Shown here: piece by piece, positions 1 to 64,000 of the stretch
Layout of the letters: each line of letters begins with the position of its first letter
Position numbering within the stretch: the stretch's first letter is position 1
Assembly (NCBI GenBank): GCA_026397475.1
Contig: JAPLUT010000005.1
Coordinates: 62,001 to 126,000 of the forward strand
DNA length: 64,000 nt
Direction of reading: 5' to 3'
Origin: a candidate division SR1 bacterium
Lineage (GTDB): Bacteria > Patescibacteriota > Gracilibacteria > Absconditabacterales > Absconditicoccaceae
Translations under genes and position numbers: made by a program
Notes under the pieces: model-generated
The model's database searches: none
What the model was told of the DNA's origin: nothing
The model's input: only the letters and a program-made list of their open reading frames with translations

Positions 1-283
1 CAAATGTTTTCATATATTGTACAATCAGCTCGACTGATCCCTCAACTTCTCTTTTTTGATCAGTGTCTTCTATCCTAAGCATAAACGTTCATGCATTTTG
101 TTTAGCAAATTTTCGTGAAATAAATCCCGTAGAAACTCCTCCGATATGAAGAAATCCCGTAGGACTCGGTGCGAAACGCGTACAGACAGAATGGGATCTT
201 GGAGGATATTTTTTTTCTAAATCTTGAATCGTTTCTGTTACCTCAGGGAAGATTATATCAGCGAGTTCTTTTCGTGTTGTCAT
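1..283 (-). CDS. gltX: Glutamyl-tRNA synthetase, N-terminal part (runs off the window)
   Basis: This enzyme charges tRNA with glutamate. The visible 94 residues contain the class I signature [11 protein letters not shown] (the HIGH-motif region) followed by RIEDTDQKR, both diagnostic of GluRS/GlnRS. The start is the ATG at 283. One in-frame TGA near position 88 falls just before the TFMLRIED segment, where relatives have glycine. The rest lies beyond base 1. The gatC gene at 59 kb suggests a non-discriminating GluRS that also feeds Gln-tRNA formation by transamidation. That role is inferred from known pathways and not visible in this fragment. Confidence 0.93.
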
Positions 284-396
284 GGATGCAATTTTAAAAA
301 TTAAATTTTCTTAGCTTGTAAATTTTGTTCTACATTACAGATATGTCTCTTACTTTCAAGAAAATCAATATACTATATTATTTGAAAAACTTCAAC

Positions 397-425
397 TTGA
401 TTAAGACATAACATTAGGCTATATT
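397..425 (+). promoter_or_regulatory. Putative promoter of the SIMPL-domain gene
   Basis: TTGATT (397-402) and TATATT (420-425) are separated by 17 bp, 33 bp before the ATG at 459. The spacing fits the other promoters in this window, but the boxes are weaker. Confidence 0.4.
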
Positions 426-458
426 AAAAAGGAACTTTTAGCACCTTACAATATATCT

Positions 459-1229
459 ATGAGCAAACAAAGCACTAACTGATTTTTTCTCTTGGGCGCA
501 GCCCTCATCCTAGCATTGACTACTTTTTTCGTAGGGAATGCTATGATACAATCCAATAAAAATAATCAACAAACCTCACAAGGAGTAACGAATACTATTT
601 CCGTTATGGGTGAAGGAAAGGCTTCCGTAGCTCCTGATATGCTAGTAATCAATGTTTCTATTTCTGAACTTGCTACTACTACAGAACTGGCACAGTCTCA
701 AGCAAACGATAAGGTAAGCAAGCTCAAAGACATCCTCAAAACAGCAGATATCGCTGATAAAGATATCAAGACAACTAACGTAAATGCTTATCCAGAATAT
801 GATCGAAACCAAACAGGCAGAAAATTACTTGGATATAGAGCACAACAAAGTATTGCCATTAATGTCATCGGAGATAAGTTTGCAGAAAAATGATGAAATA
901 TCGTCACACAAATATCTAAAATCGGAGGGGTAAATGTTGATAATACCTATTTTGATCTTAAGGACAAAAATACTGCTTACGCATGAGCTCGTGAAAAAGC
1001 ATTCGCGGATGCAAAAGCAAAAGCTGAACAACTTGCAAAAGCTGGTGGAGTAACCCTTGGGAAACCCGTTATGATCACAGATAATAGCTATTCAAACGTT
1101 CCTGGTCCTATCTATTATGCGAAGGGAATGGGCGCAATGGCAACACCAGATGCTGCAGTAAGCAATACTCTCTCACCAGGAGAAACTGAAGTAACGATTA
1201 ATATAAATATAATGTACCAGATAAAGTAA
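459..1229 (+). CDS. SIMPL-domain (DUF541) secreted or membrane-anchored protein
   Basis: The 256-residue product begins with a hydrophobic segment (about residues 8-26, LLGAALILALTTFFVG), a signal anchor or uncleaved signal peptide. The body has the SIMPL hallmark start ISVMGEGKASVAPD and the repeated alternation of K/Q-rich helix and strand seen in DUF541 proteins. The ATG at 459 is preferred over the downstream TTG because it restores a charged N-terminus before the membrane segment. In-frame TGA codons (480, 894, 897 and 984) are read as Gly. The function of SIMPL proteins is mostly unknown. Related proteins are cell-envelope proteins. A strong terminator follows. Confidence 0.82.
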
Positions 1230-1255
1230 TTAGAATTTATTACTAATTAAAGTAT

Positions 1256-1287
1256 AGAGATGCTCGAGCGAGCGTCTCTTTTTTTTA
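1256..1287 (+). terminator. Intrinsic terminator after the SIMPL gene, shared with lgt
   Basis: An 11-bp stem (AGAGATGCTCG / CGAGCGTCTCT, one G-T pair) with a 2-nt loop precedes a run of eight T. It lies between convergent genes and overlaps the last codons of lgt at 1285. Confidence 0.85.
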
Positions 1288-2127
1288 TTTTAGCTTTTTT
1301 CTAAAACACATGATCACAGCCCCTAACACAAAAAATCATATAAAAAATCGCTGGGAAACACTGAACCAGCCATGAAACTCGAGTTGCGAGTCAGCTCTTA
1401 GATACTCCAGACAGAAACGAATCAAACTATATCCCAACAAGAACACTGCAACTATTTTCCCTGCTTGCGGTTTTCTTGTTTTTACTCGATTGCGGATGAT
1501 GGAAAGCGTAATAAGTAAGAGTATAAATCCCTCAAAAAAACTTCCGAGGAAATTAGTATTTACTCTCAAAAAACTATCTACTTGAGGATATACATGAAAC
1601 ACATTGAGATCATTCAGAATAGAAAATAACGGATATCCAAGACGAGGAAGTCGGTTTGAAACGATGACGCCATAGAGTTCTTGATTAAGAAAATTTCCTA
1701 TTCTTCAAAGCATGATTCCGAAAGGAACGATTGCGAGAATGACATCAAAGAGCAAAACCATTTCAGTATATTTAAGTTTATTTTTTCGAGCAAGCAAACA
1801 TAAGGCTATCGTAACTCCTAGCATTCAACCAATAAACGACATACCTCACTTTCGTACTTGAAATATTTGCCCGGGGTGCGATAGATAATATTGAAAATCA
1901 TAAATCACTACATGCCCTAGTCTTCATCCTATCAATACTCCCACAAATATACAAAGCACGAGGTCATCGAGATGAGTCTCGAGGAATCCCTGCAAACGTG
2001 GAAATTGTATTCAGAATATATTTTTTTTTGTAATTCGATAGAGGAAAAGATATCCTACTAAGAACGCGATAAAGTAGAAAATACCATACCGATAGACATC
2101 AAGTGAACCAAGAGAAAATGCAATCAT
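1285..2127 (-). CDS. lgt: Prolipoprotein diacylglyceryl transferase
   Basis: Lgt attaches diacylglycerol from phosphatidylglycerol to the lipobox cysteine of prolipoproteins in the cytoplasmic membrane. The 280-residue product is multi-pass. It contains the family core GRIGNFLNQELYG (Lgt signature GRxGNFxNxE) and the C-terminal segment LGSFFEGFILLL. TGA codons decode as Gly, including in the GGRLGH and GGMLG segments. The start ATG at 2127 gives the expected first helix. The length matches the family. At least two predicted lipoproteins in this window (25.4 and 29.8 kb) are plausible substrates. Confidence 0.92.
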
Positions 2128-2233
2128 GGATATTGTCGAACAAATAAATATAATTTTTATAGTTAATAAATAATAAATTGCAATTTATTAAAAAAACTGA
2201 CACGCTCGGGCATCAGCTCCTAATTGTTCATTA

Positions 2234-3076
2234 TTAATTTTTCATTAACTTTTTATATTCTTCGATCAATCCCGCTTGTACTTTTGATTTCATAATATCC
2301 GTAGGGATACCAGCATTAGGATTGAAACAGAAACTTACTTTCATCTTACATACTTTCTGATCAAAGGTATCTATAAGCACTTGTGTATATTCTTTGTACA
2401 TGACGAAGTCATAAGAATTTGCCTTGAGGAGCGTGAGATCTATTACCTTTTCTATATCTAAATTGATGTCGATATTGAGATCGATCTCAAGTTTTAATAC
2501 TGATTCTAAACTATATGTTTTGATAAGCGAACTTACAAATTTGGCATTTGGGATAACGATTCTTCTAAAGTCGAATGCTCTAATAATCGTATCTTTCATA
2601 TTCACCTCTTCGATCTTTCCAAGTACTTCTTGTTTACCAAGCTTCACGTAGACAATACTTCCTGGCTGATATTCTTTGGTAGTAAAAATCATAATACCTG
2701 ATATCAGATTTGTAAGAGTTTGTCTAAATGCAAATCCTACTCATATTGAAATTCCTCAGAGAATAAGTCCGATATCGATACCTACGATACTGAAACTGAT
2801 ATAAAATGAGAACATCGCCAAAGCGTAGAATATAATGTCTCCAATTAACGAAGACACGTTTTCTATTGATTTATTTCCTTTGAGGATAAACCCTCTTGTA
2901 ATCTTATTTTTGATATATCCCGCGATAATTCTTGATAATGCCAAAAGAACGAAGGCAATTACGATCGCTAAAATAATTGAAATAATCTTGGAAACAAAGG
3001 GATTTTGATAGAGTCTCACCACCATATCCAAGAAGCTTTCTTTTGCATTTGATACTGTTGATCCTAAGGTATTCAT
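2234..3076 (-). CDS. mscS: Small-conductance mechanosensitive channel, MscS family
   Basis: The 280-residue product has three hydrophobic helices in its first 125 residues. These are followed by the MscS beta domain segment YQPGSIVYVK...LGKIEEVNMKDTIIRAFD...VIPN, typical of the pore-lining and Sm-like regions. In code 11 this gene would look like two pieces (2234-2692 and 2756-3076). The join at about 2695-2755 reads through TGA as Gly in GLILGG and ISGIM. It probably protects the cell from osmotic downshock. It is monocistronic, with a short gap to lgt. Confidence 0.9.
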
Positions 3077-3152
3077 GTACCGAATTCTCTATGAGATAAA
3101 TGATACCCTATAATTATAATCAGAATTGAAAAAAATGCAAATTACTTAATAC

Positions 3153-3180
3153 TTGATACTTGATACTTTTTTTGTAGTAT
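3153..3180 (+). promoter_or_regulatory. Putative promoter of the MoxR gene inside a word repeat
   Basis: TTGATA (3153-3158) and TAGTAT (3175-3180) are separated by 16 bp. The -35 box is part of the tandem word TACTTGA that repeats at 3144-3167, so the repeat may itself supply the promoter. Confidence 0.4.
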
Positions 3181-3210
3181 AACCTCATTTACTTAGTAGT
3201 CATTAAATAC

Positions 3211-4326
3211 ATGCGAACGCTTATTATTTTGCTAGCTCTTGTAATTATTATCGTTCTGGTAGTAATCTTTGTTTTTTTCAAAGAGGATACGCATAATTTT
3301 AAGAATATTTTCAGTATTTTTAAAAAGGAAAAGACATCTCCTGAATTTCATCAGAGGATAGATACCAAATATTTTGAAGAATGACTCAAAACGATTGAAT
3401 TCCACAATCCAGAATTGAAGCAGTTAAAAGAAATACTTCACACCCATATCATAGGCATGGAAAGTCTTATCAATGCAATCATTATTAATATCCTTTGTGG
3501 ATGACATGTCCTTGTAGAAGGATTCCCAGGACTCGCAAAGACAAAAACGATCCATATTTTCGCACAATTACTAGGACTGGATTTTAAGAGAATTCAGTTT
3601 ACTCCTGATCTTTTACCTTCTGATATCTTAGGTGGAGAGATTTATAATAGCAAATCACAAGAATTTGATACCAAGATGTGACCTATTGTGGCAAATATTA
3701 TCTTAGCAGACGAGATCAACAGAGCAACGCCCAAAGTCCAGTCTGCATTACTGGAAGCGATGCAAGAGCAGCAAGTGACGATTGGAGGAACGACGCACAA
3801 ACTTCCGGCGCCATTTTTGGTCTTAGCGACACAAAATCCGATTGAACAGGAGTGAACCTATCCCCTGCCTGAAGCTCAAATTGATAGATTTTTATTTAAA
3901 GTTCTCGTCACTTACCCAAGTCTCGCTCAAGAAAAAAAGATTCTCGATACTTTGGAAAAAGAAGACAATCACCATATCAAAAGCGTTGTCTCACATAGTC
4001 AGTTGCTGACACTTAAAAAAGAAATCGATGCTATTACGATCTCTGATGAGATTAAACATTATATAACCAGGTTAACGAGTATAACAAGAAAAGAGCATGA
4101 ATATATTCTTTACTGAACATCACCAAGATGATCGATTGGACTCATGCTTGCCAGCAAAGCAGTCGCATTGGCTAATGGAAAAACGTACGTAACGCATGAA
4201 GACGTTCAGAGAGTCGCTCTCCCCGTCCTCAGACATAGAGTTATTTTAAACTATCAGGCAAAACTGTCTGGATTGACGGAAGATCAAGTATTGCTTGAAT
4301 TGTTTCAAACCGTTCCTCTTATTTAG
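3211..4326 (+). CDS. MoxR-family AAA+ ATPase with N-terminal membrane anchor
   Basis: The 371-residue product starts with a transmembrane segment (about residues 4-23) that is unusual for soluble MoxR proteins. The AAA_3 core follows: Walker [11 protein letters not shown], Walker [11 protein letters not shown], sensor 1 [11 protein letters not shown] and the lid domain ending near LELF. MoxR ATPases are thought to act as chaperones that assemble or activate partner complexes, often with von Willebrand A proteins. No vWA partner is adjacent. Four or more TGA codons fall in Gly positions, including CGGH and MGPI. Confidence 0.9.
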
Positions 4327-4376
4327 GCCATAATATATACCCTTTCACTTAGGGGTTCGTATAAAAAGTACTTTTT

Positions 4377-5738
4377 CTATTTCATAACAAACTTTTTCGT
4401 AGCATCTACAATAGCATCTAGATCCAACTTAGTAAATCTCTTGTATTGATTTCTCAAAGTTCCATTATTTTTTGTTCCCTCCAAAAAGTCCATTTGGTTA
4501 GTAAGTCCCGAAATATAGGTCGTCGTGAAGAGATAAAGATCCTTCACGGGTTTTGTATAATCAGATTTTATAAAAAATGTTTTGTCATTAAGTGTCACGC
4601 GTTTGATATTGAAGAGATAATAGATTCCATTGCTCTCATTTGGCTTTCCTGCATCATAGAGATCGAGTATTTTATCATAAAATTTATTAGACTGATAATC
4701 TATCACCGACCAATCCAATTCTCCTATGGTTCGATTTTTCAATCCATTCGTCAGATCCACGTTAAAATATATTGCACCGACGATTCTTGTTTCTCTGAGA
4801 AGAAAGTCTTTGAGCTGAAGAAGCCATGCATTTTTTAGTCATGAATTATTCGCGTACACCTCAAGCGATTTGTTGAAATCGTAGGCTCAGGCATAATTTA
4901 CTGCTGTAGTTCCCACCTCATCTACAAAGATCGGTTTATTGAAAGTCTTGAGTCTATCCAATGTCTTTCGTCCTGCAGCATTAACAATTTGATCAGGCGT
5001 TCCTCGTCGCCTATTTCCATTTCATTTTCATCGATTATAAAAAGTTACACCCATTAAATCGACATAGGTATCTCCTGGATAATAGTCTTCAAAAGTAGGA
5101 CACTTTCGTTTTACTTTAACATTTTGCTGGCACTGGATAAATACTGCCGTCTGCGAAGGCTTACCGCCTCTGGCTGGCAAATCTCGTGCATTGACCGACA
5201 TGTCAAACAATATATTTGACTGACTGAGCCCCTCAGCTCTTGAAAGTTCTCGCACATGAATCCATGCTTTTTTAAATGTCTTAGGATTTGAACTTCGTGG
5301 ATATCGTCCGCCATTCATCTCATGCATCGTGCGAAAAATCACTCTCAGATTATTCTTTTTTACGCTTTGAAAAAATTGTTTATACTGTAGGTCAAACTTT
5401 CCCTCAGCAACTTCTTTTGCAGTAAAACTGTTGGGAGAGATAGAAATATGATAAATTTTATCTTCACCAAGCTGAGTATTCAATCCCGAAAGCAAAGATT
5501 CCACATGTGGTCCTCGAGGATCAAAAATAAATGATACGATAGGGATATCAAGTTTATACTCTTTTTCTATACGCTGGATATTTTCTATGCTATTATCTCG
5601 AGATTTCATACCAAAAAGATATGCCTCTGATTTTGAACTCAGGGAGAATATTCCTACGACGAGGAGGAGAGTTATTGAAATTTTTAATTTAGAATTTAGA
5701 AGCAAAAGAATTAATTTAAAATTTAAAAATGAAATCAA
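4377..5738 (-). CDS. Secreted glycoside hydrolase, GH26-like
   Basis: The 453-residue product has a hydrophobic signal segment (about residues 5-38). The body contains RTMHEMNGGRYPRS, matching the acid/base region of GH26 (mannanase-like) enzymes, and FVDEVGTTA late in the chain, a candidate nucleophile strand. FDPRGPHVESLL and AWIHVRELSRAEG also fit a (beta/alpha)8 fold. Substrate cannot be told from sequence; GH26 members cut mannans and other beta-glycans. The first about 20 codons lie in an AT-rich word repeat (see findings), so the exact start is uncertain. TGA codons at about 4761 and 5028 decode as Gly. Confidence 0.75.
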
Positions 5739-5899
5739 ATTTATAATTTAGAATTTAGGAAACTTAATCTAGAAACAAGAGAATTAATTTAAAACTTAAA
5801 AGAGAAATCAAATTTAGAATATGTTAGTTTATAAATTTTTATATTGTTTATAAATTTATTTTTAAAAGTTTTTTATTTTTTAAAATTTTAAATTCTAAA
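5739..5899. repeat. AT-rich imperfect tandem repeat upstream of the GH26-like gene
   Basis: Two imperfect copies of a unit of about 60 bp occur at about 5688-5760 and 5762-5822. They share gaattaatttaaaa and gaaatcaaattta words. The first copy extends into the 5' end of the GH26-like gene. Related taaattctaaat words continue to 5900. No gene is seen here. Confidence 0.7.
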
Positions 5900-6421
5900 T
5901 TATTTCACTATTACATGATACGCTGCGGAAACAAAATAAATAGTCATAACGATAGAAATTACAAGTTTAAGCAGCGTTCAAGTTACAAATCCTATAAAGG
6001 AACCTCGCGCTGCTTTTAATGCCAACTCATGATGTTTGCCAGCAAACTTCTCTCCGAGATATGCTCACAAAAATGGCAAGCCTACTAATCAGAGTAATCA
6101 AAATGGACCAAGTACGATACCGAATATGGGAAGAACAATCACTGCAACAATAAGTCAAATATTGCTTCCACGAACGCCTCGTTTGCTTCCGCCAAATTTT
6201 TTGGTTCCTCGTGAAGGGATAGCATAATCAAGAATCGTAAGAAAGATAATAATCACCGCTCGTATAATGAAAAAGGCCCAACCAAAAGGATGTCCCGAAG
6301 TCAGTTGCAAGAGAATGCAGGCAATGTAAATCAAGATCAAGCTTGGAAGGACAGGAACAATTGCGCCTATGATTGCGACTACACAAAGCAATGCTCAGAT
6401 GACAATAAGAGCTATATCCAT
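5900..6421 (-). CDS. DUF456 family membrane protein
   Basis: The 173-residue, very hydrophobic product has four to five membrane helices. It shows the DUF456 hallmark GAIVPVLPSLILIY near its N-terminus and glycine-rich turns (PFGWAFF, FGGSKRG) typical of the family. Only the first part is open under code 11, because at least eight TGA codons are used as Gly. The start ATG at 6421 follows glyA by 24 bp on the same strand, suggesting co-transcription. Function is unknown in the family. Conservation in diverse bacteria suggests a basic envelope role. Confidence 0.8.
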
Positions 6422-6445
6422 CTTTCTGCAATTTTAAATTTAAAA

Positions 6446-7726
6446 TTATACTCCGGGCACCGGAAAATCTTTACAAAATTCTCTGACCTTATTTCTCAGT
6501 TCTGATAATGCTTCTTCGTCATCCTTATTTTTCAATGCATGATCAATAAACTCTACAATTTTTTTCGTGTCTGTTTCTTTGACTCCTCTCGTCGTCATGG
6601 CTGGCAAGCCGATTCTGAGTCCTGAAGGGCGGAAGGGTGGATTCGGATCGTCAGGGATTGTTGATTTGGATGTTGATATTCCGATTTTATCTAATGTTGA
6701 TTCTGCAACAGATCCGTCTATTCCTGTACCTGTGAAATCAATAATGACCATATGATTTTCTGTTCATCAGGTTACTAACTTGTAGCCATGAGCGATTAAT
6801 TCTGTAGCTACTACTTGTGCATTTTTGAGCGCTTGTTGAGTATAAGTTTTGAATGCTGGCGTCTGCACTTCGTGCAGAGCGACTGCGATAGCTGCGATAG
6901 TGTTCATATGCGGTCATCATTGCATGCCGGGAAATACTGCTCTATCGATTCTTGTTGGAATATTTTCAATCGTATCTTCAGGTTTTTTGAGCGGGTTAGA
7001 AACGATTCCTTTGCTGAGAATTAATGCTCCTCTCGGCCCTCTCAGAGACTTGTGTGTGGTGGTCATCATGACGTGAAATCCATAATCGAGCGGATTTTTC
7101 AACAGTCACGCAGCGATAAATCATCAAATGTGCGAAACATCTGCGAATGCGATAGCTCAGACTTCATTTGCTATTTCTACGAATTTTTTGTAATCAAGTT
7201 CTCTGGGATAGGCAGAAAATCCTGCAAGAATTATTTTAGGTTTGTGTTGGCGAGCCAATGCGCGAACCTGATCGAAATCTATCTTTCCCTCTGCCGTCGT
7301 CTTGTATCTGATAAAATTAAATATCTTTGAAAAAAAAGTCACCGGAGCTCCATGGGTGAGGTGTCCTCCATGCGTCAAATCCATCCCGAGTACCGTATCT
7401 CCTGGCTCCATAAGTGCTGAATATACACATAAGTTTGCTGCCGCTCCGGATAACGCTTGTACATTTGCGTGGTCAGCATGAAAAACTTCTTTTGCTCTCT
7501 CGATAGCGAGTTGCTCTATAGTATCTGTATTTTCTTGTCCTCAGTAATATCTGCGTCCAGGAAATCCTTCAGAATATTTATTTGCAAAAACTGAAGCTTG
7601 CGCTTCAAGCACTGCCGCAGATTGGTAGTTTTCACTTGCGATAAGTTCCATTCCTTCTGACTGACGTTTCTGTTCAGCAAGAATCGCCGCGTAAATATCT
7701 TTGTCTGTCTTTTGAATATTTTGCAT
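6446..7726 (-). CDS. glyA: Serine hydroxymethyltransferase
   Basis: This PLP enzyme interconverts serine and glycine with tetrahydrofolate. The 426-residue product has the normal family length. It contains [24 protein letters not shown], the PLP-lysine motif [12 protein letters not shown] and the C-terminal GLPAMTTRG. In-frame TGA codons correspond to conserved glycines (YYGGQENTD, GPHMNT). Start at ATG 7726, end TAA at 6446. It is probably the first gene of a glyA-DUF456 operon. In an organism using extra glycine codons, a glycine source is relevant, but nothing in the sequence shows special regulation. Confidence 0.97.
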
Positions 7727-7840
7727 GGGTTTTTAAATTTAAAATTGTAAATTTAAAATTTATTATAAATATTCAGTGCATTCTATCAAGTAAAGATATT
7801 TTTTAATTAAAAAAAGTCGGACAAACACGCCCGACAATGA

Positions 7841-8710
7841 TTACTTAGGTTCTACAATTATTGCCAATCCTGGCTTTAAAATCCTACAGCAATATGCCAT
7901 ATAAAAAATAAATATGAAAAGTATGTTTGTACAATAATTTAGAACGTTCCGATAGCTATTATCGTTAAGTATTGGTTTATACTCGAGACGATTAAGAAAC
8001 CGGGGATGGGCATAGAATCGCTCTTTGAACTCATCTAAAGAAAGAACAATTTCTCCTTCAAATTGCCCAGGATTGAACCTTGCATGACCATTGGGTGCAA
8101 AAGTTGGGCTCGTAAGTACAACTTTGTTCTCGCTGATATAGTTAAGGAGAGCAAAATGTGGATACGCTGCCTCAGAAGAAAAGCCTTGCTCATTGAACGT
8201 ATTGATATACATCACAATGACTCCTTGTCCCTTTTGGATAGCATGAAAGAGTTCGCCAGAAGTGGCAAAATATTTCGTTCTTGCTTTCAAAGATCCTCCA
8301 TACTTAAAGAAGAAAATATTGTTTAATGTTTCTTCTACTTCCCATGAAGTGATGCCTAAGGTTTTGTCTCCCGACAATGCTAGGATATTGTCCTGATCAA
8401 TAGCTATATCATATTTCTCTAGTATCATTTGCATCGCAGCATGTCCGCACGAAAATGAATACTTAGATTTATAATATGAATACCTCTCAGCTCTTGGATT
8501 TGGATGATCTATTCTAGTATGGAATTTCTGCATATACGCATCAGGTCTATTTTTGACATACACCATATACGCAATAAGCATAATTACCATAAGAACAAAA
8601 GCCCCTGCCCAAGGATCGTATACAAACGTCATGGGAATTCCCACGAAGATGATAATACATAGCAAAGAAAAAATTCCTATCGCTATGGGCAACAATCTTT
8701 TTGTTTTCAT
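7841..8710 (-). CDS. C39-like cysteine peptidase with membrane anchors
   Basis: The 289-residue product has two N-terminal transmembrane helices (about residues 5-47) and one near the C-terminus (about 258-277). Between them lies a papain-like C39 fold: YSFSCGHAAMQMILEKY holds the predicted catalytic cysteine, and AYPHFALLNYI the histidine. C39 peptidases mature bacteriocins and secreted peptides at Gly-Gly sites, usually fused to ABC exporters; this one stands alone. No TGA occurs inside it. The A-rich leader before the ATG resembles those of other genes here. The substrate is unknown. It lies 63 bp downstream of the GH3-type gene on the same strand. Confidence 0.72.
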   Translation of the reverse strand: MKTKRLLPIAIGIFSLLCIIIFVGIPMTFVYDPWAGAFVLMVIMLIAYMVYVKNRPDAYMQKFHTRIDHPNPRAERYSYYKSKYSFSCGHAAMQMILEKYDIAIDQDNILALSGDKTLGITSWEVEETLNNIFFFKYGGSLKARTKYFATSGELFHAIQKGQGVIVMYINTFNEQGFSSEAAYPHFALLNYISENKVVLTSPTFAPNGHARFNPGQFEGEIVLSLDEFKERFYAHPRFLNRLEYKPILNDNSYRNVLNYCTNILFIFIFYMAYCCRILKPGLAIIVEPK

Positions 8711-8773
8711 AATATTTTTTTTTATTTATGTGGAAAAAATCATATATATTTTAAATCCAAAGTCAATCTCAGA

Positions 8774-10297
8774 CTATGCCATCATAGTGAGTATTTCTTC
8801 GATATTTTTTCTTTCATTAGAAACTTTAGGGATTTTGTGTTGCCCACCAAGAGCATTCCTATTTTTCATCCATGCATAAAACGTTCCCTGCCTAACACAA
8901 TGAACAACAGGATCTCCTAGGACCTTAGTATCATATCTTTCGTCAAAATAATAAGAGTTAATATTACATAGCTCTCTATCTAAGACTTTAGCAAAAGCAA
9001 GTTCGTCCTTTGGAGCCTTAGTAAACTCTATGATCCATTCGTACGCTCCCCTAATGTTTCATCCTGAATACGTAATCGGCCCAAGCATATAATCAGTTGC
9101 AATAGTATCTGTTTTTTTGCAGGCTTCGAGTAAGGCTTTGTCTGTATAGTCAGAAGTCACACATTCCCCTACAACGTCTATATAATATTTAGTTCTTCCT
9201 GATATCTTTATTCTCCATGGATTTAAAGTTGTGAATTTTACCGTATCCCCAAGGACGTATCTTCGTAGTCCGGCGTTACTAATTAAGATCACATAATCTT
9301 TATCTATCTCGACATCTCTTAACGTTAATACTGTTGGATTTTCTTTTCAGTATTCTTCAAATGGAATGAATTCATAAAACACGCCATGCTTAGTAAACAA
9401 AAGCATATCATCTCTAAAATTACCATCCTGACAGGCAAAGAATCATTCTGAGGCATTGTAGGCTTGATAATATTTTACTTTATTTCCAGGAAATAATTCT
9501 TGAAGTTGTGGTTTATATAAATCTATTGCCATCCCTCCTCGAAAAAAAACTTCAAAATTTGGCCAAACTTCAAGGATATTTTTCTTTCCGGTACATTCCA
9601 ATACTTTATAGAAAAAATTCCCTCCTCGTGAAGGCTGTGCACTCATAAATGTAATATTTTTGTCTAGTGTGGTGTCAATAATACATTGTGCTTTTTCGTC
9701 CCGATTTTCCATGTAGGATATTTCTTGCTTCGGTTCACGAAAATGTTGTCCTATCCGAGGAGCAGTTTTTTGTAATATCGCAGAAATAAAACCGACATTA
9801 TTTTCTCATGTATACGGATTTTTTGAAAATCATCATCCAATAACAAGCCCCTTCCCTTGAAAAAATTGTGTTCTTGGATTATTTCTGACGTACATACTCA
9901 TTAATTCTATACCTCATTTGAAGTGAGATGCGTGTAAATTATCTTTTGTGATGGGGATATATTTTGAGCTTCATCAAGTCGTTCATGACGAAGTAGCAAA
10001 TCGTGCAACCTTCCCTGGATATGTTATATCTTTTTCTCACTTGAGCATATACATAATCCATGGTTCAAAATCCTTATAATGAGATATAGGAACCATATTC
10101 TGAAAATCTTCGATGGTCTCAATATTTTCAAATCCATATCTCTTTCCAAAGGCAGTATTTCTACATTTCTGAATCAAATCAAAAATTATCTTCTCCTGAT
10201 TTTTGAATGAGGGCTGATGAAGATGTGATTTAAGAATAAGATATGTTTTGATGAGCTTGTTGACTACACGCTTAGGTCCGCTCAAAGGATTGATCAT
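8774..10297 (-). CDS. GH3-family acyl-adenylating enzyme (auxin-responsive GH3-like)
   Basis: The 507-residue product matches the GH3 family of ATP-dependent acyl-acid amido synthetases in length and motif order. The P-loop-like TSSGTTGSSKYIPIT binds ATP, YQAYNASEGFF corresponds to the acyl/AMP pocket, and TSDYTDKALLEA and GAYEWIIEF mark the C-terminal domain. In plants these enzymes link amino acids to hormones; bacterial roles are mostly unknown. Several TGA codons decode as Gly, for example in GGIEL and ASEGF. The next gene on this strand is the C39-like peptidase, so a role in a small peptide or amide product is conceivable but only inferred. Confidence 0.82.
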
Positions 10298-10437
10298 AAA
10301 ATATAACTAACAACTAAAAGTTAACAACTAATAGTTAGGAGATTATTGTGTTTTTGTTGAGGCTTTTTTTTACACAATGATGGTATAAATGCAAGAAGGA
10401 AATTTGTTGCCCAAGTTTATACTGAAATTAAGATAAT
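10298..10437. repeat. Word-repeat spacer
   Basis: The spacer contains the tandem word taacaactaaaagttaacaac and a variant at about 10306-10341. No gene is seen. Confidence 0.55.
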
Positions 10438-11214
10438 CTACTTATAAATAGCTCTAACGGGAAGTGCATTTCTTTTATTTGTGAGAGACAAAGACCCTTT
10501 ATCATTGTAAAATTTGAAACAAAGAGCTTGAGGAGAATTCCCTGAAGAAAAAATCCGAATGCACCCAAAATTTCCTTCACTATCCATTTTCTTTCAAGAT
10601 TCACAATACATACCCCTAGGGATATCTAGAATAAATCACAAAATATTTGCTCACGTATATCGCTTATCTTTTCAAAAAATTCAAATTAATTTTGTAAAAA
10701 TATCAATAAAAACATCTTCTCTTGGTATTTCCATTCCTTTTTGTGCAAGAAGCCTATTTTGTTCCCTCAGGACATTAAATTCAAAATATGTTTCATCTCC
10801 TACTTGAATAATATCTTCACCATTGGGCTCGACCTTTAGGTTTTTTCTTGTTCGTTTAACTCAAGCCTCAATGTACTTGGGAGTATATTTTATATTCTCT
10901 AACCATTCCATTATTTCTGGAGTATCCATTTCATTATCTAAAAGAAGACTCACTACTCTTCCCATATTCACATTATCTTGATCTGTCATACCTTGTTGAT
11001 TAAGAAGATGCTTATAATCTCCTGGCATAAGCGTTTCTTGCTTCTTACGAGCTTGTTGTTCTAAAAAAATTTGATGTTTAGTTTGAGCATCTTTCTTTAT
11101 TTCATCAAATGCTTGGATAAGATATATCATTGTTTTTTCAGTGATTTGTCCTGTTAGTATCGCTGCTTTAGCTTCAGCCACAGAGGTGATTGGAGGGATA
11201 TGTGTTAATGTCAT
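10438..11214 (-). CDS. FISUMP-like (Fibrobacter major paralogous domain) protein A
   Basis: The 258-residue product has no signal peptide. Its first half is helical and charged. Its second half carries the lysozyme-like layout of the FISUMP/DUF1566 domain: VLREQNRLLAQKGMEIPRE, where FISUMP proteins have 'A...GkriPt..E', then CIRIFSSGNSPQAL and the ending NKRNALPVRAI. The function of this domain is unknown. TGA codons decode as Gly in several places after residue 117. The next upstream gene is a paralogue in the same orientation, 46 bp away, so the pair looks like a tandem duplication that has diverged. Confidence 0.62.
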
Positions 11215-11260
11215 TACCTATGTAGCAAAAAATAAAATATCTTATGTACGTCCGTATCGT

Positions 11261-12070
11261 TTATACCGTTTTGAGACAACGAACAGAGAATCCATACTTT
11301 CTATTCCATTTCCCATGACTTCATCTTGGCTTAGAATGACTTCATGAAGTTCTGTTTCCTGTAAAATAGAATCCCTTGGCACAACGCAAGTTAAATTCTT
11401 CATCGCCATCATAAAGCTCACCATTAACCATGCCACGATATCCTGGGAATACCATATGTTCTCCCTTCAAAAAATTCTGATAGTTTCATTTATATTTTTT
11501 ATTAATAATATCTCTATATACTATCCATCACACGGGCATTTTTTTACCCAATTTTCTTGTTTCTCTCAAAGCAGATTCTTGTGTGAATAGTTGTTCTCAT
11601 GATGGATATTCTCGCACATCTCATTCATCGTTTGTTTTTACCTTGATCCCATTGATGTCAGTGATTTCTTGTCGATTGGCGCTGTCTATTTTAAAATTTT
11701 CATTATCCAATTCTGGAATATTTTCTACGGTTTCTTTTTGCTCTTTCTTTTTTTTCCCTCTAGGATTTACTAAAATTATTTTTTTTAAATCATGAAAGCG
11801 TACGTCTTTAAGTCCTTCTTCTTTTGCATGAGCAAAAAGCACTTGAAAAATAGCACTATTGGAGTCGTGCTTCTGATATAAAAGATTATATTCGGCAATA
11901 GCCTCTTTATTGTTCTCTTTAAAAAGCTTTATAATCTTATTTTGACTTCTTTGTGCTGCTTCTCTTGCTTGACTATGTTTTTTAACTCACGACAACATAC
12001 CAAGAAGCATTTGTGTATCTGCTAATGAGTTGTCTTGAATACCTTCAGAATTGTTTTCTAAATTTGTCAT
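11261..12070 (-). CDS. FISUMP-like (Fibrobacter major paralogous domain) protein B
   Basis: The 269-residue product begins at ATG 12070 with a helical, low-complexity N-terminal half rich in K, E, Q and N. The C-terminal part has ALRETRKLGKKMP, then HMVFPGYRGMVNGELY, FYFTGNRTSGS and the closing GFSVRCLK, a textbook ending for the FISUMP domain. At least seven TGA codons are used as Gly, so a code-11 reading sees only fragments. No signal peptide is visible. Its role is unknown. Its paralogue follows 46 bp downstream and the pair probably shares a transcript. Confidence 0.68.
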
Positions 12071-12182
12071 GGAAAAGCTATAGATGATACTAAAAATACA
12101 ATAGAGCAAGGACTGTAAGTATTATATAGTTTTTGTATAACTATTCATTGACTTATTTCAATAGAGAATGCTGGAAAAAATA

Positions 12183-12210
12183 TTGAAAGTGATGGACTAA
12201 TCTATATAGA
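12183..12210 (+). promoter_or_regulatory. Putative pheT promoter
   Basis: TTGAAA (12183-12188), 16 bp, TATAGA (12205-12210). This leaves a leader of about 60 nt before the pheT ATG. Confidence 0.4.
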
Positions 12211-12278
12211 GTATACATTTGTATCATAAAGAAATAGCTATTTGTGAATATATGCTTCTTTACCTTTTTAGTTGTAGT

Positions 12279-14777
12279 ATGAAATACACGTCTCCCCTGT
12301 TGAAAAAGTTTATCTCTCTCAACGATACTCCAGAAAATATTGCAAAAAATCTTATTCTCAAAACCTGTGAAATCGAAGAAATACATCAGAGAAACATTGC
12401 AGAAAGCATTGTTATTGGATATGTAAAAAGCTGCGAAAAGCATCCTGACGCGGACAAGCTAAGCGTTTGCCAGGTAAATTGTGGGACTAAGGGAGAATAC
12501 CAAATTCTCTGTGGCGGAGCGAATGTTGCTACCTGACTTTACGTGCCTATCGCTTTGCCGGGGACACATTTTCCTAAACTTGGAATCACTATCGAACCTA
12601 GAAAGATGAGAGGACTAGATTCTAATGGCATGATTTGTAGCAAAGAAGAAGTTGGCATAAATGAAGATATAGAAAAACATACTATCTGGTCACTTACCGA
12701 AGACCTTGAGGACATCTCTGATAAAGATCTGGGAACCGCATTGAAAGATAAATTTCCACGATTGGAAAACCGAGTGATGGAAGTAGACAATAAATCACTG
12801 ACTAATAGACCAGACCTTACCTGACATTTTGGAGTAGCGTCTGAGTTGCAAGCCATCTACGGGAATGAAAAATGAGCAATTACGTTTAATAAAATAAAAG
12901 AATATCACAATCAATGTACGCCAGCAAATATTATGCAAATACTGGAAAATAGCACAAAACCCGAGAGAAAAGTTATCGGAGAAAGTGAATGATTACATAC
13001 CTATAGTTTATTACATTTAAAAAATATAACTATCCAACAAGCATCTTTCTTTTCTAGATTGCAGCTGATTGACTTGGGATATGCACCTATTAGCAATTGG
13101 GTCGACTTCTCAAATCTCTTTATGATTATCAGCGGGCAACCTATCCATTTTTTTGATGCAGAAAAAGTTGATGGCGATGTTATCGTAAGAAACGCCAAAG
13201 ATTGAGAGACATTTGTAGATCTTTTTGAAACTACGCATATCTTAAAAGCTAATGATATTGTGATCACTGACAAGAAAAAAATACTTGCACTTGCAGGGAT
13301 TATTGGAGGATTGGAAAGCTGAATCACAGAAAGCACAAAAAACATATTAGTAGAGATTGCAAACTTTGACGCTGTAGCAGTGAGAAAGACTGGAACAAGA
13401 CTTGGCCTGAGAACTGATGCAGAATTGAGATTTGAAAAAAACATAAATCCACGATACTCCTTGTTTTGTTTAACTCTTTTTTTGGATGAATTAAATTATT
13501 ACAAAAAGGACCTTGGAAACTTTAATATCGGAGGACTTTCTTATTACATCAATGACAAAATACAATCAGAAAGTAAAAAAACCATCACCGTAGATATGAA
13601 AATAATGGAAAAATTTATCTTCGGTAAAAAAATTAAATGATTTGATAAAAAAGCAGAAGAAATACTCTTAGGACTCTGATTTTTAAATCAAGGAAAAGAC
13701 GCATTTTTCTGCCCCCTTCGAAGATCTCCGGACGACCTCAATATCCCTGAAGATATTTATGAAGAAGTAGCAAGTATCTATGGATATGATCAGATAGAAA
13801 ATATTCCTTTATTGAGTAGCACTGCCTATACCCCATATACGGCATATGTAGATATTCAAAGAAAAATTGAAGATATTCTTGTAAGAAATATCTGATGTAA
13901 TCAAACGGAAACTTATCCCCGGATTAGCGAAAAAACATTAAAAGATTTTGATAAAGATCTGAATACTTTTTACATGCTTCAAAACCCTGTAAATCCAGAT
14001 ACCCCTTATATGAGAGACAATGTTCTCTATGGGCTTCTTACTCACACTGCAAAAAATAGTAAATTTTTTGATAGCTTCAAGATATTTGATATTGGGAAGG
14101 TACGAACAAAAAATACTGATACAAAAAAACAATCAAAATTTGCTTCAGATTTCGTTGGAGAAAAAACAGAACTCGGACTTATGCTCTATCAAAAAAATAT
14201 TGAGCAATGGAACAAGGATCCTATTCTGGAAGCTAAGAATATCGCAAAAGTATTGGCAAAAGAATTGGGACTCGGTAAACTAAATTTTGAGAAAACTAGT
14301 CTCAGTCAATTTCATCCCAAAAAACAAGCACATATAAAAATGGGTGAAACTATTATTGGTTTTGTCGGAGCGCTTCATCCCTTGCTATTACAAAACAATA
14401 AAATAGGAGAAATGAGTAGCGCAGTATATCTCTCATTAGACCTCTCAACTCTCCTTGCTAATACACGATCAAGTGGGGAACATATGTATACGTATGAAAC
14501 TCTCCAAGATCAAATCATCTGGAGAGATGTGTGTTTTGTCGTAGATGCTAGCAAAAATTTTGATGAAGTAATCACTTCCGTGAAGCAAGTTCCTGAAGTT
14601 CAAGATATAGAAGTTTTTGATGTATATACATGAAAAAATATTGGAGAAGATAAAAAATCAGTTTCTATAAAAATTAAAATAGTTTGAAATTGAACCATGA
14701 CAACTGAACAAATTAATGAAGTCATAAAGAAAACTATCAGCGCAGCAGAAGCAGTTGGCGGCATTTTGAGAGCATAG
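12279..14777 (+). CDS. pheT: Phenylalanyl-tRNA synthetase beta subunit
   Basis: PheT forms the (alpha-beta)2 enzyme with PheS. The 832-residue product contains the tRNA-binding EMAP-like domain (GYVKSCEKHPDADKLSVCQV, ILCGGANVATG), the B3/4 editing region (NRPDLTGHFG...), the B5 domain (PLRRSPDDLNIPEDIYEEVASIYGYD split across residues 490-520), the core PVNPDTPYMRDN and a C-terminal FDX-ACB domain. The start MKYTSPLLKKFI matches the usual PheT N-terminus; upstream in-frame starts would only add a hydrophobic stretch. Many TGA codons decode as Gly. PheS is not in this window, which is unusual since pheST are often adjacent. Confidence 0.96.
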
Positions 14778-14785
14778 TAGCCTAT

Positions 14786-14916
14786 CTCTAATCGCTTTGG
14801 ATTCCTAATAATTGATCGTCCCTCTGGGACTTATTCGAACATCTTTTTATTTACTCTAATCGCTTTGGACTTCCATCCAAAGCTAATAATTGATCGTCCC
14901 TCTGGGACTCATTCGA
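14786..14916. repeat. Two hairpin-bearing direct repeats before the IS200-like gene
   Basis: Copy A (14786-14838) and copy B (14854-14916) share ctctaatcgctttgga, taataattgatcgtccctct and gggact(t/c)attcga. Each has the hairpin GTCCC-tct-GGGAC. Copy B adds CTTTGGA-cttcca-TCCAAAG. Such structured DNA next to a Y1 transposase resembles REP or IS200 subterminal hairpins. Confidence 0.75.
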
Positions 14917-14942
14917 GATCATTTATAATTAATGACTTGATC

Positions 14943-15395
14943 ATGTCTTATACTCAAATCTACTTACATTGTATCTTTGCGACAAAATGAAGACAAATGT
15001 TTCTTGATCCTACACATGATGACGTGTTGCAAAAATATATTACTGGGATTGTTCAATCTCCAGATCGCAAATGCAAAATGTTGGCAATTAATAATGTAGA
15101 AGATCATATGCATATGCTTATAATTTTACATCCAAGCTATTCTCCTGCAAAACTCATGCAAGAGATTAAAGCAATAAGTTCTAAATTTATCAATGATAGC
15201 AATCGATATAAGTATAAGTTTCAATGGCAAATAGGATATGGTTGTTTTTCTTATGCACAAGCTGAAATAAAAAATGTTTGCAATTATATCCGCAAACAAA
15301 AAGAACATCATAAAACAATATCACTAGCGGATGAATATCTTTGATTACTAAAAAAATTTAATATAGAATTCAATGAAAAATATCTGTTTGATTAA
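14943..15395 (+). mobile_element. tnpA: IS200/REP-type Y1 transposase (TnpA) gene
   Basis: The 150-residue product is a HUH endonuclease of the IS200/IS605 or REP-associated (RAYT) group. It has the HUH motif in VEDHMHMLIILHP and the catalytic tyrosine in NVCNYIRKQKEHHK, the usual C-terminal helix of the Y1 family. These enzymes nick and rejoin single-stranded DNA at hairpins. Two hairpin repeats lie upstream and two clean hairpins downstream (15396-15441). Two in-frame TGA codons decode as Gly (FATKGRQ and YLGLLKK), so the element is adapted to this code. No TnpB is present. Confidence 0.88.
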
Positions 15396-15441
15396 GTGCC
15401 GAAGGCACGATCCATTTTAACTGCGGACGGAAGTCCTCAGT
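15396..15441. repeat. Paired hairpins after the transposase gene
   Basis: GTGCC-gaa-GGCAC (15396-15408) and ACTG-c-GGAC-ggaa-GTCC-t-CAGT (15420-15441). They are candidate right-end hairpins of the IS200/REP-like unit. Confidence 0.65.
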
Positions 15442-15454
15442 GTTTAAAAAAAAC

Positions 15455-15940
15455 ATGAGATACTTATCGGGTGAAGAAGAAAAAAAAGCTTTGGAGTTTA
15501 TCGCTCAGGCGACGGAAATAGCTTTGCAGTCTACCTGCGAACGTGATCACTGTGGGTCTATCATTGTCTGGGATGATGAAATTATCTGAACGGGATTTAA
15601 TAGTCCGCCGGGACATCAGGAGGATCAGAGAAGATGTTCTTGTGATAAAAGTTTGTATAATAAAAAAGTGAAAGACACGACCTGCTGTATGCATGCAGAA
15701 CAAAGAGCAATCATGAATACTTTAATAGATAATCCTGACAAAATCATAGGTGCGAGACTTTACTTTATCCGCCTCGACGACAAAGGAAATCCTTCAAGAG
15801 CAGGCAAGCCCTATTGTACAATCTGCAGCAAGATGACGCTTGATGCCGGGATAAAAGAATTTGTCTTGTGGCATGAAGACGGAGTCTGTGTGTATGATGC
15901 CGGAGAATATAATACGCTTTCTTTTGCTTATGAATGATAA
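15455..15940 (+). CDS. dCMP/cytidine deaminase-family zinc enzyme
   Basis: The 161-residue product carries the deaminase zinc site: CMHAEQRAIMNTL (His ligand and proton-shuttle Glu) and KPYCTICSKM (two Cys ligands). The layout, with a long insert RRCSCDKSLYNKK before the HAE motif, resembles ComEB-like dCMP deaminases more than CDA or guanine deaminase. It would make dUMP for thymidylate synthesis. A second cysteine cluster (CSCDK, TTCCMHAE) may bind extra zinc. TGA at 15590-15592 and just before the TAA stop read as Gly. A strong terminator follows. Confidence 0.82.
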
Positions 15941-15971
15941 AAAAAATCTCGGAGCATTCCGAGATTTTTTT
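15941..15971 (+). terminator. Intrinsic terminator, probably bidirectional
   Basis: AATCTCGG-agcatt-CCGAGATT flanked by A and T runs, between convergent genes ending at 15940 and 15990. Confidence 0.88.
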
Positions 15972-15989
15972 GTATGTATATTTTTCTCT

Positions 15990-16568
15990 TTACTCATACT
16001 CCCTTAACCATTCATCCATATCTTCTTTACTGTAATCACCAGATTGACTATCTTTTTTTATATTACTTGTTGGGAGAACTACTCAACTCGACAAGAATAA
16101 ATTAAATGCACTTATTTCATCGATAAAATCTTTCGTATCAAATCATTCTGCGTGGTAATAAGTATATTCAGGATTATCTCAATACACATTAAAACGAACA
16201 TTTATTTTTCATTTTTTAGTTACAGTAAGTATTATTTGTCAGTCTCCATCTTGTAAAGGAACTCCTTTTTTATTTATATGATACATATAGTTTCATTGCT
16301 GGTCACGTTCATCTTGCGTAATATCACATTCTATTCATAACTTTTCACGCAAAGTTTTTATTGTAACATGAGCAAGTTGAATGACACTATTAGTAGCAGT
16401 AATTAATAATTCTTGGGAGGTCTGATCTTCTATATTATTTTTCATTTTAATAACCTTACCAGCATTAAGATTGCTATTTATAGTATTTTCTGAGATTGGC
16501 AGAGTGTTTTCACTCTCAACCATATTAAATGGCTTTAGATTATCACCATCACCTAGATTGTTTGTCAT
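15990..16568 (-). CDS. Hypothetical acidic protein, 192 aa
   Basis: I do not recognise a family. The first about 75 residues are polar (N, E, S, T-rich). The central part LITATNSVIQLAHVTIKTLREKLGIE looks helical. The second half is a beta-like domain with several aromatic residues (WQIILTVTKKWKINVRFNVYWDNPEY) and an acidic tail ending DEWLREYE. No signal peptide or membrane segment is seen. A clear promoter lies 44-71 bp upstream. TGA codons are read as Gly at several sites after residue 77. Confidence 0.7.
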
Positions 16569-16611
16569 TTTTCTAAATAAATCAATTAAAAGAACGAAAA
16601 TTATATTTTAT

Positions 16612-16639
16612 ATTGTACTCATAAATTTTGATTTGTCAA
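16612..16639 (-). promoter_or_regulatory. Promoter of the hypothetical gene at 16568
   Basis: On the minus strand, TTGACA (16634-16639) and TACAAT (16612-16617) have a 16-bp spacer. It is a near-consensus sigma-70 promoter divergent from the csp promoter. Confidence 0.65.
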
Positions 16640-16666
16640 CCACTTTTACCTTTTTTTAATTTTCAC

Positions 16667-16694
16667 TTGCATTATTAGATTTTTCCAGTATACT
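16667..16694 (+). promoter_or_regulatory. Promoter of the cold-shock gene
   Basis: TTGCAT (16667-16672), 16 bp, TATACT (16689-16694). The leader of about 45 nt is short compared with the long cspA 5' UTR of enterobacteria. Confidence 0.6.
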
Positions 16695-16747
16695 CTTGGC
16701 TGGAGATAACACTACTCCACCATTTTATTTACTACCAATATTATTGC

Positions 16748-16969
16748 ATGACAACTGGTATCGTTAAGTTCTTTAACAGAACTAAAAACTTCGGATTTAT
16801 TACTCCTGCTGACGGATCAAAAGATGTATTCGTACACGGAACAAATGTAATCGGTGAATCTATCGCTGATGGTAACGAAGTACAATTTGAAGTAGGTGAA
16901 GGAAGAAAAGGTCCTGAAGCTAAAGACGTAACAAAAATTGGCGAATGAGACATGTCTCAAGCTGCATAA
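16748..16969 (+). CDS. Cold-shock-domain protein (CspA family)
   Basis: This 73-residue single-domain nucleic-acid chaperone has the two RNA-binding motifs: RNP1 KNFGFI and RNP2 VFVHGT. It starts MTTGIVKFFNRTKNFGFI, the usual CspA layout with Asn in place of the Gly before FGFI. One TGA near the C-terminus (16946-16948) decodes as Gly, adding a short tail DMSQAA. The gene is monocistronic, with its own promoter and a strong terminator. Confidence 0.95.
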
Positions 16970-17045
16970 TTCAGTTACCAACAATCACAAAAAGATCTTA
17001 TTTTATTATAGTACACATACTAGATAATACACAAGACTTTTGTTG

Positions 17046-17076
17046 AAAAAGATGGGAGAAATCCCATCTTTTTTTT
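17046..17076 (+). terminator. Intrinsic terminator of the cold-shock gene
   Basis: AAAAGATGGGA-gaaa-TCCCATCTTTT followed by more T. Confidence 0.9.
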
Positions 17077-17110
17077 AGTTATACAGAATTATTTACAAAA
17101 AAAGCTCACA

Positions 17111-17138
17111 TTGACTTATTCTGTCGAATAACTATAGT
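17111..17138 (+). promoter_or_regulatory. Promoter of the zinc-ribbon gene
   Basis: TTGACT (17111-17116), 16 bp, TATAGT (17133-17138), then an A-rich leader (caaaaacaaaaaaaat) up to the ATG. Confidence 0.65.
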
Positions 17139-17168
17139 TTTTGTCTAACAAGCAAAAACAAAAAAAAT

Positions 17169-17543
17169 ATGAGTTTACATTTTTTAAACACTTTCGGGGG
17201 ACAAATTATAACAGGGCTTGTTATAGTTATATGCTCTGGCATCATCTGGTTCATATTAAAAAAAATACAAAAACCCTGTATCAAATGCGGAAAGAATAGA
17301 ACCTTTCCAAACAGAAAAGGGATTGTTATTTGCGAAGATTGTCGCAATGATGAAAGATTGGTAAAGGTCAATCAGCAAGAAAAACAATTGCTCTGCCCTT
17401 TTGATGGCACTGCAATGAACAAAAAAATCATCAAAGAGACAAGATGTGTCGTTGATGTATGCCCGAGTTGCAAAAGGATTCTTTTGCAAAAAGAGCACTT
17501 AGAAAAATTAGTTTTTAATAGCTTGGATCTATATCCAAAATAG
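17169..17543 (+). CDS. Membrane-anchored double zinc-ribbon protein
   Basis: The 124-residue product has one N-terminal transmembrane helix (about residues 10-30). A CxxC...CxxC zinc ribbon follows (PCIKCGKNRTF...ICEDCRND), then a zf-TFIIB-type ribbon (LCPFDGTAMNK...VDVCPSCKRILL). The second ribbon is the small TFIIB-like family common in bacteria with unknown function. No TGA is used. The role is unknown. The anchor places both ribbons probably on the cytoplasmic face. It has its own promoter and terminator. Confidence 0.72.
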   Translation: MSLHFLNTFGGQIITGLVIVICSGIIWFILKKIQKPCIKCGKNRTFPNRKGIVICEDCRNDERLVKVNQQEKQLLCPFDGTAMNKKIIKETRCVVDVCPSCKRILLQKEHLEKLVFNSLDLYPK

Positions 17544-17564
17544 AAAAAACTAAATGAACATTTT

Positions 17565-17589
17565 GGGGCTGTTTCCAGCTCCTTTTTTT
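17565..17589 (+). terminator. Intrinsic terminator
   Basis: GGGGCTG-ttt-c-CAGCTCC (one G-T pair) followed by TTTTTTT, after the zinc-ribbon gene. Confidence 0.8.
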
Positions 17590-17602
17590 ATTGTGAAATA
17601 TA

Positions 17603-18019
17603 TTATGAAGTAGCTATTTCTTCTGGCTCTTCATCCTTAAAAGAAAACCTTCAGAGTTCATTTCCGTTATCATCATAAGAAATATAGTTCGTTCCGTCGG
17701 AAGTAAGATATCCGCGATCATAAATCAGATAATCATTTTTTTTGAAAGGAATGACATCATTATATCTTTCATTGTATACAAAAAAATCAGCATTTTTATC
17801 TTTGATGTATTGTATTTTTTTATGCTCAGCGACTAATGTTTCTACCTCATTTCTTGTTTTGAGTGAGAAGTCTGATCGATAGCAGCGACCGATATCTTTT
17901 TTGTTAGGAATATTTTTATCTCCGATATATAAGGCGTCGTGAAGTCTAAGCTTAATAGCCTCTAATTTTGACAAGCCTGTATTTTCCACTCATTCAGTAT
18001 GATGTATTCCATTTTTCAT
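17603..18019 (-). CDS. Hypothetical protein downstream of the pilus ATPase
   Basis: The 138-residue product is of unknown family. It is rich in K, N, D and Y, with no signal peptide or membrane segment. The C-terminal half (FVYNERYNDVIPFKKNDY, then TSDGTNYISYDDNGNEL) looks like short beta hairpins. It starts at ATG 18019, 16 bp after the stop of the GspE/PilB gene on the same strand, so it is probably co-transcribed and might be linked to pilus function. TGA codons decode as Gly early (TEGVEN) and late (NELGRF). Confidence 0.65.
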
Positions 18020-18035
18020 GCAGATATAATGACAG

Positions 18036-19697
18036 CTATAAAACTCTTCTTAACTCATCTAATGTCGTAGCGCCTTGAAGCATTTTTATAATGCCATCTT
18101 CTTTGAGCGTAAGGAAGCCATTTTCTCTAGCTTTGGCATAGAGATCTATACCAATTTTCCCATCTACAATCATTCTTCTTATATCATCTGTGATTTCAAA
18201 AGTTTCTATAACTGCTAGTCTTCACCTATATCCACTACCATTACACTTATCGCATCCTACGATGTCGGGGATTTTTCCATCGAAGGGCACCGTTAATTTT
18301 GGATCAAGATCAGATATTTTTTTAAGAGCATCTTGTATTTCTGCTTGCTCTGAGTAATTAGCATCTCTTTTAATTGAACAATGAGGACACACCTTTCTGA
18401 CTAATCTTTGGGCCACGACGAGATTCAAGGAGGGCGCTAACATATACGGTTTGACTCCCATACTTGATAATCTAGGGATAGATTCTATGGCTGAATTGGT
18501 ATGCAATGTTGTGAAGACGAGATGTCCTGTAAGGGCCGCATTGATTGCTATGTCGGCAGTTTCTTGTGATCTTGTTTCACCGATAAGAATGATGTCAGGA
18601 TCATGCCTGAGAATAGCTTTGAGTCCTACTTCGTAGGTATACCCTTTAGCATAGTTTATTTGGGATTGCTGGATTCATTTTACTTCATACTCGATTGGAT
18701 CTTCGAGCGTGATTATTTTTCTTTTTCCATCATTGAGATAGGTCAAAATGGTATACAATGTCGTCGTCTTTCCTGCTCCTGTTGGCCCTGTAAATATGGT
18801 TATTCCTGTGTTTTTTTCTAAATTTCTTTTGAGTATTGTGTAGGTTCTTTCCGTAAATCAAATCTTTTCGAAACTACTAATGTTTTTGCTTGGATCTAGA
18901 AATCTCAGTACTGTACTTTCTGATTCTACTCATGGCATAAAGTTTGTTCTTACATCAACCTTTCTTTGTTTCCCATCAACATCTGTCGCCTCGAAAGAAA
19001 ATCTTCCATCCTGAGGAAGGTAGTCGATATTCATTTTGGTGCCAGAAATAAATTTTATTTTCTGTAAATATTTTCTAAAATCATCATGAGTAAATTTGAG
19101 TAACTCTTGAAGAACTCCATCGATTCTAATTCTCACGATCAAGCCATCTTCTTGAGGTTGGAAATGAAGATCTGATGCTCATGTTTGAAAAGATAACCTA
19201 ATAAGTTCCATAATAAATTCACCTGGATCCACATTCTCTCTCGTTTCAAATATCTTCTGTATCATTGCGATTGCTCACTTGCCGGCGGCTTGCTTTTGTT
19301 CTCTTTCTCATTTTCTTTTTTGTTCTGCTATGGTTTCCATATCTGTATACCGGCTCATAGCATAGGTAAATCCTTGCGGTGACGTATAAAATACCTCATA
19401 CTTATATCCTTTAGTTTCTAGGTTCTTAAGTAAGGCATTGAGTCCGTCTGAGAAGTTGTTGGTTGTAAGTACCTTGAAGGTATTTTTGTCTTTTGAAAAA
19501 ATCAATGTCTCGATTTTTTGAGCAGTTTCTTGGGGGATAATTTTGATTTGATCAAAATTTGGACTTATCCCCTGTAAGTCAGCTATTTCTAAAATATTTT
19601 TGCTTAACGGTGGTGTCATAGTATATTCAGTATTCAAAAGGTAAATACTCTGTATCTCCTGTACTATAACTATATCCTGAATAGTCCTCTTTTGCAA
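18036..19697 (-). CDS. pilB: Type IV pilus assembly / type II secretion ATPase (PilB/GspE family)
   Basis: This ATPase drives pilin polymerisation. From the candidate TTG at 19697 the product has 553 residues: an N-terminal GspE_N-like domain, then [20 protein letters not shown], Walker [11 protein letters not shown], the Asp box [10 protein letters not shown], Walker [12 protein letters not shown], the His box [13 protein letters not shown], and a zinc knuckle from CPHCS to CDKCNGSG. The start is unclear: an ATG at 19721 with a good purine tract reaches TAG at codon 4; a later ATG lies at 19619. No pilin or PilC gene is in this window. TGA reads as Gly at several sites. Confidence 0.92.
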
Positions 19698-19727
19698 ATA
19701 TTGAGATATCTAGCTTAGCATCTTTCC

Positions 19728-19755
19728 TTGACTTTTGTTTGGAAATAGCTAAGAT
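19728..19755 (+). promoter_or_regulatory. Promoter of the Usp-like gene
   Basis: TTGACT (19728-19733), 16 bp, TAAGAT (19750-19755), then an A-rich leader to the ATG at 19786. Confidence 0.55.
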
Positions 19756-19785
19756 ACTAGCTCACCAAAACAAAAAAAAATAATC

Positions 19786-20616
19786 ATGGCAAAAGAAAAA
19801 AACGATTTAGGAACAAAAACTATTTTCGCTGTTATAAACTTAAAAGACAGCGAAGAACAGCAAGCTGGAACAATAAGATATGCTGCTAATTTGGCAGTAA
19901 ACTTAGGGTTAGAATTAGTGATTCATCCGTCCAAAGGATTTGGAGAATTCGTCAAAGCCTCAGAGGTTGCTCGCCAAATTAAGCGGACGATCCCCGATGC
20001 AGAAATGCGAGTATCCAAAGAAAGGATAGGAACATTAAATTTCTTTTCATCATTACAAACCATTGCCGTAAAGGAAAATGCAGCATACATGGTAATTCAA
20101 ACTGAAAAGGAAACAGCGAGGATGTTGGGAAACACTATTTGGGGAAATGTCGAAAAGACAATTATTCCTATCCTAATTGTACCACACGGAGTTGAATTCG
20201 TTCCATATAAACGTGTCACGATTGCCCTGGATGCAGATAGAAACCTGCAAAAGATGAACGTAGTTGAGGTTTTAGCAAAAACATTTGCTTCTACCATCAA
20301 TATATTCCAGGAAAATGTTGAAGATGAAAGTAAAAAAACGCTCATCCTCAACAGCTTGAAACACGTTAAAACATTTCTGGTAAAACAGAAAATTCCGTTT
20401 ATCGTTATTCCCGCAAGGAAGAGAATAAACTTTCCCAAACATCTCTGCAAGTATTCTGCGAAACACGCAGACTTATTGATTGTAGAGGTAGGACAAGGAA
20501 AAATTGATGCTGTTGTCAAACAGAACATCGAAACCTTGTTAACCATAGACCAACGGGCACAACCCGTTCTTCTTGTAAAAACCAAGCAAGTGGGAAAGTT
20601 TCAAAACTTTCGTTAA
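19786..20616 (+). CDS. Universal stress protein-like, tandem-domain
   Basis: The 276-residue product has the alternating beta/alpha pattern of two UspA-like halves. TKTIFAVINLKDSEEQQAGTIRYAANLAVNLGLEL opens half one (segments quoted: TIFAVINL and RYAANLAVNLG). YKRVTIALDADRN opens half two at about residue 143. The typical ATP-loop G-2x-G-9x-G(S/T) is not clear, so nucleotide binding is uncertain. It uses no TGA at all, unlike most neighbours. It has its own promoter and terminator. Confidence 0.6.
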   Translation: MAKEKNDLGTKTIFAVINLKDSEEQQAGTIRYAANLAVNLGLELVIHPSKGFGEFVKASEVARQIKRTIPDAEMRVSKERIGTLNFFSSLQTIAVKENAAYMVIQTEKETARMLGNTIWGNVEKTIIPILIVPHGVEFVPYKRVTIALDADRNLQKMNVVEVLAKTFASTINIFQENVEDESKKTLILNSLKHVKTFLVKQKIPFIVIPARKRINFPKHLCKYSAKHADLLIVEVGQGKIDAVVKQNIETLLTIDQRAQPVLLVKTKQVGKFQNFR

Positions 20617-20635
20617 AAAGATGAAGCAATTACAG

Positions 20636-20663
20636 TGAACCGGTTTCTCCGGTTCATTTTTTT
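20636..20663 (+). terminator. Intrinsic terminator of the Usp-like gene
   Basis: TGAACCGG-tttct-CCGGTTCA followed by TTTTTTT. Confidence 0.92.
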
Positions 20664-20669
20664 ATTGTG

Positions 20670-20697
20670 TTGACTTTTTCACAATAAAATATATAAA
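20670..20697 (+). promoter_or_regulatory. Promoter of the mutS operon
   Basis: TTGACT (20670-20675), 16 bp, TATAAA (20692-20697), 28 bp before the mutS ATG. Confidence 0.65.
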
Positions 20698-20724
20698 ATA
20701 TCCATTTAAAGACTTTCTAACGAT

Positions 20725-23451
20725 ATGGCTTTTACTCCCGCAATCATCCAATATCTTGATATAAAAAAAGAGCATAGCGATTGCATCTTGTTTTTTCGCA
20801 TGGGTGATTTTTATGAAACCTTTTTTGAAGACGCCAAAGTATGTAGTAAGATCCTCGATATCGTTTTGACGAGTAAAAATAAAAACTCTGAAAATGTAGT
20901 TCCTATGGCCGGGATCCCGTTTCATAGCGCAGACAAATACATCACAAAACTCATCGCTCATGGATATAAAATAGCTATCGCGGAACAAACTTCTGAGCCT
21001 GTCGCAGGAAAAATTGTAGAAAGGAAAGTGGTAAATATCATAACCCCATGAACCTATATTCAAGAATCAAAAAAAGAATTTATCTACACCATGGCAATTA
21101 TATTTCTACCTCATACTAACGGCGATAATTATCATATCGCTTGGGGCGATTTTAGTATCGGTGAATACTGGACCAAAAGCTTCAAAAATATAGATGAGAT
21201 GCAAAAATTTATCCTCACGACCAAACCCGTCGAGCTTGTTTTTGAGAGTACTTTCCCAGAAAAAGAAGTCATCACAGAACCGATTCAGAAACATCTAAAA
21301 TGTTTGATTTCTCTCCGAGATATTCCGCCTGATCCAGAAAAATTTCTCGCTAGCACTACTCAAGTACAACAAAGCGCGAGTTACTGAAAAGCAGTCGAAG
21401 ACTGAAGATTGTGAGCAATAAGCTTACTCCTCTATTATCTCAACCACACCCAAAAGAATTCTCTGACCAACATCACGAAAATCTCATTCCACAGCCAAGA
21501 TAATTATCTTATCCTCGATGAAGTCACGATAAAAAATCTTGAAATTTTATCGTCGACATACGAATCAAGCGAAAAATATAGCTTACTCAATATTTTGGAC
21601 AACACGCAAACAGCAGGAGGAGCAAGACTCCTTCGTCATATTATTACTAATCCCATCAAAGATATTGTACAAATTAATTGGAGGCTTAATACTATCAAAA
21701 AGTATCTGAATGACTGAATGATAGAACGATTGATTGACGGAAATATCTATAAAGAAGAAAAGAGCAAGCGTATTCATCAGTTATTAACTCATGTACGCGA
21801 CATTCCCAAACTCGTCAGTACGATTTTATATAAAAAACTATTACCTAATACCTTTATAAAACTCAGAGCGACATTGAGGATATTTTTTGAAAATAAATTT
21901 TTGCTTGATGAATTAAATCACTTATGACTTAGCGAATCTTCACAAGCATATCTTCAGCATCTCTATAATTTTCTTGAACAAATTTTAAAAAATGACGAAG
22001 AGTTTAAGGACGATATGGATTTTATCCGTGACGGATATCAAGATCAGATAGATGAGCTCAGAAAAATAGCTTACCATAGTGACGACCTTCTTCTTCAGTA
22101 TCAACAAGAACTTGCCCAACTTGCTGGGATTCCGAATGTAAAAGTAAAATTTATCTTGAATCAGTGATATTTCCTTGAAGTTACTAATAAAGACGTAACA
22201 ACTTTTGAGAGTAAACTCTCAAAAGTTAATTCAGAATTTAAAATTCAGAATTCAGAATGAAATGAAAAATGAAGGAAAGAATGAGATGAAAAATTTAACG
22301 TTGTACGTAGAAGTACCCTGTTATGAAGTCAGAGATATTCTTCTCCTTATTTGGAAAATTTGGAAATAAATATTTTGAAAGCAAGAGATGATTTACGCAA
22401 ACTAGAATATGAGCTACTGAAGCAAGCACAGGAAAAAATTCTCCGAGGAATCCAAGAACTTCATGAATTTCCTGAAAAGATAGCATGGCTCGACGTCTTC
22501 GTATCACAAGCGATATTAGCAAAAGAAAAACATTTTGTAAAACCTCAATTCATAGAAAAAGATATTTTAACTATTGTAGAATGAAGACATCCTGTAATTG
22601 AAAAATACCTGCCTCTCGATCAACAATTTATTGCAAATGACCTTTTTTTGAATTCAGAAATCAGAATGCAGAATGCAGAATGAAACAACGACTGATGATT
22701 TTTGCATATCATCACCGGACCGAATATGTGAGGTAAGTCAACTTACCTCAGACAAAATGCGTTGATTGTTTTGATGGCGCATTGTGGATTATTTGTACCC
22801 GCAAAAGAATGTACGCTATGAATAATGGATGCTCTATTTGCACGTATAGGAAGCGGAGATATTATTGCGAAGAACCAGTCTACCTTTATGACAGAAATGA
22901 TTGAGGTCGCGAATATTTTGAATAACTCTAGCAAAAAAAGTTTCATCATCTTCGATGAACTTGGACGTTGAACTGCGACGTATGACGGTCTCGCACTTAC
23001 CAAAGCGATACTGGAATATCTGGTGACGAATATCGGAGCGAAGACGTTGATTGCAACACATTATCACGAATTGATTGAATTGGAAAATACTTTGCCAGGC
23101 GTAAAAAACTTTTCTGTAAGTGTCTACGAAACAGGAAAAGAAGTAATCTTTATGAAGAAAATCGTCAGAGGTGGAGCCAGCAAAAGTTATGGTCTGGATG
23201 TAGCTAAACTAGCATGAATACCCATGACAATAGTACAAAAAGCTAAAGAAAATTTAGCAGAATTAGAACAAAATAAAATACATTCATCACCTGTTCAGCA
23301 ACCTGAATCTTGAGTCTTGAATCTTGTAACTGATGTTTTAGACCCCAAATACGAAAAAGTAACCACGCTCCTAGATACCTACGATCTGAACAATATTACT
23401 CCTCTTCAGGCATTGCAACTATTAAGTAAAATTAAAGATGATTTAAAATAA
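20725..23451 (+). CDS. mutS: DNA mismatch repair protein MutS
   Basis: MutS finds base mismatches and small loops. The 908-residue product has the mismatch-reading [16 protein letters not shown] (Phe-x-Glu motif), [13 protein letters not shown], the clamp and lever region, Walker [14 protein letters not shown] (its second glycine encoded by TGA), [18 protein letters not shown], Walker [12 protein letters not shown] and ATHYHEL. Three AT-rich word repeats sit inside the reading frame without breaking it: 22228-22290, 22649-22684 and about 23300-23335, all between domains. It heads an operon with the two genes downstream, 24 bp and 28 bp apart. MutL is not in this window. Confidence 0.96.
22228..22290 (+). 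repeat. Word repeat inserted in the mutS coding sequence (1)
   Basis: The words aattcagaatttaaaattc, agaattcagaatgaaatg and aaaatgaaggaaag encode a low-complexity stretch of N, S, E, K and G between the clamp and the conserved VRRSTL segment. It stays in frame. Confidence 0.7.
22649..22684 (+). repeat. Word repeat inserted in the mutS coding sequence (2)
   Basis: gaattcagaaatcagaatg then cagaatgcagaatga, lying just before the Walker A motif. Same word family as the intergenic repeats. Confidence 0.7.
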
Positions 23452-23475
23452 TATTTATTTACCTTCTCTCAATAC

Positions 23476-24261
23476 ATGGAAAAAAACGATATATCGATAG
23501 ATCTCTACTTAAAATCAGGAGAATGCACTATGATCTGTCCTGGATACAAATATCCAAGAGATGAAGATTGATTTTCTACTCGCACAAAACAAGAACGAGA
23601 TACTAATAATTTAATAAAACTAGAAAATACGGTTTCTCAACGCATGCAGTTATGATACAAGCAAGCGCTTTTAGAGACACTAGAGGAAAAGATACCCATC
23701 CTCTATATCGACTGCCAACAGAAATGAGGAGACGACATTATGTTTTTTATTTTAAAAGAATATCTCAAACAATCCAAAGCAGAAAATAAAAATGTCATCA
23801 TAGGAAAGGCAATCTGAAATTATAGTGTAGTTACGGAAAGTAGCGATAAACGAAAAACGTATATGAAAAATAATAATTATTTCACAACTGAAGAAATATT
23901 ACTCCACTATCAACAACTTCTCAAAGATAAATTACAAGCAAACGATACTGATGAATTTCAAAAAATGATTTTAAATTTTGAACGTGAAATTGTCTCTGAC
24001 GGAGTTGGGAAACTCATGGAAGAAGAAAATAAAAAATATCTTTATCTTTATCTAGATAAAATAGAAAATCTCAGCATAGATGAACAACAACGTATCAATA
24101 GCTTTCTTTATACGAGATGAGCTATTCACCACGGAAGATGGATTAGAGTAAAAATAAATAATGGAAAGTGAGTATGGAAAACTCGAACATCTAGCACATG
24201 ACACAGAATACAATCAACGCATGATTATTGAGAATATAGTATCTATGAAAAAGACTTGTAA
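23476..24261 (+). CDS. Hypothetical protein in the mutS operon, 261 aa
   Basis: I do not recognise this with confidence. The segment KYLYLYLDKIENLSIDEQQRIN followed by SFLYTRG and later STGHRIQSTHDYGEYSIYEKDL (quoted in parts) recalls the Walker B/sensor part of some bacterial AAA ATPases with a LYLDE-IENL motif. However, there is no visible Walker A in the first 100 residues, and the catalytic Glu position reads Lys. At least six TGA codons decode as Gly. It follows mutS by 24 bp and precedes mazG by 28 bp, so it is likely co-transcribed. Confidence 0.62.
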
Positions 24262-24289
24262 TCTTTTTACCTCCTAAAAAATAAAACTC

Positions 24290-24607
24290 ATGTCCATTAC
24301 GTTTAACGAGTTTCAAAAACAGGTAGACGAACGAGTTAACAGACATCCTGCAGGGTATTTTTCTAATGAAATAATTTTAGCAAAAATGGAAGAAGAAAAA
24401 AAAGAAATTAACGAAGCGTTGCTAGCCTATGAACAAGCACCGACTGAAGAAAATTTGAAAGCATTCAAAATAGAAATTGGAGACGAGCTTTTTGCGCTTA
24501 TTTGTTTGGCTAATAAGAACAATGTGTCGATAGAAGAGTGTTTTACCCTAATGATGGAAAAAAATAAAAATAGAGAAAGTAATCAATATAAAAAAGAGGA
24601 CAAATAG
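24290..24607 (+). CDS. MazG-like nucleotide pyrophosphohydrolase
   Basis: The 105-residue all-helical product has the MazG metal-binding pattern: EEEKKEINEAL (ExxxE motif) and EIGDELFALICLAN (ExxD motif) in the right spacing. This family hydrolyses (d)NTPs to monophosphates and can clean oxidised or aberrant nucleotides. Its position behind mutS fits a genome-maintenance operon. No TGA codon is used. It ends 4 bp before the convergent pseudouridine synthase gene. Confidence 0.85.
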   Translation: MSITFNEFQKQVDERVNRHPAGYFSNEIILAKMEEEKKEINEALLAYEQAPTEENLKAFKIEIGDELFALICLANKNNVSIEECFTLMMEKNKNRESNQYKKEDK

Positions 24608-24611
24608 AATA

Positions 24612-25292
24612 CTAGACAACTTTCCACTCCCCTACTTTCAAATCACCCAAACTATATTTTCATTCACGCACTCTTCCTAGATCCATAACGCGATATCCTA
24701 TCGCCTTGAACATTCTGCGAATGTGTCTTTTTTTTCATTCATTGAGAATGATGGAATAGTGATATTTCTTTTTGTCTTTAGTTATTTTTATGGCTCTTAG
24801 CATTTCATCTTCATCTTTTACCCCAGAAAGAGCTCTCTGGATATCTTTGGCGTCTAATTCTTGATCAAGTTCCACTATATATTCCTTCTCTATATCGAAT
24901 TTTGGGTGTTCGTATTCATGGACCAATGCGGGATCATCAGTCAGAAGAAGTAGTCCATGTGAATTTTTGTCCAACCTTCAGATATAATAATAATTGATAT
25001 ATTCTGGAGGAAGTAATTCATAAATCGTTTTATTATGAAGATCAGATTTGGACGCAACATAGCCGACAGGCTTATTGAGTAAGATAAGTGTCGATGTCTT
25101 TTGCACTTCTTGAATAATTTCTTCTATAGTAAAATTAGGTGCCTTTATTTTGAGCTTATCGCCTGTCTTTACCTCCTGAGTATAGGAACTGATAGGCTTC
25201 CCATTTATACCAACATATCCTTGTTTTATAAAAGAAACAAAGTTTCTTCTAGAAATTTGATGGCGGGTTTGGACGTAAGTAATGAGGCGCAT
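24612..25292 (-). CDS. rRNA pseudouridine synthase, RsuA/RluB/E/F family
   Basis: The 226-residue product starts with an S4 RNA-binding domain (MRLITYVQTRHQISRRNFVSF opening, with YVGINGKPI). The catalytic motif GRLDKNSHGLLLLTDD follows, whose Asp attacks the uridine; its first Gly is encoded by TGA at 24975-24977. The ending GKKRHIRRMFKAIGY matches the RsuA group (R-x-IRRM). The exact rRNA site cannot be assigned. It is convergent with mazG. Confidence 0.9.
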
Positions 25293-25313
25293 ATTTTTTT
25301 ATAGTAAACAAAA

Positions 25314-25342
25314 AAAAAGAGAATCTTTCGATTCTCTTTTTA
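25314..25342 (-). terminator. Intrinsic terminator after the small lipoprotein gene
   Basis: AAAAGAGAATC-tttc-GATTCTCTTTT with A and T runs on both sides. It is on the exit side of the minus-strand gene 25378-25596 and just before the pseudouridine synthase start. Confidence 0.85.
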
Positions 25343-25377
25343 CTTGTTTGTCAGCTTATTTCAACCTATAGAGTGAA

Positions 25378-25596
25378 CTATTGTGCTGTAGCTGTTGGAG
25401 CTGCTTCAACTGTAGCTTCTACAGTTGTTCCAGTTGTATCTGTAGTTACGTCTGCAGGCACAACGTCATTAGTTGTAGGAGTTGTAGTGTCTGTAGTTAC
25501 AGTAGTATCTACAGCAGGAGTTGTAGGTTTGTTTACACAACCAGCAAAAATAGCAACACCAGCAACAAGAACTACTAGAGTTAATAACTTTTTCAT
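25378..25596 (-). CDS. Small Thr/Val/Ala-rich lipoprotein
   Basis: The 72-residue product has a lipoprotein signal peptide (MKKLLTLVVLVAGVAIFAGC, lipobox FAGC). The mature part is low complexity, dominated by T, V, A and D (TTVTTDTTTPTT, TTDTTGTTVEATVEA). It is likely a short surface tether, lipidated by the Lgt encoded at 1.3-2.1 kb. Function unknown. The coding DNA is a run of gtagtt/acaact-type words, so it may slip easily. Confidence 0.8.
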   Translation of the reverse strand: MKKLLTLVVLVAGVAIFAGCVNKPTTPAVDTTVTTDTTTPTTNDVVPADVTTDTTGTTVEATVEAAPTATAQ

Positions 25597-25734
25597 AATA
25601 ACAAAGGTTTAAATATAAAAAAAAATAATGCACCAGCTATATAAAAAAATCAGACACAATTGCAAGCGTTTTGTTAATAATAATGATATTATTTAATGCG
25701 ATTCGTTTGCCGCTATTTAATAAAAAATATTATT

Positions 25735-25763
25735 TTGACAAATGATGAGGAAAACCGTATACT
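25735..25763 (+). promoter_or_regulatory. Promoter of the 25.8-30.4 kb operon
   Basis: TTGACA (25735-25740), 17 bp, TATACT (25758-25763), 42 bp before the ATG. Confidence 0.65.
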
Positions 25764-25805
25764 CATGAGTATATAAAAAATCTTTATTACCAGATTTTAG
25801 GAAGA

Positions 25806-27980
25806 ATGAATGAGCTACAAACAAAAACCATAAAAAACTATAAAAAGATATCTGATTTTATGTTTCATTATCTTGTTTTTGTTATTGTGATTGTAATCGC
25901 ATTATTCTTTTTTCAAAAGACAATTTCACAGCCTACAACTACTAATATATTTCAAACCAACGATAATCTATTGATGCAAAAAGCTAAACTCATAGCGGAA
26001 TTCAATAAATTCCTCAAACAAAATATCCAAGATAGCAATATTCAAATATATATCCTTCAGTGAGACCTTCAAACCAAACAATGATTCATTACTTCAACAA
26101 ATAATCTCATAGGATATAAATGATTTATTGTGCCTAGATATTTTTATATGTACAATACTATTCCGGTCAAAGAAATAAGTTATTTTTCTGGAAGCACTTA
26201 TGATACGAACGAATTGGAATTTTTTGTGAATACCTTTGTCTTTACAAAGAAAATTGCTAGCACAAAAACAATCAACTATGTGCAACTACCACTAACGAAA
26301 ACCATTATTGAAGATTTCAATCTCTCTTGTGTTTTCGAAAATAAAATTTTTAATACCACATGCAATTATTATCTTAACAATTTCTTGGAGGGGTTTTTTA
26401 TCTATAAGATAGATTCAGACTATGCAGGGGTCAAGAGCGTTTTTGATGCTATAAAAAATAATGCCCCCCACAAAAAACTTTTCTGTGAAGGATTATCTAA
26501 ATATCTTTTGTATGCCAATGACCAAAACGATGCAATCAAGGAACTCTTTACTTTATGCGGACAAAGCTACGAAGATCTCTTCAAAAGAACAACGATCTTT
26601 ATGGAGATCCAGAAAACACTGGACAATCAGTCTTTTGATAAAACCAGCTACAAAGATATAACACTCAATGCATACAAATTACTTTCATATCAACAACAAA
26701 TATACCAAGACTTCCTTATCAACAAAGTGGATACCTATAAAATAGCGAGCTATCTCTATTTTGTTAGAGAATTGCTCAATAGAAATACTATTGATGCCTT
26801 TTATAAAGATGAAATTTATCGATACAACAATAAATACCTTTCTTTATCTCTTGAAAAAACCGCTTATCAGTCAGCGACATTTACACAAAATCTTGGAGGA
26901 AGCAAAATCACTCCGCTCTTAACAACCATCACCACCTTAAATGAAGGAGAAACTATGCTTGGATTTTTGTGACTGAATACTGCGATACAAAATAAAAACC
27001 TTATTACCGCCAAAGAGATAATCACTTGAAGCAATAGTATAAGTACCCCATCAGAAAAAATACAAAAGAAATTACAAAATATTTCTTATCTGACTATAGA
27101 GAAACAGACCATTTCTGGCACTACGATTGATATTGTAGGCTATCTCAAATTCACTTCTCCTGACAAAAGTGAGATAGTAAAAACATACATCATTATGGAA
27201 TACAAAAATGATATGCTTCTCGTCAAAAACATTAATCTCCAAAATAAATGAGAAATTAACGACGTCATCAAAAACATCCTACTCATTCAAAGTCTTTCTA
27301 TTGGTGAGATTTATAGTTATATTTCTAAAAATCTTGTATTCTATGAGCAAGCAAATGTGCCTATTAATGCGAGCACAGATCTTTGTCCTCTTCTCAGCGC
27401 AATCAAAAATATTGCTGTGTCCTCTTGTACCAATACGGGTATAAAAATACAACAAAACAATGTAAATTATGAATTTACTATAAAAAATGGCGGCATAGAG
27501 AATATTACTCTTTCTGATAAAAAGATTGAAGGCCTCATTAAAACTTCTTATAGCGCTATTGTCGGAAGCAGTTATTCTTTGCTAGACACTATTCAATCCC
27601 TGCTTGCTTATCAAGCACCAAAACAAGCTCACGAAGGCACGACAAATGCGATTGTTGTTTTTGAAAAAATACAACAATATCTTTGAATAAAAGCAAACGA
27701 TATTGCTGACAATAGCGGAACCATTTTAGTAGATATTTCGCTTGGATGAATTAATTTTATTGTAAATTATATCTTAAAAACAAATACTCTTGGCCCTTGG
27801 TATCTAAAAGATGTCCTTGCAAACACAAAACCCTATCTTATACAAAATCTTAATTTAGTGCTTGATGATGCCCACCAAAACAATATAAATTCTTTTGTTA
27901 TCGATCCCTTGCTTGCTATAAAAACAGCAGACCTTACGGCACGACAAAACTACAATCAATTTATCAAGAACGCCCAATAA
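25806..27980 (+). CDS. Large membrane-anchored protein of unknown function, 724 aa
   Basis: One transmembrane helix (about residues 20-40, FHYLVFVIVIVIALFFF) is followed by a long extracytoplasmic region. This region is rich in N, T, I and K, with few cysteines and no repeat I can see. I do not recognise a domain. Several TGA codons decode as Gly, for example at 26061 and 26970. The exonuclease gene follows after only 6 bp, so the two are almost surely co-transcribed. It could be a surface or pilus-related protein, but nothing in the sequence proves this. Confidence 0.72.
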
Positions 27981-27986
27981 AGATCT

Positions 27987-28982
27987 ATGTATAAAAGATT
28001 CACCCTCAACGAACTCAAAACCGTCCAGAATACTTTTCTTAGTAATTTTTATGGTATTCTCAAAAAAGAACACTGCATGATGGCTAGTGATCTTTTCAAA
28101 AAGATATTTAAGGAAGGAGACGAAATCTATTATATGAATAGAGGAGATTTTACGTTTAGATTTCAAAATCTAGGCAATGAATATGTCCTCATGGATGAAA
28201 GAGAGAAAATACAAGTGGTATTAGATGAAGAAAGCAAAAGAGAATTTCAGGGCATGGTAAAAAATTTTGTTCTCAAAAAAGAAAAAGTTATCTGACAAAA
28301 ATCAATCGAACAGATACTTCTCGACGAATTTCATACAGGGAACTATTCGACTATTTGATGAAAAAACTATATGGTGTATGATATAGAAACAGACACGAAT
28401 ATTCAAAACCTCAAAGAAACGAAATTTTTACTTGCGTATGCAATGCATCCTGCTACAGGAAATAAAATGACCTATGAATATATAGATCAACAATGACTTT
28501 CTGCCTTTGTTCAAAAAATGCTCGACTTCGATGGATACATCGTAGGATTTAATAGTATCGCTTTTGATAATCTGGTTTCTATATATAGCGTCTGAGGAAG
28601 TGCGGAGGACATTAAAAAATTAAATGAAAAAAGTATCGATCTGTTTTTGTTTGTACAAGCAATGACGGGCAAAAGATTGGGACTAAATAAAATAGCAGAA
28701 GCCTTAGTCAATGTGAGCAAAACCCTGAGCTCATGAGCCGAATGAGAAATCCTCTATAAAAAATATATAGAAAATGACGACCTTGAAGCATTAGAAAAGT
28801 TCAAACAATATTGTAAAAACGACGTGAGAATGACAGCACTTGTTTTTCTTTATTTTATGCATTTCAAAAAAATATTTATTGAATGAGATGAGATTGCCTT
28901 CACTTTAGAAGACTTGGTTGGAAGGTCTCGTCAGGAGGTTAAAGCTACTAATCACATGGTTGGACAAAATATGTTTGAATAA
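27987..28982 (+). CDS. DEDDy-type 3'-5' exonuclease-like protein
   Basis: The 331-residue product has the RNase H-like exonuclease motifs in order. Exo I is VYDIETDTN (Asp and Glu), Exo II is VGFNSIAFDN (Asp), and Exo III is FKQYCKNDVRMTAL (Tyr and Asp, DEDDy type). They occupy the middle and C-terminal part (about residues 127-285). The first 100 residues are a separate unknown helical domain. It resembles predicted 3'-5' exonucleases related to PolB proofreading domains. It would act on DNA or RNA ends. TGA codons decode as Gly at 28293-28295 and elsewhere. Confidence 0.75.
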
Positions 28983-28999
28983 TTTATTTTACACATATA

Positions 29000-29776
29000 A
29001 TGGATATCAAAAAATCGTTGGCGAGCTTTTATGATGCTCAAGCAGAAAAATATTATCAAACAAGAAGCAAACATCGGGCTGATGCGGATATTTTTTTAAA
29101 TGAAATAAAAAATAGTTGAAAAAAAAAACTTAGTATCCTGGAATTTGGTTGTGGAAGCGGAAGATTACTAGCACATCTCGCTACGCTCAAATGAATACAG
29201 ATAAGCTATACGGGTGTTGATATCTCCAAAAATCTTCTGAACTTTGCAAAAAAACAGATGGCTTGAAAAAGCGCAGCTAAAAATATTAGTGCGACTTTTG
29301 TTTGTGATGATATTGCTCATTACATTAAATGACTCAAGCAAGAGTCTTTTGATTTTGTTATAGGGATAGCTAGTTTTCAACATATCCCTACTGTAAAAGA
29401 AAGATTTTTTGTCATAAAAAATGCTTATAGAATATTGAAATATGAAGGGAAAATTATTATGACTAACCGATCATTTTCTCGATGGTTTCTTAGAAAATAT
29501 CAAAAAGATTTTTTAAGTTCTTTATGGAAGTATTGTATTTCTTTTGGTAAAAATCATTGGAATGATATCATGATACCTCGAAAAAATGAGAAAACCGTTG
29601 ATAAAAGATTTTACCATATCTATACTCTGAATGAATTAAAAAAAATTGTCTCTCTTAGTGGTTTCATTCTTGAAACACTTGGATATCTTAACAAATGAAA
29701 TAATATTTCCTGACGGAAACAATCACAAAATAGCCTCGTTATAGGCAAAAAAACGATATTCTTGAAAAACGAATAA
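29000..29776 (+). CDS. Class I SAM methyltransferase, Trm9/ABH8-like
   Basis: The 258-residue product has motif I ILEFGCGSGRLLAHL, motif II region YTGVDISKNLL, an acidic CDDIAHYI and motif IV-like FDFVIGIASFQHI. The C-terminal part (WNDIMIPRKNEKTVDKRFYHIYTLNELK, quoted in parts: NDIMIPR, RFYHIYTLNELK) resembles the Trm9/ALKBH8 tRNA wobble-uridine methyltransferases, which carry a VPW...YYHxFxxxEL element. A tRNA substrate is therefore plausible but inferred. Six or so TGA codons decode as Gly. It lies 17 bp after the exonuclease gene. Confidence 0.75.
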
Positions 29777-29789
29777 AATTTAGTATACT
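29762..29789 (+). promoter_or_regulatory. Putative internal promoter for the lipoprotein gene
   Basis: TTGAAA (29762-29767), 16 bp, TATACT (29784-29789). It overlaps the end of the methyltransferase gene. Confidence 0.5.
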
Positions 29790-29823
29790 TTGACCAAATA
29801 TTTTATTCTATAAATGATTATAT

Positions 29824-30399
29824 ATGAAGAAGTTTCTTTCTCTTATATTAGTTACAGGATCTTTATTTGTCCTTGGATGTGGAAAAACGCCTGCTACAGG
29901 CATTGATTCTAATTCTTCTGTATCTGAGCTTACAGGACAAGCTGTAGTTGAGCGAAAATCTTATGCTAACACAACAGATGCATTTACCTTACAATATCCT
30001 ACGACACGAGTATTCAAAGAGAATGTATTCTGATCTTCAGTCGTATTCTTCACTCCCATGAATACATGAGATACGGTCAGTGAAAATATAGGCATAATGA
30101 AAAAATCATTGGATAAAGAATATACCCTTGATGAATACTATGCAATTATGAAACCAGAACTTACAAAACTTGTTCCTGAATTTACTGAAGTGAGCAATGA
30201 AAGTATCAAGATAAATGATGTTAATGCACAAAAACTTATCTACAAAGGAACAGAATGATCAAAAAAGCTTCAATGGGAACAAGTATATCTTATCAAAAAT
30301 AAAGCAGTCTATATCATTACTTATACCGCTCTCGAAGACACATTCAACCAGTTCAATCAGACTTTAGATGAAATGATTGCGACACTAGAGATAAAATAA
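29824..30399 (+). CDS. Lipoprotein with PsbP/DcrB-like domain
   Basis: The 191-residue product has a lipoprotein signal (MKKFLSLILVTGSLFVLGCG, lipobox VLGC). A domain of about 130 residues follows, starting YANTTDAFTLQYPTT and ending LDEMIATLEIK. The layout 'F.l.YP..w....' to 'f..m..s..i' is that of PsbP/DcrB-like envelope proteins. Its binding partner is unknown. TGA codons decode as Gly at 30031, 30067 and 30256. A strong bidirectional terminator follows. Confidence 0.75.
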
Positions 30400-30432
30400 A
30401 CATTAAAAACGTATACACATATTTTTGAAACA

Positions 30433-30464
30433 AAAAAAGGCTCCGGAGACACCGGAGCTTTTTA
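30433..30464. terminator. Bidirectional intrinsic terminator between convergent genes
   Basis: GGCTCCGG-agaca-CCGGAGCTT with A and T runs on both sides. It serves the lipoprotein gene (+) and the gene ending at 30462 (-). Confidence 0.88.
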
Positions 30465-30920
30465 TTTTCTTGATTGAGCTCAACGGCGAGCTCTTGTAGT
30501 TTTTTGAGATGCGAGATATGCTTGGACATCAAGCATTTCGCCAGGTTTGTGTTCATGTCCGATGATAGACATAGGATTTTCCACATACAAACATGCTCCA
30601 CAAGGAGCAGGACAAGTGTCCATGTTGTTCGTACAATGCCCCGGAACTAATGGCCTTTCAACCATTATCACCTGATTTGGGTCAGGTATGGTCGGAAATT
30701 CCATAGCCTTTTGCGCCAAGAGATTTTGCTTAATGATCGTTTTTTCACTAATTATCCTTAAGTCGCTCGGTACTCCTGAAGCTAAGGTGGTAAATTCCCT
30801 TGCTATATGAGTTTCCATGGGCACTGCCAAAGGATACTTTTCCTCTTCTCTTTCTGTTTCTGTAAGGACGGACACTCTATACGCTCCTGTTCCTAAATCT
30901 TCTTTTTCTTTTTTTGCCAT
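30462..30920 (-). CDS. Hypothetical protein with a compact cysteine cluster, 152 aa
   Basis: No family recognised. The protein is hydrophilic and begins MAKKEKEDLGTGAYRV. A cluster of four cysteines occurs in GHCTNNMDTCPAPCGACLY (about residues 94-112), spaced like a small metal site. The tail is basic (TTRARRGAQSRK), the Gly before AQSRK being a TGA. The start ATG at 30920 follows a TTGCTT-16-TATAGT promoter (30944-30971) and an ACAAATAAAA leader shared with other genes here. Confidence 0.68.
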
Positions 30921-30943
30921 GGCTAATTTTTATTTGTATTTAT

Positions 30944-30971
30944 ACTATATATATTTCTCAAAAGAAAGCAA
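30944..30971 (-). promoter_or_regulatory. Promoter of the cysteine-cluster gene
   Basis: Minus strand: TTGCTT (30966-30971), 16 bp, TATAGT (30944-30949), then tacaaataaaaat before the start codon. Confidence 0.5.
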
Positions 30972-30983
30972 TACCACAAAACT

Positions 30984-31439
30984 TTAATTAGCTCTGAGCA
31001 AAGCTCGCATAAAAATAGCCGAACTCTGTCCTACATTGAGAGACTCTTTTATCCCTTGCATAGGGATATGTACGACCTTATCTACAAGTTTTAATGTTGA
31101 ATCAAGCACCCCCTCGACTTCATTTCAGAAAATTATTGCCACATCAGGATGCTCGCTTTTTTGTAATGATGCCAAAGAGACAGAATCTTTTGTAATCTCT
31201 GCAGCGATAACAAGTAATTTTTGCTCTTTTGCAAATTCAATCGCTTCTGGCGTATGTCCAAATTGTTTCAATCCGACATTGATTTCTGCACCAAGAGACG
31301 TCTTTACGACTTTTTGTGTGTCTAGCGGTGAGGGCGTATATCAGGTCAATCGCACCTGCCATCCCAGGGCATCAGCAGTACGAATAATATTTCCTACGTT
31401 GTATGCTGAGCGAACATTTTCGAGAATAACTACCTTCAT
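30984..31439 (-). CDS. SpoU/TrmH-family RNA 2'-O-methyltransferase
   Basis: The 151-residue product is a single SPOUT domain. It has motif 1 NVRSAYNVGNIIRTADALG, motif 2 VAIIFGNEVEGV, and motif 3 IPMQGIKESLNVGQSSAI, which forms the knotted SAM site. It lacks the N-terminal substrate-binding domain of RlmB/TrmH, so it is close to TrmL-type enzymes in size. The target (tRNA or rRNA ribose) cannot be assigned. A TGA decodes as Gly in LTGYTPS. The end coordinate is certain to within one base. Confidence 0.88.
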
Positions 31440-31568
31440 GAGAATAATAAAAAAATTAAATCCGAATCAGAGTACCATTTTAATTGCTTTTTACAAGCAA
31501 ATCGATATTTAAATTGTAGACAAAAGCATCTCTTGATCTGACCCTTTTTTATTCTTTATGTTTACTCT

Positions 31569-32138
31569 ATGGACATAGCTCAACACTTAGAAATAGAGAT
31601 TAAGTTTGCTTTAAAAAATCCAGAAGAAACCATGCTTTTTTTGGAGAACAATGCAACGCTTCTCAAAGAAAGCTTCCAGAAAGACACATACTTTCTTCCT
31701 CCTCATAAAAATTACATACAAAAAACTCCGATAACTGAATGGCTTAGAATAAGAGAGTCTGACAAATGAAATAGCATTAATTATAAAAATCGAGCGATTA
31801 AAGCAGGAGTCAGTGAAAACTATTGCGATGAATATGAAATCAACATAGACAAAGCAGAAGATGCAAAAAAAATATTCGGAGTACTTGATATCACACCTCT
31901 CGTGATCGTACATAAAAAAAGAAAACTTTTTAGTTACAAAAATATAGAAATAGCATTGGATGAAGTTGATGAGCTTGGATGGTTTATAGAATTTGAGGCA
32001 AAGGGCGACTTTCCAAGCATAGAAGAGGCAAAAAAATACTTATATACGATAGCTCAAGAAATGTGAACACAACTAGAAGATCAAGACAAAAAATGATATC
32101 CTTATGTGTTATTAGAAAAAAAAGGAATCATCGCATAG
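31569..32138 (+). CDS. CYTH-domain (class IV adenylate cyclase / triphosphatase-like) protein
   Basis: The 189-residue product begins with the CYTH signature HLEIEIKFAL (ExExK), binding triphosphates through metal ions in a beta tunnel. Basic and acidic residues recur in alternate strands (WLRIRES, NYKNRAIKAG, YEINIDKAED, KKRKLF, EIALDEVDELGWFIEFEAKG), as expected. The likely substrate is an inorganic or nucleoside triphosphate, or thiamine triphosphate; the sequence cannot tell. TGA codons decode as Gly at 31767, 32064 and 32094. dedA follows 30 bp later. Confidence 0.85.
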
Positions 32139-32168
32139 TTGCATACCTTTATTATTTATCTATTTCCT

Positions 32169-32792
32169 ATGGGAGTTACCGAATTTCTTGCAACGTACAT
32201 CACGGCATTTATCCATCAGACCTGATATATCACGGTATTTGTTGGGATGGTTATGGAAAGTATGATTTTTCCCGTACCTAGCGAAGCTATCATGCCATTC
32301 GCAGGATTTCTTGTGGCTACAAAACAATTTAGTCTCCAAGGAGTCATAATAATTAGCACCTTGTGAAGTATAGTAGGATCCTTGATATCGTATGCGATCT
32401 GATATTATGGAGGGACACCTTTTGTAAAAAGATTCTGAAAATATTTTTTGTTGGACGAAGAAGAATTGGAATCTACAGAACGTTTTTTTAAAAAAAGAGG
32501 ACATATCACTATTTTCGTTAGTAGATTTATCCCTGTCGTGAGGCATCTTATCTCTCTTCCTGCCGGAATGGGGAAAATGAATCTGACAGAATTCGTGATC
32601 TACACGATTATCGGTGCATGACTCCGAAACACGTTTCTTACCCTCGTCGGAAAATATTTAAAAAATAATCGAAGCTTGGTAATGAAATATAGTAAGGAAG
32701 TTGATGTAGTCGTTTTGGCGATATTATGTTGAATTTTTGTGCGATTTGTCTATCGTCAACTTAGAAAAAAATATAAAAATAAGAATACATAA
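32169..32792 (+). CDS. DedA-family membrane protein
   Basis: The 207-residue product has four to five membrane helices and the DedA core. MVMESMIFPVPSEAIMPFAGFL is the conserved FPVPSE segment; FVSRFIPVVRHLISLPAGMGKMN is the F.GRF.P..R...p.aG segment with its essential arginines (quoted in parts: FPVPSEAIMPFAG, RFIPVVRHLISLPAG). DedA proteins are flippase-like transporters of undecaprenyl phosphate or phospholipids. The gene probably shares a transcript with the CYTH gene upstream and a small gene downstream. TGA reads as Gly in several helices. Confidence 0.9.
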
Positions 32793-32802
32793 AAGAATAA
32801 TT

Positions 32803-33024
32803 ATGGCAGCAATCTATGTACAATTTAAACTGTTAGTGGGAACAGAAACTCGCAAGATAGCTCAGAGAACTGAACCCTCATGCAAACCGCAAAATGCCAG
32901 ATACTACAGGTATTTTGAACTTTCCAATGATGTTGAAGAACATCTCGCGAATCATTTCCCGGATAAGGATATGATTAATGTGGGCGAATGGATCAGTTGT
33001 GGAGAAAAAAACACGCATCCATAA
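32803..33024 (+). CDS. Small hypothetical protein, 73 aa
   Basis: The product starts MAAIYVQFKLLVGTETRK at the ATG 32803, 10 bp after dedA, and ends with GEWISCGEKNTHP. It contains two cysteines and no membrane segment. No TGA is used. No family recognised. A hairpin terminator follows at 33048. Confidence 0.55.
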   Translation: MAAIYVQFKLLVGTETRKIAQRTEPSCKPQNARYYRYFELSNDVEEHLANHFPDKDMINVGEWISCGEKNTHP

Positions 33025-33047
33025 GCTTTCTTTGAAACTAAACAAGT

Positions 33048-33074
33048 CCCTCGGGTTTTTCTCGAGGTTTTTTT
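33048..33074 (+). terminator. Intrinsic terminator after the DedA operon
   Basis: CCTCG and CGAGG arms around an ggtttttct loop, followed by TTTTTTT. Confidence 0.75.
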
Positions 33075-33168
33075 AAAACCAGAAAAAACTATCCCTCATG
33101 CCATATATCGATTGATATAGCATAAAAAATCTGTATACGTTTTGGCATAAACTTAATCTAGAAACAAA

Positions 33169-33453
33169 ATGAGATTATTAACGTTTTTTCTAATATGGTC
33201 AGTCGCTCTTGGCTGGGCAGGCTGGCTCATCTGTCTGATTGTTAAATTATTTTCCAAGTGGTTCTGGTATCCTATAGGACCTTCCTGGATAATCATGACC
33301 ATCTGGGCTATTGTACTAATTATCTTTATGGTAATTCTTTGGTGGAGAAATCCCCTCCTTCGAACCTCCCGATGAATAATCGGAGGAACAAACAATAAGA
33401 AAATCAACTGAGTTCTGTTTCCAGAGCTCTTTTTTTATTTTAAAAGAGAATAG
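33169..33453 (+). CDS. Small membrane protein, two helices
   Basis: The 94-residue product has two membrane helices (about residues 5-27 and 40-60) joined by a Trp-rich loop (KWFWYPIGPSW), then a basic tail. No family recognised. Two TGA codons (33373 and 33409) must be read as Gly to reach the TAG at 33451. The last about 15 codons run through a terminator-like hairpin (GAGTTCTG-tttc-CAGAGCTC plus T run, 33411-33437), so the true end is debatable. The TAG lies inside the 113-bp element that begins at 33450. Confidence 0.55.
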
Positions 33454-33563
33454 TTGTTATCACAATAATTCCTCATTACATTTTAAACTTATTTGGATAA
33501 CAACTATAATTTCGACGTTGTAAAAACTTTCGTTATCACTTAACTTTTTCCTGCGTCTCAATT
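33450..33563. repeat. 113-bp element with covarying inverted repeat, copy 1
   Basis: About 91% identical to 40659-40771, same orientation. The outer inverted repeat ATAGTTGTTATC (33450-33461) / GATAACAACTAT (33496-33507) differs from copy 2 by a matched T-A to C-G change. A second GTTATCAC word occurs at 33532-33539. No ORF. Confidence 0.8.
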
Positions 33564-33570
33564 AAAAAAA

Positions 33571-33591
33571 TCTCCCAGAAAAACCGGGAGA
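33571..33591 (-). terminator. Intrinsic terminator of the gene at 33619-33972
   Basis: TCTCCC-agaaaaacc-GGGAGA; the A run on its left is the U tract on the minus strand. Confidence 0.8.
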
Positions 33592-33618
33592 AAATTAAAC
33601 TTCGTTTCATGCGCTCGA

Positions 33619-33972
33619 CTATTCTGCCGGAGCGAATTTTTTTTTGATTGTGCTGATGAATATTTCATCAAGCTCTTTTGCCCATGGGCTCTTAGGCTCA
33701 ATCCGAAGCCTCGACCGCCCTCTCAATTCACAATAGGCAACATGCAGGTGACGATAATTGTGCCGGTCCTTCGCATATTGCTCTTCAAGTGTCGAGCAAT
33801 TTTCCAGATAGCTTGCCCTATGTTCTCTGGAAGAGGAATCTTTCTTCATCGAAGCACTTAATGCTTTGTGGTTGTTTTTAATTTTTTTCTTGAGCTCTCC
33901 AAGCTGCAATGCTCGGAAATTTAATTCATTTTTCATTCCATCTAAAGATGGATAATCTTTTTTATCTGCCAT
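33619..33972 (-). CDS. Hypothetical coiled protein, tandem paralogue 1
   Basis: The 117-residue product is basic and helical. It opens KKDYPSLDGMKNELNFRALQL, then a lysine-rich coiled stretch (GELKKKIKNNHKAL). The conserved core NYRHLHVAYCELRGRSRLRIE is shared with its neighbour at 34058-34438. No TGA is used. No family recognised. The core looks like a nucleic-acid-binding helix pair, but this is a guess. It has its own promoter (33998-34025) and terminator. Confidence 0.7.
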   Translation of the reverse strand: MADKKDYPSLDGMKNELNFRALQLGELKKKIKNNHKALSASMKKDSSSREHRASYLENCSTLEEQYAKDRHNYRHLHVAYCELRGRSRLRIEPKSPWAKELDEIFISTIKKKFAPAE

Positions 33973-33997
33973 GGCAATTCGTTTTTGTTTATATCTT

Positions 33998-34025
33998 TTT
34001 ATATATAATTCTGCAATAAAGTCAA
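33998..34025 (-). promoter_or_regulatory. Promoter of tandem paralogue 1
   Basis: Minus strand: TTGACT (34020-34025), 16 bp, TATAAA (33998-34003). Confidence 0.65.
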
Positions 34026-34043
34026 TCTTTATTTTAAAAAAAA

Positions 34044-34063
34044 CTATAGCGGATACGCTATAG
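34044..34063 (-). terminator. Intrinsic terminator of tandem paralogue 2
   Basis: Perfect CTATAGC-ggatac-GCTATAG stem followed on the minus strand by a U tract (plus-strand taaaaaaaa). Confidence 0.82.
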
Positions 34064-34438
34064 CGGTAATTTTGCTTGTGTTGATGATCAAGATGCTAGA
34101 GGCGCGTACCTTAGCTTGTGTCTTGTAATTAATTTTTCATCAATCTTTCGGGAAGATGTTTTTTCTATCTGTCCGCGGCTTTTCCCGCGAAGTTCACAAT
34201 AAGCTACATACAAATGTCTGTAAACATTGCGCGATATTTCATATACTTCACTGAATCTCGCACAATTTCCATGTAAAATGAGTTCTTCTTCCGAAGAAGA
34301 TAATTTATTCTTATGGATAGCACTCAATTCTTTTTGATTGTTTTTTATTCTTTTCTTTTGTTCTCTCAGAGACGCTGCCCTGGATTTCAATTCGTTTTTC
34401 ATTCTAGTTAAGTCTGGATACTTTGTATTTTTTGTCAT
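34058..34438 (-). CDS. Hypothetical coiled protein, tandem paralogue 2
   Basis: The product shares the layout of its neighbour: KYPDLTRMKNELKSRAASL, a lysine-rich coil (KKRIKNNQKELSAI) and the core VYRHLYVAYCELRGKSRGQIE. The first possible stop is TGA at 34088-34090. Under table 25 translation continues as GSSTQAKLPL to a TAG at 34058 that lies inside the terminator stem, giving 126 residues. Because this is the only place where a TGA coincides with the natural family end, the C-terminus is uncertain. A TTGATT-16-TATAAG promoter lies at 34460-34487. Confidence 0.65.
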
Positions 34439-34589
34439 AACTTTTTTGTTTGAAAAAGTCTTATATATAATTCTGCAATAAAATCAATCTTTATTTTTTC
34501 TTGTTTCATTTTTATTTTTCCTTACAAAGATTTAAAAGAAACCTGCAGTAAAATAGAAATTCTAAATTATAAATTAATAATTCTAAATT

Positions 34590-35651
34590 ATGATTTTGTG
34601 ATTAGCTCCCATGGATTGATTTACTGATTGTGCCTTTCGTCAGATTACGAAAGAAATTTTTGAAAAATATGGAGAAAAAGAGAAATATGATTTTCGTCTA
34701 TGGACTGAATTTATGAATGCAGATGGCTATATGATAAATCCTACAGGAGTCATTAGACACCTTCTCACCAGCAAAAAACAAGCACCGGTAGTCGCACAAA
34801 TATTTTGAGGGAATGAAGATATGCTCCTCAAATGTTTTGCTGATATCCAAAATAAATATGCAGAAATATTTTCTGGTATCGAGTTAAATATGTGATGTCC
34901 CGCTAGAAATGTCATGAGCACCGGAGGCGGAAGCGCTTTACTCAGATGCAGGCCACAGACTGTAGATACTATTAGAAAAATTTCATGAATCATGAAAATG
35001 CCTTTTAGCGTAAAGACAAGAACAGGATTAGACGAACAAGATCTCGAAGAGCAAACAATTTTTCTTACTGAAATAAGCAAATACCTCACTGCAATAACAG
35101 TGCACTGAAGAACCGTCAAACAAGGATACGCAGACAATGGAAATTGGGAATTTATTTACGCACTTAAAAAAAAAGTAGATAAAAATTGTAAAGTAATCGG
35201 CAATGGATGAATAAAATCATACGAAGATATAGCCACATACTCGCAATGAGATGGCGTAGTTCTAGACTGAGTACTTATCGGACAAGCTGCTATCGGAAAT
35301 CCTTGGGTTTTTACACCACACATTCCTAGCAGACAAGAAATCAAAGAAACTATTTTGAGACATCTTGAGTATATGATGACTTATGAAATCTTTTTTCAAG
35401 AACAGGTAAAACTATTTGATTGAACTTTGTCTATGCCTACGGCATTGCTTTTAGACAAGCCTATCGTTCAATCGTTCGATCGTTCTCACGTCCTCATTTC
35501 AGAATTTAGGAAGCATCTTTTCCAATATGTAAAATGAATCCCCGAATCCAAGGAGTTTAAACAAAAAGTAAGTACGATCAGTGAATATGGACTGCTCGTT
35601 GAAGAAATTCAGAATTTTTTTACTATCCCTACAGAAAGTCATTGATCTTAA
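34590..35651 (+). CDS. dus: tRNA-dihydrouridine synthase
   Basis: Dus reduces uridine to dihydrouridine in tRNA with FMN and NAD(P)H. The 353-residue product has the opening LAPMDGFTD, QIFGGNEDM, IELNMGCPARNV (catalytic Cys, normally MGCP), SVKTRTGLD, ITVHGRTVKQGY and VIGNGGIKSYED, the FMN phosphate site. The start MILGLAPMDG includes two TGA-coded glycines. A stretch encoded at about 35426-35490 is made of word repeats (cgttcaatcgttcgatcgtt) and has no counterpart in the family, so it looks like an insertion in the helical C-terminal domain. Confidence 0.95.
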
Positions 35652-35738
35652 ATTCTCAATTTTAGATACTATAGTATCTAAGAATCCCTCGGACTTCGCC
35701 ACCTCCCTTTACGAAAGGGAGACACAAAAATAAAAAAA

Positions 35739-36092
35739 TTATACACAGATTTCTACACGACATTTTCCCTCGGGAAGTATTTTGAAAATTCATCCCTCTA
35801 TACGAAGGAGATGTTGTTTTGTGATGATAGGGACTCACTTAGCTGACAAGTCACGAACGAAATCACGTCATTTTTTGCTATATTTGAATTGATTGGGAGT
35901 CATTCATGATTTTTCTTTCATTTTCTCAAAAAAAGTGTTTCGATTTTCTGTACTAAAAAAAATATATTCTCCTTCGCTTTTGTGCCAGAGGATTCATTTT
36001 TCTGGTAAGGTAAGTGCAGACAGAATGTCTTGTTTAACTTTAAGCTCCCCTTCCTTGTGATGTGCGTCTATAAACGTTCTTTGGTTTTCCAT
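35739..36092 (-). CDS. Hypothetical protein, 117 aa, visible only with UGA = Gly
   Basis: The product starts MENQRTFIDAHHKEGELK and ends KCRVEICV. It needs five TGA codons read as Gly, so standard gene finders miss it. It is basic, without signal peptide or membrane segment. No family recognised. Support comes from a matched promoter (TTGACT at 36121-36126 complement, 16 bp, TATAAC at 36099-36104) placed as in the neighbouring genes, and a TAA stop. Confidence 0.6.
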
Positions 36093-36098
36093 GCCTAT

Positions 36099-36126
36099 GT
36101 TATATATATTTACATATAAAAGTCAA
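36099..36126 (-). promoter_or_regulatory. Promoter of the 117-aa gene
   Basis: Minus strand: TTGACT (36121-36126), 16 bp, TATAAC (36099-36104). Confidence 0.55.
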
Positions 36127-36184
36127 ATAACAATAAAAAAAAGGAACTCGAATACGAGCCCTTCTATATTTAAATTCATTACTC

Positions 36185-36772
36185 CTACTGAACAATTTGA
36201 TCCCTTAGCGAAGCTATAGGATTGATTGTTAGTACTCCATCAGAGATGGAAAAGTCTTTTACATCAGCCCCTTTTTCATGGGGATGATGCGACAATGATT
36301 TTTCAATGTTTTCCCGGAAGATCCTACATATAGTATCAATTGGCATTTCCTCTCCGACAAAATCTTCTGAGGAACAAACATGCGCAACGAATTGTTCTTC
36401 GGTTTCAAAAACATTGATTTTTTGATTGAAATACCGATGATCGGAATTTCTCTGTTTAGCTGTCATTTTCTTCCCGATATTGATTCGGGAAGCAGCGAAA
36501 TACATAATTTTCCCGCCTAAGAAGGTAACGCCTGCCATTGAATAACTGGGCGTATTTTCATTTTCAATGACGTTTCTTTCACAGAAACTCATCTTTTCAT
36601 GCGGGAAATAGGCTACTGCTTCTTGCCATCCTGCACGAAGGGACTTAATGGTTTCCTTATCTAAGGTAGTACCCAAAAGACAAAGCGTCATGTTCCTGTT
36701 AAATTTGAACTGATATTCAAAAAAATTTGTTCGATTCTCCTTAAGGAGATTAATAATTGCGATTTGATCCAT
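36185..36772 (-). CDS. Hypothetical protein, 195 aa
   Basis: No family recognised. The ATG at 36772 (MDQIAIINLLKENR) is chosen over an upstream ATG at 36811, because that codon lies in the spacer of a TTGACT-16-TATAAA promoter (36794-36821). The protein is soluble and alpha/beta in look. It has a hydrophobic core (MTLCLLGTTLDKETIKSL) and a strand-rich part (SMAGVTFLGGKIMYFAASRI). No TGA is used. A histidine-rich patch (KSLSHHPHEKGAD) lies near the end. Confidence 0.7.
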   Translation of the reverse strand: MDQIAIINLLKENRTNFFEYQFKFNRNMTLCLLGTTLDKETIKSLRAGWQEAVAYFPHEKMSFCERNVIENENTPSYSMAGVTFLGGKIMYFAASRINIGKKMTAKQRNSDHRYFNQKINVFETEEQFVAHVCSSEDFVGEEMPIDTICRIFRENIEKSLSHHPHEKGADVKDFSISDGVLTINPIASLRDQIVQ

Positions 36773-36793
36773 TTTCTTTTTATTTGTGCTTAT

Positions 36794-36821
36794 TTTATAC
36801 ATATTTACCAATAAAAGTCAA
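36794..36821 (-). promoter_or_regulatory. Promoter of the 195-aa gene
   Basis: Minus strand: TTGACT (36816-36821), 16 bp, TATAAA (36794-36799), leader with ACAAATAAAA. Confidence 0.62.
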
Positions 36822-36879
36822 TTATACTTTCTGAGTTCCGCTTTATTCTCTTTTTTTAATACGTAAGTATACATTACTA

Positions 36880-36960
36880 TGAATTATGAACGCTTTCAAC
36901 ACAACATAAAACAATGAATAATGAATAATGAACAATGAATAATTGTTAAGAATATTTTTC
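36880..36960. repeat. Word-repeat spacer before priA
   Basis: Tandem words built on atgaataatgaataatga and gaacaatgaataattg. No gene is seen. Confidence 0.7.
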
Positions 36961-36968
36961 TTGTTAAT

Positions 36969-37958
36969 ATGACGAAGGAGATTACTCCTTACTTTTCTCA
37001 ATTAGCATTTCAATGAATAGAAAAATATCTCGCTCAGTGAAAAAAAATCTGAATTCTTGTAAATAAAAAAGGCTATGCGGGATGAATCATCTGTCATGAC
37101 TGCGGAAATATCCCTAAATGCAAAAACTGTTCTATAAGTATTAGCTATCATAAACTCGCCTCTTGAGATACCATAGGACTTTGTCATATCTGCAAAACCC
37201 AATATGATGTGCCGAAGATCTGTCCGCAATGTCATAGCGAAAAAATAAAAGATTTTTGATTGTGAACACAAAAAGTTGCAGAATACCTGAAAAATGAATA
37301 CCAGCAAGATGCACTTATTATCGAGTCAGCAAGCGTTAATTCTCCAAACAAGATAAAAAAGATTACCGAAACAATTACACAGCACAATATTATAATCTGA
37401 ACCTCACTTCTCGCTACTCCTCCCAAAAATATACATTTTGACCTCATCATATTTCTTAATGCTGACCTCTGATTAAACATCCCAGACTACACTTCTGCAG
37501 AAAAAAATTTCTATTTTCTCTACGAAGCATTTGTAAAACATCCCACGGCAAATTTTATTGTACAATCGTTTAATCCAGATCAATACAGCATTCGCTCAGC
37601 ATGTCAGTTGAGCAAAGAAAATTTTTATATAGAAGATAATGCATTTAGAAAAGTAAATGGATATCCTCCCTTTGGAGAACTCTGTGTGATTTTATATAAG
37701 AACGAGATCGAGGAAAGTCTGCACACCAAGGTCGATACCCTCCATAAAAATCTCCTCTATCTCAAAGAAAAATATCAGTTAAAAGATATTGAAATATACT
37801 CTACTCCCCCACTGATTTACAAAATGTTTGGAAAATATAGATACAACATCATCTTAAAATGACCTAATGTCAGACAGTTTATGGACATTATTTTCACGAA
37901 ATTGAATTTGGCGAAGAAGGGATTTAAGCTCGATTGGATGGCGGAGAGTATAGTGTAA
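36969..37958 (+). CDS. priA: PriA-like protein, C-terminal half only
   Basis: PriA restarts stalled replication forks. This 329-residue product begins at the helicase C-terminal region (LVNKKGYAGGIICHDCG corresponds to the NRRGY...C..CG block). It carries the full eight-cysteine zinc site (CHDCG, CKNC, CHICK, CPQC) and the end block GTQKVAEYLKNEY, and finishes with the C-terminal domain (NGYPPFGELCVILYKN). The N-terminal DNA-binding domain and the DEXH ATPase with Walker A and B are missing, and only word repeats lie upstream. It might be an accessory protein or a remnant. Many TGA codons decode as Gly. Confidence 0.82.
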
Positions 37959-38143
37959 ATTTTAAATATTAAAAAGTTATGAAGGTTAAAATATTTAGTA
38001 ATGTTCAACTACGAATTTTTTTGTCCTCCTTTATTTGACCGAAGGGAATCCCGTGGATAAAGGAGGGGGTACCCTTTAGGGTGGAGGATTTAAAAAAATC
38101 TCCCGGAAAAACCGGGAGAGAAGAACATTGTTGTTTGTCCTGA
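37959..38143. other. Intergenic stretch with imperfect palindrome
   Basis: Contains cctcctttat ... ataaaggagg arms (about 38024-38068) and a terminator (38099-38119: TCTCCCGG-aaaa-ACCGGGAGA) for the minus-strand gene that follows. No coding sequence is seen. A related ctccctttacgaaagggag motif is at about 35703-35721. Confidence 0.55.
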
Positions 38144-38575
38144 TTATATTAATTTAAATCCTCGCAATATTGATACAAGGATAAAAAGAAGACATATAAT
38201 GACACCAAACACACTCATAATTTTGCATTTTCTGTGGAGAGATATCAATCCCTCTACCATAATATCTTCGGCTTCTTCTACATCTACCAATATTCGTTTT
38301 TCGTCTCTTGCTTTCTTTTGATTTCTCAAAATTTCGTTTATACGTTGACTTGCAAAAACCATAAGCATAGTAGGGACAAACCACGACAAGATCAAAACAC
38401 TCGTCAAGAATGTTGGTCCAATATCAAATTTCACAAAGAACTGCGAGCAACCGAAGAATAAATATATCAATGGAAAGAGTAAGTAGAATCTATCCATGAT
38501 TTTTATATCGTCTGCATCTAATTTAAGGGCCCACCTCCATTTGTAGGTAGACCATGCTAATTTTAAAGTTTTCAT
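38144..38575 (-). CDS. Small membrane protein of the 38-42 kb cluster (143 aa)
   Basis: Three membrane helices are predicted (about residues 29-46, 54-74 and 117-137) with a charged coiled stretch between the second and third (NEILRNQKKARDEKRILV). The N-terminus is cytoplasmic and basic. No family recognised. It has its own promoter (38599-38626) and a strong terminator. It uses no TGA. It is one of at least five short membrane proteins transcribed in the same direction within 4 kb. Confidence 0.7.
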   Translation of the reverse strand: MKTLKLAWSTYKWRWALKLDADDIKIMDRFYLLFPLIYLFFGCSQFFVKFDIGPTFLTSVLILSWFVPTMLMVFASQRINEILRNQKKARDEKRILVDVEEAEDIMVEGLISLHRKCKIMSVFGVIICLLFILVSILRGFKLI

Positions 38576-38598
38576 CTTTTTATTTTTATTTGTATTTT

Positions 38599-38626
38599 TT
38601 TATATATAACCTACATAATAAGTCAA
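38599..38626 (-). promoter_or_regulatory. Promoter of the 143-aa membrane protein gene
   Basis: Minus strand: TTGACT (38621-38626), 16 bp, TATAAA (38599-38604), leader containing ACAAATAAAA. Confidence 0.65.
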
Positions 38627-38652
38627 GACATAGATTTTTATAGGACAAAAAA

Positions 38653-38674
38653 ATCTCCCGGAAAAACCGGGAGA
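38653..38674 (-). terminator. Intrinsic terminator of the 87-aa gene
   Basis: TCTCCCGG-aaaa-ACCGGGAGA with the U tract on the minus strand. It is the same hairpin as at 38099, so it is duplicated. Confidence 0.82.
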
Positions 38675-38700
38675 GAATCAAACAATAAATTATTGATTTA

Positions 38701-38964
38701 TTAATTTCTTTCGCTGGCCGTATATCCAGCTTTTTCGAATTTTTTTACGATGCAGTCTACCACCACATCTGCCGTCTCCTCACAAAGGGAAACCATAGTC
38801 TCCATGAGTGTTTCATGAGAAACCTCTTCTATTTCTGACTCAAGAAGCTGAGTCTTTTTTGCCTCCCTTTGACGGAACTGTTTTTCAATCAAATCTTTTG
38901 GATCTGTTATCAGTCTGAAGATATTTGCCATCTCCAATAACTGATGAATATTGTAATAGAGCAT
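38701..38964 (-). CDS. Small helical protein, paralogue of 39623-39892 (87 aa)
   Basis: The protein is acidic and all-helical. The segment EIEEVSHETLMETMVSLCEETADVVVDCIVKKFEKAGY (quoted in parts: EVSHETLMETM, VVVDCIVKKFEKAGY) aligns with EVSYETLCEAI...VIVILNKFRSLGY in 39623-39892. The paralogues share length and layout. No family recognised, no membrane segment. The promoter at 38993-39020 is consensus (TTGACT-16-TATAAT). Confidence 0.7.
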   Translation of the reverse strand: MLYYNIHQLLEMANIFRLITDPKDLIEKQFRQREAKKTQLLESEIEEVSHETLMETMVSLCEETADVVVDCIVKKFEKAGYTASERN

Positions 38965-38992
38965 TTTTTTTCTTTATATGGTTTATCTTTTT

Positions 38993-39020
38993 ATTATAGA
39001 TAAACATAATCAAAAGTCAA
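38993..39020 (-). promoter_or_regulatory. Promoter of the 87-aa gene
   Basis: Minus strand: TTGACT (39015-39020), 16 bp, TATAAT (38993-38998). The best sigma-70 match in the window. Confidence 0.72.
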
Positions 39021-39093
39021 GTTAAATCTCAAAAGAGAATATAAAAAAAACTCTCCTGGGAAACCAGAAGAATCAATATATTTTTTACTATCT

Positions 39094-39618
39094 TTAGCCC
39101 TCTTTCGGCAATTTCTTCAGCCATTTCCAGCTTTTGAAATACTCCCAGAAGTTTCTTTCATTTGATGAGATATATACTTGTAACTGTATATTCATCTCTT
39201 CAAACTTTTTTTCACGGGCAGCCAAAGTTTCGGCTGGCGTACCTTTTTCAGACAAGAGATACCATGCCGTAGGCACGAGTTCCTTAGGGATGTGCTCAAA
39301 TGTAAGCACACTAATTGCTTCGTATTCTTTTTTTATTTTTGCCAAATCCTGTTCCTCTTTTTTCTCTTTTTTTAGTAATTTGGAGATTGCTCGTTGCATA
39401 TTCATAAGTAGTATTCCTGGTAGGTATATCAGAACACCAATTAAGAATATAAATCCGAATAGCAAAGCTAGGAACATTTGTTCATAGACAGACAAGGCCA
39501 TGACAACAATTAGTACTATGCTCCAGGAGACAATCTTCCTTGTAGCTTGCTGTTTTTCTTTCTCCAGCTTACTATCGAGCTGGTGAAATTTTTCTAGGGG
39601 CGTTTTTTCTTCGATCAT
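39094..39618 (-). CDS. Small membrane protein with FW-YFKS-KWLKK tail (174 aa)
   Basis: It has two adjacent membrane helices (about residues 28-46 and 50-70), then a long charged helical region (LLKKEKKEEQDLAKIKKEY). The C-terminus, RNFWEYFKSWKWLKKLP, is nearly the same as in 40003-40506. LTFEHIPKELVPTAWYLLSE is similar to the LTFDRLPRKHIETLNYLWSK region of 41480-42022. So three genes of one family lie here. It starts 4 bp after the 89-aa gene stop and shares its promoter. Function unknown. Confidence 0.72.
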   Translation of the reverse strand: MIEEKTPLEKFHQLDSKLEKEKQQATRKIVSWSIVLIVVMALSVYEQMFLALLFGFIFLIGVLIYLPGILLMNMQRAISKLLKKEKKEEQDLAKIKKEYEAISVLTFEHIPKELVPTAWYLLSEKGTPAETLAAREKKFEEMNIQLQVYISSNERNFWEYFKSWKWLKKLPKEG

Positions 39619-39622
39619 TGTT

Positions 39623-39892
39623 TTATTTTTTTGGTTCTGTGTCTGTGATCTCTACGTAGCCTAGAGACCTAAATTTATTAAGGATTACTATAACCGTTTC
39701 CTGTCCGCACATGCTAAGGCCATTTATTGCCTCACACAATGTTTCGTAAGAAACTTCTATTATAAAGCCTTCTGCTACTTTTGTTTTTTCTGCCTCTATC
39801 TTGCGGAGGCTGGCTTCTAACTGAGCTTGCCCAGTATCTTCTGTTGAAAACGACTGAGCCGCCTTCAAAATTTCTTCTAATTTGTAGTTCAT
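39623..39892 (-). CDS. Small helical protein, paralogue of 38701-38964 (89 aa)
   Basis: This soluble helical protein has the conserved EVSYETLCEAINGLSMCGQE and VILNKFRSLGY segments. It is the first gene of a two-gene unit with the 174-aa membrane protein (gap 4 bp), which suggests that the soluble and the membrane protein act together. The promoter is TTGACT-16-TATAAA at 39924-39951. No TGA used. No family recognised. Confidence 0.7.
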   Translation of the reverse strand: MNYKLEEILKAAQSFSTEDTGQAQLEASLRKIEAEKTKVAEGFIIEVSYETLCEAINGLSMCGQETVIVILNKFRSLGYVEITDTEPKK

Positions 39893-39923
39893 GTTTTTTT
39901 TTGCTTTTTATTTGTGTCTTATT

Positions 39924-39951
39924 TTTATATATAAATAATATGTTAAGTCAA
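39924..39951 (-). promoter_or_regulatory. Promoter of the 89-aa/174-aa gene pair
   Basis: Minus strand: TTGACT (39946-39951), 16 bp, TATAAA (39924-39929), leader with ACAAATAAAA. Confidence 0.65.
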
Positions 39952-39978
39952 GCCTAATGGCTTTTTTACAACAAAAAA

Positions 39979-39999
39979 ATTTCCCGGGAGACCGGGAAA
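39979..39999 (-). terminator. Intrinsic terminator of the 167-aa gene
   Basis: TTTCCCGG-gaga-CCGGGAAA, with a U tract on the minus strand. Confidence 0.82.
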
Positions 40000-40002
40000 T
40001 CA

Positions 40003-40506
40003 CTATTTTACTTTTTTCAGCCATTTAAGGCTTTTGAAATACTGCCAAAAAGTTCTCTCAATAGAAGCGATATATACATCTAAATTGACCTTGCTCACTT
40101 CCAGCTCTTTTTCAGCTTGCCATAAGGGCTTTTTCTTTCTGCCAAAAATATAATTGGAAGCAGTTTTTTTGTTAATAGCCGGAACAACAGAAGTTTTATT
40201 AGCTTGCGCTTTCTTCATTTCTTCTATCTCCCGTTCTTCTTTTTCAATTTCTTTTTTTAGCCGTTTTTCTCTTTTTTCCATATTTAATCCTCGCATTGGT
40301 ACGGGAACAAATAGGAACCAAATACCACAGATATACATCATGTGCGAAATGTAGTAAGATAGCCCACCCATACCAGAAATTATAGCATTACCTCCGGCAA
40401 CAAGTAATGGAATTGCTCCCATAACAAGTGTTGCCCACAGTAACTGTTTCTTTTTGCTTTCTAAATCTCTGCGACATTCAGAAAACATTTTTGCATTTGT
40501 ATTCAT
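40003..40506 (-). CDS. Small membrane protein with FW-YFKS-KWLKK tail (167 aa)
   Basis: Two membrane helices (about residues 22-42 and 52-70) are followed by a strongly charged coil (KREKRLKKEIEKEEREIEEM). The C-terminal stretch is SIERTFWQYFKSLKWLKKVK, shared with 39094-39618. The N-terminal SECRRDLESKKKQLL resembles SEAQRDLEKRKMRHM of 41480-42022. The promoter is TTGACT-16-TATATG (40543-40570). No TGA used. Function unknown. Confidence 0.72.
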   Translation of the reverse strand: MNTNAKMFSECRRDLESKKKQLLWATLVMGAIPLLVAGGNAIISGMGGLSYYISHMMYICGIWFLFVPVPMRGLNMEKREKRLKKEIEKEEREIEEMKKAQANKTSVVPAINKKTASNYIFGRKKKPLWQAEKELEVSKVNLDVYIASIERTFWQYFKSLKWLKKVK

Positions 40507-40658
40507 CAGATCAATGTATTTTATTGTTTTGTTTGTATACTACATATATCCTAATCCCGCATTAAGTCAAACCATATTTTTGAAGGAAAATACGACATTC
40601 TTTTGCAAAATATACACATCCTTCTTCAAAAATATAAATATTTTTGATTGAAGAATGC

Positions 40659-40771
40659 ACAGTTGTTATCACAATAATTTCTCATTACATTTCAGGCTTA
40701 TTTGGATAACAACTGTAATTTCGACCTCGTAAAAACTTTCGTTATCACTCAACTTTTTCCTGCGTCTCAAA
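40659..40771. repeat. 113-bp element with covarying inverted repeat, copy 2
   Basis: Second copy of 33450-33563. Inverted repeat ACAGTTGTTATC (40659-40670) / GATAACAACTGT (40705-40716). Other differences fall in the loop and the 3' part. As in copy 1, it is followed at once by a terminator of a minus-strand gene. Confidence 0.8.
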
Positions 40772-40779
40772 TAAAAAAA

Positions 40780-40799
40780 ACTCCTGGGAAACCAGAAGT
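40780..40799 (-). terminator. Terminator of the 183-aa gene
   Basis: ctCCTGGG-aaa-CCAGaag arms (weaker stem) with plus-strand A run aataaaaaaaa. Confidence 0.6.
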
Positions 40800-40822
40800 A
40801 GATACTATTATTGTAATAAGTT

Positions 40823-41374
40823 TTAAATGGCTTTTACCCATTCCCAGTCAAGGATTTTCAACTGATTAGGCTTTACCTGATCATCAAGATATCTTATTTT
40901 ATCTTCCGTGATGGAGATATTTTCTTGATACATGTGCACTTTACCCGGAATGTGTTCATATTCCACAGACATGGAATCACTTTGCTTTACGAGGTAATAC
41001 TTTGAATACTCCTCTTTTGAAAGAGATTTTTGTGCAGAGTCTAAGTAATGTAACTCGTGCTTCCACTCTTGGACGTCTTTTTCCAATTTCTTTTTGATCT
41101 TATCTTTGGTTAACCCAAAGTATTGGATTCCCCGTATTCTGGAAACAATCCAAATAAGAAAGAAAAGAACTAAGAAAAATACTCCGATTCCTACTTTCCA
41201 TACAACCATAGTAATGCTAAAAGCAGGGAACAGCATTGCTATATACACCATAAACATTACTCACGTATATCCGCCTAAAAAGTAGACAGTTATTTTAGCT
41301 AATAATGAAAATTTTTTGTTTTTTTGGAACTCCCTTTTAAATTCCTCAAGACCTTTTGTGGACTTTAATTTCAT
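40823..41374 (-). CDS. Small membrane protein of the 38-42 kb cluster (183 aa)
   Basis: The product starts MKLKSTKGLEEFKREFQKN. It has two membrane helices (about residues 28-50 and 55-78), then a basic coiled region and a soluble C-terminal part ending NQLKILDWEWVKAI. A TGA at about 41258 decodes as Gly in GGYTGVMF, so a code-11 call would be truncated. It shows the general layout of its neighbours but not the FW-YFKS tail. Promoter TTGACT-16-TATGAA (41402-41429). Confidence 0.68.
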
Positions 41375-41442
41375 ATATCTATTTTTTGTTTGTGAATCAT
41401 TTTCATACTGAAATCAGAGATTAAGTCAAGAATATTAAAAAA

Positions 41443-41463
41443 ATCCTCTGGGACACCAGAGGA
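41443..41463 (-). terminator. Intrinsic terminator of the 180-aa gene
   Basis: TCCTCTGG-gaca-CCAGAGGA, U tract on the minus strand. Confidence 0.8.
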
Positions 41464-41479
41464 AGTTTAATAGGTTTTA

Positions 41480-42022
41480 CTACATTACTTCGGCATTTTC
41501 TTCAGCCATTTCCAGCTGATTGAATACTGCAGTACGCTCTGGAGAGAGTTGGTATGCTTGCAGCTTGAAGCGCAGAGCATCAAGCTCTTCATCACGAGCA
41601 TCCATAATTTGTTCTGGAGTTTTGTCTTCTTTGCTCCAAAGATAATTAAGGGTCTCAATGTGTTTTCTGGGAAGCCTATCAAAGGTGAGCAAACAAATAT
41701 CACGATACTCTTTCCTAATAACAGACATCATTTGTTCTTCCAGAGGAATTTTTTTCCTTAGTTCCTCTTCCTTTTTCTTCATACTCAAATCCCTTATGAT
41801 ATCAGGGATTATGGTAAGTCCCAAGAGAAAAGCCATAACGACATACTCTATCTTACGGGCAATTGGATCAGGGCGATAAGCAAACATACCTAATTCTATG
41901 CCTATAGGGACAGCGAGTATTGTTATTACTAACAATTGCATATGCCTCATTTTTCTCTTTTCCAAGTCTCTTTGAGCTTCGGAAAGCTTTTCTGTGGCTG
42001 TTTTTTTTGTTTCTGTTGCCAT
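41480..42022 (-). CDS. Small membrane protein of the 38-42 kb cluster (180 aa)
   Basis: A charged N-terminus (SEAQRDLEKRKMRHM) precedes two membrane helices (about residues 29-48 and 61-80) and a long helical cytosolic part. The segments LLTFDRLPRKHIETLNYLWS and LDALRFKLQAYQLSPERT align with the paralogue at 39094-39618, while the FW-YFKS tail is replaced by NQLEMAEENAEVM. Promoter TTGACT-16-TATAAA at 42048-42075. No TGA used. Function unknown. Confidence 0.72.
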   Translation of the reverse strand: MATETKKTATEKLSEAQRDLEKRKMRHMQLLVITILAVPIGIELGMFAYRPDPIARKIEYVVMAFLLGLTIIPDIIRDLSMKKKEEELRKKIPLEEQMMSVIRKEYRDICLLTFDRLPRKHIETLNYLWSKEDKTPEQIMDARDEELDALRFKLQAYQLSPERTAVFNQLEMAEENAEVM

Positions 42023-42047
42023 TGTATTGTTTTATTTGTGTTTTGTT

Positions 42048-42075
42048 TTTATATATAATATCGCTCCTAAGTCAA
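42048..42075 (-). promoter_or_regulatory. Promoter of the 180-aa gene
   Basis: Minus strand: TTGACT (42070-42075), 16 bp, TATAAA (42048-42053), leader with ACAAATAAAA. Confidence 0.65.
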
Positions 42076-42287
42076 CAGATATCGTATTTTTTTCTATTTA
42101 TCGCCTCTAAATAGCACTAATATTGGCAATATTTTTGCTTCCGGAGCAAAAATGGAGTATAATAAATACAATAAACAAGAACAGGATGAAGGGCGTAGGA
42201 CGAAGGATAAAAGGAATAAGATTTCGTTATCACAACCTGCTCCCTGTACCTTGTACCCTATATCCCTTTAGTAATTTACTTGTCTTA

Positions 42288-44339
42288 ATGGTTGAAGTAA
42301 TCAAGAATGTGGTATACGATACTGACTACACCACCTATGTAGCTGACTGAGGATATCCTCTCTTTCAGGCTCCAGCACAAAAAGAGCATCTTGGATTTTT
42401 TGATAGACTCTTGTCGGGAATTTTTCCTAGTTTGTTTGCAAAAAAATGAGCGCCTGCTTCTGCAGGACTCTTTGCTGGTACACCAAAAATAGTTCTTCCT
42501 GAAAACAAAGAAATAAAAGACAAAGAACTTAGAGAGCAAGTAAAATATTTGCTTGAACTGCCTGATGATCAGTATAATGACCAAAAACTCACAAGCAAAA
42601 TGAGACAATATATCTGAGAAACAGAAAAAGAATATACGAGTGTAATCAATGATTATAAATCGCACATTGCGCCTTCTTACCGAGAATTTAAACCGACCTA
42701 TTATAATGTTTCAGGAATTTTTTGAAAAAGTTATTATGCCCAAAGTTATCCTTCGTACATCGATGCACTTTGGACCAGAGATGTTTTGGGATTCCATGCA
42801 AAATGGGATATGAGCCGATTTATCTACCCAGAAGATGATGCTGCCATACAGTCAATGCTGAAAAACAGAGCGACTCAACTGAAAGCAGAAGTAAAAGATG
42901 CTATTCAGAAATGAATTACTCTTGATACTGAAATAGAGCAACAGTACAGAGACGTCGAAATGATCAGAGAAAAACTTACGACACGTGAGGAAAGATATTT
43001 CGAAAACTCATTCTACATCAACATCTACGATGAGAACGAAGAAAAACTTAAAGAAACCGGGAAAAAAATAGAACAGAAAATATCATGATACGGAATCAGA
43101 ATCAAGAGCGCGATCCAAAGGATGGACGAATGATTTACTTCTTGATTACCTTTTTGTACTGATGAACTTGCTATCAGCAGAAGTTCAGTAACCTCATCAC
43201 TTGCCGGAGGATTCCCATTTATTTCAAACGATATGGTAAGCGAAACAGGAATCTTGTATGGAATAAATCTACATACCTGATGATTGGTAATATTCGATAG
43301 ATATGATCAGAAACTACCAAATATGAATAGCGTTATACTAGCCACATCAGGAGCCTGAAAATCGTTTACCGTAAAACTTGAAGTGCTTAGATATTTGATC
43401 AACGATATCGATGTAATTATCATCGATCCAGAAAATGAATACAAGATACTCTGTGAAAAGGTAGGAGGAACCTACGTAAATATTGCAACAAACTCGCAGC
43501 AATATCTAAATCCATTTGATATTCCTCCAAAAATCGAGGATGTAGAATATGGAAAATGAGATTTATTGAGAAGTCAGATTATGAGTTTGATTGGAATGAT
43601 TCAGATTTTGATCTGATGATGTACCCCAGAAGAAGAAGCATTACTCGATAAAGCACTACAAACAACCTATTCATTAAAATGATTTTCACTCGATGCCGAT
43701 AATTACGAAGGGAAACAACCCCCACTCATGGGAGATCTTATGAATGTACTTGAGGGTATGGATGGCTGAGATAGACTGGCATTGAGACTAAGCAAATATG
43801 TAAGTGGAACTTTTGGAAAAGTATTTAATAATTATACAAATATTGATATTAATAATAAGCTTACTGTCATCAGCATTAGAGATTTGGAAGATGCATTAAA
43901 GACTCCTGCGATGTATAACGTTCTTAACTGGATTTGGACGAAGGTAAGATCACACAAGAAAAAAAGAATGCTTGCCTGTGATGAAGCATGGATTATGTTC
44001 CAACATGAAACTTCAGCAGAATTTCTTTTTGGACTTACAAAAAGAGCTAGAAAGTATGGACTATGAATAACTGTGATTTCTCAAGATATTGAAGACTTCG
44101 TAAGAAGTAAATACGGTAAACCGATTATCTCCAACTGTGCATTACAAATATTATTGAAACAATCTACTACTTCGATCAAAGCACTGAATGAATTGTTGTG
44201 ACTCTCAGAAGCTGAGCAGAGAAGGTTGGTCTCATCAAGCGTAGGAGAAGGGCTTATCTTCGCAGGCAATCAACACGTAGGAGTAAAAATATTAGCTTCA
44301 CCAGAAGAAAAAGAATTTATTACTACGGACGTGAAATAA
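42288..44339 (+). CDS. virB4: VirB4/TraC-like conjugation or secretion ATPase
   Basis: The 683-residue product is a HerA/FtsK-class secretion ATPase. It has Walker A ATSGAGKSFTVK, VIIIDPENEY, Walker B RMLACDEAWIMF, TKRARKYGLGITVISQD (the arginine/sensor segment) and the VirB4 block KQSTTSIKALNELLGLSE. The first 250 residues form the VirB4 N-terminal domain, including a basic, membrane-near patch. More than ten TGA codons read as Gly, one in a conserved segment of the ATPase. It leads a set of co-directional membrane-protein genes, so it probably powers a pilus or protein/DNA transfer device. Confidence 0.9.
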
Positions 44340-44432
44340 CAATATAGGAGCAGGGAGCAAGTTGCAGGTTGAAACAACTTGTAACTTGTAACTTGCATCC
44401 TGTCACCCTTTTAATTAATAGTCATTTAGTCA
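44340..44432. repeat. Word-repeat spacer
   Basis: Contains aacttgtaacttgtaact and gcaagttgcaggttgaaac words. No gene. Confidence 0.55.
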
Positions 44433-45461
44433 ATGTCAGAAGAGTTGAAAACAGCTGATACGAATACCAAGACGCAGCTTTCACTAGCGGCGGCGCTGTT
44501 TTTTTCTCCATTGGTGCAAAATATGCTTAAAGAAAATACACGAGATATTACTGAAAAAGATAGAGAATTTATCCATGGATACATTAAGTTTGGCTACATC
44601 ACGATACTGTTTTGACTCATTACGATCGTAACGTGAATTATGAATTATTTCTTCGTTTTGAAATTCCTAAACGTCATCTATACCATCAGTATATTTATTT
44701 TGATCTTCTTATTATTTATTAGTATCGTCAGCATTCTCTCTGACATTAGACTTTTAAAATGAGACGATGCCCTTGTTGAGAACTATGCTATTGAGTGAAG
44801 CAAAAAAGACATCATATTAAAATACTTGCCGGGATACAATATTTATTTGCGATACAAAGAGCATTCTTTCGACAAGCCGAACTGGCGAATCAAGGAATCA
44901 ATTTTATTGTGGGCAGTATTTACTGGTATAAGCATGATAGGGAATAATATGATTGATACCATCTTATTGATTCTTGTCATCACTAGAATCGCTGCCATTA
45001 TGTCTGACATCGATTTCGTTAATACAACTATCAAACAGCATATAAATATATTGTTTCTAAAAAATCCTGAGGAAATCTTTGGATATGTCACAGGATTATT
45101 TGTATATCTTTGGAAAGCATTCATTCACCTCTTCTCAAAAATAGAGTCCTACAGCCTACAAAATGAAATAGCAAAAGAAAAAGAAGTATATAGTCGTATT
45201 ATAGATATCCCAGAAAATAAAAATATTATTATAGAATATATTCTCTGAATTATCTTGGTATCTTGACTTGTATATCTTATCCAACCTGACTTCACTGTAC
45301 GAACATATTACGTCGGATTCTTACTTCTTATTACAAGATATCTGATCATGGCAGTACAACTGAAGCATCTTCCCCATCTTCCGATTGCGAGAGAAATTAT
45401 GCTGCTCTTAAAAGGAATTGGGTCATTATTTGCAAAGAAATCTTTTACAATCAACAAATAG
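44433..45461 (+). CDS. Multi-pass membrane protein of the VirB4 locus, 342 aa
   Basis: The product starts MSEELKTADTNTKTQLSL. Seven or so hydrophobic helices are seen: one pair near residues 52-110, a group at 150-190, one near 220 and a pair at 270-310. No family recognised. Several TGA codons decode as Gly. Its position between a VirB4 ATPase and a pilin-like protein suggests a channel or platform part of the same machine, but this is inference only. Confidence 0.72.
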
Positions 45462-45466
45462 ATACA

Positions 45467-46972
45467 ATGAACAAGAGAAACACATTCACTACAGGGTTGA
45501 CAAAAACTATTGGATCATTTATGACAATAGCACTTTCTCTGGTAGCTGTTGCGTATGGACAGAACTGTAGCCAATGGTCAGGAGGCATTATCAACGATAA
45601 TCAAACGGTGTTTGCGTATTCAACAACCTGAGCAGAATTTCCTAAAAACTGTAACAACGACTTTTCAACTACGCTTACTTGTTCAAGCTGAACTATAAAC
45701 GGGAACTGGCAAACCTATAAATACAATACTTGTACTGACCTCAATGCACTCATCCCTGGTATCGATATTTCCATCGATGAATCACCGATTCGTAATGGAT
45801 ATCTTATCGCACAAGGATCAAGCCCCCAGATTAATATTCTCTTTAAAAATAAAGGAGACACTCTTCTCAACTCAGTAGTTAGCTCACCGGGATTTCTTTC
45901 CTGCAAACGAAAAGAACAAAATTTTAAAATATATGATTCCAATCCTATCACAAGTTTTGTAGTCAATCCTTGAACAAAAGTAGGAGTAAACATTACAATG
46001 AACTCACTCTTTACCCAAGCTTTAGGAGCTAAAACAGTTGTTTGTACTATCACGCCTAGCCTCGCAGGATATAGCGATGTCAGAGCTGGAAATAATGAAT
46101 GGTCAGGAACTTTTGAAGTTGTAAAAGCAGATAGATTTGATCTTGCTTTAAATACAAGTATCCAATCAATAAGCAAGAACTTGAATGCTGCAGAAGGAGC
46201 TAAGGGAGTACAGGGCGCGCAGAATTTCGTATTTAATTCTGTAATGAATATCCTTCTCCCATTGGTCATCATCATTGGGATCCTTTCTGCAATTCTTTGA
46301 TTCTATAAACTTATGTTCTCTAGTGACGACGCTGCTACGAAAGAATGAACGAATTACATTATCTATGGAGTAGTCGGAATCATCGTTATTATGAGTGCAA
46401 GATTTATAGGACAAAATGTATTTGATTTGCTCAATCCATCAGGTGGCCAACTTAAATGATTTGAATTGGCAAGCGGACTCTACAACAACATAATATATCC
46501 GTTTCTTAAACTTGCAATCTATCTGACTCTCGGAGTTATGTTTGTAATATTAGTATCTCGCGTTATTACCTTCCTCTTTGGCACAGATGCTGATGCTCAG
46601 AAAAAAGCATGAACGCTGATTGGATGGAACGTTATCTCTATGATCATTATTATCGGAGCGAAACAAATTGTCGAAGCGGTCTATGGAGCAAAAGATTCCG
46701 TAGTCAAAGACATCACTAATCTATGAGAAGTTGGATCTTGAGTTTTAGCAAACAAGAATATTCCGATTCTTTATCAATTTATCAATTATGCTCTTGGAAT
46801 TGCCTCGCTCGTTATATTGATTATTATCATCATCCAGACCGTAAAACTCTTGACCAAACCTGATGATCCCGCACAGATAAAAAGCATAAAGAATAGCCTC
46901 CTCTATATGTTTATAGGAATCTTGGTTCTCTGAGCTTGATATCTGATTGTAAACTTTGCAATTATTAACTAA
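45467..46972 (+). CDS. Secreted/membrane protein with TrbC/VirB2-like multi-helix C-terminus, 501 aa
   Basis: A signal peptide (about residues 12-31) leads a beta-rich extracellular domain with paired cysteines (NCSQWSGG, NNCNNDF-type, TCTD). From about residue 255 it has a run of hydrophobic helix pairs (NSVMNILLPLVIIIGILSA...; YNNIIYPFLKLAIYLTLG; LYMFIGILVLGAG). Pairs like these are typical of VirB2/TrbC pilins and related CPR proteins. The gene starts 5 bp after the previous stop. A hairpin at 46983-47004 and a terminator at 47038-47061 follow. The assignment to a T4SS-like pilus is inferred. Confidence 0.7.
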
Positions 46973-47037
46973 AAAGCTTAATGGTCCGGTGTTTCTACCG
47001 GACCTACAAATAATAGACGAACGTCTCACGTCCAAAG

Positions 47038-47061
47038 GTTGCTGTACATACAGCAACTTTT
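47038..47061 (+). terminator. Intrinsic terminator after the pilin-like gene
   Basis: GTTGCTG-tacata-CAGCAAC followed by TTTTT. A second GC stem GGTCCGG/CCGGACC lies just upstream (46983-47004). Confidence 0.85.
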
Positions 47062-47181
47062 TGTCTATTTTCGTCTATTTTTACTCTCCCCTTGATCTAT
47101 TGTTCATCAATCGTCTTATAGTTGAATTCCGAAAGCAAATTTGTATACATAAGCACACATTTATTTTTGTTATTATAAAAA

Positions 47182-47406
47182 ATGCGTACTCTCTTGATTA
47201 TCCTCCTTATCCTTGCTTGAATAGCGTTTATCGGATCTGTTTTGCTGATGTCTCCAAAAGGAGGATTAGGACTATGAATTGGTTGAATGGCTTGAGGGAA
47301 TGAATACGGAAGCAAAAAAACTCTTGAAAATAAACTAAAAAAAGTTGCTCTAGTTTCTGGAATCATTTTCCTTCTTGCATCGCTTATTTTACCGTATACT
47401 AAGTAG
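47182..47406 (+). CDS. secG: Preprotein translocase subunit SecG
   Basis: The 74-residue product has two membrane helices around the SecG loop. The first helix ends IGSVLLMSPKGGLG, followed by a Gly-rich linker (GIGGMAGGNEYGSKKTLENK) that matches the typical VLLQ...GGLG...G..T.L.K pattern of SecG. Four of the linker/first-helix glycines are TGA codons, so code-11 annotation would miss the gene. SecG aids SecYEG protein export. It lies 3 bp before the solute-binding protein gene. Confidence 0.85.
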
Positions 47407-47409
47407 GCA

Positions 47410-49401
47410 ATGATAACAATTAAAAGCAAATTCATAAGAGATCTTCTCAGATATATATTTTTCTTATCATTATTTTTCTGGGTATTGATTAGTATCTATG
47501 TATGATATCAATATGTTTGGATATCTTCTGCTCAAATAAATACGAAATGATGAACCTTCGTGGAAGGTATTTTTTGAAATACCTCATATTTGCCATATCT
47601 ACGCAATGATATTCAAAGTAATTTTTACCAAGGATTATTATTTAATGCTTGTCTAAAACCATCTTATGATAAAAACGTTAGCGCATATGTTCCCGACCTC
47701 TGTACAGTGACCACACAAGACAATAAGAATTATAGCATAAGCCTGAATAAATGATTTATTCGGTCTGATGGGACACCTGTTTCTCTTGAAGACATTTATT
47801 TCACTTATAATGACATTCTACGCAACAATATGCGAGAAGTTCCCTTATTGGACCAATACAAAGACATCACTATCATAAAGGATGTTAACAACACACTTAA
47901 AATTACTTTCAATAATAAATCTTCCGACAATATCTTGTTTTTTACAAACTACGTTCTTCCTAAGCACATACTAGTCAATACTGAATTTGCTGACTATAAA
48001 TCATTATTTGCACTCAAGCCCGTCTATACTAATTGTGCGAATCTTGTTTCTCAGTCTAATGATGCATACAGCCTCGTGATTAATCTTGTAAATTGCAATC
48101 AAACTAATTTAAATTTCTATCAAATAAAAAATAATAATTCATTTGAATCATTCAAAAAATCGATTGAAAACTGATGACAATCAATCATAGACGCCTATAT
48201 CGGAGATGCTACATTAGATGGATATGTAGCCAAGAGACTTTTAACAAACCAGCTTATCACCGTGTTTTTTAATACGCATTCTGATAAACTTCGCGTAAGA
48301 GGAAGAAGAGTTCTTTGAGGCCTTATAAAACATAACTTCTATAGTACATGATATGAAGACTATTTTAAAAAAAACACAGATGGATTGTTCGATGCTTTCC
48401 AATCCACTTGAGCTGAGGTCAAAGACTTACTCAACCGCGAATATAGTGACAATCTTATCACAAAAAACGACTTGCTCGATATTAATGTACAACTCCTACC
48501 CAAGTCTATTGTGCTCAAATGAGAAAACCAGAAGTTGGTATATTTTATAGATAGCTGAGCATCTTTTTCCACCGAGCTTACTTTTGATAAAGCATATGAC
48601 AGCATTATTTTAGAATACAAAGGAAAAACGTTTACTCCAAAACATTTTACAAAGTGAGGACACTCATGATGGTATACCTTTGGAACATCAGAAAAAAATT
48701 TCGGAACTGGGATCAATAAATATAGTATCTATGGATATGATAAAAGCAAAAAAATACTTATCAGTTCTCTCGACATATATAATGTTATCCCCGAAGCACA
48801 AACAGAAATAATAGCATCGGAACCTGTTAAATTTACGGTAATCTACTATAGCAACTTCATCAATGACTTTGTTGTCGCTAGATTGCAACGTATATTTAAT
48901 AATGCCAATATTGGTGAAAATTTTGTTTTTGAAAAAATAGAAACGCCTCAGGAGCTTCAATGAAGACTTGTGGTATGAGATTATGATCTCTTGGTTAATA
49001 CCGTAGATATGGGACTCAAAAAAGATCTTACGAAACTTTTTAGTACCGATAAGTGAGAAGTTAATCCATCCCAATACCAAAATCAAAAACTCACAAGCCT
49101 TCTTACACAATACACTACTGCAGATGATAAAGGGAAAAGAAGGCCTCTCATAGAAATAAATAGCATCTATTCTAAAGATATGCCGTTTGTAATTCTTGGC
49201 AAAGAATACCTTACCATCAATTTCAAACCAAATATTATAGAAAGATTTTTATCAAGTGGAGATGTGTTTGATCTCGATGAATACAATCGAAGACACTACA
49301 TTTATACTGACCTTAAGCTCGTAAACAATATCCATATCGACGGCAAAAAAATGTGGAACTTTGATAACTTTTCAAATTTTTTGACGAATGCAATCAAATA
49401 A
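47410..49401 (+). CDS. Extracellular solute-binding protein, family 5 (oligopeptide-binding)-like, membrane anchored
   Basis: The 663-residue product has one N-terminal membrane helix (about residues 15-33) and no lipobox. Signatures of SBP_bac_5 are present: GGTFVEGIFGNTSYLPYL, YSISLNKGFIRSDGTPVSLEDIYFTYND (quoted part LNKGFIRSDGTPVSLEDIYF) and a later LLTNQLITVFFN with GRRVLGGLI. This family binds peptides for ABC importers; no permease or ATPase gene is adjacent, so it may work with a distant transporter. More than ten TGA codons read as Gly. Confidence 0.78.
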
Positions 49402-49415
49402 ACTCCACCCTTAGA

Positions 49416-49486
49416 CGTCATTCCCGCGAAAGCGGGAATCCAAGCTTAATGGTATGGATTCCCGATCAGGCCGGGAATGACGTTGA
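49416..49486. repeat. GC-rich REP-like palindromic repeat, copy 1
   Basis: ACGTCATTCCCG-cgaaag-CGGGAATCCA, then TGGATTCCCG-atcagg-CCGGGAATGACG. Two hairpins in inverted arrangement form a large imperfect palindrome in an otherwise AT-rich genome. Confidence 0.82.
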
Positions 49487-49532
49487 TACATGGGTGGGAA
49501 CGAAATTAGTCTTTAATATCTAGTTGTATTCT

Positions 49533-50165
49533 ATGTGAATATTTGAGATTATTCAGCTTGCCGTAATACTGGCGATATCTATAGGAATGCATGAATACGC
49601 TCACGCATATGTTTCCTATCGTCTCTGAGATCCTACACCAAAATTACAATGAAGACTAACACCCAACCCGCTCAAACATCTTGATCCCATAGGATTTCTT
49701 ATGATATTCTTGATACACTTTTGACGAGGCAAACCCGTGCAAATCAATCCTCTCTATTATAAAAATCCTCGCAAGGGAGAACTCATGGTTGCACTCGCTG
49801 GACCAGCTACTAATATGGTATTAGCTATTATCTGAATTCTCGTCTTGTTGATTTATACAAAAATAATGGGAGGAACTCCGAATGATATTTTCGTCAATGT
49901 CGATCCCATGATTAGTTTTTGGATAAATTTCAGTATTCTCAACATCACACTCGCAATCTTCAATCTCATCCCGATTGCTCCCCTTGATGGATATAGACTA
50001 ATTAAAATTTGGCGACAAAAATGAGCAGAATTTATGGAAAAATACTCACGTTTCTGACTTATATTTATCGTTCTCTTGGTTTTTCTAGGAGGAGGAATAT
50101 TTACGAATATTATTACCTTTGTATTTAATGTGTTGTTTACAATGATTGGACAAGCTTTTTATTAG
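49533..50165 (+). CDS. Site-2 protease family (M50) intramembrane metalloprotease
   Basis: The 210-residue product has five to six membrane helices. The zinc site is SIGMHEYAHAYVSY (HExxH). NPLKHLDPIGF matches the family's NP..H.D..G block, and FNLIPIAPLDGYRLI carries the third, Asp ligand. It lacks PDZ domains, as in the SpoIVFB-like/YwhC branch. The substrate is unknown. The start ATG at 49533 is followed at once by a TGA-coded Gly. prfA follows after a palindromic spacer. Confidence 0.9.
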
Positions 50166-50187
50166 CGGGTATTGTGCTTTGTTGTAG

Positions 50188-50207
50188 GGTACGGTCGCGA
50201 CCGTACC
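50188..50207. repeat. 20-bp perfect palindrome
   Basis: GGTACGGTCGCGACCGTACC between the site-2 protease gene and prfA. It has no T run, so it is not an evident terminator. Confidence 0.6.
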
Positions 50208-50241
50208 TTACGAATCAGTTTTATATTTTACAACAAACACA

Positions 50242-51312
50242 ATGCTTGAAAAATTAGCCAACATAGAAACCAAATACCTAGAACTCAGAGATCAGATGAT
50301 GGATCCTGACATTATTTCTGATAACAAAAAATCAATCCAACTCAGTAGAGATGTTTCGTGAATGCAAGAAATCTATGATCTTTATCAAGACTACAAAAAA
50401 GCACATCAACAGAAAAAAGATGCCCAAGAGATGATAGATACGGAGCAGGATTCTGAAATGCAAGAAATGGCAAAAGAACAATTGAAAGATTCTGAATATC
50501 GCATTCAAGATCTGGAAGCAAAAATAAAAATTGCTCTTCTTCCCAAAGACCCTAATGATGAAAAAAATATCTATCTAGAAATTAGGCCTGCTGCTGGGGG
50601 AAATGAAGCCGGATTGTTCGCTGCTGAACTGTTAAAAATGTATCTCGGCTATGCTGCAAAAAAATGATGGAAAACGGAAATCACCGAAGAACAGCTTTCC
50701 GATATCGGTGGAATTAAATTTGCGATGGTTAAAATCAGTTGAAATAAAGTGTATTCTATTATGAAATTTGAAAGTTGAGTCCATAGAGTACAAAGAATTC
50801 CTGCTACAGAATCACAAGGAAGAGTGCATACGTCGACGGTAACCGTAGCTATCATGCCAGAAGTCGAAGATGTTGATTTTGTGATCGATCCCAAAGATGT
50901 AGAAATGGATACCTACGCTGCTTCAAGTAGTGGAGGACAAAATGCAAATAAAAATCAAACAGGAGTAAGATTGCGTCACTTGCCGAGCGGATTGATCGTT
51001 AACATCTGAGACAGTAAATCTCAGCTCCAAAATAAAGATAAGGCACGATCAGTACTAAAATCAAGATTATATCAAATAGAAATGGATAAAAAAACCGCGG
51101 AAACAAAATCACTCAGAGGAGATCAGATTGGAAACGGAGATAGATCAGAAAAGATTAGAACTTATAATTACCCTCAAGATAGAATTACTGACCACCGCAT
51201 TCATCAGTCTTGGTCTAATCTTCCTGTATTTTTGACCTGAGAAATTGAAGATATGATTAATGCTTTGGTGTTAGAAAATCAGACGAGATTGCTGGAAAAA
51301 AGCATGGGGTAA
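50242..51312 (+). CDS. prfA: Peptide chain release factor 1
   Basis: RF1 ends translation at UAA and UAG. The 356-residue product has the anticodon-like PAT in [17 protein letters not shown] and the catalytic GGQ in [14 protein letters not shown]. It keeps RF1 length and the conserved [14 protein letters not shown]. This is the release factor expected in an organism where UGA is sense; RF2 is not seen in this window. The GGQ context, [10 protein letters not shown], differs slightly from the usual GAGGQHVN. In-frame TGA codons decode as Gly (for example FESGVHRV). Confidence 0.95.
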
Positions 51313-51362
51313 ATATATTAATATCTTAATTATATGTATTTCCTTTATATTACATTATCGCT

Positions 51363-51914
51363 ATGAAAAAAACATTAATGATTGTTTTGGGTGGTATTGT
51401 CTTGTTGGCTGTATATTTTTTGATGAGCAAAAATATGATTCAAACATATTCTGTTCACAAGAATTGGATACACTCCACCGGGAATGAAATTGAATTTCAA
51501 TATCCCAAAACCCTTGGAAAAAATGTTTGGAAAGCGACTACTCGACCTCCTACGATTACAATTGTTGCAAAAGATAAAGACCCTATTGCCCTTGCTTGTC
51601 CGATGTTGAAAAACAACTGACGTCCATTGGTTAAAACTGAAGGGTTAACGAAAAATGGAGTCAGCTACTCTTTGTATACCTGAAGCGATGCCGGCGCCTG
51701 ATCTCTTTATTCTTCATATTGTTATGTGATTGAATGAAAAACAAACTACTCTGTACTAGACTTCGAGATGAGATCACATACCTGATGTGGAAATAATTCT
51801 TGCGGAGCATATTGCGAAACCCAATTTGAAAAAGAGTGTAAAGATTTTAATGTCACAAAAGATATAATTACACCTATCCAAAACATTATCGACACAATTA
51901 GAATTAAAAAATAA
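51363..51914 (+). CDS. Membrane-anchored Cys-containing protein of unknown function, 183 aa
   Basis: An N-terminal signal anchor (MKKTLMIVLGGIVLLAVYFL) is followed by an extracytoplasmic domain, NWIHSTGNEIEFQYPKTLG..., recalling the start of PsbP/DcrB-like domains ('f.l.YP'). The C-terminal half has a group of cysteines (HTGCGNNSCGAYCETQFEKEC in two parts) that could form disulphides. The TGA codons read as Gly are concentrated in the second half. It lies 50 bp after prfA. Confidence 0.68.
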
Positions 51915-51962
51915 AAAATCATTTGTAAATTCGAAAAGGATAGATATATGATGAATATCATT

Positions 51963-52050
51963 AGACTAAAAAAAACCGCTCATTTTCGAGACTACCGCAA
52001 GATAGTAGGTAGTACCGCACTTGAAGAATGTTTTATTTAGTCTTTTTTTT
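51963..52050 (+). terminator. Large structured terminator / possible leader of pyrG
   Basis: Nested stems: AGACTAAA (51963-51970) / TTTAGTCT (52035-52042), CATTTTCGAG (51981-51990) / CTTGAAGAATG (52020-52030), and ACTACC (51991-51996) / GGTAGT (52008-52013), followed by TTTTTTTT. It ends the upstream gene and lies about 22 bp before the pyrG start. Confidence 0.65.
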
Positions 52051-52071
52051 ATTTTTCTTTCTAAAAAAACC

Positions 52072-53673
<1,602 letters not shown>

Positions 53674-53731
53674 ATTACGGATTACGAATTATTAATTACG
53701 AATTTATTATTACTGGAACCTCATCCCTTCA

Positions 53732-53836
53732 CACGTCATTCCGGATCTGATCGGGAATCCAACTTGCATACCGCAGGCAAGATAGATTCCCGCTTTCGCG
53801 GGAATGACCCCGCTGTTGCGGGGCAGGCTGTAGGGA
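53732..53836. repeat. GC-rich REP-like palindromic repeat, copy 2, with GC hairpin
   Basis: GTCATTCCGG-atctga-TCGGGAATCC and GATTCCCGC-ttt-GCGGGAATGAC bracket a spacer, followed by CCCCGC-tgtt-GCGGGG. Same words as copy 1 at 49416, with the two hairpins in the opposite order. Confidence 0.82.
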
Positions 53837-53854
53837 TGATGACATAAAAAAAAA

Positions 53855-53874
53855 CTGGAGAGAAGACTCTCCAG
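53855..53874 (-). terminator. Intrinsic terminator of the acyltransferase gene
   Basis: CTGGAGAG-aaga-CTCTCCAG, with plus-strand A9 as the U tract on the minus strand. Confidence 0.9.
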
Positions 53875-53880
53875 CGTATC

Positions 53881-54687
53881 TTAATAATTTCTTTCCATAT
53901 CGTACACCCGTTCCTTCGTAAGGTTGCACCAATCTTGTGCATGTTCCTTATCAAATATCTTGTAAGAAAGTGGTTTTCCGATAATAATTTTTATCGTATT
54001 GCCCTTTTGCTTGAACATTTCGTCTGGTAAAAAGAGCATCTCGATATTGAAGGGAATGCCTAAACGTTTCCGCCAATTGGCGAGACGATAGAAGCCTTCC
54101 GAATTCTGTCCTTGAATATACACGGGAACAATGTCCCGTTTATGTTCAATGGCCTTTTTGATGAAATGCTTCTGCCAAGACAGATCAATAATTTTTCCAT
54201 CTCTCTTACGAGAAACTAATCCCGCAGGAAATAGAAGAATTTGTTGGTCTGAGGCATAAGCCTCATTCATCTGTATCGCAGCATCACGACCCTGACTTCC
54301 ATGCTTATTTATTGGCATGAAAATATCTGACAGATTCTCAATCGACAACAAAATGTCATTGACTGGAAATTTCAATTCTGGATACATACGACTTATCGCA
54401 ACGATAAGAGCATTGCCATCCAATCCTCCCAAGGGATGATTGGCGACAAAAATGTATCGCCCCTGTGGGTCCAAAGGAACGGTTACAATCAGTTCTAGCT
54501 TTACATTGAGAAATACCAAAACCGCTTTTGCAAATTCTATGCCTTGCAAATGCCCATACTCAGCTAGGAAATCATTAATTTCTTTTTCATGTACGGTTTT
54601 TTTTAACCACGACACAAGAAAAGGCATGTTTGCCAAGAAAGTACTTTTTGCCTGGAGTATCTTTTTTAAATCAATTTGTGGGTTCAT
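53881..54687 (-). CDS. PlsC-like acyltransferase (1-acylglycerophosphate acyltransferase superfamily)
   Basis: The 268-residue product has the acyltransferase motifs: FVANHPLGGLDGNALIV (NHxxxxD catalytic), LPINKHGSQGRDAAIQ-like MPINKHGSQG, and ILLFPAGLVSRKR (FPEG-like motif III, here FPAG). The layout resembles hemolysin/OlsA-type members of the LPLAT superfamily. Likely reaction: acyl transfer onto a lysophospholipid or ornithine lipid precursor. No TGA used. A TAGACT-16-TATAGT promoter lies at 54709-54736. Confidence 0.82.
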   Translation of the reverse strand: MNPQIDLKKILQAKSTFLANMPFLVSWLKKTVHEKEINDFLAEYGHLQGIEFAKAVLVFLNVKLELIVTVPLDPQGRYIFVANHPLGGLDGNALIVAISRMYPELKFPVNDILLSIENLSDIFMPINKHGSQGRDAAIQMNEAYASDQQILLFPAGLVSRKRDGKIIDLSWQKHFIKKAIEHKRDIVPVYIQGQNSEGFYRLANWRKRLGIPFNIEMLFLPDEMFKQKGNTIKIIIGKPLSYKIFDKEHAQDWCNLTKERVYDMERNY

Positions 54688-54777
54688 ATCTTTTTTGTTT
54701 GTTCTTTTACTATATATAATTATATATAAAAGTCTAGTCTATTTTCTTAGACCAGCTCCATTAGATAGTATCTCTTT

Positions 54778-55230
54778 TTAATTTTTGTTGTAATCTTTTT
54801 TGAGATTTTTCTTGAAATTTTCTATAATAGCTTTGGCACTTTCTTCCTTCTCGACCTCACTCACTTCTTGTACATATCAGAGAAACTTACTTGGATGGAC
54901 ACTATATGTTTTGCAATATTCATCGATAGAGAAAGCTACGACCTTACCATAACATTTTTCAAGCAATGTCCCGATAAATCATGGTTCACTTTCTTTTTTC
55001 CATGTATATTTTTTTTCCATTTCATGGATATGAGCAATATATCCCTCGGGGACTTTTGTTATTTTTAATTGTGTGGCTCATCATGCCCCAGACCTACAAG
55101 TATACGATTCATTCATATGACACACACCACTCCTATCCACTCGCATAGCTCGAGGAGCGACAAAATATGAGCTATACTCCTCCATATTTTCTATAGTATT
55201 TTTACTTTCATGACTTTCTGGTAATTGCAT
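54778..55230 (-). CDS. Hypothetical protein, 150 aa
   Basis: No family recognised. The first part (MQLPESHESKNTIENMEEYS) is polar. A middle segment has two cysteines (GVCHMNESYTCRSGAGG), and the C-terminal half is helical and basic/acidic mixed, ending KKDYNKN. TGA codons decode as Gly at about 55080 and 54893, among others. The start is uncertain: the ATG at 55248 would follow the promoter (TTGCAT-16-TATACT, 55263-55290) too closely, so 55230 is chosen. Confidence 0.58.
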
Positions 55231-55262
55231 AGACAGATAGTTAAACATAAATAGATTTAAAT

Positions 55263-55290
55263 AGTATATGCAGAAATAAATATAATGCAA
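55263..55290 (-). promoter_or_regulatory. Promoter of the 150-aa hypothetical gene
   Basis: Minus strand: TTGCAT (55285-55290), 16 bp, TATACT (55263-55268). Same boxes as the csp promoter. Confidence 0.55.
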
Positions 55291-55386
55291 ATTTTATTGT
55301 TTTTTTATAAAATCACCTTTACTTGACTTCTTTTCCATTTTCATTATAGTGATTTTACTATTTTACCCCATTCAAGAAAGTATTCC

Positions 55387-56094
55387 ATGACAAAGACAAA
55401 GGAAACAAACACCATTGAAAATAAATTACCAGAAGATATCGCAAGTAGAATCGATGATACTCAGGTTAAGTATCAAGGCGAAATTTATAACACACTTGAT
55501 CTTCTTCCTGCATGATTACGATGAACAAAAGACATGCAGACTGCGTATATCAACAACGGAGAAATCGATGAAGCGATTAATTTGTGAAAACTGATGAGAG
55601 TTTGACTGCTTGTAGATAAAGAAATATTGAATAGAAAGTGAAAAGAAATTTTAATCAATATATCTCTTTCTCCTGATGGTCTCCGTGTAGGTCTCTGGGA
55701 AGCAATTTCTTATGCTAAAAAATTATGAGTGGACATCTATACAGATCTTAAATTGATGAAAGAAGTCTTGTCTGAATGGATAAAGGATACTAGAGATTGA
55801 CCCAGCGATATCACTAAATTTGCGCGCAGTGAATTCCCCAATCAAACGACAAAAAGTAATTCTCCATACTGAGGCAAAATAGCGTTGAAAGTAAACCCGA
55901 ATCAAGTTTGGTTTCAAGAACATGATTGGTTTAAAAACGAAGAAGGAGAATGGTTTAAAGAAATGAAAAAAGAATGATCAAAATTTATTATTGTACTTCC
56001 TAAAGATTCAGCTTGGAAGCTATTCGCAGATTGTCCAGCTGCCGACCAAAATCTAAAAGAAAACAAAGTAACTCTTATAGACCTGTCAAAATAG
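55387..56094 (+). CDS. Hypothetical soluble protein, 235 aa
   Basis: No family recognised. The product has an acidic N-terminus (MTKTKETNTIENKLPEDIAS). A central region alternates helix and strand (INNGEIDEAINLGKLMRVG, ILINISLSPDGLRVGLWEAI). The C-terminal domain has several Trp/Phe (NQVWFQEHDWFKNEEGEW). No signal peptide. Ten or so TGA codons read as Gly, among the densest in the window. It ends with a hairpin terminator at 56109-56140. Confidence 0.66.
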
Positions 56095-56108
56095 CACATA
56101 ATTAAAAA

Positions 56109-56140
56109 AAAATGCGGCTATACTCTAGCTAGCATTTTTT
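56109..56140 (+). terminator. Intrinsic terminator (shared by convergent genes)
   Basis: AATGC-g-GCTA-tactc-TAGC-ta-GCATT followed by TTTTTTT. Confidence 0.75.
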
Positions 56141-56578
56141 TTATATTTTTCTGCTATCGTACGCCCGATGCAAGACGGCTTGTCTTTGCCTCTTTCTACA
56201 CTCTCGATCTAATGGATAACAATTATTTCTGATTGCTTTGACGTGTCTCATCATAGCCTTTCGACGTTTGATTTGACGTTCATCATCAGCACATCTCCTG
56301 CCCATATAATACCTACAATATCGCTGAAACCAGCCTCTTGGATCGTCTTCATACATCCATCATTTTCCGTGTCGAAAGCTTAAGGGAAGCGACGCATTTA
56401 CTTTAAAAAAATTTAATTTTGGATCCTTTCTCTGCGAAGAAAGTTTTGCATTTTTAAACCAAGAAGAAGGAAATTCATTCTGACAATCGGTCATGTATTT
56501 CCCTCAAAATACGCCCATCTCGAGCATTTCTTGGGGCGTCAATTGGGGATGAAATATTGGAGAAAAATTCTTTCCCAT
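56141..56578 (-). CDS. Conserved hypothetical protein with DPRGWFQ-YCRYY-GRR core, 145 aa
   Basis: The product starts MGKNFSPIFHPQLTPQEML. It carries the strongly conserved blocks GVFGGKYMTDC, WFKNAKLS, SLPLSFRHGKGW, DPRGWFQRYCRYYMGRR, QIKRRKAMMRH, NNCYPLDRECRKRQRQA and LHRAYDSRK. I know this layout as a widespread protein found in many bacteria and some eukaryotes, without a proven function. It is very basic and rich in Trp, Cys and Arg, so nucleic-acid binding is plausible. TGA codons are used at the FGGKY and GKGW glycines. The last gene before fusA on this strand. Confidence 0.78.
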
Positions 56579-56733
56579 GGGTTGGGTCAGATAATATATA
56601 TAATTTTTTTGCATCTTATCGTTTACGATTATTTTCTTTTTCATAAGCGAAATATACTCGTTGAATATTTTTTTGCAAGCAAAAAAGCCCTTCTTTCCAG
56701 GAGAGCTTTTTTGTGTAGATAATAAAAATATTT

Positions 56734-58839
56734 TTATTCTGCGTCCATAGCTTTGATTTTTCCAGCACCAACTCTTTCGTCGATGATTTTTTTTGCAACA
56801 TTGTCTGGCACTTTTTCGTATGATGAAAAGCTCATCGCTGAAGATGCTCTTCCTTGAGTATTTGATCTCAAGTCGGTAGTATATCCAAACATCTCAGACA
56901 AAGGCACTTTTGCTCTGATAACTGCAGCGTTTCCTCTCTTGTCTTGTCCTTGGATCATTCCTCTTCTAGAAGAAAGATCACCCATTACATCTCCTACATA
57001 ATCTTCTGGAGTAACTACTTCTACATCCATGATAGGTTCCAAAATACATGGACCTGCTTTCATGAAGGCATCTTTAAAGGCTCTATAGGTTGCGATTTTG
57101 AAGGCAATTTCTGACGAATCCACATCATGATACGATCCATCATAAGGAACTACTCTTACGTTGATAATAGGGAATCATGCTAATACTCCTTGTGCGATAG
57201 TTTCTTTTGCTCCCTTATCGATTGCTGGAATGAATTCTTTTGGAATTGATCCTCCAGATACCTCATCTTTAAATTCATATTCTTTTTCCATATTTTTTTC
57301 AAGTCTCAACAATACATGTCCGAACTGTCCTCTACCTCCTGTTTGTCTCTTGAATACTCCTTCTCCTTTAGCGTCTTGAGTAATTGTTTCTCTATACGCA
57401 ACCTGAGGTTTTCCAGTATTTACTTCTACTTTATGTTCTCTCTTGAGTCTATCTACGATAATTTCTAGATGCAACTCTCCCATTCCTGCGATGATTGTTT
57501 GATTGCTTTCTGGGTCAGAAAAATATTTGAATGATGGATCTTCGTATGCAAGTTTAGCAAGAGCAATACCCATTCTTTGTTGATCAGATTTTGTCTTTGG
57601 CTCGATAGCGATATCGATAACTGGAATAGGGAATGTCATTTTTTCAAGAATGATTTGGTCTTTCATATCACAAAGCGTATGTCCTGTTCTTGTGTCTTTG
57701 AGACCTAAGAATGCGCAGATATGCCCCGCATGTATTTCTGATATTTCTTCTCTCTTGTTTGCGTGCATAAGCAATAACCTTCCTACTCTTTCCTTTTGTC
57801 TTGTCAGTGGATTATACAAAGTATCTCCTGACTTAACTACTCATGAATATATTCTTACAAAGGTAAGCGTTCCTACGAATGGATCAGTTGCAATTTTGAA
57901 TGCAATCGCTGATACAGGTTCTGTATCGTTAGGTTTTCTTTCCAAGATTTTTGTTTCATCATCTGGATCAACTCCTTTCATTGTTCCTCTATCTAGAGGA
58001 CATGGCAAGTAATCGAGTACTGCATCAAGTACTAATTGTACTCACTTGTTTCCAAGTGCAGATCCACAAAGGATAGGATACAAATTATTGTGAATAGTTC
58101 CGTGTCTGATTGCTTTTTTGATAAGCTCGATAGACGGTTCTTCTCCAGCAAGAAATTTTTCTGCTAATTCATCATCAAACATAGATACTTTATCGATCAT
58201 TTCTTCTCTATATGTTTTTGCTTTTTCTAGCATATCAGCTGGGATTTCTTCTTCATGTACTTCGATACCTTTATCTCATGAAAACGTATACATTTTCATT
58301 TTAAGTAAGTCTATGATTGCTTTGAATTCATCTGCTTGTCCAACAGGAAGTTGGATAACAACTCCTTTATCAGTGATTCTAGATTTAATAGAATCTATAG
58401 ACATATAGAAATCAGCTCCAAGTTTATCCATCTTGTTTGCGAAGATAATTCTTGGTACATCGTATTTGTCAGCTTGTCTCCAAACTGTTTCGGTCTGTGG
58501 TTCTACTCCTTGAGAACTATCAAGCAATGCTACTGCTCCATCAAGAACTCTTAGAGATCTTTCTACTTCAACCGTAAAATCTACGTGTCAAGGAGTGTCA
58601 ATAATGTTGATATGATACTCTCTCCAGAAACAAGTAGTTGCAGCAGAGGTAATAGTAATTCCTCTTTCTTTTTCTTGTTCCATCCAGTCCATTTCTGCAG
58701 CACCATCATGCACTTCTCAGATTTTATGTTTTTTCCCTGTATAAAACAACACTCTTTCAGTGGTAGTAGTTTTACCCGCATCAATGTGAGCCATGATTCC
58801 AATGTTTCTCACTTTGTCTAAGGATTTTTGCTCGGCCAT
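56734..58839 (-). CDS. fusA: Elongation factor G
   Basis: EF-G drives ribosome translocation with GTP. The 701-residue product has normal length and all G-domain motifs: G1 [13 protein letters not shown], switch [13 protein letters not shown]3 DTPGHVDFT, G4 [10 protein letters not shown]. Domain IV has the [10 protein letters not shown] loop. TGA codons are few and lie at conserved glycines (for example GEVHDG, DTPG and FSGDKG positions). gatC lies upstream on the same strand. rpsL/rpsG and tuf, common neighbours, are absent. Confidence 0.98.
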
Positions 58840-59020
58840 AATAAATATTAAAATGTTAAAATGATGTAATGAAATTTTTATGTATAAAAAAAATCTCTTT
58901 CGGCTTGTGTATAGGAAATTGCTCCTTTATTTCAAGGGGAACTAGGAAGATTAACTAACAGTGAACAACTAACAATGAACAATGTTGGGATTTTTTTTTA
59001 CTTTTTACTTTATACTTTTC
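58840..59020. repeat. Word-repeat spacer between gatC and fusA
   Basis: Contains aaaatgttaaaatgatgtaa and aacagtgaacaactaacaat word repeats, plus a T-rich stretch. No gene is seen. Confidence 0.6.
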
Positions 59021-59305
59021 CTAATTTAATACTGATTTTATCACGATGGCATTATTTACTATTTCGTGTTTTACATTTCTTAATAATTTTTTAGTGTCTA
59101 CATCTCCTCTTTCTCCTTTATTCGTTCTCAATGTCAGCTTATTTTTTGTATCCTTAGTTCATCAGATCTTTTTCGTCTCAGGAAGCTGTCAAAGAAATCC
59201 GATAATCTCCGTGAGCTGATCTCAGAATTTTTTTTCTTTTTCGGGAGAAAGTGAAATACAGGAAAGTTTTTGAAGACGTTTAATTTCTTGAGTAAAGTCA
59301 GTCAT
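59021..59305 (-). CDS. gatC: Asp-tRNA(Asn)/Glu-tRNA(Gln) amidotransferase subunit C
   Basis: The 94-residue product starts MTDFTQEIKRLQKLSCISLSPEK. This is the GatC pattern of an N-terminal helix, 'L..L.ls.eE', then a second helix (QLTEIIGFLGQLPE). GatC holds GatA and GatB together in the amidotransferase that makes Gln-tRNA or Asn-tRNA. Four TGA codons (including a tandem pair in KKIGGTKD) read as Gly, which hides the gene from code-11 callers. GatA and GatB are not in the window. Confidence 0.78.
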
Positions 59306-59339
59306 TATGCTTTGAATATAAAAATAGAACTTTAAAAGA

Positions 59340-61655
59340 TTATTTAATTTTAAGCGTAATCGTTCCATCAATTGTAGGTTGATCCGTATATGCTATCGCC
59401 GCTCTGATAAGATAAGTTCCAGCTTGAGCATAGACATGTGTGGTTGTTCCACATTCTTGTCTTGTAGTACACGTCAGCGTTTTTCCATCACCAAATTCTC
59501 GACGAATTTCTGAAGGCAAACCATTGAACTCGATAGAAAATCATACTCTATCGCCCACATTTGCTATCTGTGCAGGATAGTCAGGAATCGTAATATTTAA
59601 TTTTTGAGTTGCTCTTTTGACGATGATATCATTTGCGGGAGAGATTGTTATCTCGCGACCCTTCTTAGTTTTTATCGTTAGGATGGGGTGATATTTTCCG
59701 TTATTATTTACTGAATCGTATCTATAGGTATGACTGATAATAGATTGAGAGAAATCTTTTTTTATCGATCCCGTTCCGTCTCAGAAATCCCAAGTAAAGG
59801 AAACTAGCTCATCACCCGTATCGTTGACTATCGTTGTAGATGCATCAAATTTTACCGTAAAAGGATCTGTTCCTACCGTGTCTGGAGAAACCACAAGTTT
59901 TCCTATAATATCAGCTCTATTTACTGTGATAGGAATACTTATTTCTGTCTTCGCACCACTTGGTACATCTTCTATAACAATGGTTGCCTCATGACTTTGA
60001 TTGTCATCAATAGTAAATTCAAAAGTGCTTTTATCAGTAGACAATATTTGCTTTCCATCCAACAAAATCTTTTTGCTAGCTGTAGAAATGTTTGGAGAAA
60101 TTTGGATCAACTGAATCTTGATAACAGAAGGGAGCTCTGTCACGATAATTGCTCCAGAGACAAGAGAGACGCTACCGACATCAAGCATTTTCTTAAACTG
60201 AGGAGACTGAGGAGATTTGTAATAACTGTCATATTTTACTTGAAAATCACTTGCTCCAATCTGCACATCATCGCTCTCACATTGCCCTTGTTTATCATTT
60301 TCTGTGAGAAATGTACTTTGGATTGCATAATTTCCTGCAGTAAGAAACTGGTATGTAAATGCGCCATTATTGTTTCTAATTGTATCGATTATTTTATCAT
60401 TATTGTTTCTATCTAGCACATCGAATTGATAGCTCAGTATCTTTACGGTTTTATCGAAAAAATTTGTCGTGATATCGTAATTTTTTCATTGCGTCTGTGT
60501 AAGAATAACTTCACATACCGGTACATCAGACTGCTCTACTCTGATAGGAAATGTGTAGATGTAATTATTGAGGCCTGGGAATCTGACATATACGTTGTAT
60601 AATTTTGCTTGATTGTATACAAATGTAGTGGCAGTATTGTCCTGTTTGTCTGGTGTTCCATCACCGTCGAAATCTCGAACGATTTTATAATCTGTAAGTG
60701 CAAGATCTCTAAAAATTGCGCTCGCATCAAACATTACTTTGCTTGGAGCCTTTCCAACAATCATCTCTGTATTTGCGTCATTGAAGGTAAGACTTGTCTT
60801 TGTAGGACTCACGTCGATTTGAGAATCAAAAATAACTGATCATCCCGAATATGTTTTTTCTAATCTTTCTGATGTAGGAATATTTATGTATTTAATATCT
60901 ACGGTGAGATCATATTGGCCTTTTTTGAAATAGATACATGATCCATCAAACTGATTTGTAGTAAGATTCAATGTAAGATTTTGCCCATTTCCACAATCGA
61001 GGGTTACTGCTTGAGCAGCCACTTGTCACAATGATCACAACAATCTTGAGCTGTACGCTGCATTGATTTCGTAATACATCGTCGCAGGAGCTATAAGCTT
61101 GAGATCAGGCGTATTGTGTACATTTTTTACACCATCTTTGAGTTGTAAAAATGGAAGAATGAGGCTATTGCTATCCAAAATACTATCGACAGAAAAATTT
61201 CTTATTTTTGTTATCACATTTGCTCACAAAACGATAGCAAAGATGAAAATCAGAAATCAAAACAACGAACCCAGTGCGTATCCCAATTTTGGTTTATTTT
61301 TGACGGTAATCAATCTGTAAAGATTTGCCACCAAAAGACCAATTCCAAGGAAGGTTATCAGTCCAAAAAATATTACAGAAAAGGTCTGCAACAATGTCTT
61401 GGTAGTCGTGGGATCCAATCCTACCGTAGAAAGTTGTGTAGGATTATTCATCAGATTAAAAAATACGAGAGACAATCCTCCGATCACAAACATAAATAAA
61501 ATTCCACATCAGATAATTACCCCCTTCATAGAGATAGTGGAACTAGGTTTCTGAATGTTTGCTGTCTGCTGAGGACGAGGCTGGGGAGGAAATCCTGGCA
61601 TCGTTGCTCACATCTGTGGCACTTGTGGTGACGTTTGAATACCTTGATCGACCAT
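59340..61655 (-). CDS. Large surface protein with PKD-type domains, 771 aa
   Basis: The product starts MVDQGIQTSPQVPQMG, with a Pro/Gln-rich cytosolic tail (GFPPQPRPQQ). Three membrane helices follow (about residues 45-66, 82-108 and 125-147), then a long extracellular region of beta-sandwich modules. PKD hallmarks are VSFTWDFGDGTG and IRREFGDGKTLTC, plus weaker copies (KIVRDFDGDGTPD and FDVLDRNNND, which look Ca-binding). PKD domains mediate protein or carbohydrate contacts at the cell surface. It is likely an adhesin or surface-layer component. Several TGA codons decode as Gly. Confidence 0.78.
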
Positions 61656-61707
61656 AGGAATAGACTAACAACTAAAAAAATATCACATAGAAATATACAA
61701 ATACATT

Positions 61708-61926
61708 TTATAAATTAATCCACTCATCCTTGCTAACTCAGATCTGATGTATGATACTTTCGATTACTCACTTTGAGACATCTTTTCATCAATGCTTGGG
61801 GACAGGAACCACTTGAGTTCATTTATACATATGCATGTGTTTTCATCCTGCCAAAGGTCATTGATATCAAAATCTTTTAAGCTTATCGCAAACTTCTTTG
61901 AACTTTAACGGGACTATCTTAGGCAT
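61708..61926 (-). CDS. hicA: HicA-family mRNA interferase toxin
   Basis: The 72-residue product starts MPKIVPLKFKEVCDKL (typical HicA opening). The dsRBD-like core GGKHMHMYKGTQVVPVPKHGG contains the catalytic-type His after the Gly-rich turn, and VIESIIHQIGVSKDEW fits the family's C-terminal helix. HicA cuts mRNA when not bound by HicB. Eight of 72 codons are TGA read as Gly, so the toxin can only be made with the recoded genetic code. Its ATG overlaps the end of hicB by 8 bp, implying translational coupling. Confidence 0.82.
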
Positions 61927-62167
61927 AGTGATGCTCTTTAGGAATATTAAATTTCCTCAATTCGCTTATCATGTTTTTATCTCATAATTCTAGCTTTAAT
62001 AATATTATTCACTGGATAGCGTCCATCAAGTTATTTCTTGCTTCCTCATACGTATCTCACTGCGAGTAATATCAATCATATCACTGTGCTTTTGCTATGA
62101 TGACACCATTTTCATCTACCTCATATTTGAGGTTCTTAAATACATAACTGATATAATTTTCAAACAT
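61919..62167 (-). CDS. hicB: HicB-family antitoxin
   Basis: The 82-residue product has the partial RNase H-like HicB fold: VDENGVIIAKAQGYDGYYS, followed by GDTYEEARNNLMDAIQGIILLKLE, the usual HicB helix (quoted part YEEARNNLMDAIQG). Five TGA codons read as Gly at turn positions. It has no clear C-terminal DNA-binding domain, so autoregulation may be weak or rest on the N-terminal part. The order antitoxin-then-toxin with an 8-bp overlap fits many hicBA pairs in which hicB comes first. Confidence 0.8.
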
Positions 62168-62410
62168 TTCAATACTCGTAATGATATAAATTTCACAGTA
62201 TTTTAGTTATTTTTTTTATTTTTTCAAGACTAAGGGCCATTTCAGGTTTACTATGCGTTAACTATATTATATCATAATAATGTAAAATGGCAACTCAATT
62301 ATCTCCCATATCCCCCAATATTTGCAAAAGATATCTCAGCAGATTATACTTGATATACGTATATTTTCAATATTTCCAACCACAATCTTAATTATTTATT
62401 AAGTTAATAT
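62168..62410. other. Intergenic region upstream of hicBA and the LRR gene
   Basis: AT-rich, with T runs (62213-62225) and several TATA-like words. It should contain the divergent promoters of hicBA and the LRR gene, but I cannot single out clear -35/-10 pairs. No ORF. Confidence 0.5.
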
Positions 62411-64000
62411 ATGCCTATGGACAAGGGAATCAAAAATATTTCTCATGTAATCAATCACGTGAAAGCACACAAGCACCATTATCTGCTTGGGACATTTTGA
62501 TCATTTGCGATTATCAAAATGGTGATTGTCTTTCTCTGACTTTTTTGACTTAGTCAGATAAAACATTCCTTTGCTCGATCTCCTGCAGAGCTCAATAGCG
62601 GGAACATAGTGGGATATGGATGTGCTACCAATGACACGATATGTGACTTGTCTAATCTGCAACTTACAGGAATTGCTCCTGATACATTTATAAATCACAC
62701 TGATTTGGATTCCTTATATCTTAGCAACAATTCTCTCTCTTCTCTTGATTCTGGTGTTTTCAATAATCTCACTGGCTTGACTCATTTATATCTTAGCAAC
62801 AACTCATGAATTATACTTCATACGGGGATCTTTGATAATCTCACTAGCTTAATCGACCTATATCTTAACAGTAATTCAATCTCTTCTCTTCCCGTGGGAA
62901 TCTTTGATTCTCTTACTGGTTTGAAAAACTTAGATATTGCGGTAAACCCATGAATTATACTTCATACGGGGATTTTTGATAATCTCACTAGTTTAAGTAC
63001 CCTATATCTTGGAAGCGACTCCCTTTCTTCTCTTAATTCTGGTGTTTTCAATAATCTCACTGGTTTGCATACCTTATATCTTAGCAACAACTCATGAATT
63101 ATACTTCATACGGGAATCTTTGATAATCTCACTAATTTAAATGTTTTAGATCTTAGCGTTAACTCGCTTTCTTCTCTTCCCGTGGGAATATTTGACAATC
63201 TCACTAGTCTGACGCAGCTATACCTTAACAACAACTCATGAATCATACTTCATACGGGGATCTTTGATAATCTCACTAGTTTAAGTATCCTAAACCTTTA
63301 TCGAGATTCACTATCTTCTCTTCCTATGGGAATATTTGACAATCTCACTAGTTTGAGTTTGCTAAACCTTGGAGTCAACTCCCTCTCTCCTCTTAATTCT
63401 GGTGTTTTCAATAATCTCACTGGATTGCATTCCTTATATCTTAACAACAACTCCCTCTCCTCTCTTAATTCTGGTGTTTTCAATAATCTCACTGGTTTGA
63501 CTCATTTAGATCTTAGCAATAATTCGCTTTCTTTTCTTCATACGGGGATCTTTGATAATCTCACTAGCTTAATGGACCTATATCTTAACAGTAATTCAAT
63601 CTCTTCTCTTCCCGTGGGAATATTTAATAATCTTGCTGGCTTGACGCAGCTATACCTTAGAACCAACTCAATTTCTTCTCTTCCCGTGGGAATCTTTGAT
63701 AATCTCACTAATTTAAATGTTTTAGATCTTGGCACTAACTCGCTTTCTTCTCTTCCCGTGGGAATATTTGACAATCTCACTAGTCTGACGCAGCTATACC
63801 TTAACAACAACTCAATTTCTTCTCTTCCACAAAATATTACAGGACTTATAAATTTGACTACATGAGTATGATTATTTATATCTTACAATGCTATCTACAC
63901 AGGATATTGGAATACTGATCTTTTGAATTTTGTAAACAGCAAGACCAACGACCCCAACCGGTATAGTACACAAACATGGGCTCCCGTTGTAAATTGAACT
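62411..64000 (+). CDS. Leucine-rich-repeat surface protein (runs off the window)
   Basis: The visible 530 residues begin MPMDKGIKNISHVINHV. A transmembrane segment follows at about residues 32-50, then a Cys-containing cap (GYGCATNDTICDLSNLQLTG) and about 16 LRR units of 24 residues (consensus LxxLYLxxNSLSSLxxGIFDNLTS). After the array comes ISYNAIYTGYWNTDLLNFV. The units are mosaics of a few block types; four carry a TGA-coded Gly (NNSGIILHTGIFDNL). Bacterial extracellular LRR proteins often bind host or neighbouring cells. The gene continues past base 64000. Confidence 0.82.

Follow-up and report, generated by a model that had tools for sequence, protein, structure and literature searches.

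The two repeats analysed here belong to a family of hairpin modules, termed A, B and C, which probably (we put it at roughly two chances in three) represent non-autonomous, modular palindromic mobile elements of an Absconditabacteria lineage, similar to MITEs, REPINs and BOX elements and likely to be recognised by their shape. The family is multicopy and restricted in distribution, it has polymorphic as well as nested insertions, and its stems covary, also by compensated changes in copies that stay in place. The window, i.e. the whole analysed stretch of 64,000 nucleotides, comes from a genome of 1.17 Mb (8 contigs) in which TGA is read as glycine. Nine ORFs of at least 200 aa are found in the window with the standard code, and ORFs reach up to 908 aa if TGA is translated as glycine.

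The first-pass annotation described a 113-bp element in two copies, about 91% identical, at 33450-33563 and 40659-40771. Both positions are borne out, and identity amounts to 92% over 124 nt (86% over 151 nt without gaps; repeat family D2). The arms of the inverted repeat lie at 33450-33461/33496-33507 in copy 1 and at 40659-40670/40705-40716 in copy 2, and the reported paired change, T-A to C-G, is exact. Adjacency to terminators holds as well, as each copy is situated directly behind the intrinsic terminator of a minus-strand gene (Table 1). The proposed limits and copy number have to be corrected. The 113-bp unit is in fact a composite of hairpins A and C, copy 2 runs on into hairpin B, and the genome contains about 15 A+B and about 17 C copies instead of two. 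Along the minus strand, the terminator is followed by C (58 nt), A (~60 nt) and, in copy 2 only, B (~42 nt). The word TTTCGTTATCAC, noted as occurring alone at 42222, is present there; the remainder of module C is absent around it and we treat it as unrelated. Both would be examples of one chain, terminator - C - A - B, behind which another hairpin, F, is often found.

Table 1. Hairpin modules and terminators at the two copies in the window. R1 is the A+B covariance model, built with copy 2 among its sequences; R2 is the C model, built with copy 1 (33506-33564) among its sequences.
Position	Strand	Feature	Basis
33410-33429	+	Terminator-like hairpin; 33424-33449 belongs to its tail	Terminator-like site
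33424-33449	-	Place of B in copy 1; B missing or replaced	R1 match 33424-33508, just 58.6 bits
33450-33508	-	Module A, copy 1; hairpin	Sequence, R1 match, ssDNA fold z -4.2
33506-33564	-	Module C, copy 1; conserved tandem G-A mismatch, foot touches A	R2 match 70 bits, E 4.8e-15
33571-33591	-	Intrinsic terminator of ORF 33619-33972 (-)	C begins where its T-tract ends
40614-40655	-	Module B, copy 2	R1 match 40614-40717, 105.7 bits, E 8.8e-18
40656-40717	-	Module A, copy 2; arms with C-G replacing T-A	Sequence, R1 match
40715-40773	-	Module C, copy 2	R2 match 66.6 bits, E 3.6e-14
40780-40799	-	Intrinsic terminator of ORF 40823-41374 (code 25, -)	C follows its T-tract

The repeat is far beyond chance. 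A blastn search (E <= 0.001) retrieved 14 related places in the genome, which have the same loop and quite different stems, and the R1 covariance model matches copy 1 with E 7.2e-9 and copy 2, itself among the sequences of the model, with E 8.8e-18. The A+B part of copy 2 folds as single-stranded DNA with z -7.1. Genes flanking the two copies have no clear DNA-level counterpart within the genus. Copy 2 lies among minus-strand genes (39094-39618, 40003-40506 and 41480-42022) that resemble one another in places (repeat families D5 and D8) and lack a Pfam match above cut-off.

Modules A and B form a recurring unit in which B follows A. The outer stem of module A (11-13 bp) is free in sequence and is followed by a CA/GT mismatch, an inner stem AATAA/TTATT, and then TCC/GGA with a conserved loop. 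Module B has a free outer stem with terminal T-G pair, an AA/A internal loop and then TCAAAAATA/TATTTTTGA. Module C is composed of AATT/AATT, a tandem G-A mismatch, GAC/GTC, one freely covarying pair (G-C, A-U or C-G), a CA/GA mismatch and an A-T-rich stem. Per-column conservation in A+B is mostly 43-75% in the outer stems of A and mostly 85-100% in internal loops and inner columns taken together; internal loops alone are mostly at 85-99%.

Of the 37 base pairs of A+B, 34 have double-sided changes among 83 copies, and pairing is intact in 93% of pair cells. The covariation score is 0.401, whereas shuffles give 0.141 and slid pairings no more than 0.103; double-changed cells number 392 versus 99 in shuffles. 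Since this alignment was fitted to the covariance model, we put equal weight on nine copies aligned with MAFFT and on pairs of copies in place (see below). The nine, aligned by sequence alone, already covary, with double-sided changes in 16 of the 37 pairs and a score of 0.330 (0.167 shuffled, at most 0.143 with slid pairings). Module C covaries among its own copies as well. The window pair alone would be no proof of selection, since its C modules have one uncompensated difference, the G-C pair of copy 1 being replaced by G facing G in copy 2, and two inner pairs of its A modules count as broken. The family gives strong support to the earlier suggestion that the stem is maintained: further copies with unmatched arms, named at that time as evidence to the contrary, did not appear. 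Shape of the fold rather than exact stem sequence seems to be kept in the modules.

Further, we examined distribution of the modules. The A+B model finds 15 strong copies in the genome and has matches in 10 of 41 genomes searched, the window's own included. Across the class, 12 of 288 genomes have A+B, all of them from three genera of one family, and the C model is limited to the same three genera. There are 17 copies of C in the genome and 48 in G001; in G007, four C copies form a tandem array with 70-nt spacing (G007:C63:13513-13781). Where genomes with the conserved A core are named, their label is candidate division SR1 or just bacterium. From the genetic code and from these neighbours, the window probably belongs to an Absconditabacteria (SR1) lineage. 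Searched viral, phage and plasmid collections gave no match to the modules, and the hairpin family is described in none of the literature and families searched.

Comparison of related genomes reveals that insertions are polymorphic. In G000, A+B interrupts a DUF2103 gene; the G001 version reads through at this point and has its own A+B elsewhere in the gene. The copy in DUF2103 contains the stop codons TAG TAA. The L149 composite of G007 has no counterpart in the corresponding gap of G000 and G003, nor does G001 have the L157 copy of G000. A DUF559 gene of G004 is split by antisense A+B, and within genes A+B is found in both orientations. Most A+B copies are intergenic, and their orientation relative to flanking genes is even (++ 23, +- 19, -+ 15, -- 15). 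Local GC skew in element orientation is positive in 45 and negative in 29 cases, a difference (p 0.08) that we do not use as evidence of replication-strand bias. The flanks are A-T-rich, with T at position -1 in 53 of 74 copies and A at +1 in 57 of 74. The ends of A+B are palindromic and AT-rich, with a possible TAT repeat, and for A+B alone no clean target-site duplication longer than ~3 nt was established. Module C is often located just past an intrinsic terminator; among the C copies collected first, a T-tract marks the start of most, as a rule with a G-C hairpin before it.

The modules are also inserted into one another. A+B is nested within the loop of C at two loci (L100, L151), a foreign hairpin lies within A at L139, and B contains an insertion at L168/L169. 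Chains holding A+B include C-A-B-F, D-A-B-E and reversed C-A-B-terminator, and A+B is also found inside a larger composite. At L164 (~2710-2900), modules D and E form a repeated chain, CAACCGCCAAAAAAA...TTTTTTTGGATGATTG and then ACCGACAATTTGAGAA...; in L165, A+B sits in the middle of such a chain. At L162 (2830-2970), two B-like hairpins occur without module A in a longer tandem palindromic repeat (AAAATTTCACATATCCTTCAATCAAAAATA...GGTCAAATTTTACGGGAC). We considered whether new copies might take their stems from the target, and rejected this idea, the uninterrupted G001 site having only TATAGTT in common with the element end.

Two A+B sites are common to two species each. At the first (L121 in G003, L096 in G001), the alignment of the flanks extends across the element. 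Its stems differ in three pairs, all of them compensated and none broken, and two changes fall into loops. At the second (L163 in G000, L124 in G003), all three changes in module B are compensated; module A, where a loop indel makes the alignment ambiguous, has one kept double change, three one-sided kept changes and three broken pairs. Pairing is kept in these resident copies, for which host function, palindrome correction or continuing mobility with replacement may be responsible. Maintenance in place over the divergence of species counts against the mobile-element account, as mobility alone does not need it.

The first-pass annotation had offered a small RNA, a mobile hairpin element or a protein site. 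The mobile hairpin fits best; the small RNA is unsupported, and a double-stranded protein site leaves the freely variable stems unexplained. In the RNA explanation, the modules would be a dispersed structured family (small RNAs or 3'-UTR/attenuator elements) whose folded transcripts bind a protein by their conserved loops. In its favour are the strong covariation and the conserved internal loops, a combination typical of RNA, further the frequent occurrence of two wobble pairs in A+B and the pairing that the two resident copies kept in place. Still, Rfam gives no match at gathering thresholds nor anything of substance near E 1, both window copies are located behind terminators, and no orientation rule relative to genes exists, divergent gaps included. 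On these three grounds we regard a small RNA as unlikely. The region has no more promoter-like sites than shuffles have, and insertion sites differ between species. Outside the two common wobble pairs, G-U is found 67 times and A-C 51 times, while a crude control with tRNA gives 31 and 11. G-U is not clearly favoured in the variable stems, which speaks against RNA in a suggestive way only (Fisher p 0.065).

The rarity of both G-U and A-C intermediates would suit another explanation, in which the repeats are selfish or dead and palindrome correction, a switch of template from one arm to the other at replication, keeps the arms complementary while the fold itself is not selected. Paired changes often form adjacent runs, such as TT>CG with AA>CG at L121/L096 and three neighbouring B pairs at L163/L124. 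Against this, nearly every copy retains its internal mismatches (CA/GT in A, AA/A in B, tandem G-A in C), which indiscriminate correction would erase; we consider this explanation rather improbable. Copies within genes raise the question of intervening sequences that are removed from mRNA or skipped by the ribosome, and mobile bypassing elements do occur in yeast mitochondria. The A+B copies of DUF2103 lie at different points in two species, and excision of the insert leaves an open frame matching the other species. This is outweighed by the stop codons within the insert, by the antisense DUF559 copy, whose net length is apparently no multiple of three, and by the intergenic location of most copies. 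DUF2103 moreover has no match at the same place in G003 (L114), so the gene looks dispensable. We therefore give this explanation very little credit.

For the preferred reading, mobile palindromic modules, the following course of events is proposed. The A+B double hairpin would behave as a single insertion unit entering AT-rich places, preceded by T and followed by A; in many cases this would be the foot or the loop of another hairpin module. C often begins at the T-tract of an intrinsic terminator. The probable target of recognition is a folded single strand presenting conserved internal mismatches and loops held by the stems. The stems would need only to pair, so their letters could drift through paired changes. 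We infer recognition of the single strand, a recombinase or transposase acting in trans, and lack of host function. A more specific version, clearly more tentative, is that an Absconditabacteria recombinase or transposase moves the modules by shape alone through conserved mismatches on the folded single strand, in an attC-like manner without gene cassettes, so that stems drift and modules insert at the feet and into the loops of others.

Candidate enzymes of three kinds were examined, and none of them (Y1, IS630-type, reverse transcriptase) could be linked to the modules. The genome's Y1 transposase is not supported as mobiliser, being flanked by unrelated hairpins: the IS200/RAYT-like Y1 ORF (14946-15395; region 14805-15395) is preceded by another kind of hairpin repeat in two copies (TAATAATTGATCGTCCCTCTGGGAC...) and followed by GTGCCGAAGGCACGATCC. 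No convincing A+B match was found near 8 Y1 loci, and Y1 is absent from the element-bearing, incomplete assemblies G003, G005, G007 and G008. IS630-type transposases were dismissed because PF13358 (DDE_3) has no match in the own genus, G010 or G022. Reverse transcriptase, also rejected, is scattered and absent from element-rich G001, G003 and G010, some element-rich assemblies being incomplete. At L166 (G000:C7:29309-30510), the end of a reverse-transcriptase gene runs into an A+B copy, and the next gene is weakly similar to bAvd.

By analogy, the modules would work like REPINs and BOX-type elements, and like attC sites as far as shape is maintained over stem sequence. REPINs are short mobile extragenic hairpins of bacteria in which compensatory changes on both hairpin sides are reported to be common (PMC3116915). 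Their conserved part is an inverted REP 16-mer at the ends and their spacer is variable, whereas A+B has variable outer stems and conserved inner loops. In REP-RAYT systems, the RAYT (Y1) gene is flanked by the same repeats and a constant REP sequence forms the hairpin foot; here, no RAYT gene carries the modules and the foot of A is its poorly conserved outer stem. Streptococcus pneumoniae has BOX, RUP and SPRITE, families of short elements that occur in clusters and also inside each other, with one terminator-like family among them (PMC10969869). Combining and nesting of modules is shared with BOX-like modular repeats, a likeness in organisation; free stems kept by covariation and restriction to three genera are specific to the present case.

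The modules lack defining features of REPINs, as described, and likewise of Rickettsia palindromic elements and attC sites. Rickettsia palindromic elements are palindromes of 100-150 bp that enter genes too, with in-frame fusions (PMC10969869); an ORF passes through them, whereas A+B has stop codons and interrupts genes. Integron attC sites are recognised as folded single strands via unpaired and extrahelical bases and are poorly conserved in sequence (PMC2727003). They offer a model for recognition of a variable stem such as we propose, yet they have terminal R boxes (RYYYAAC/GTTRRRY) and border gene cassettes, while A+B has no constant end boxes and does not border cassettes. Double-hairpin and repetitive hairpin elements of fungal and sponge mitochondria are tandem, variable between relatives, intergenic and sometimes located in genes (PMC2800124). 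The sponge elements combine conserved stems with variable loops, the reverse of A+B, and reside in organelles, not in bacteria. MITEs in general are short, numerous, without coding capacity and polymorphic in their sites, all of which applies to the modules. MITEs share terminal inverted repeats and target-site duplications with an autonomous partner; A+B has palindromic, AT-rich ends with a possible TAT repeat, and no partner was found among the candidate enzymes.

If the main reading is right, small genomes with an altered genetic code harbour lineage-restricted, interlocking palindromic mobile modules in which recognition depends on shape more than on sequence. With more than 80 copies, at polymorphic as well as shared fixed sites, the family provides a test set for why hairpin pairing is kept, whether by a mobilising enzyme, host function or palindrome correction. 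It also calls for caution, as paired changes alone do not prove an RNA.

Other repeats were observed in the window as well. A perfect 24-nt inverted repeat, GTCATTCCCGCGAAAGCGGGAATC, occurs at 49417-49440 and 53785-53808; it is REP-like and unrelated to modules A-C. An array with 72-nt period and at least 13 units extends from 62672 to 63814, apparently within minus-strand coding sequence.
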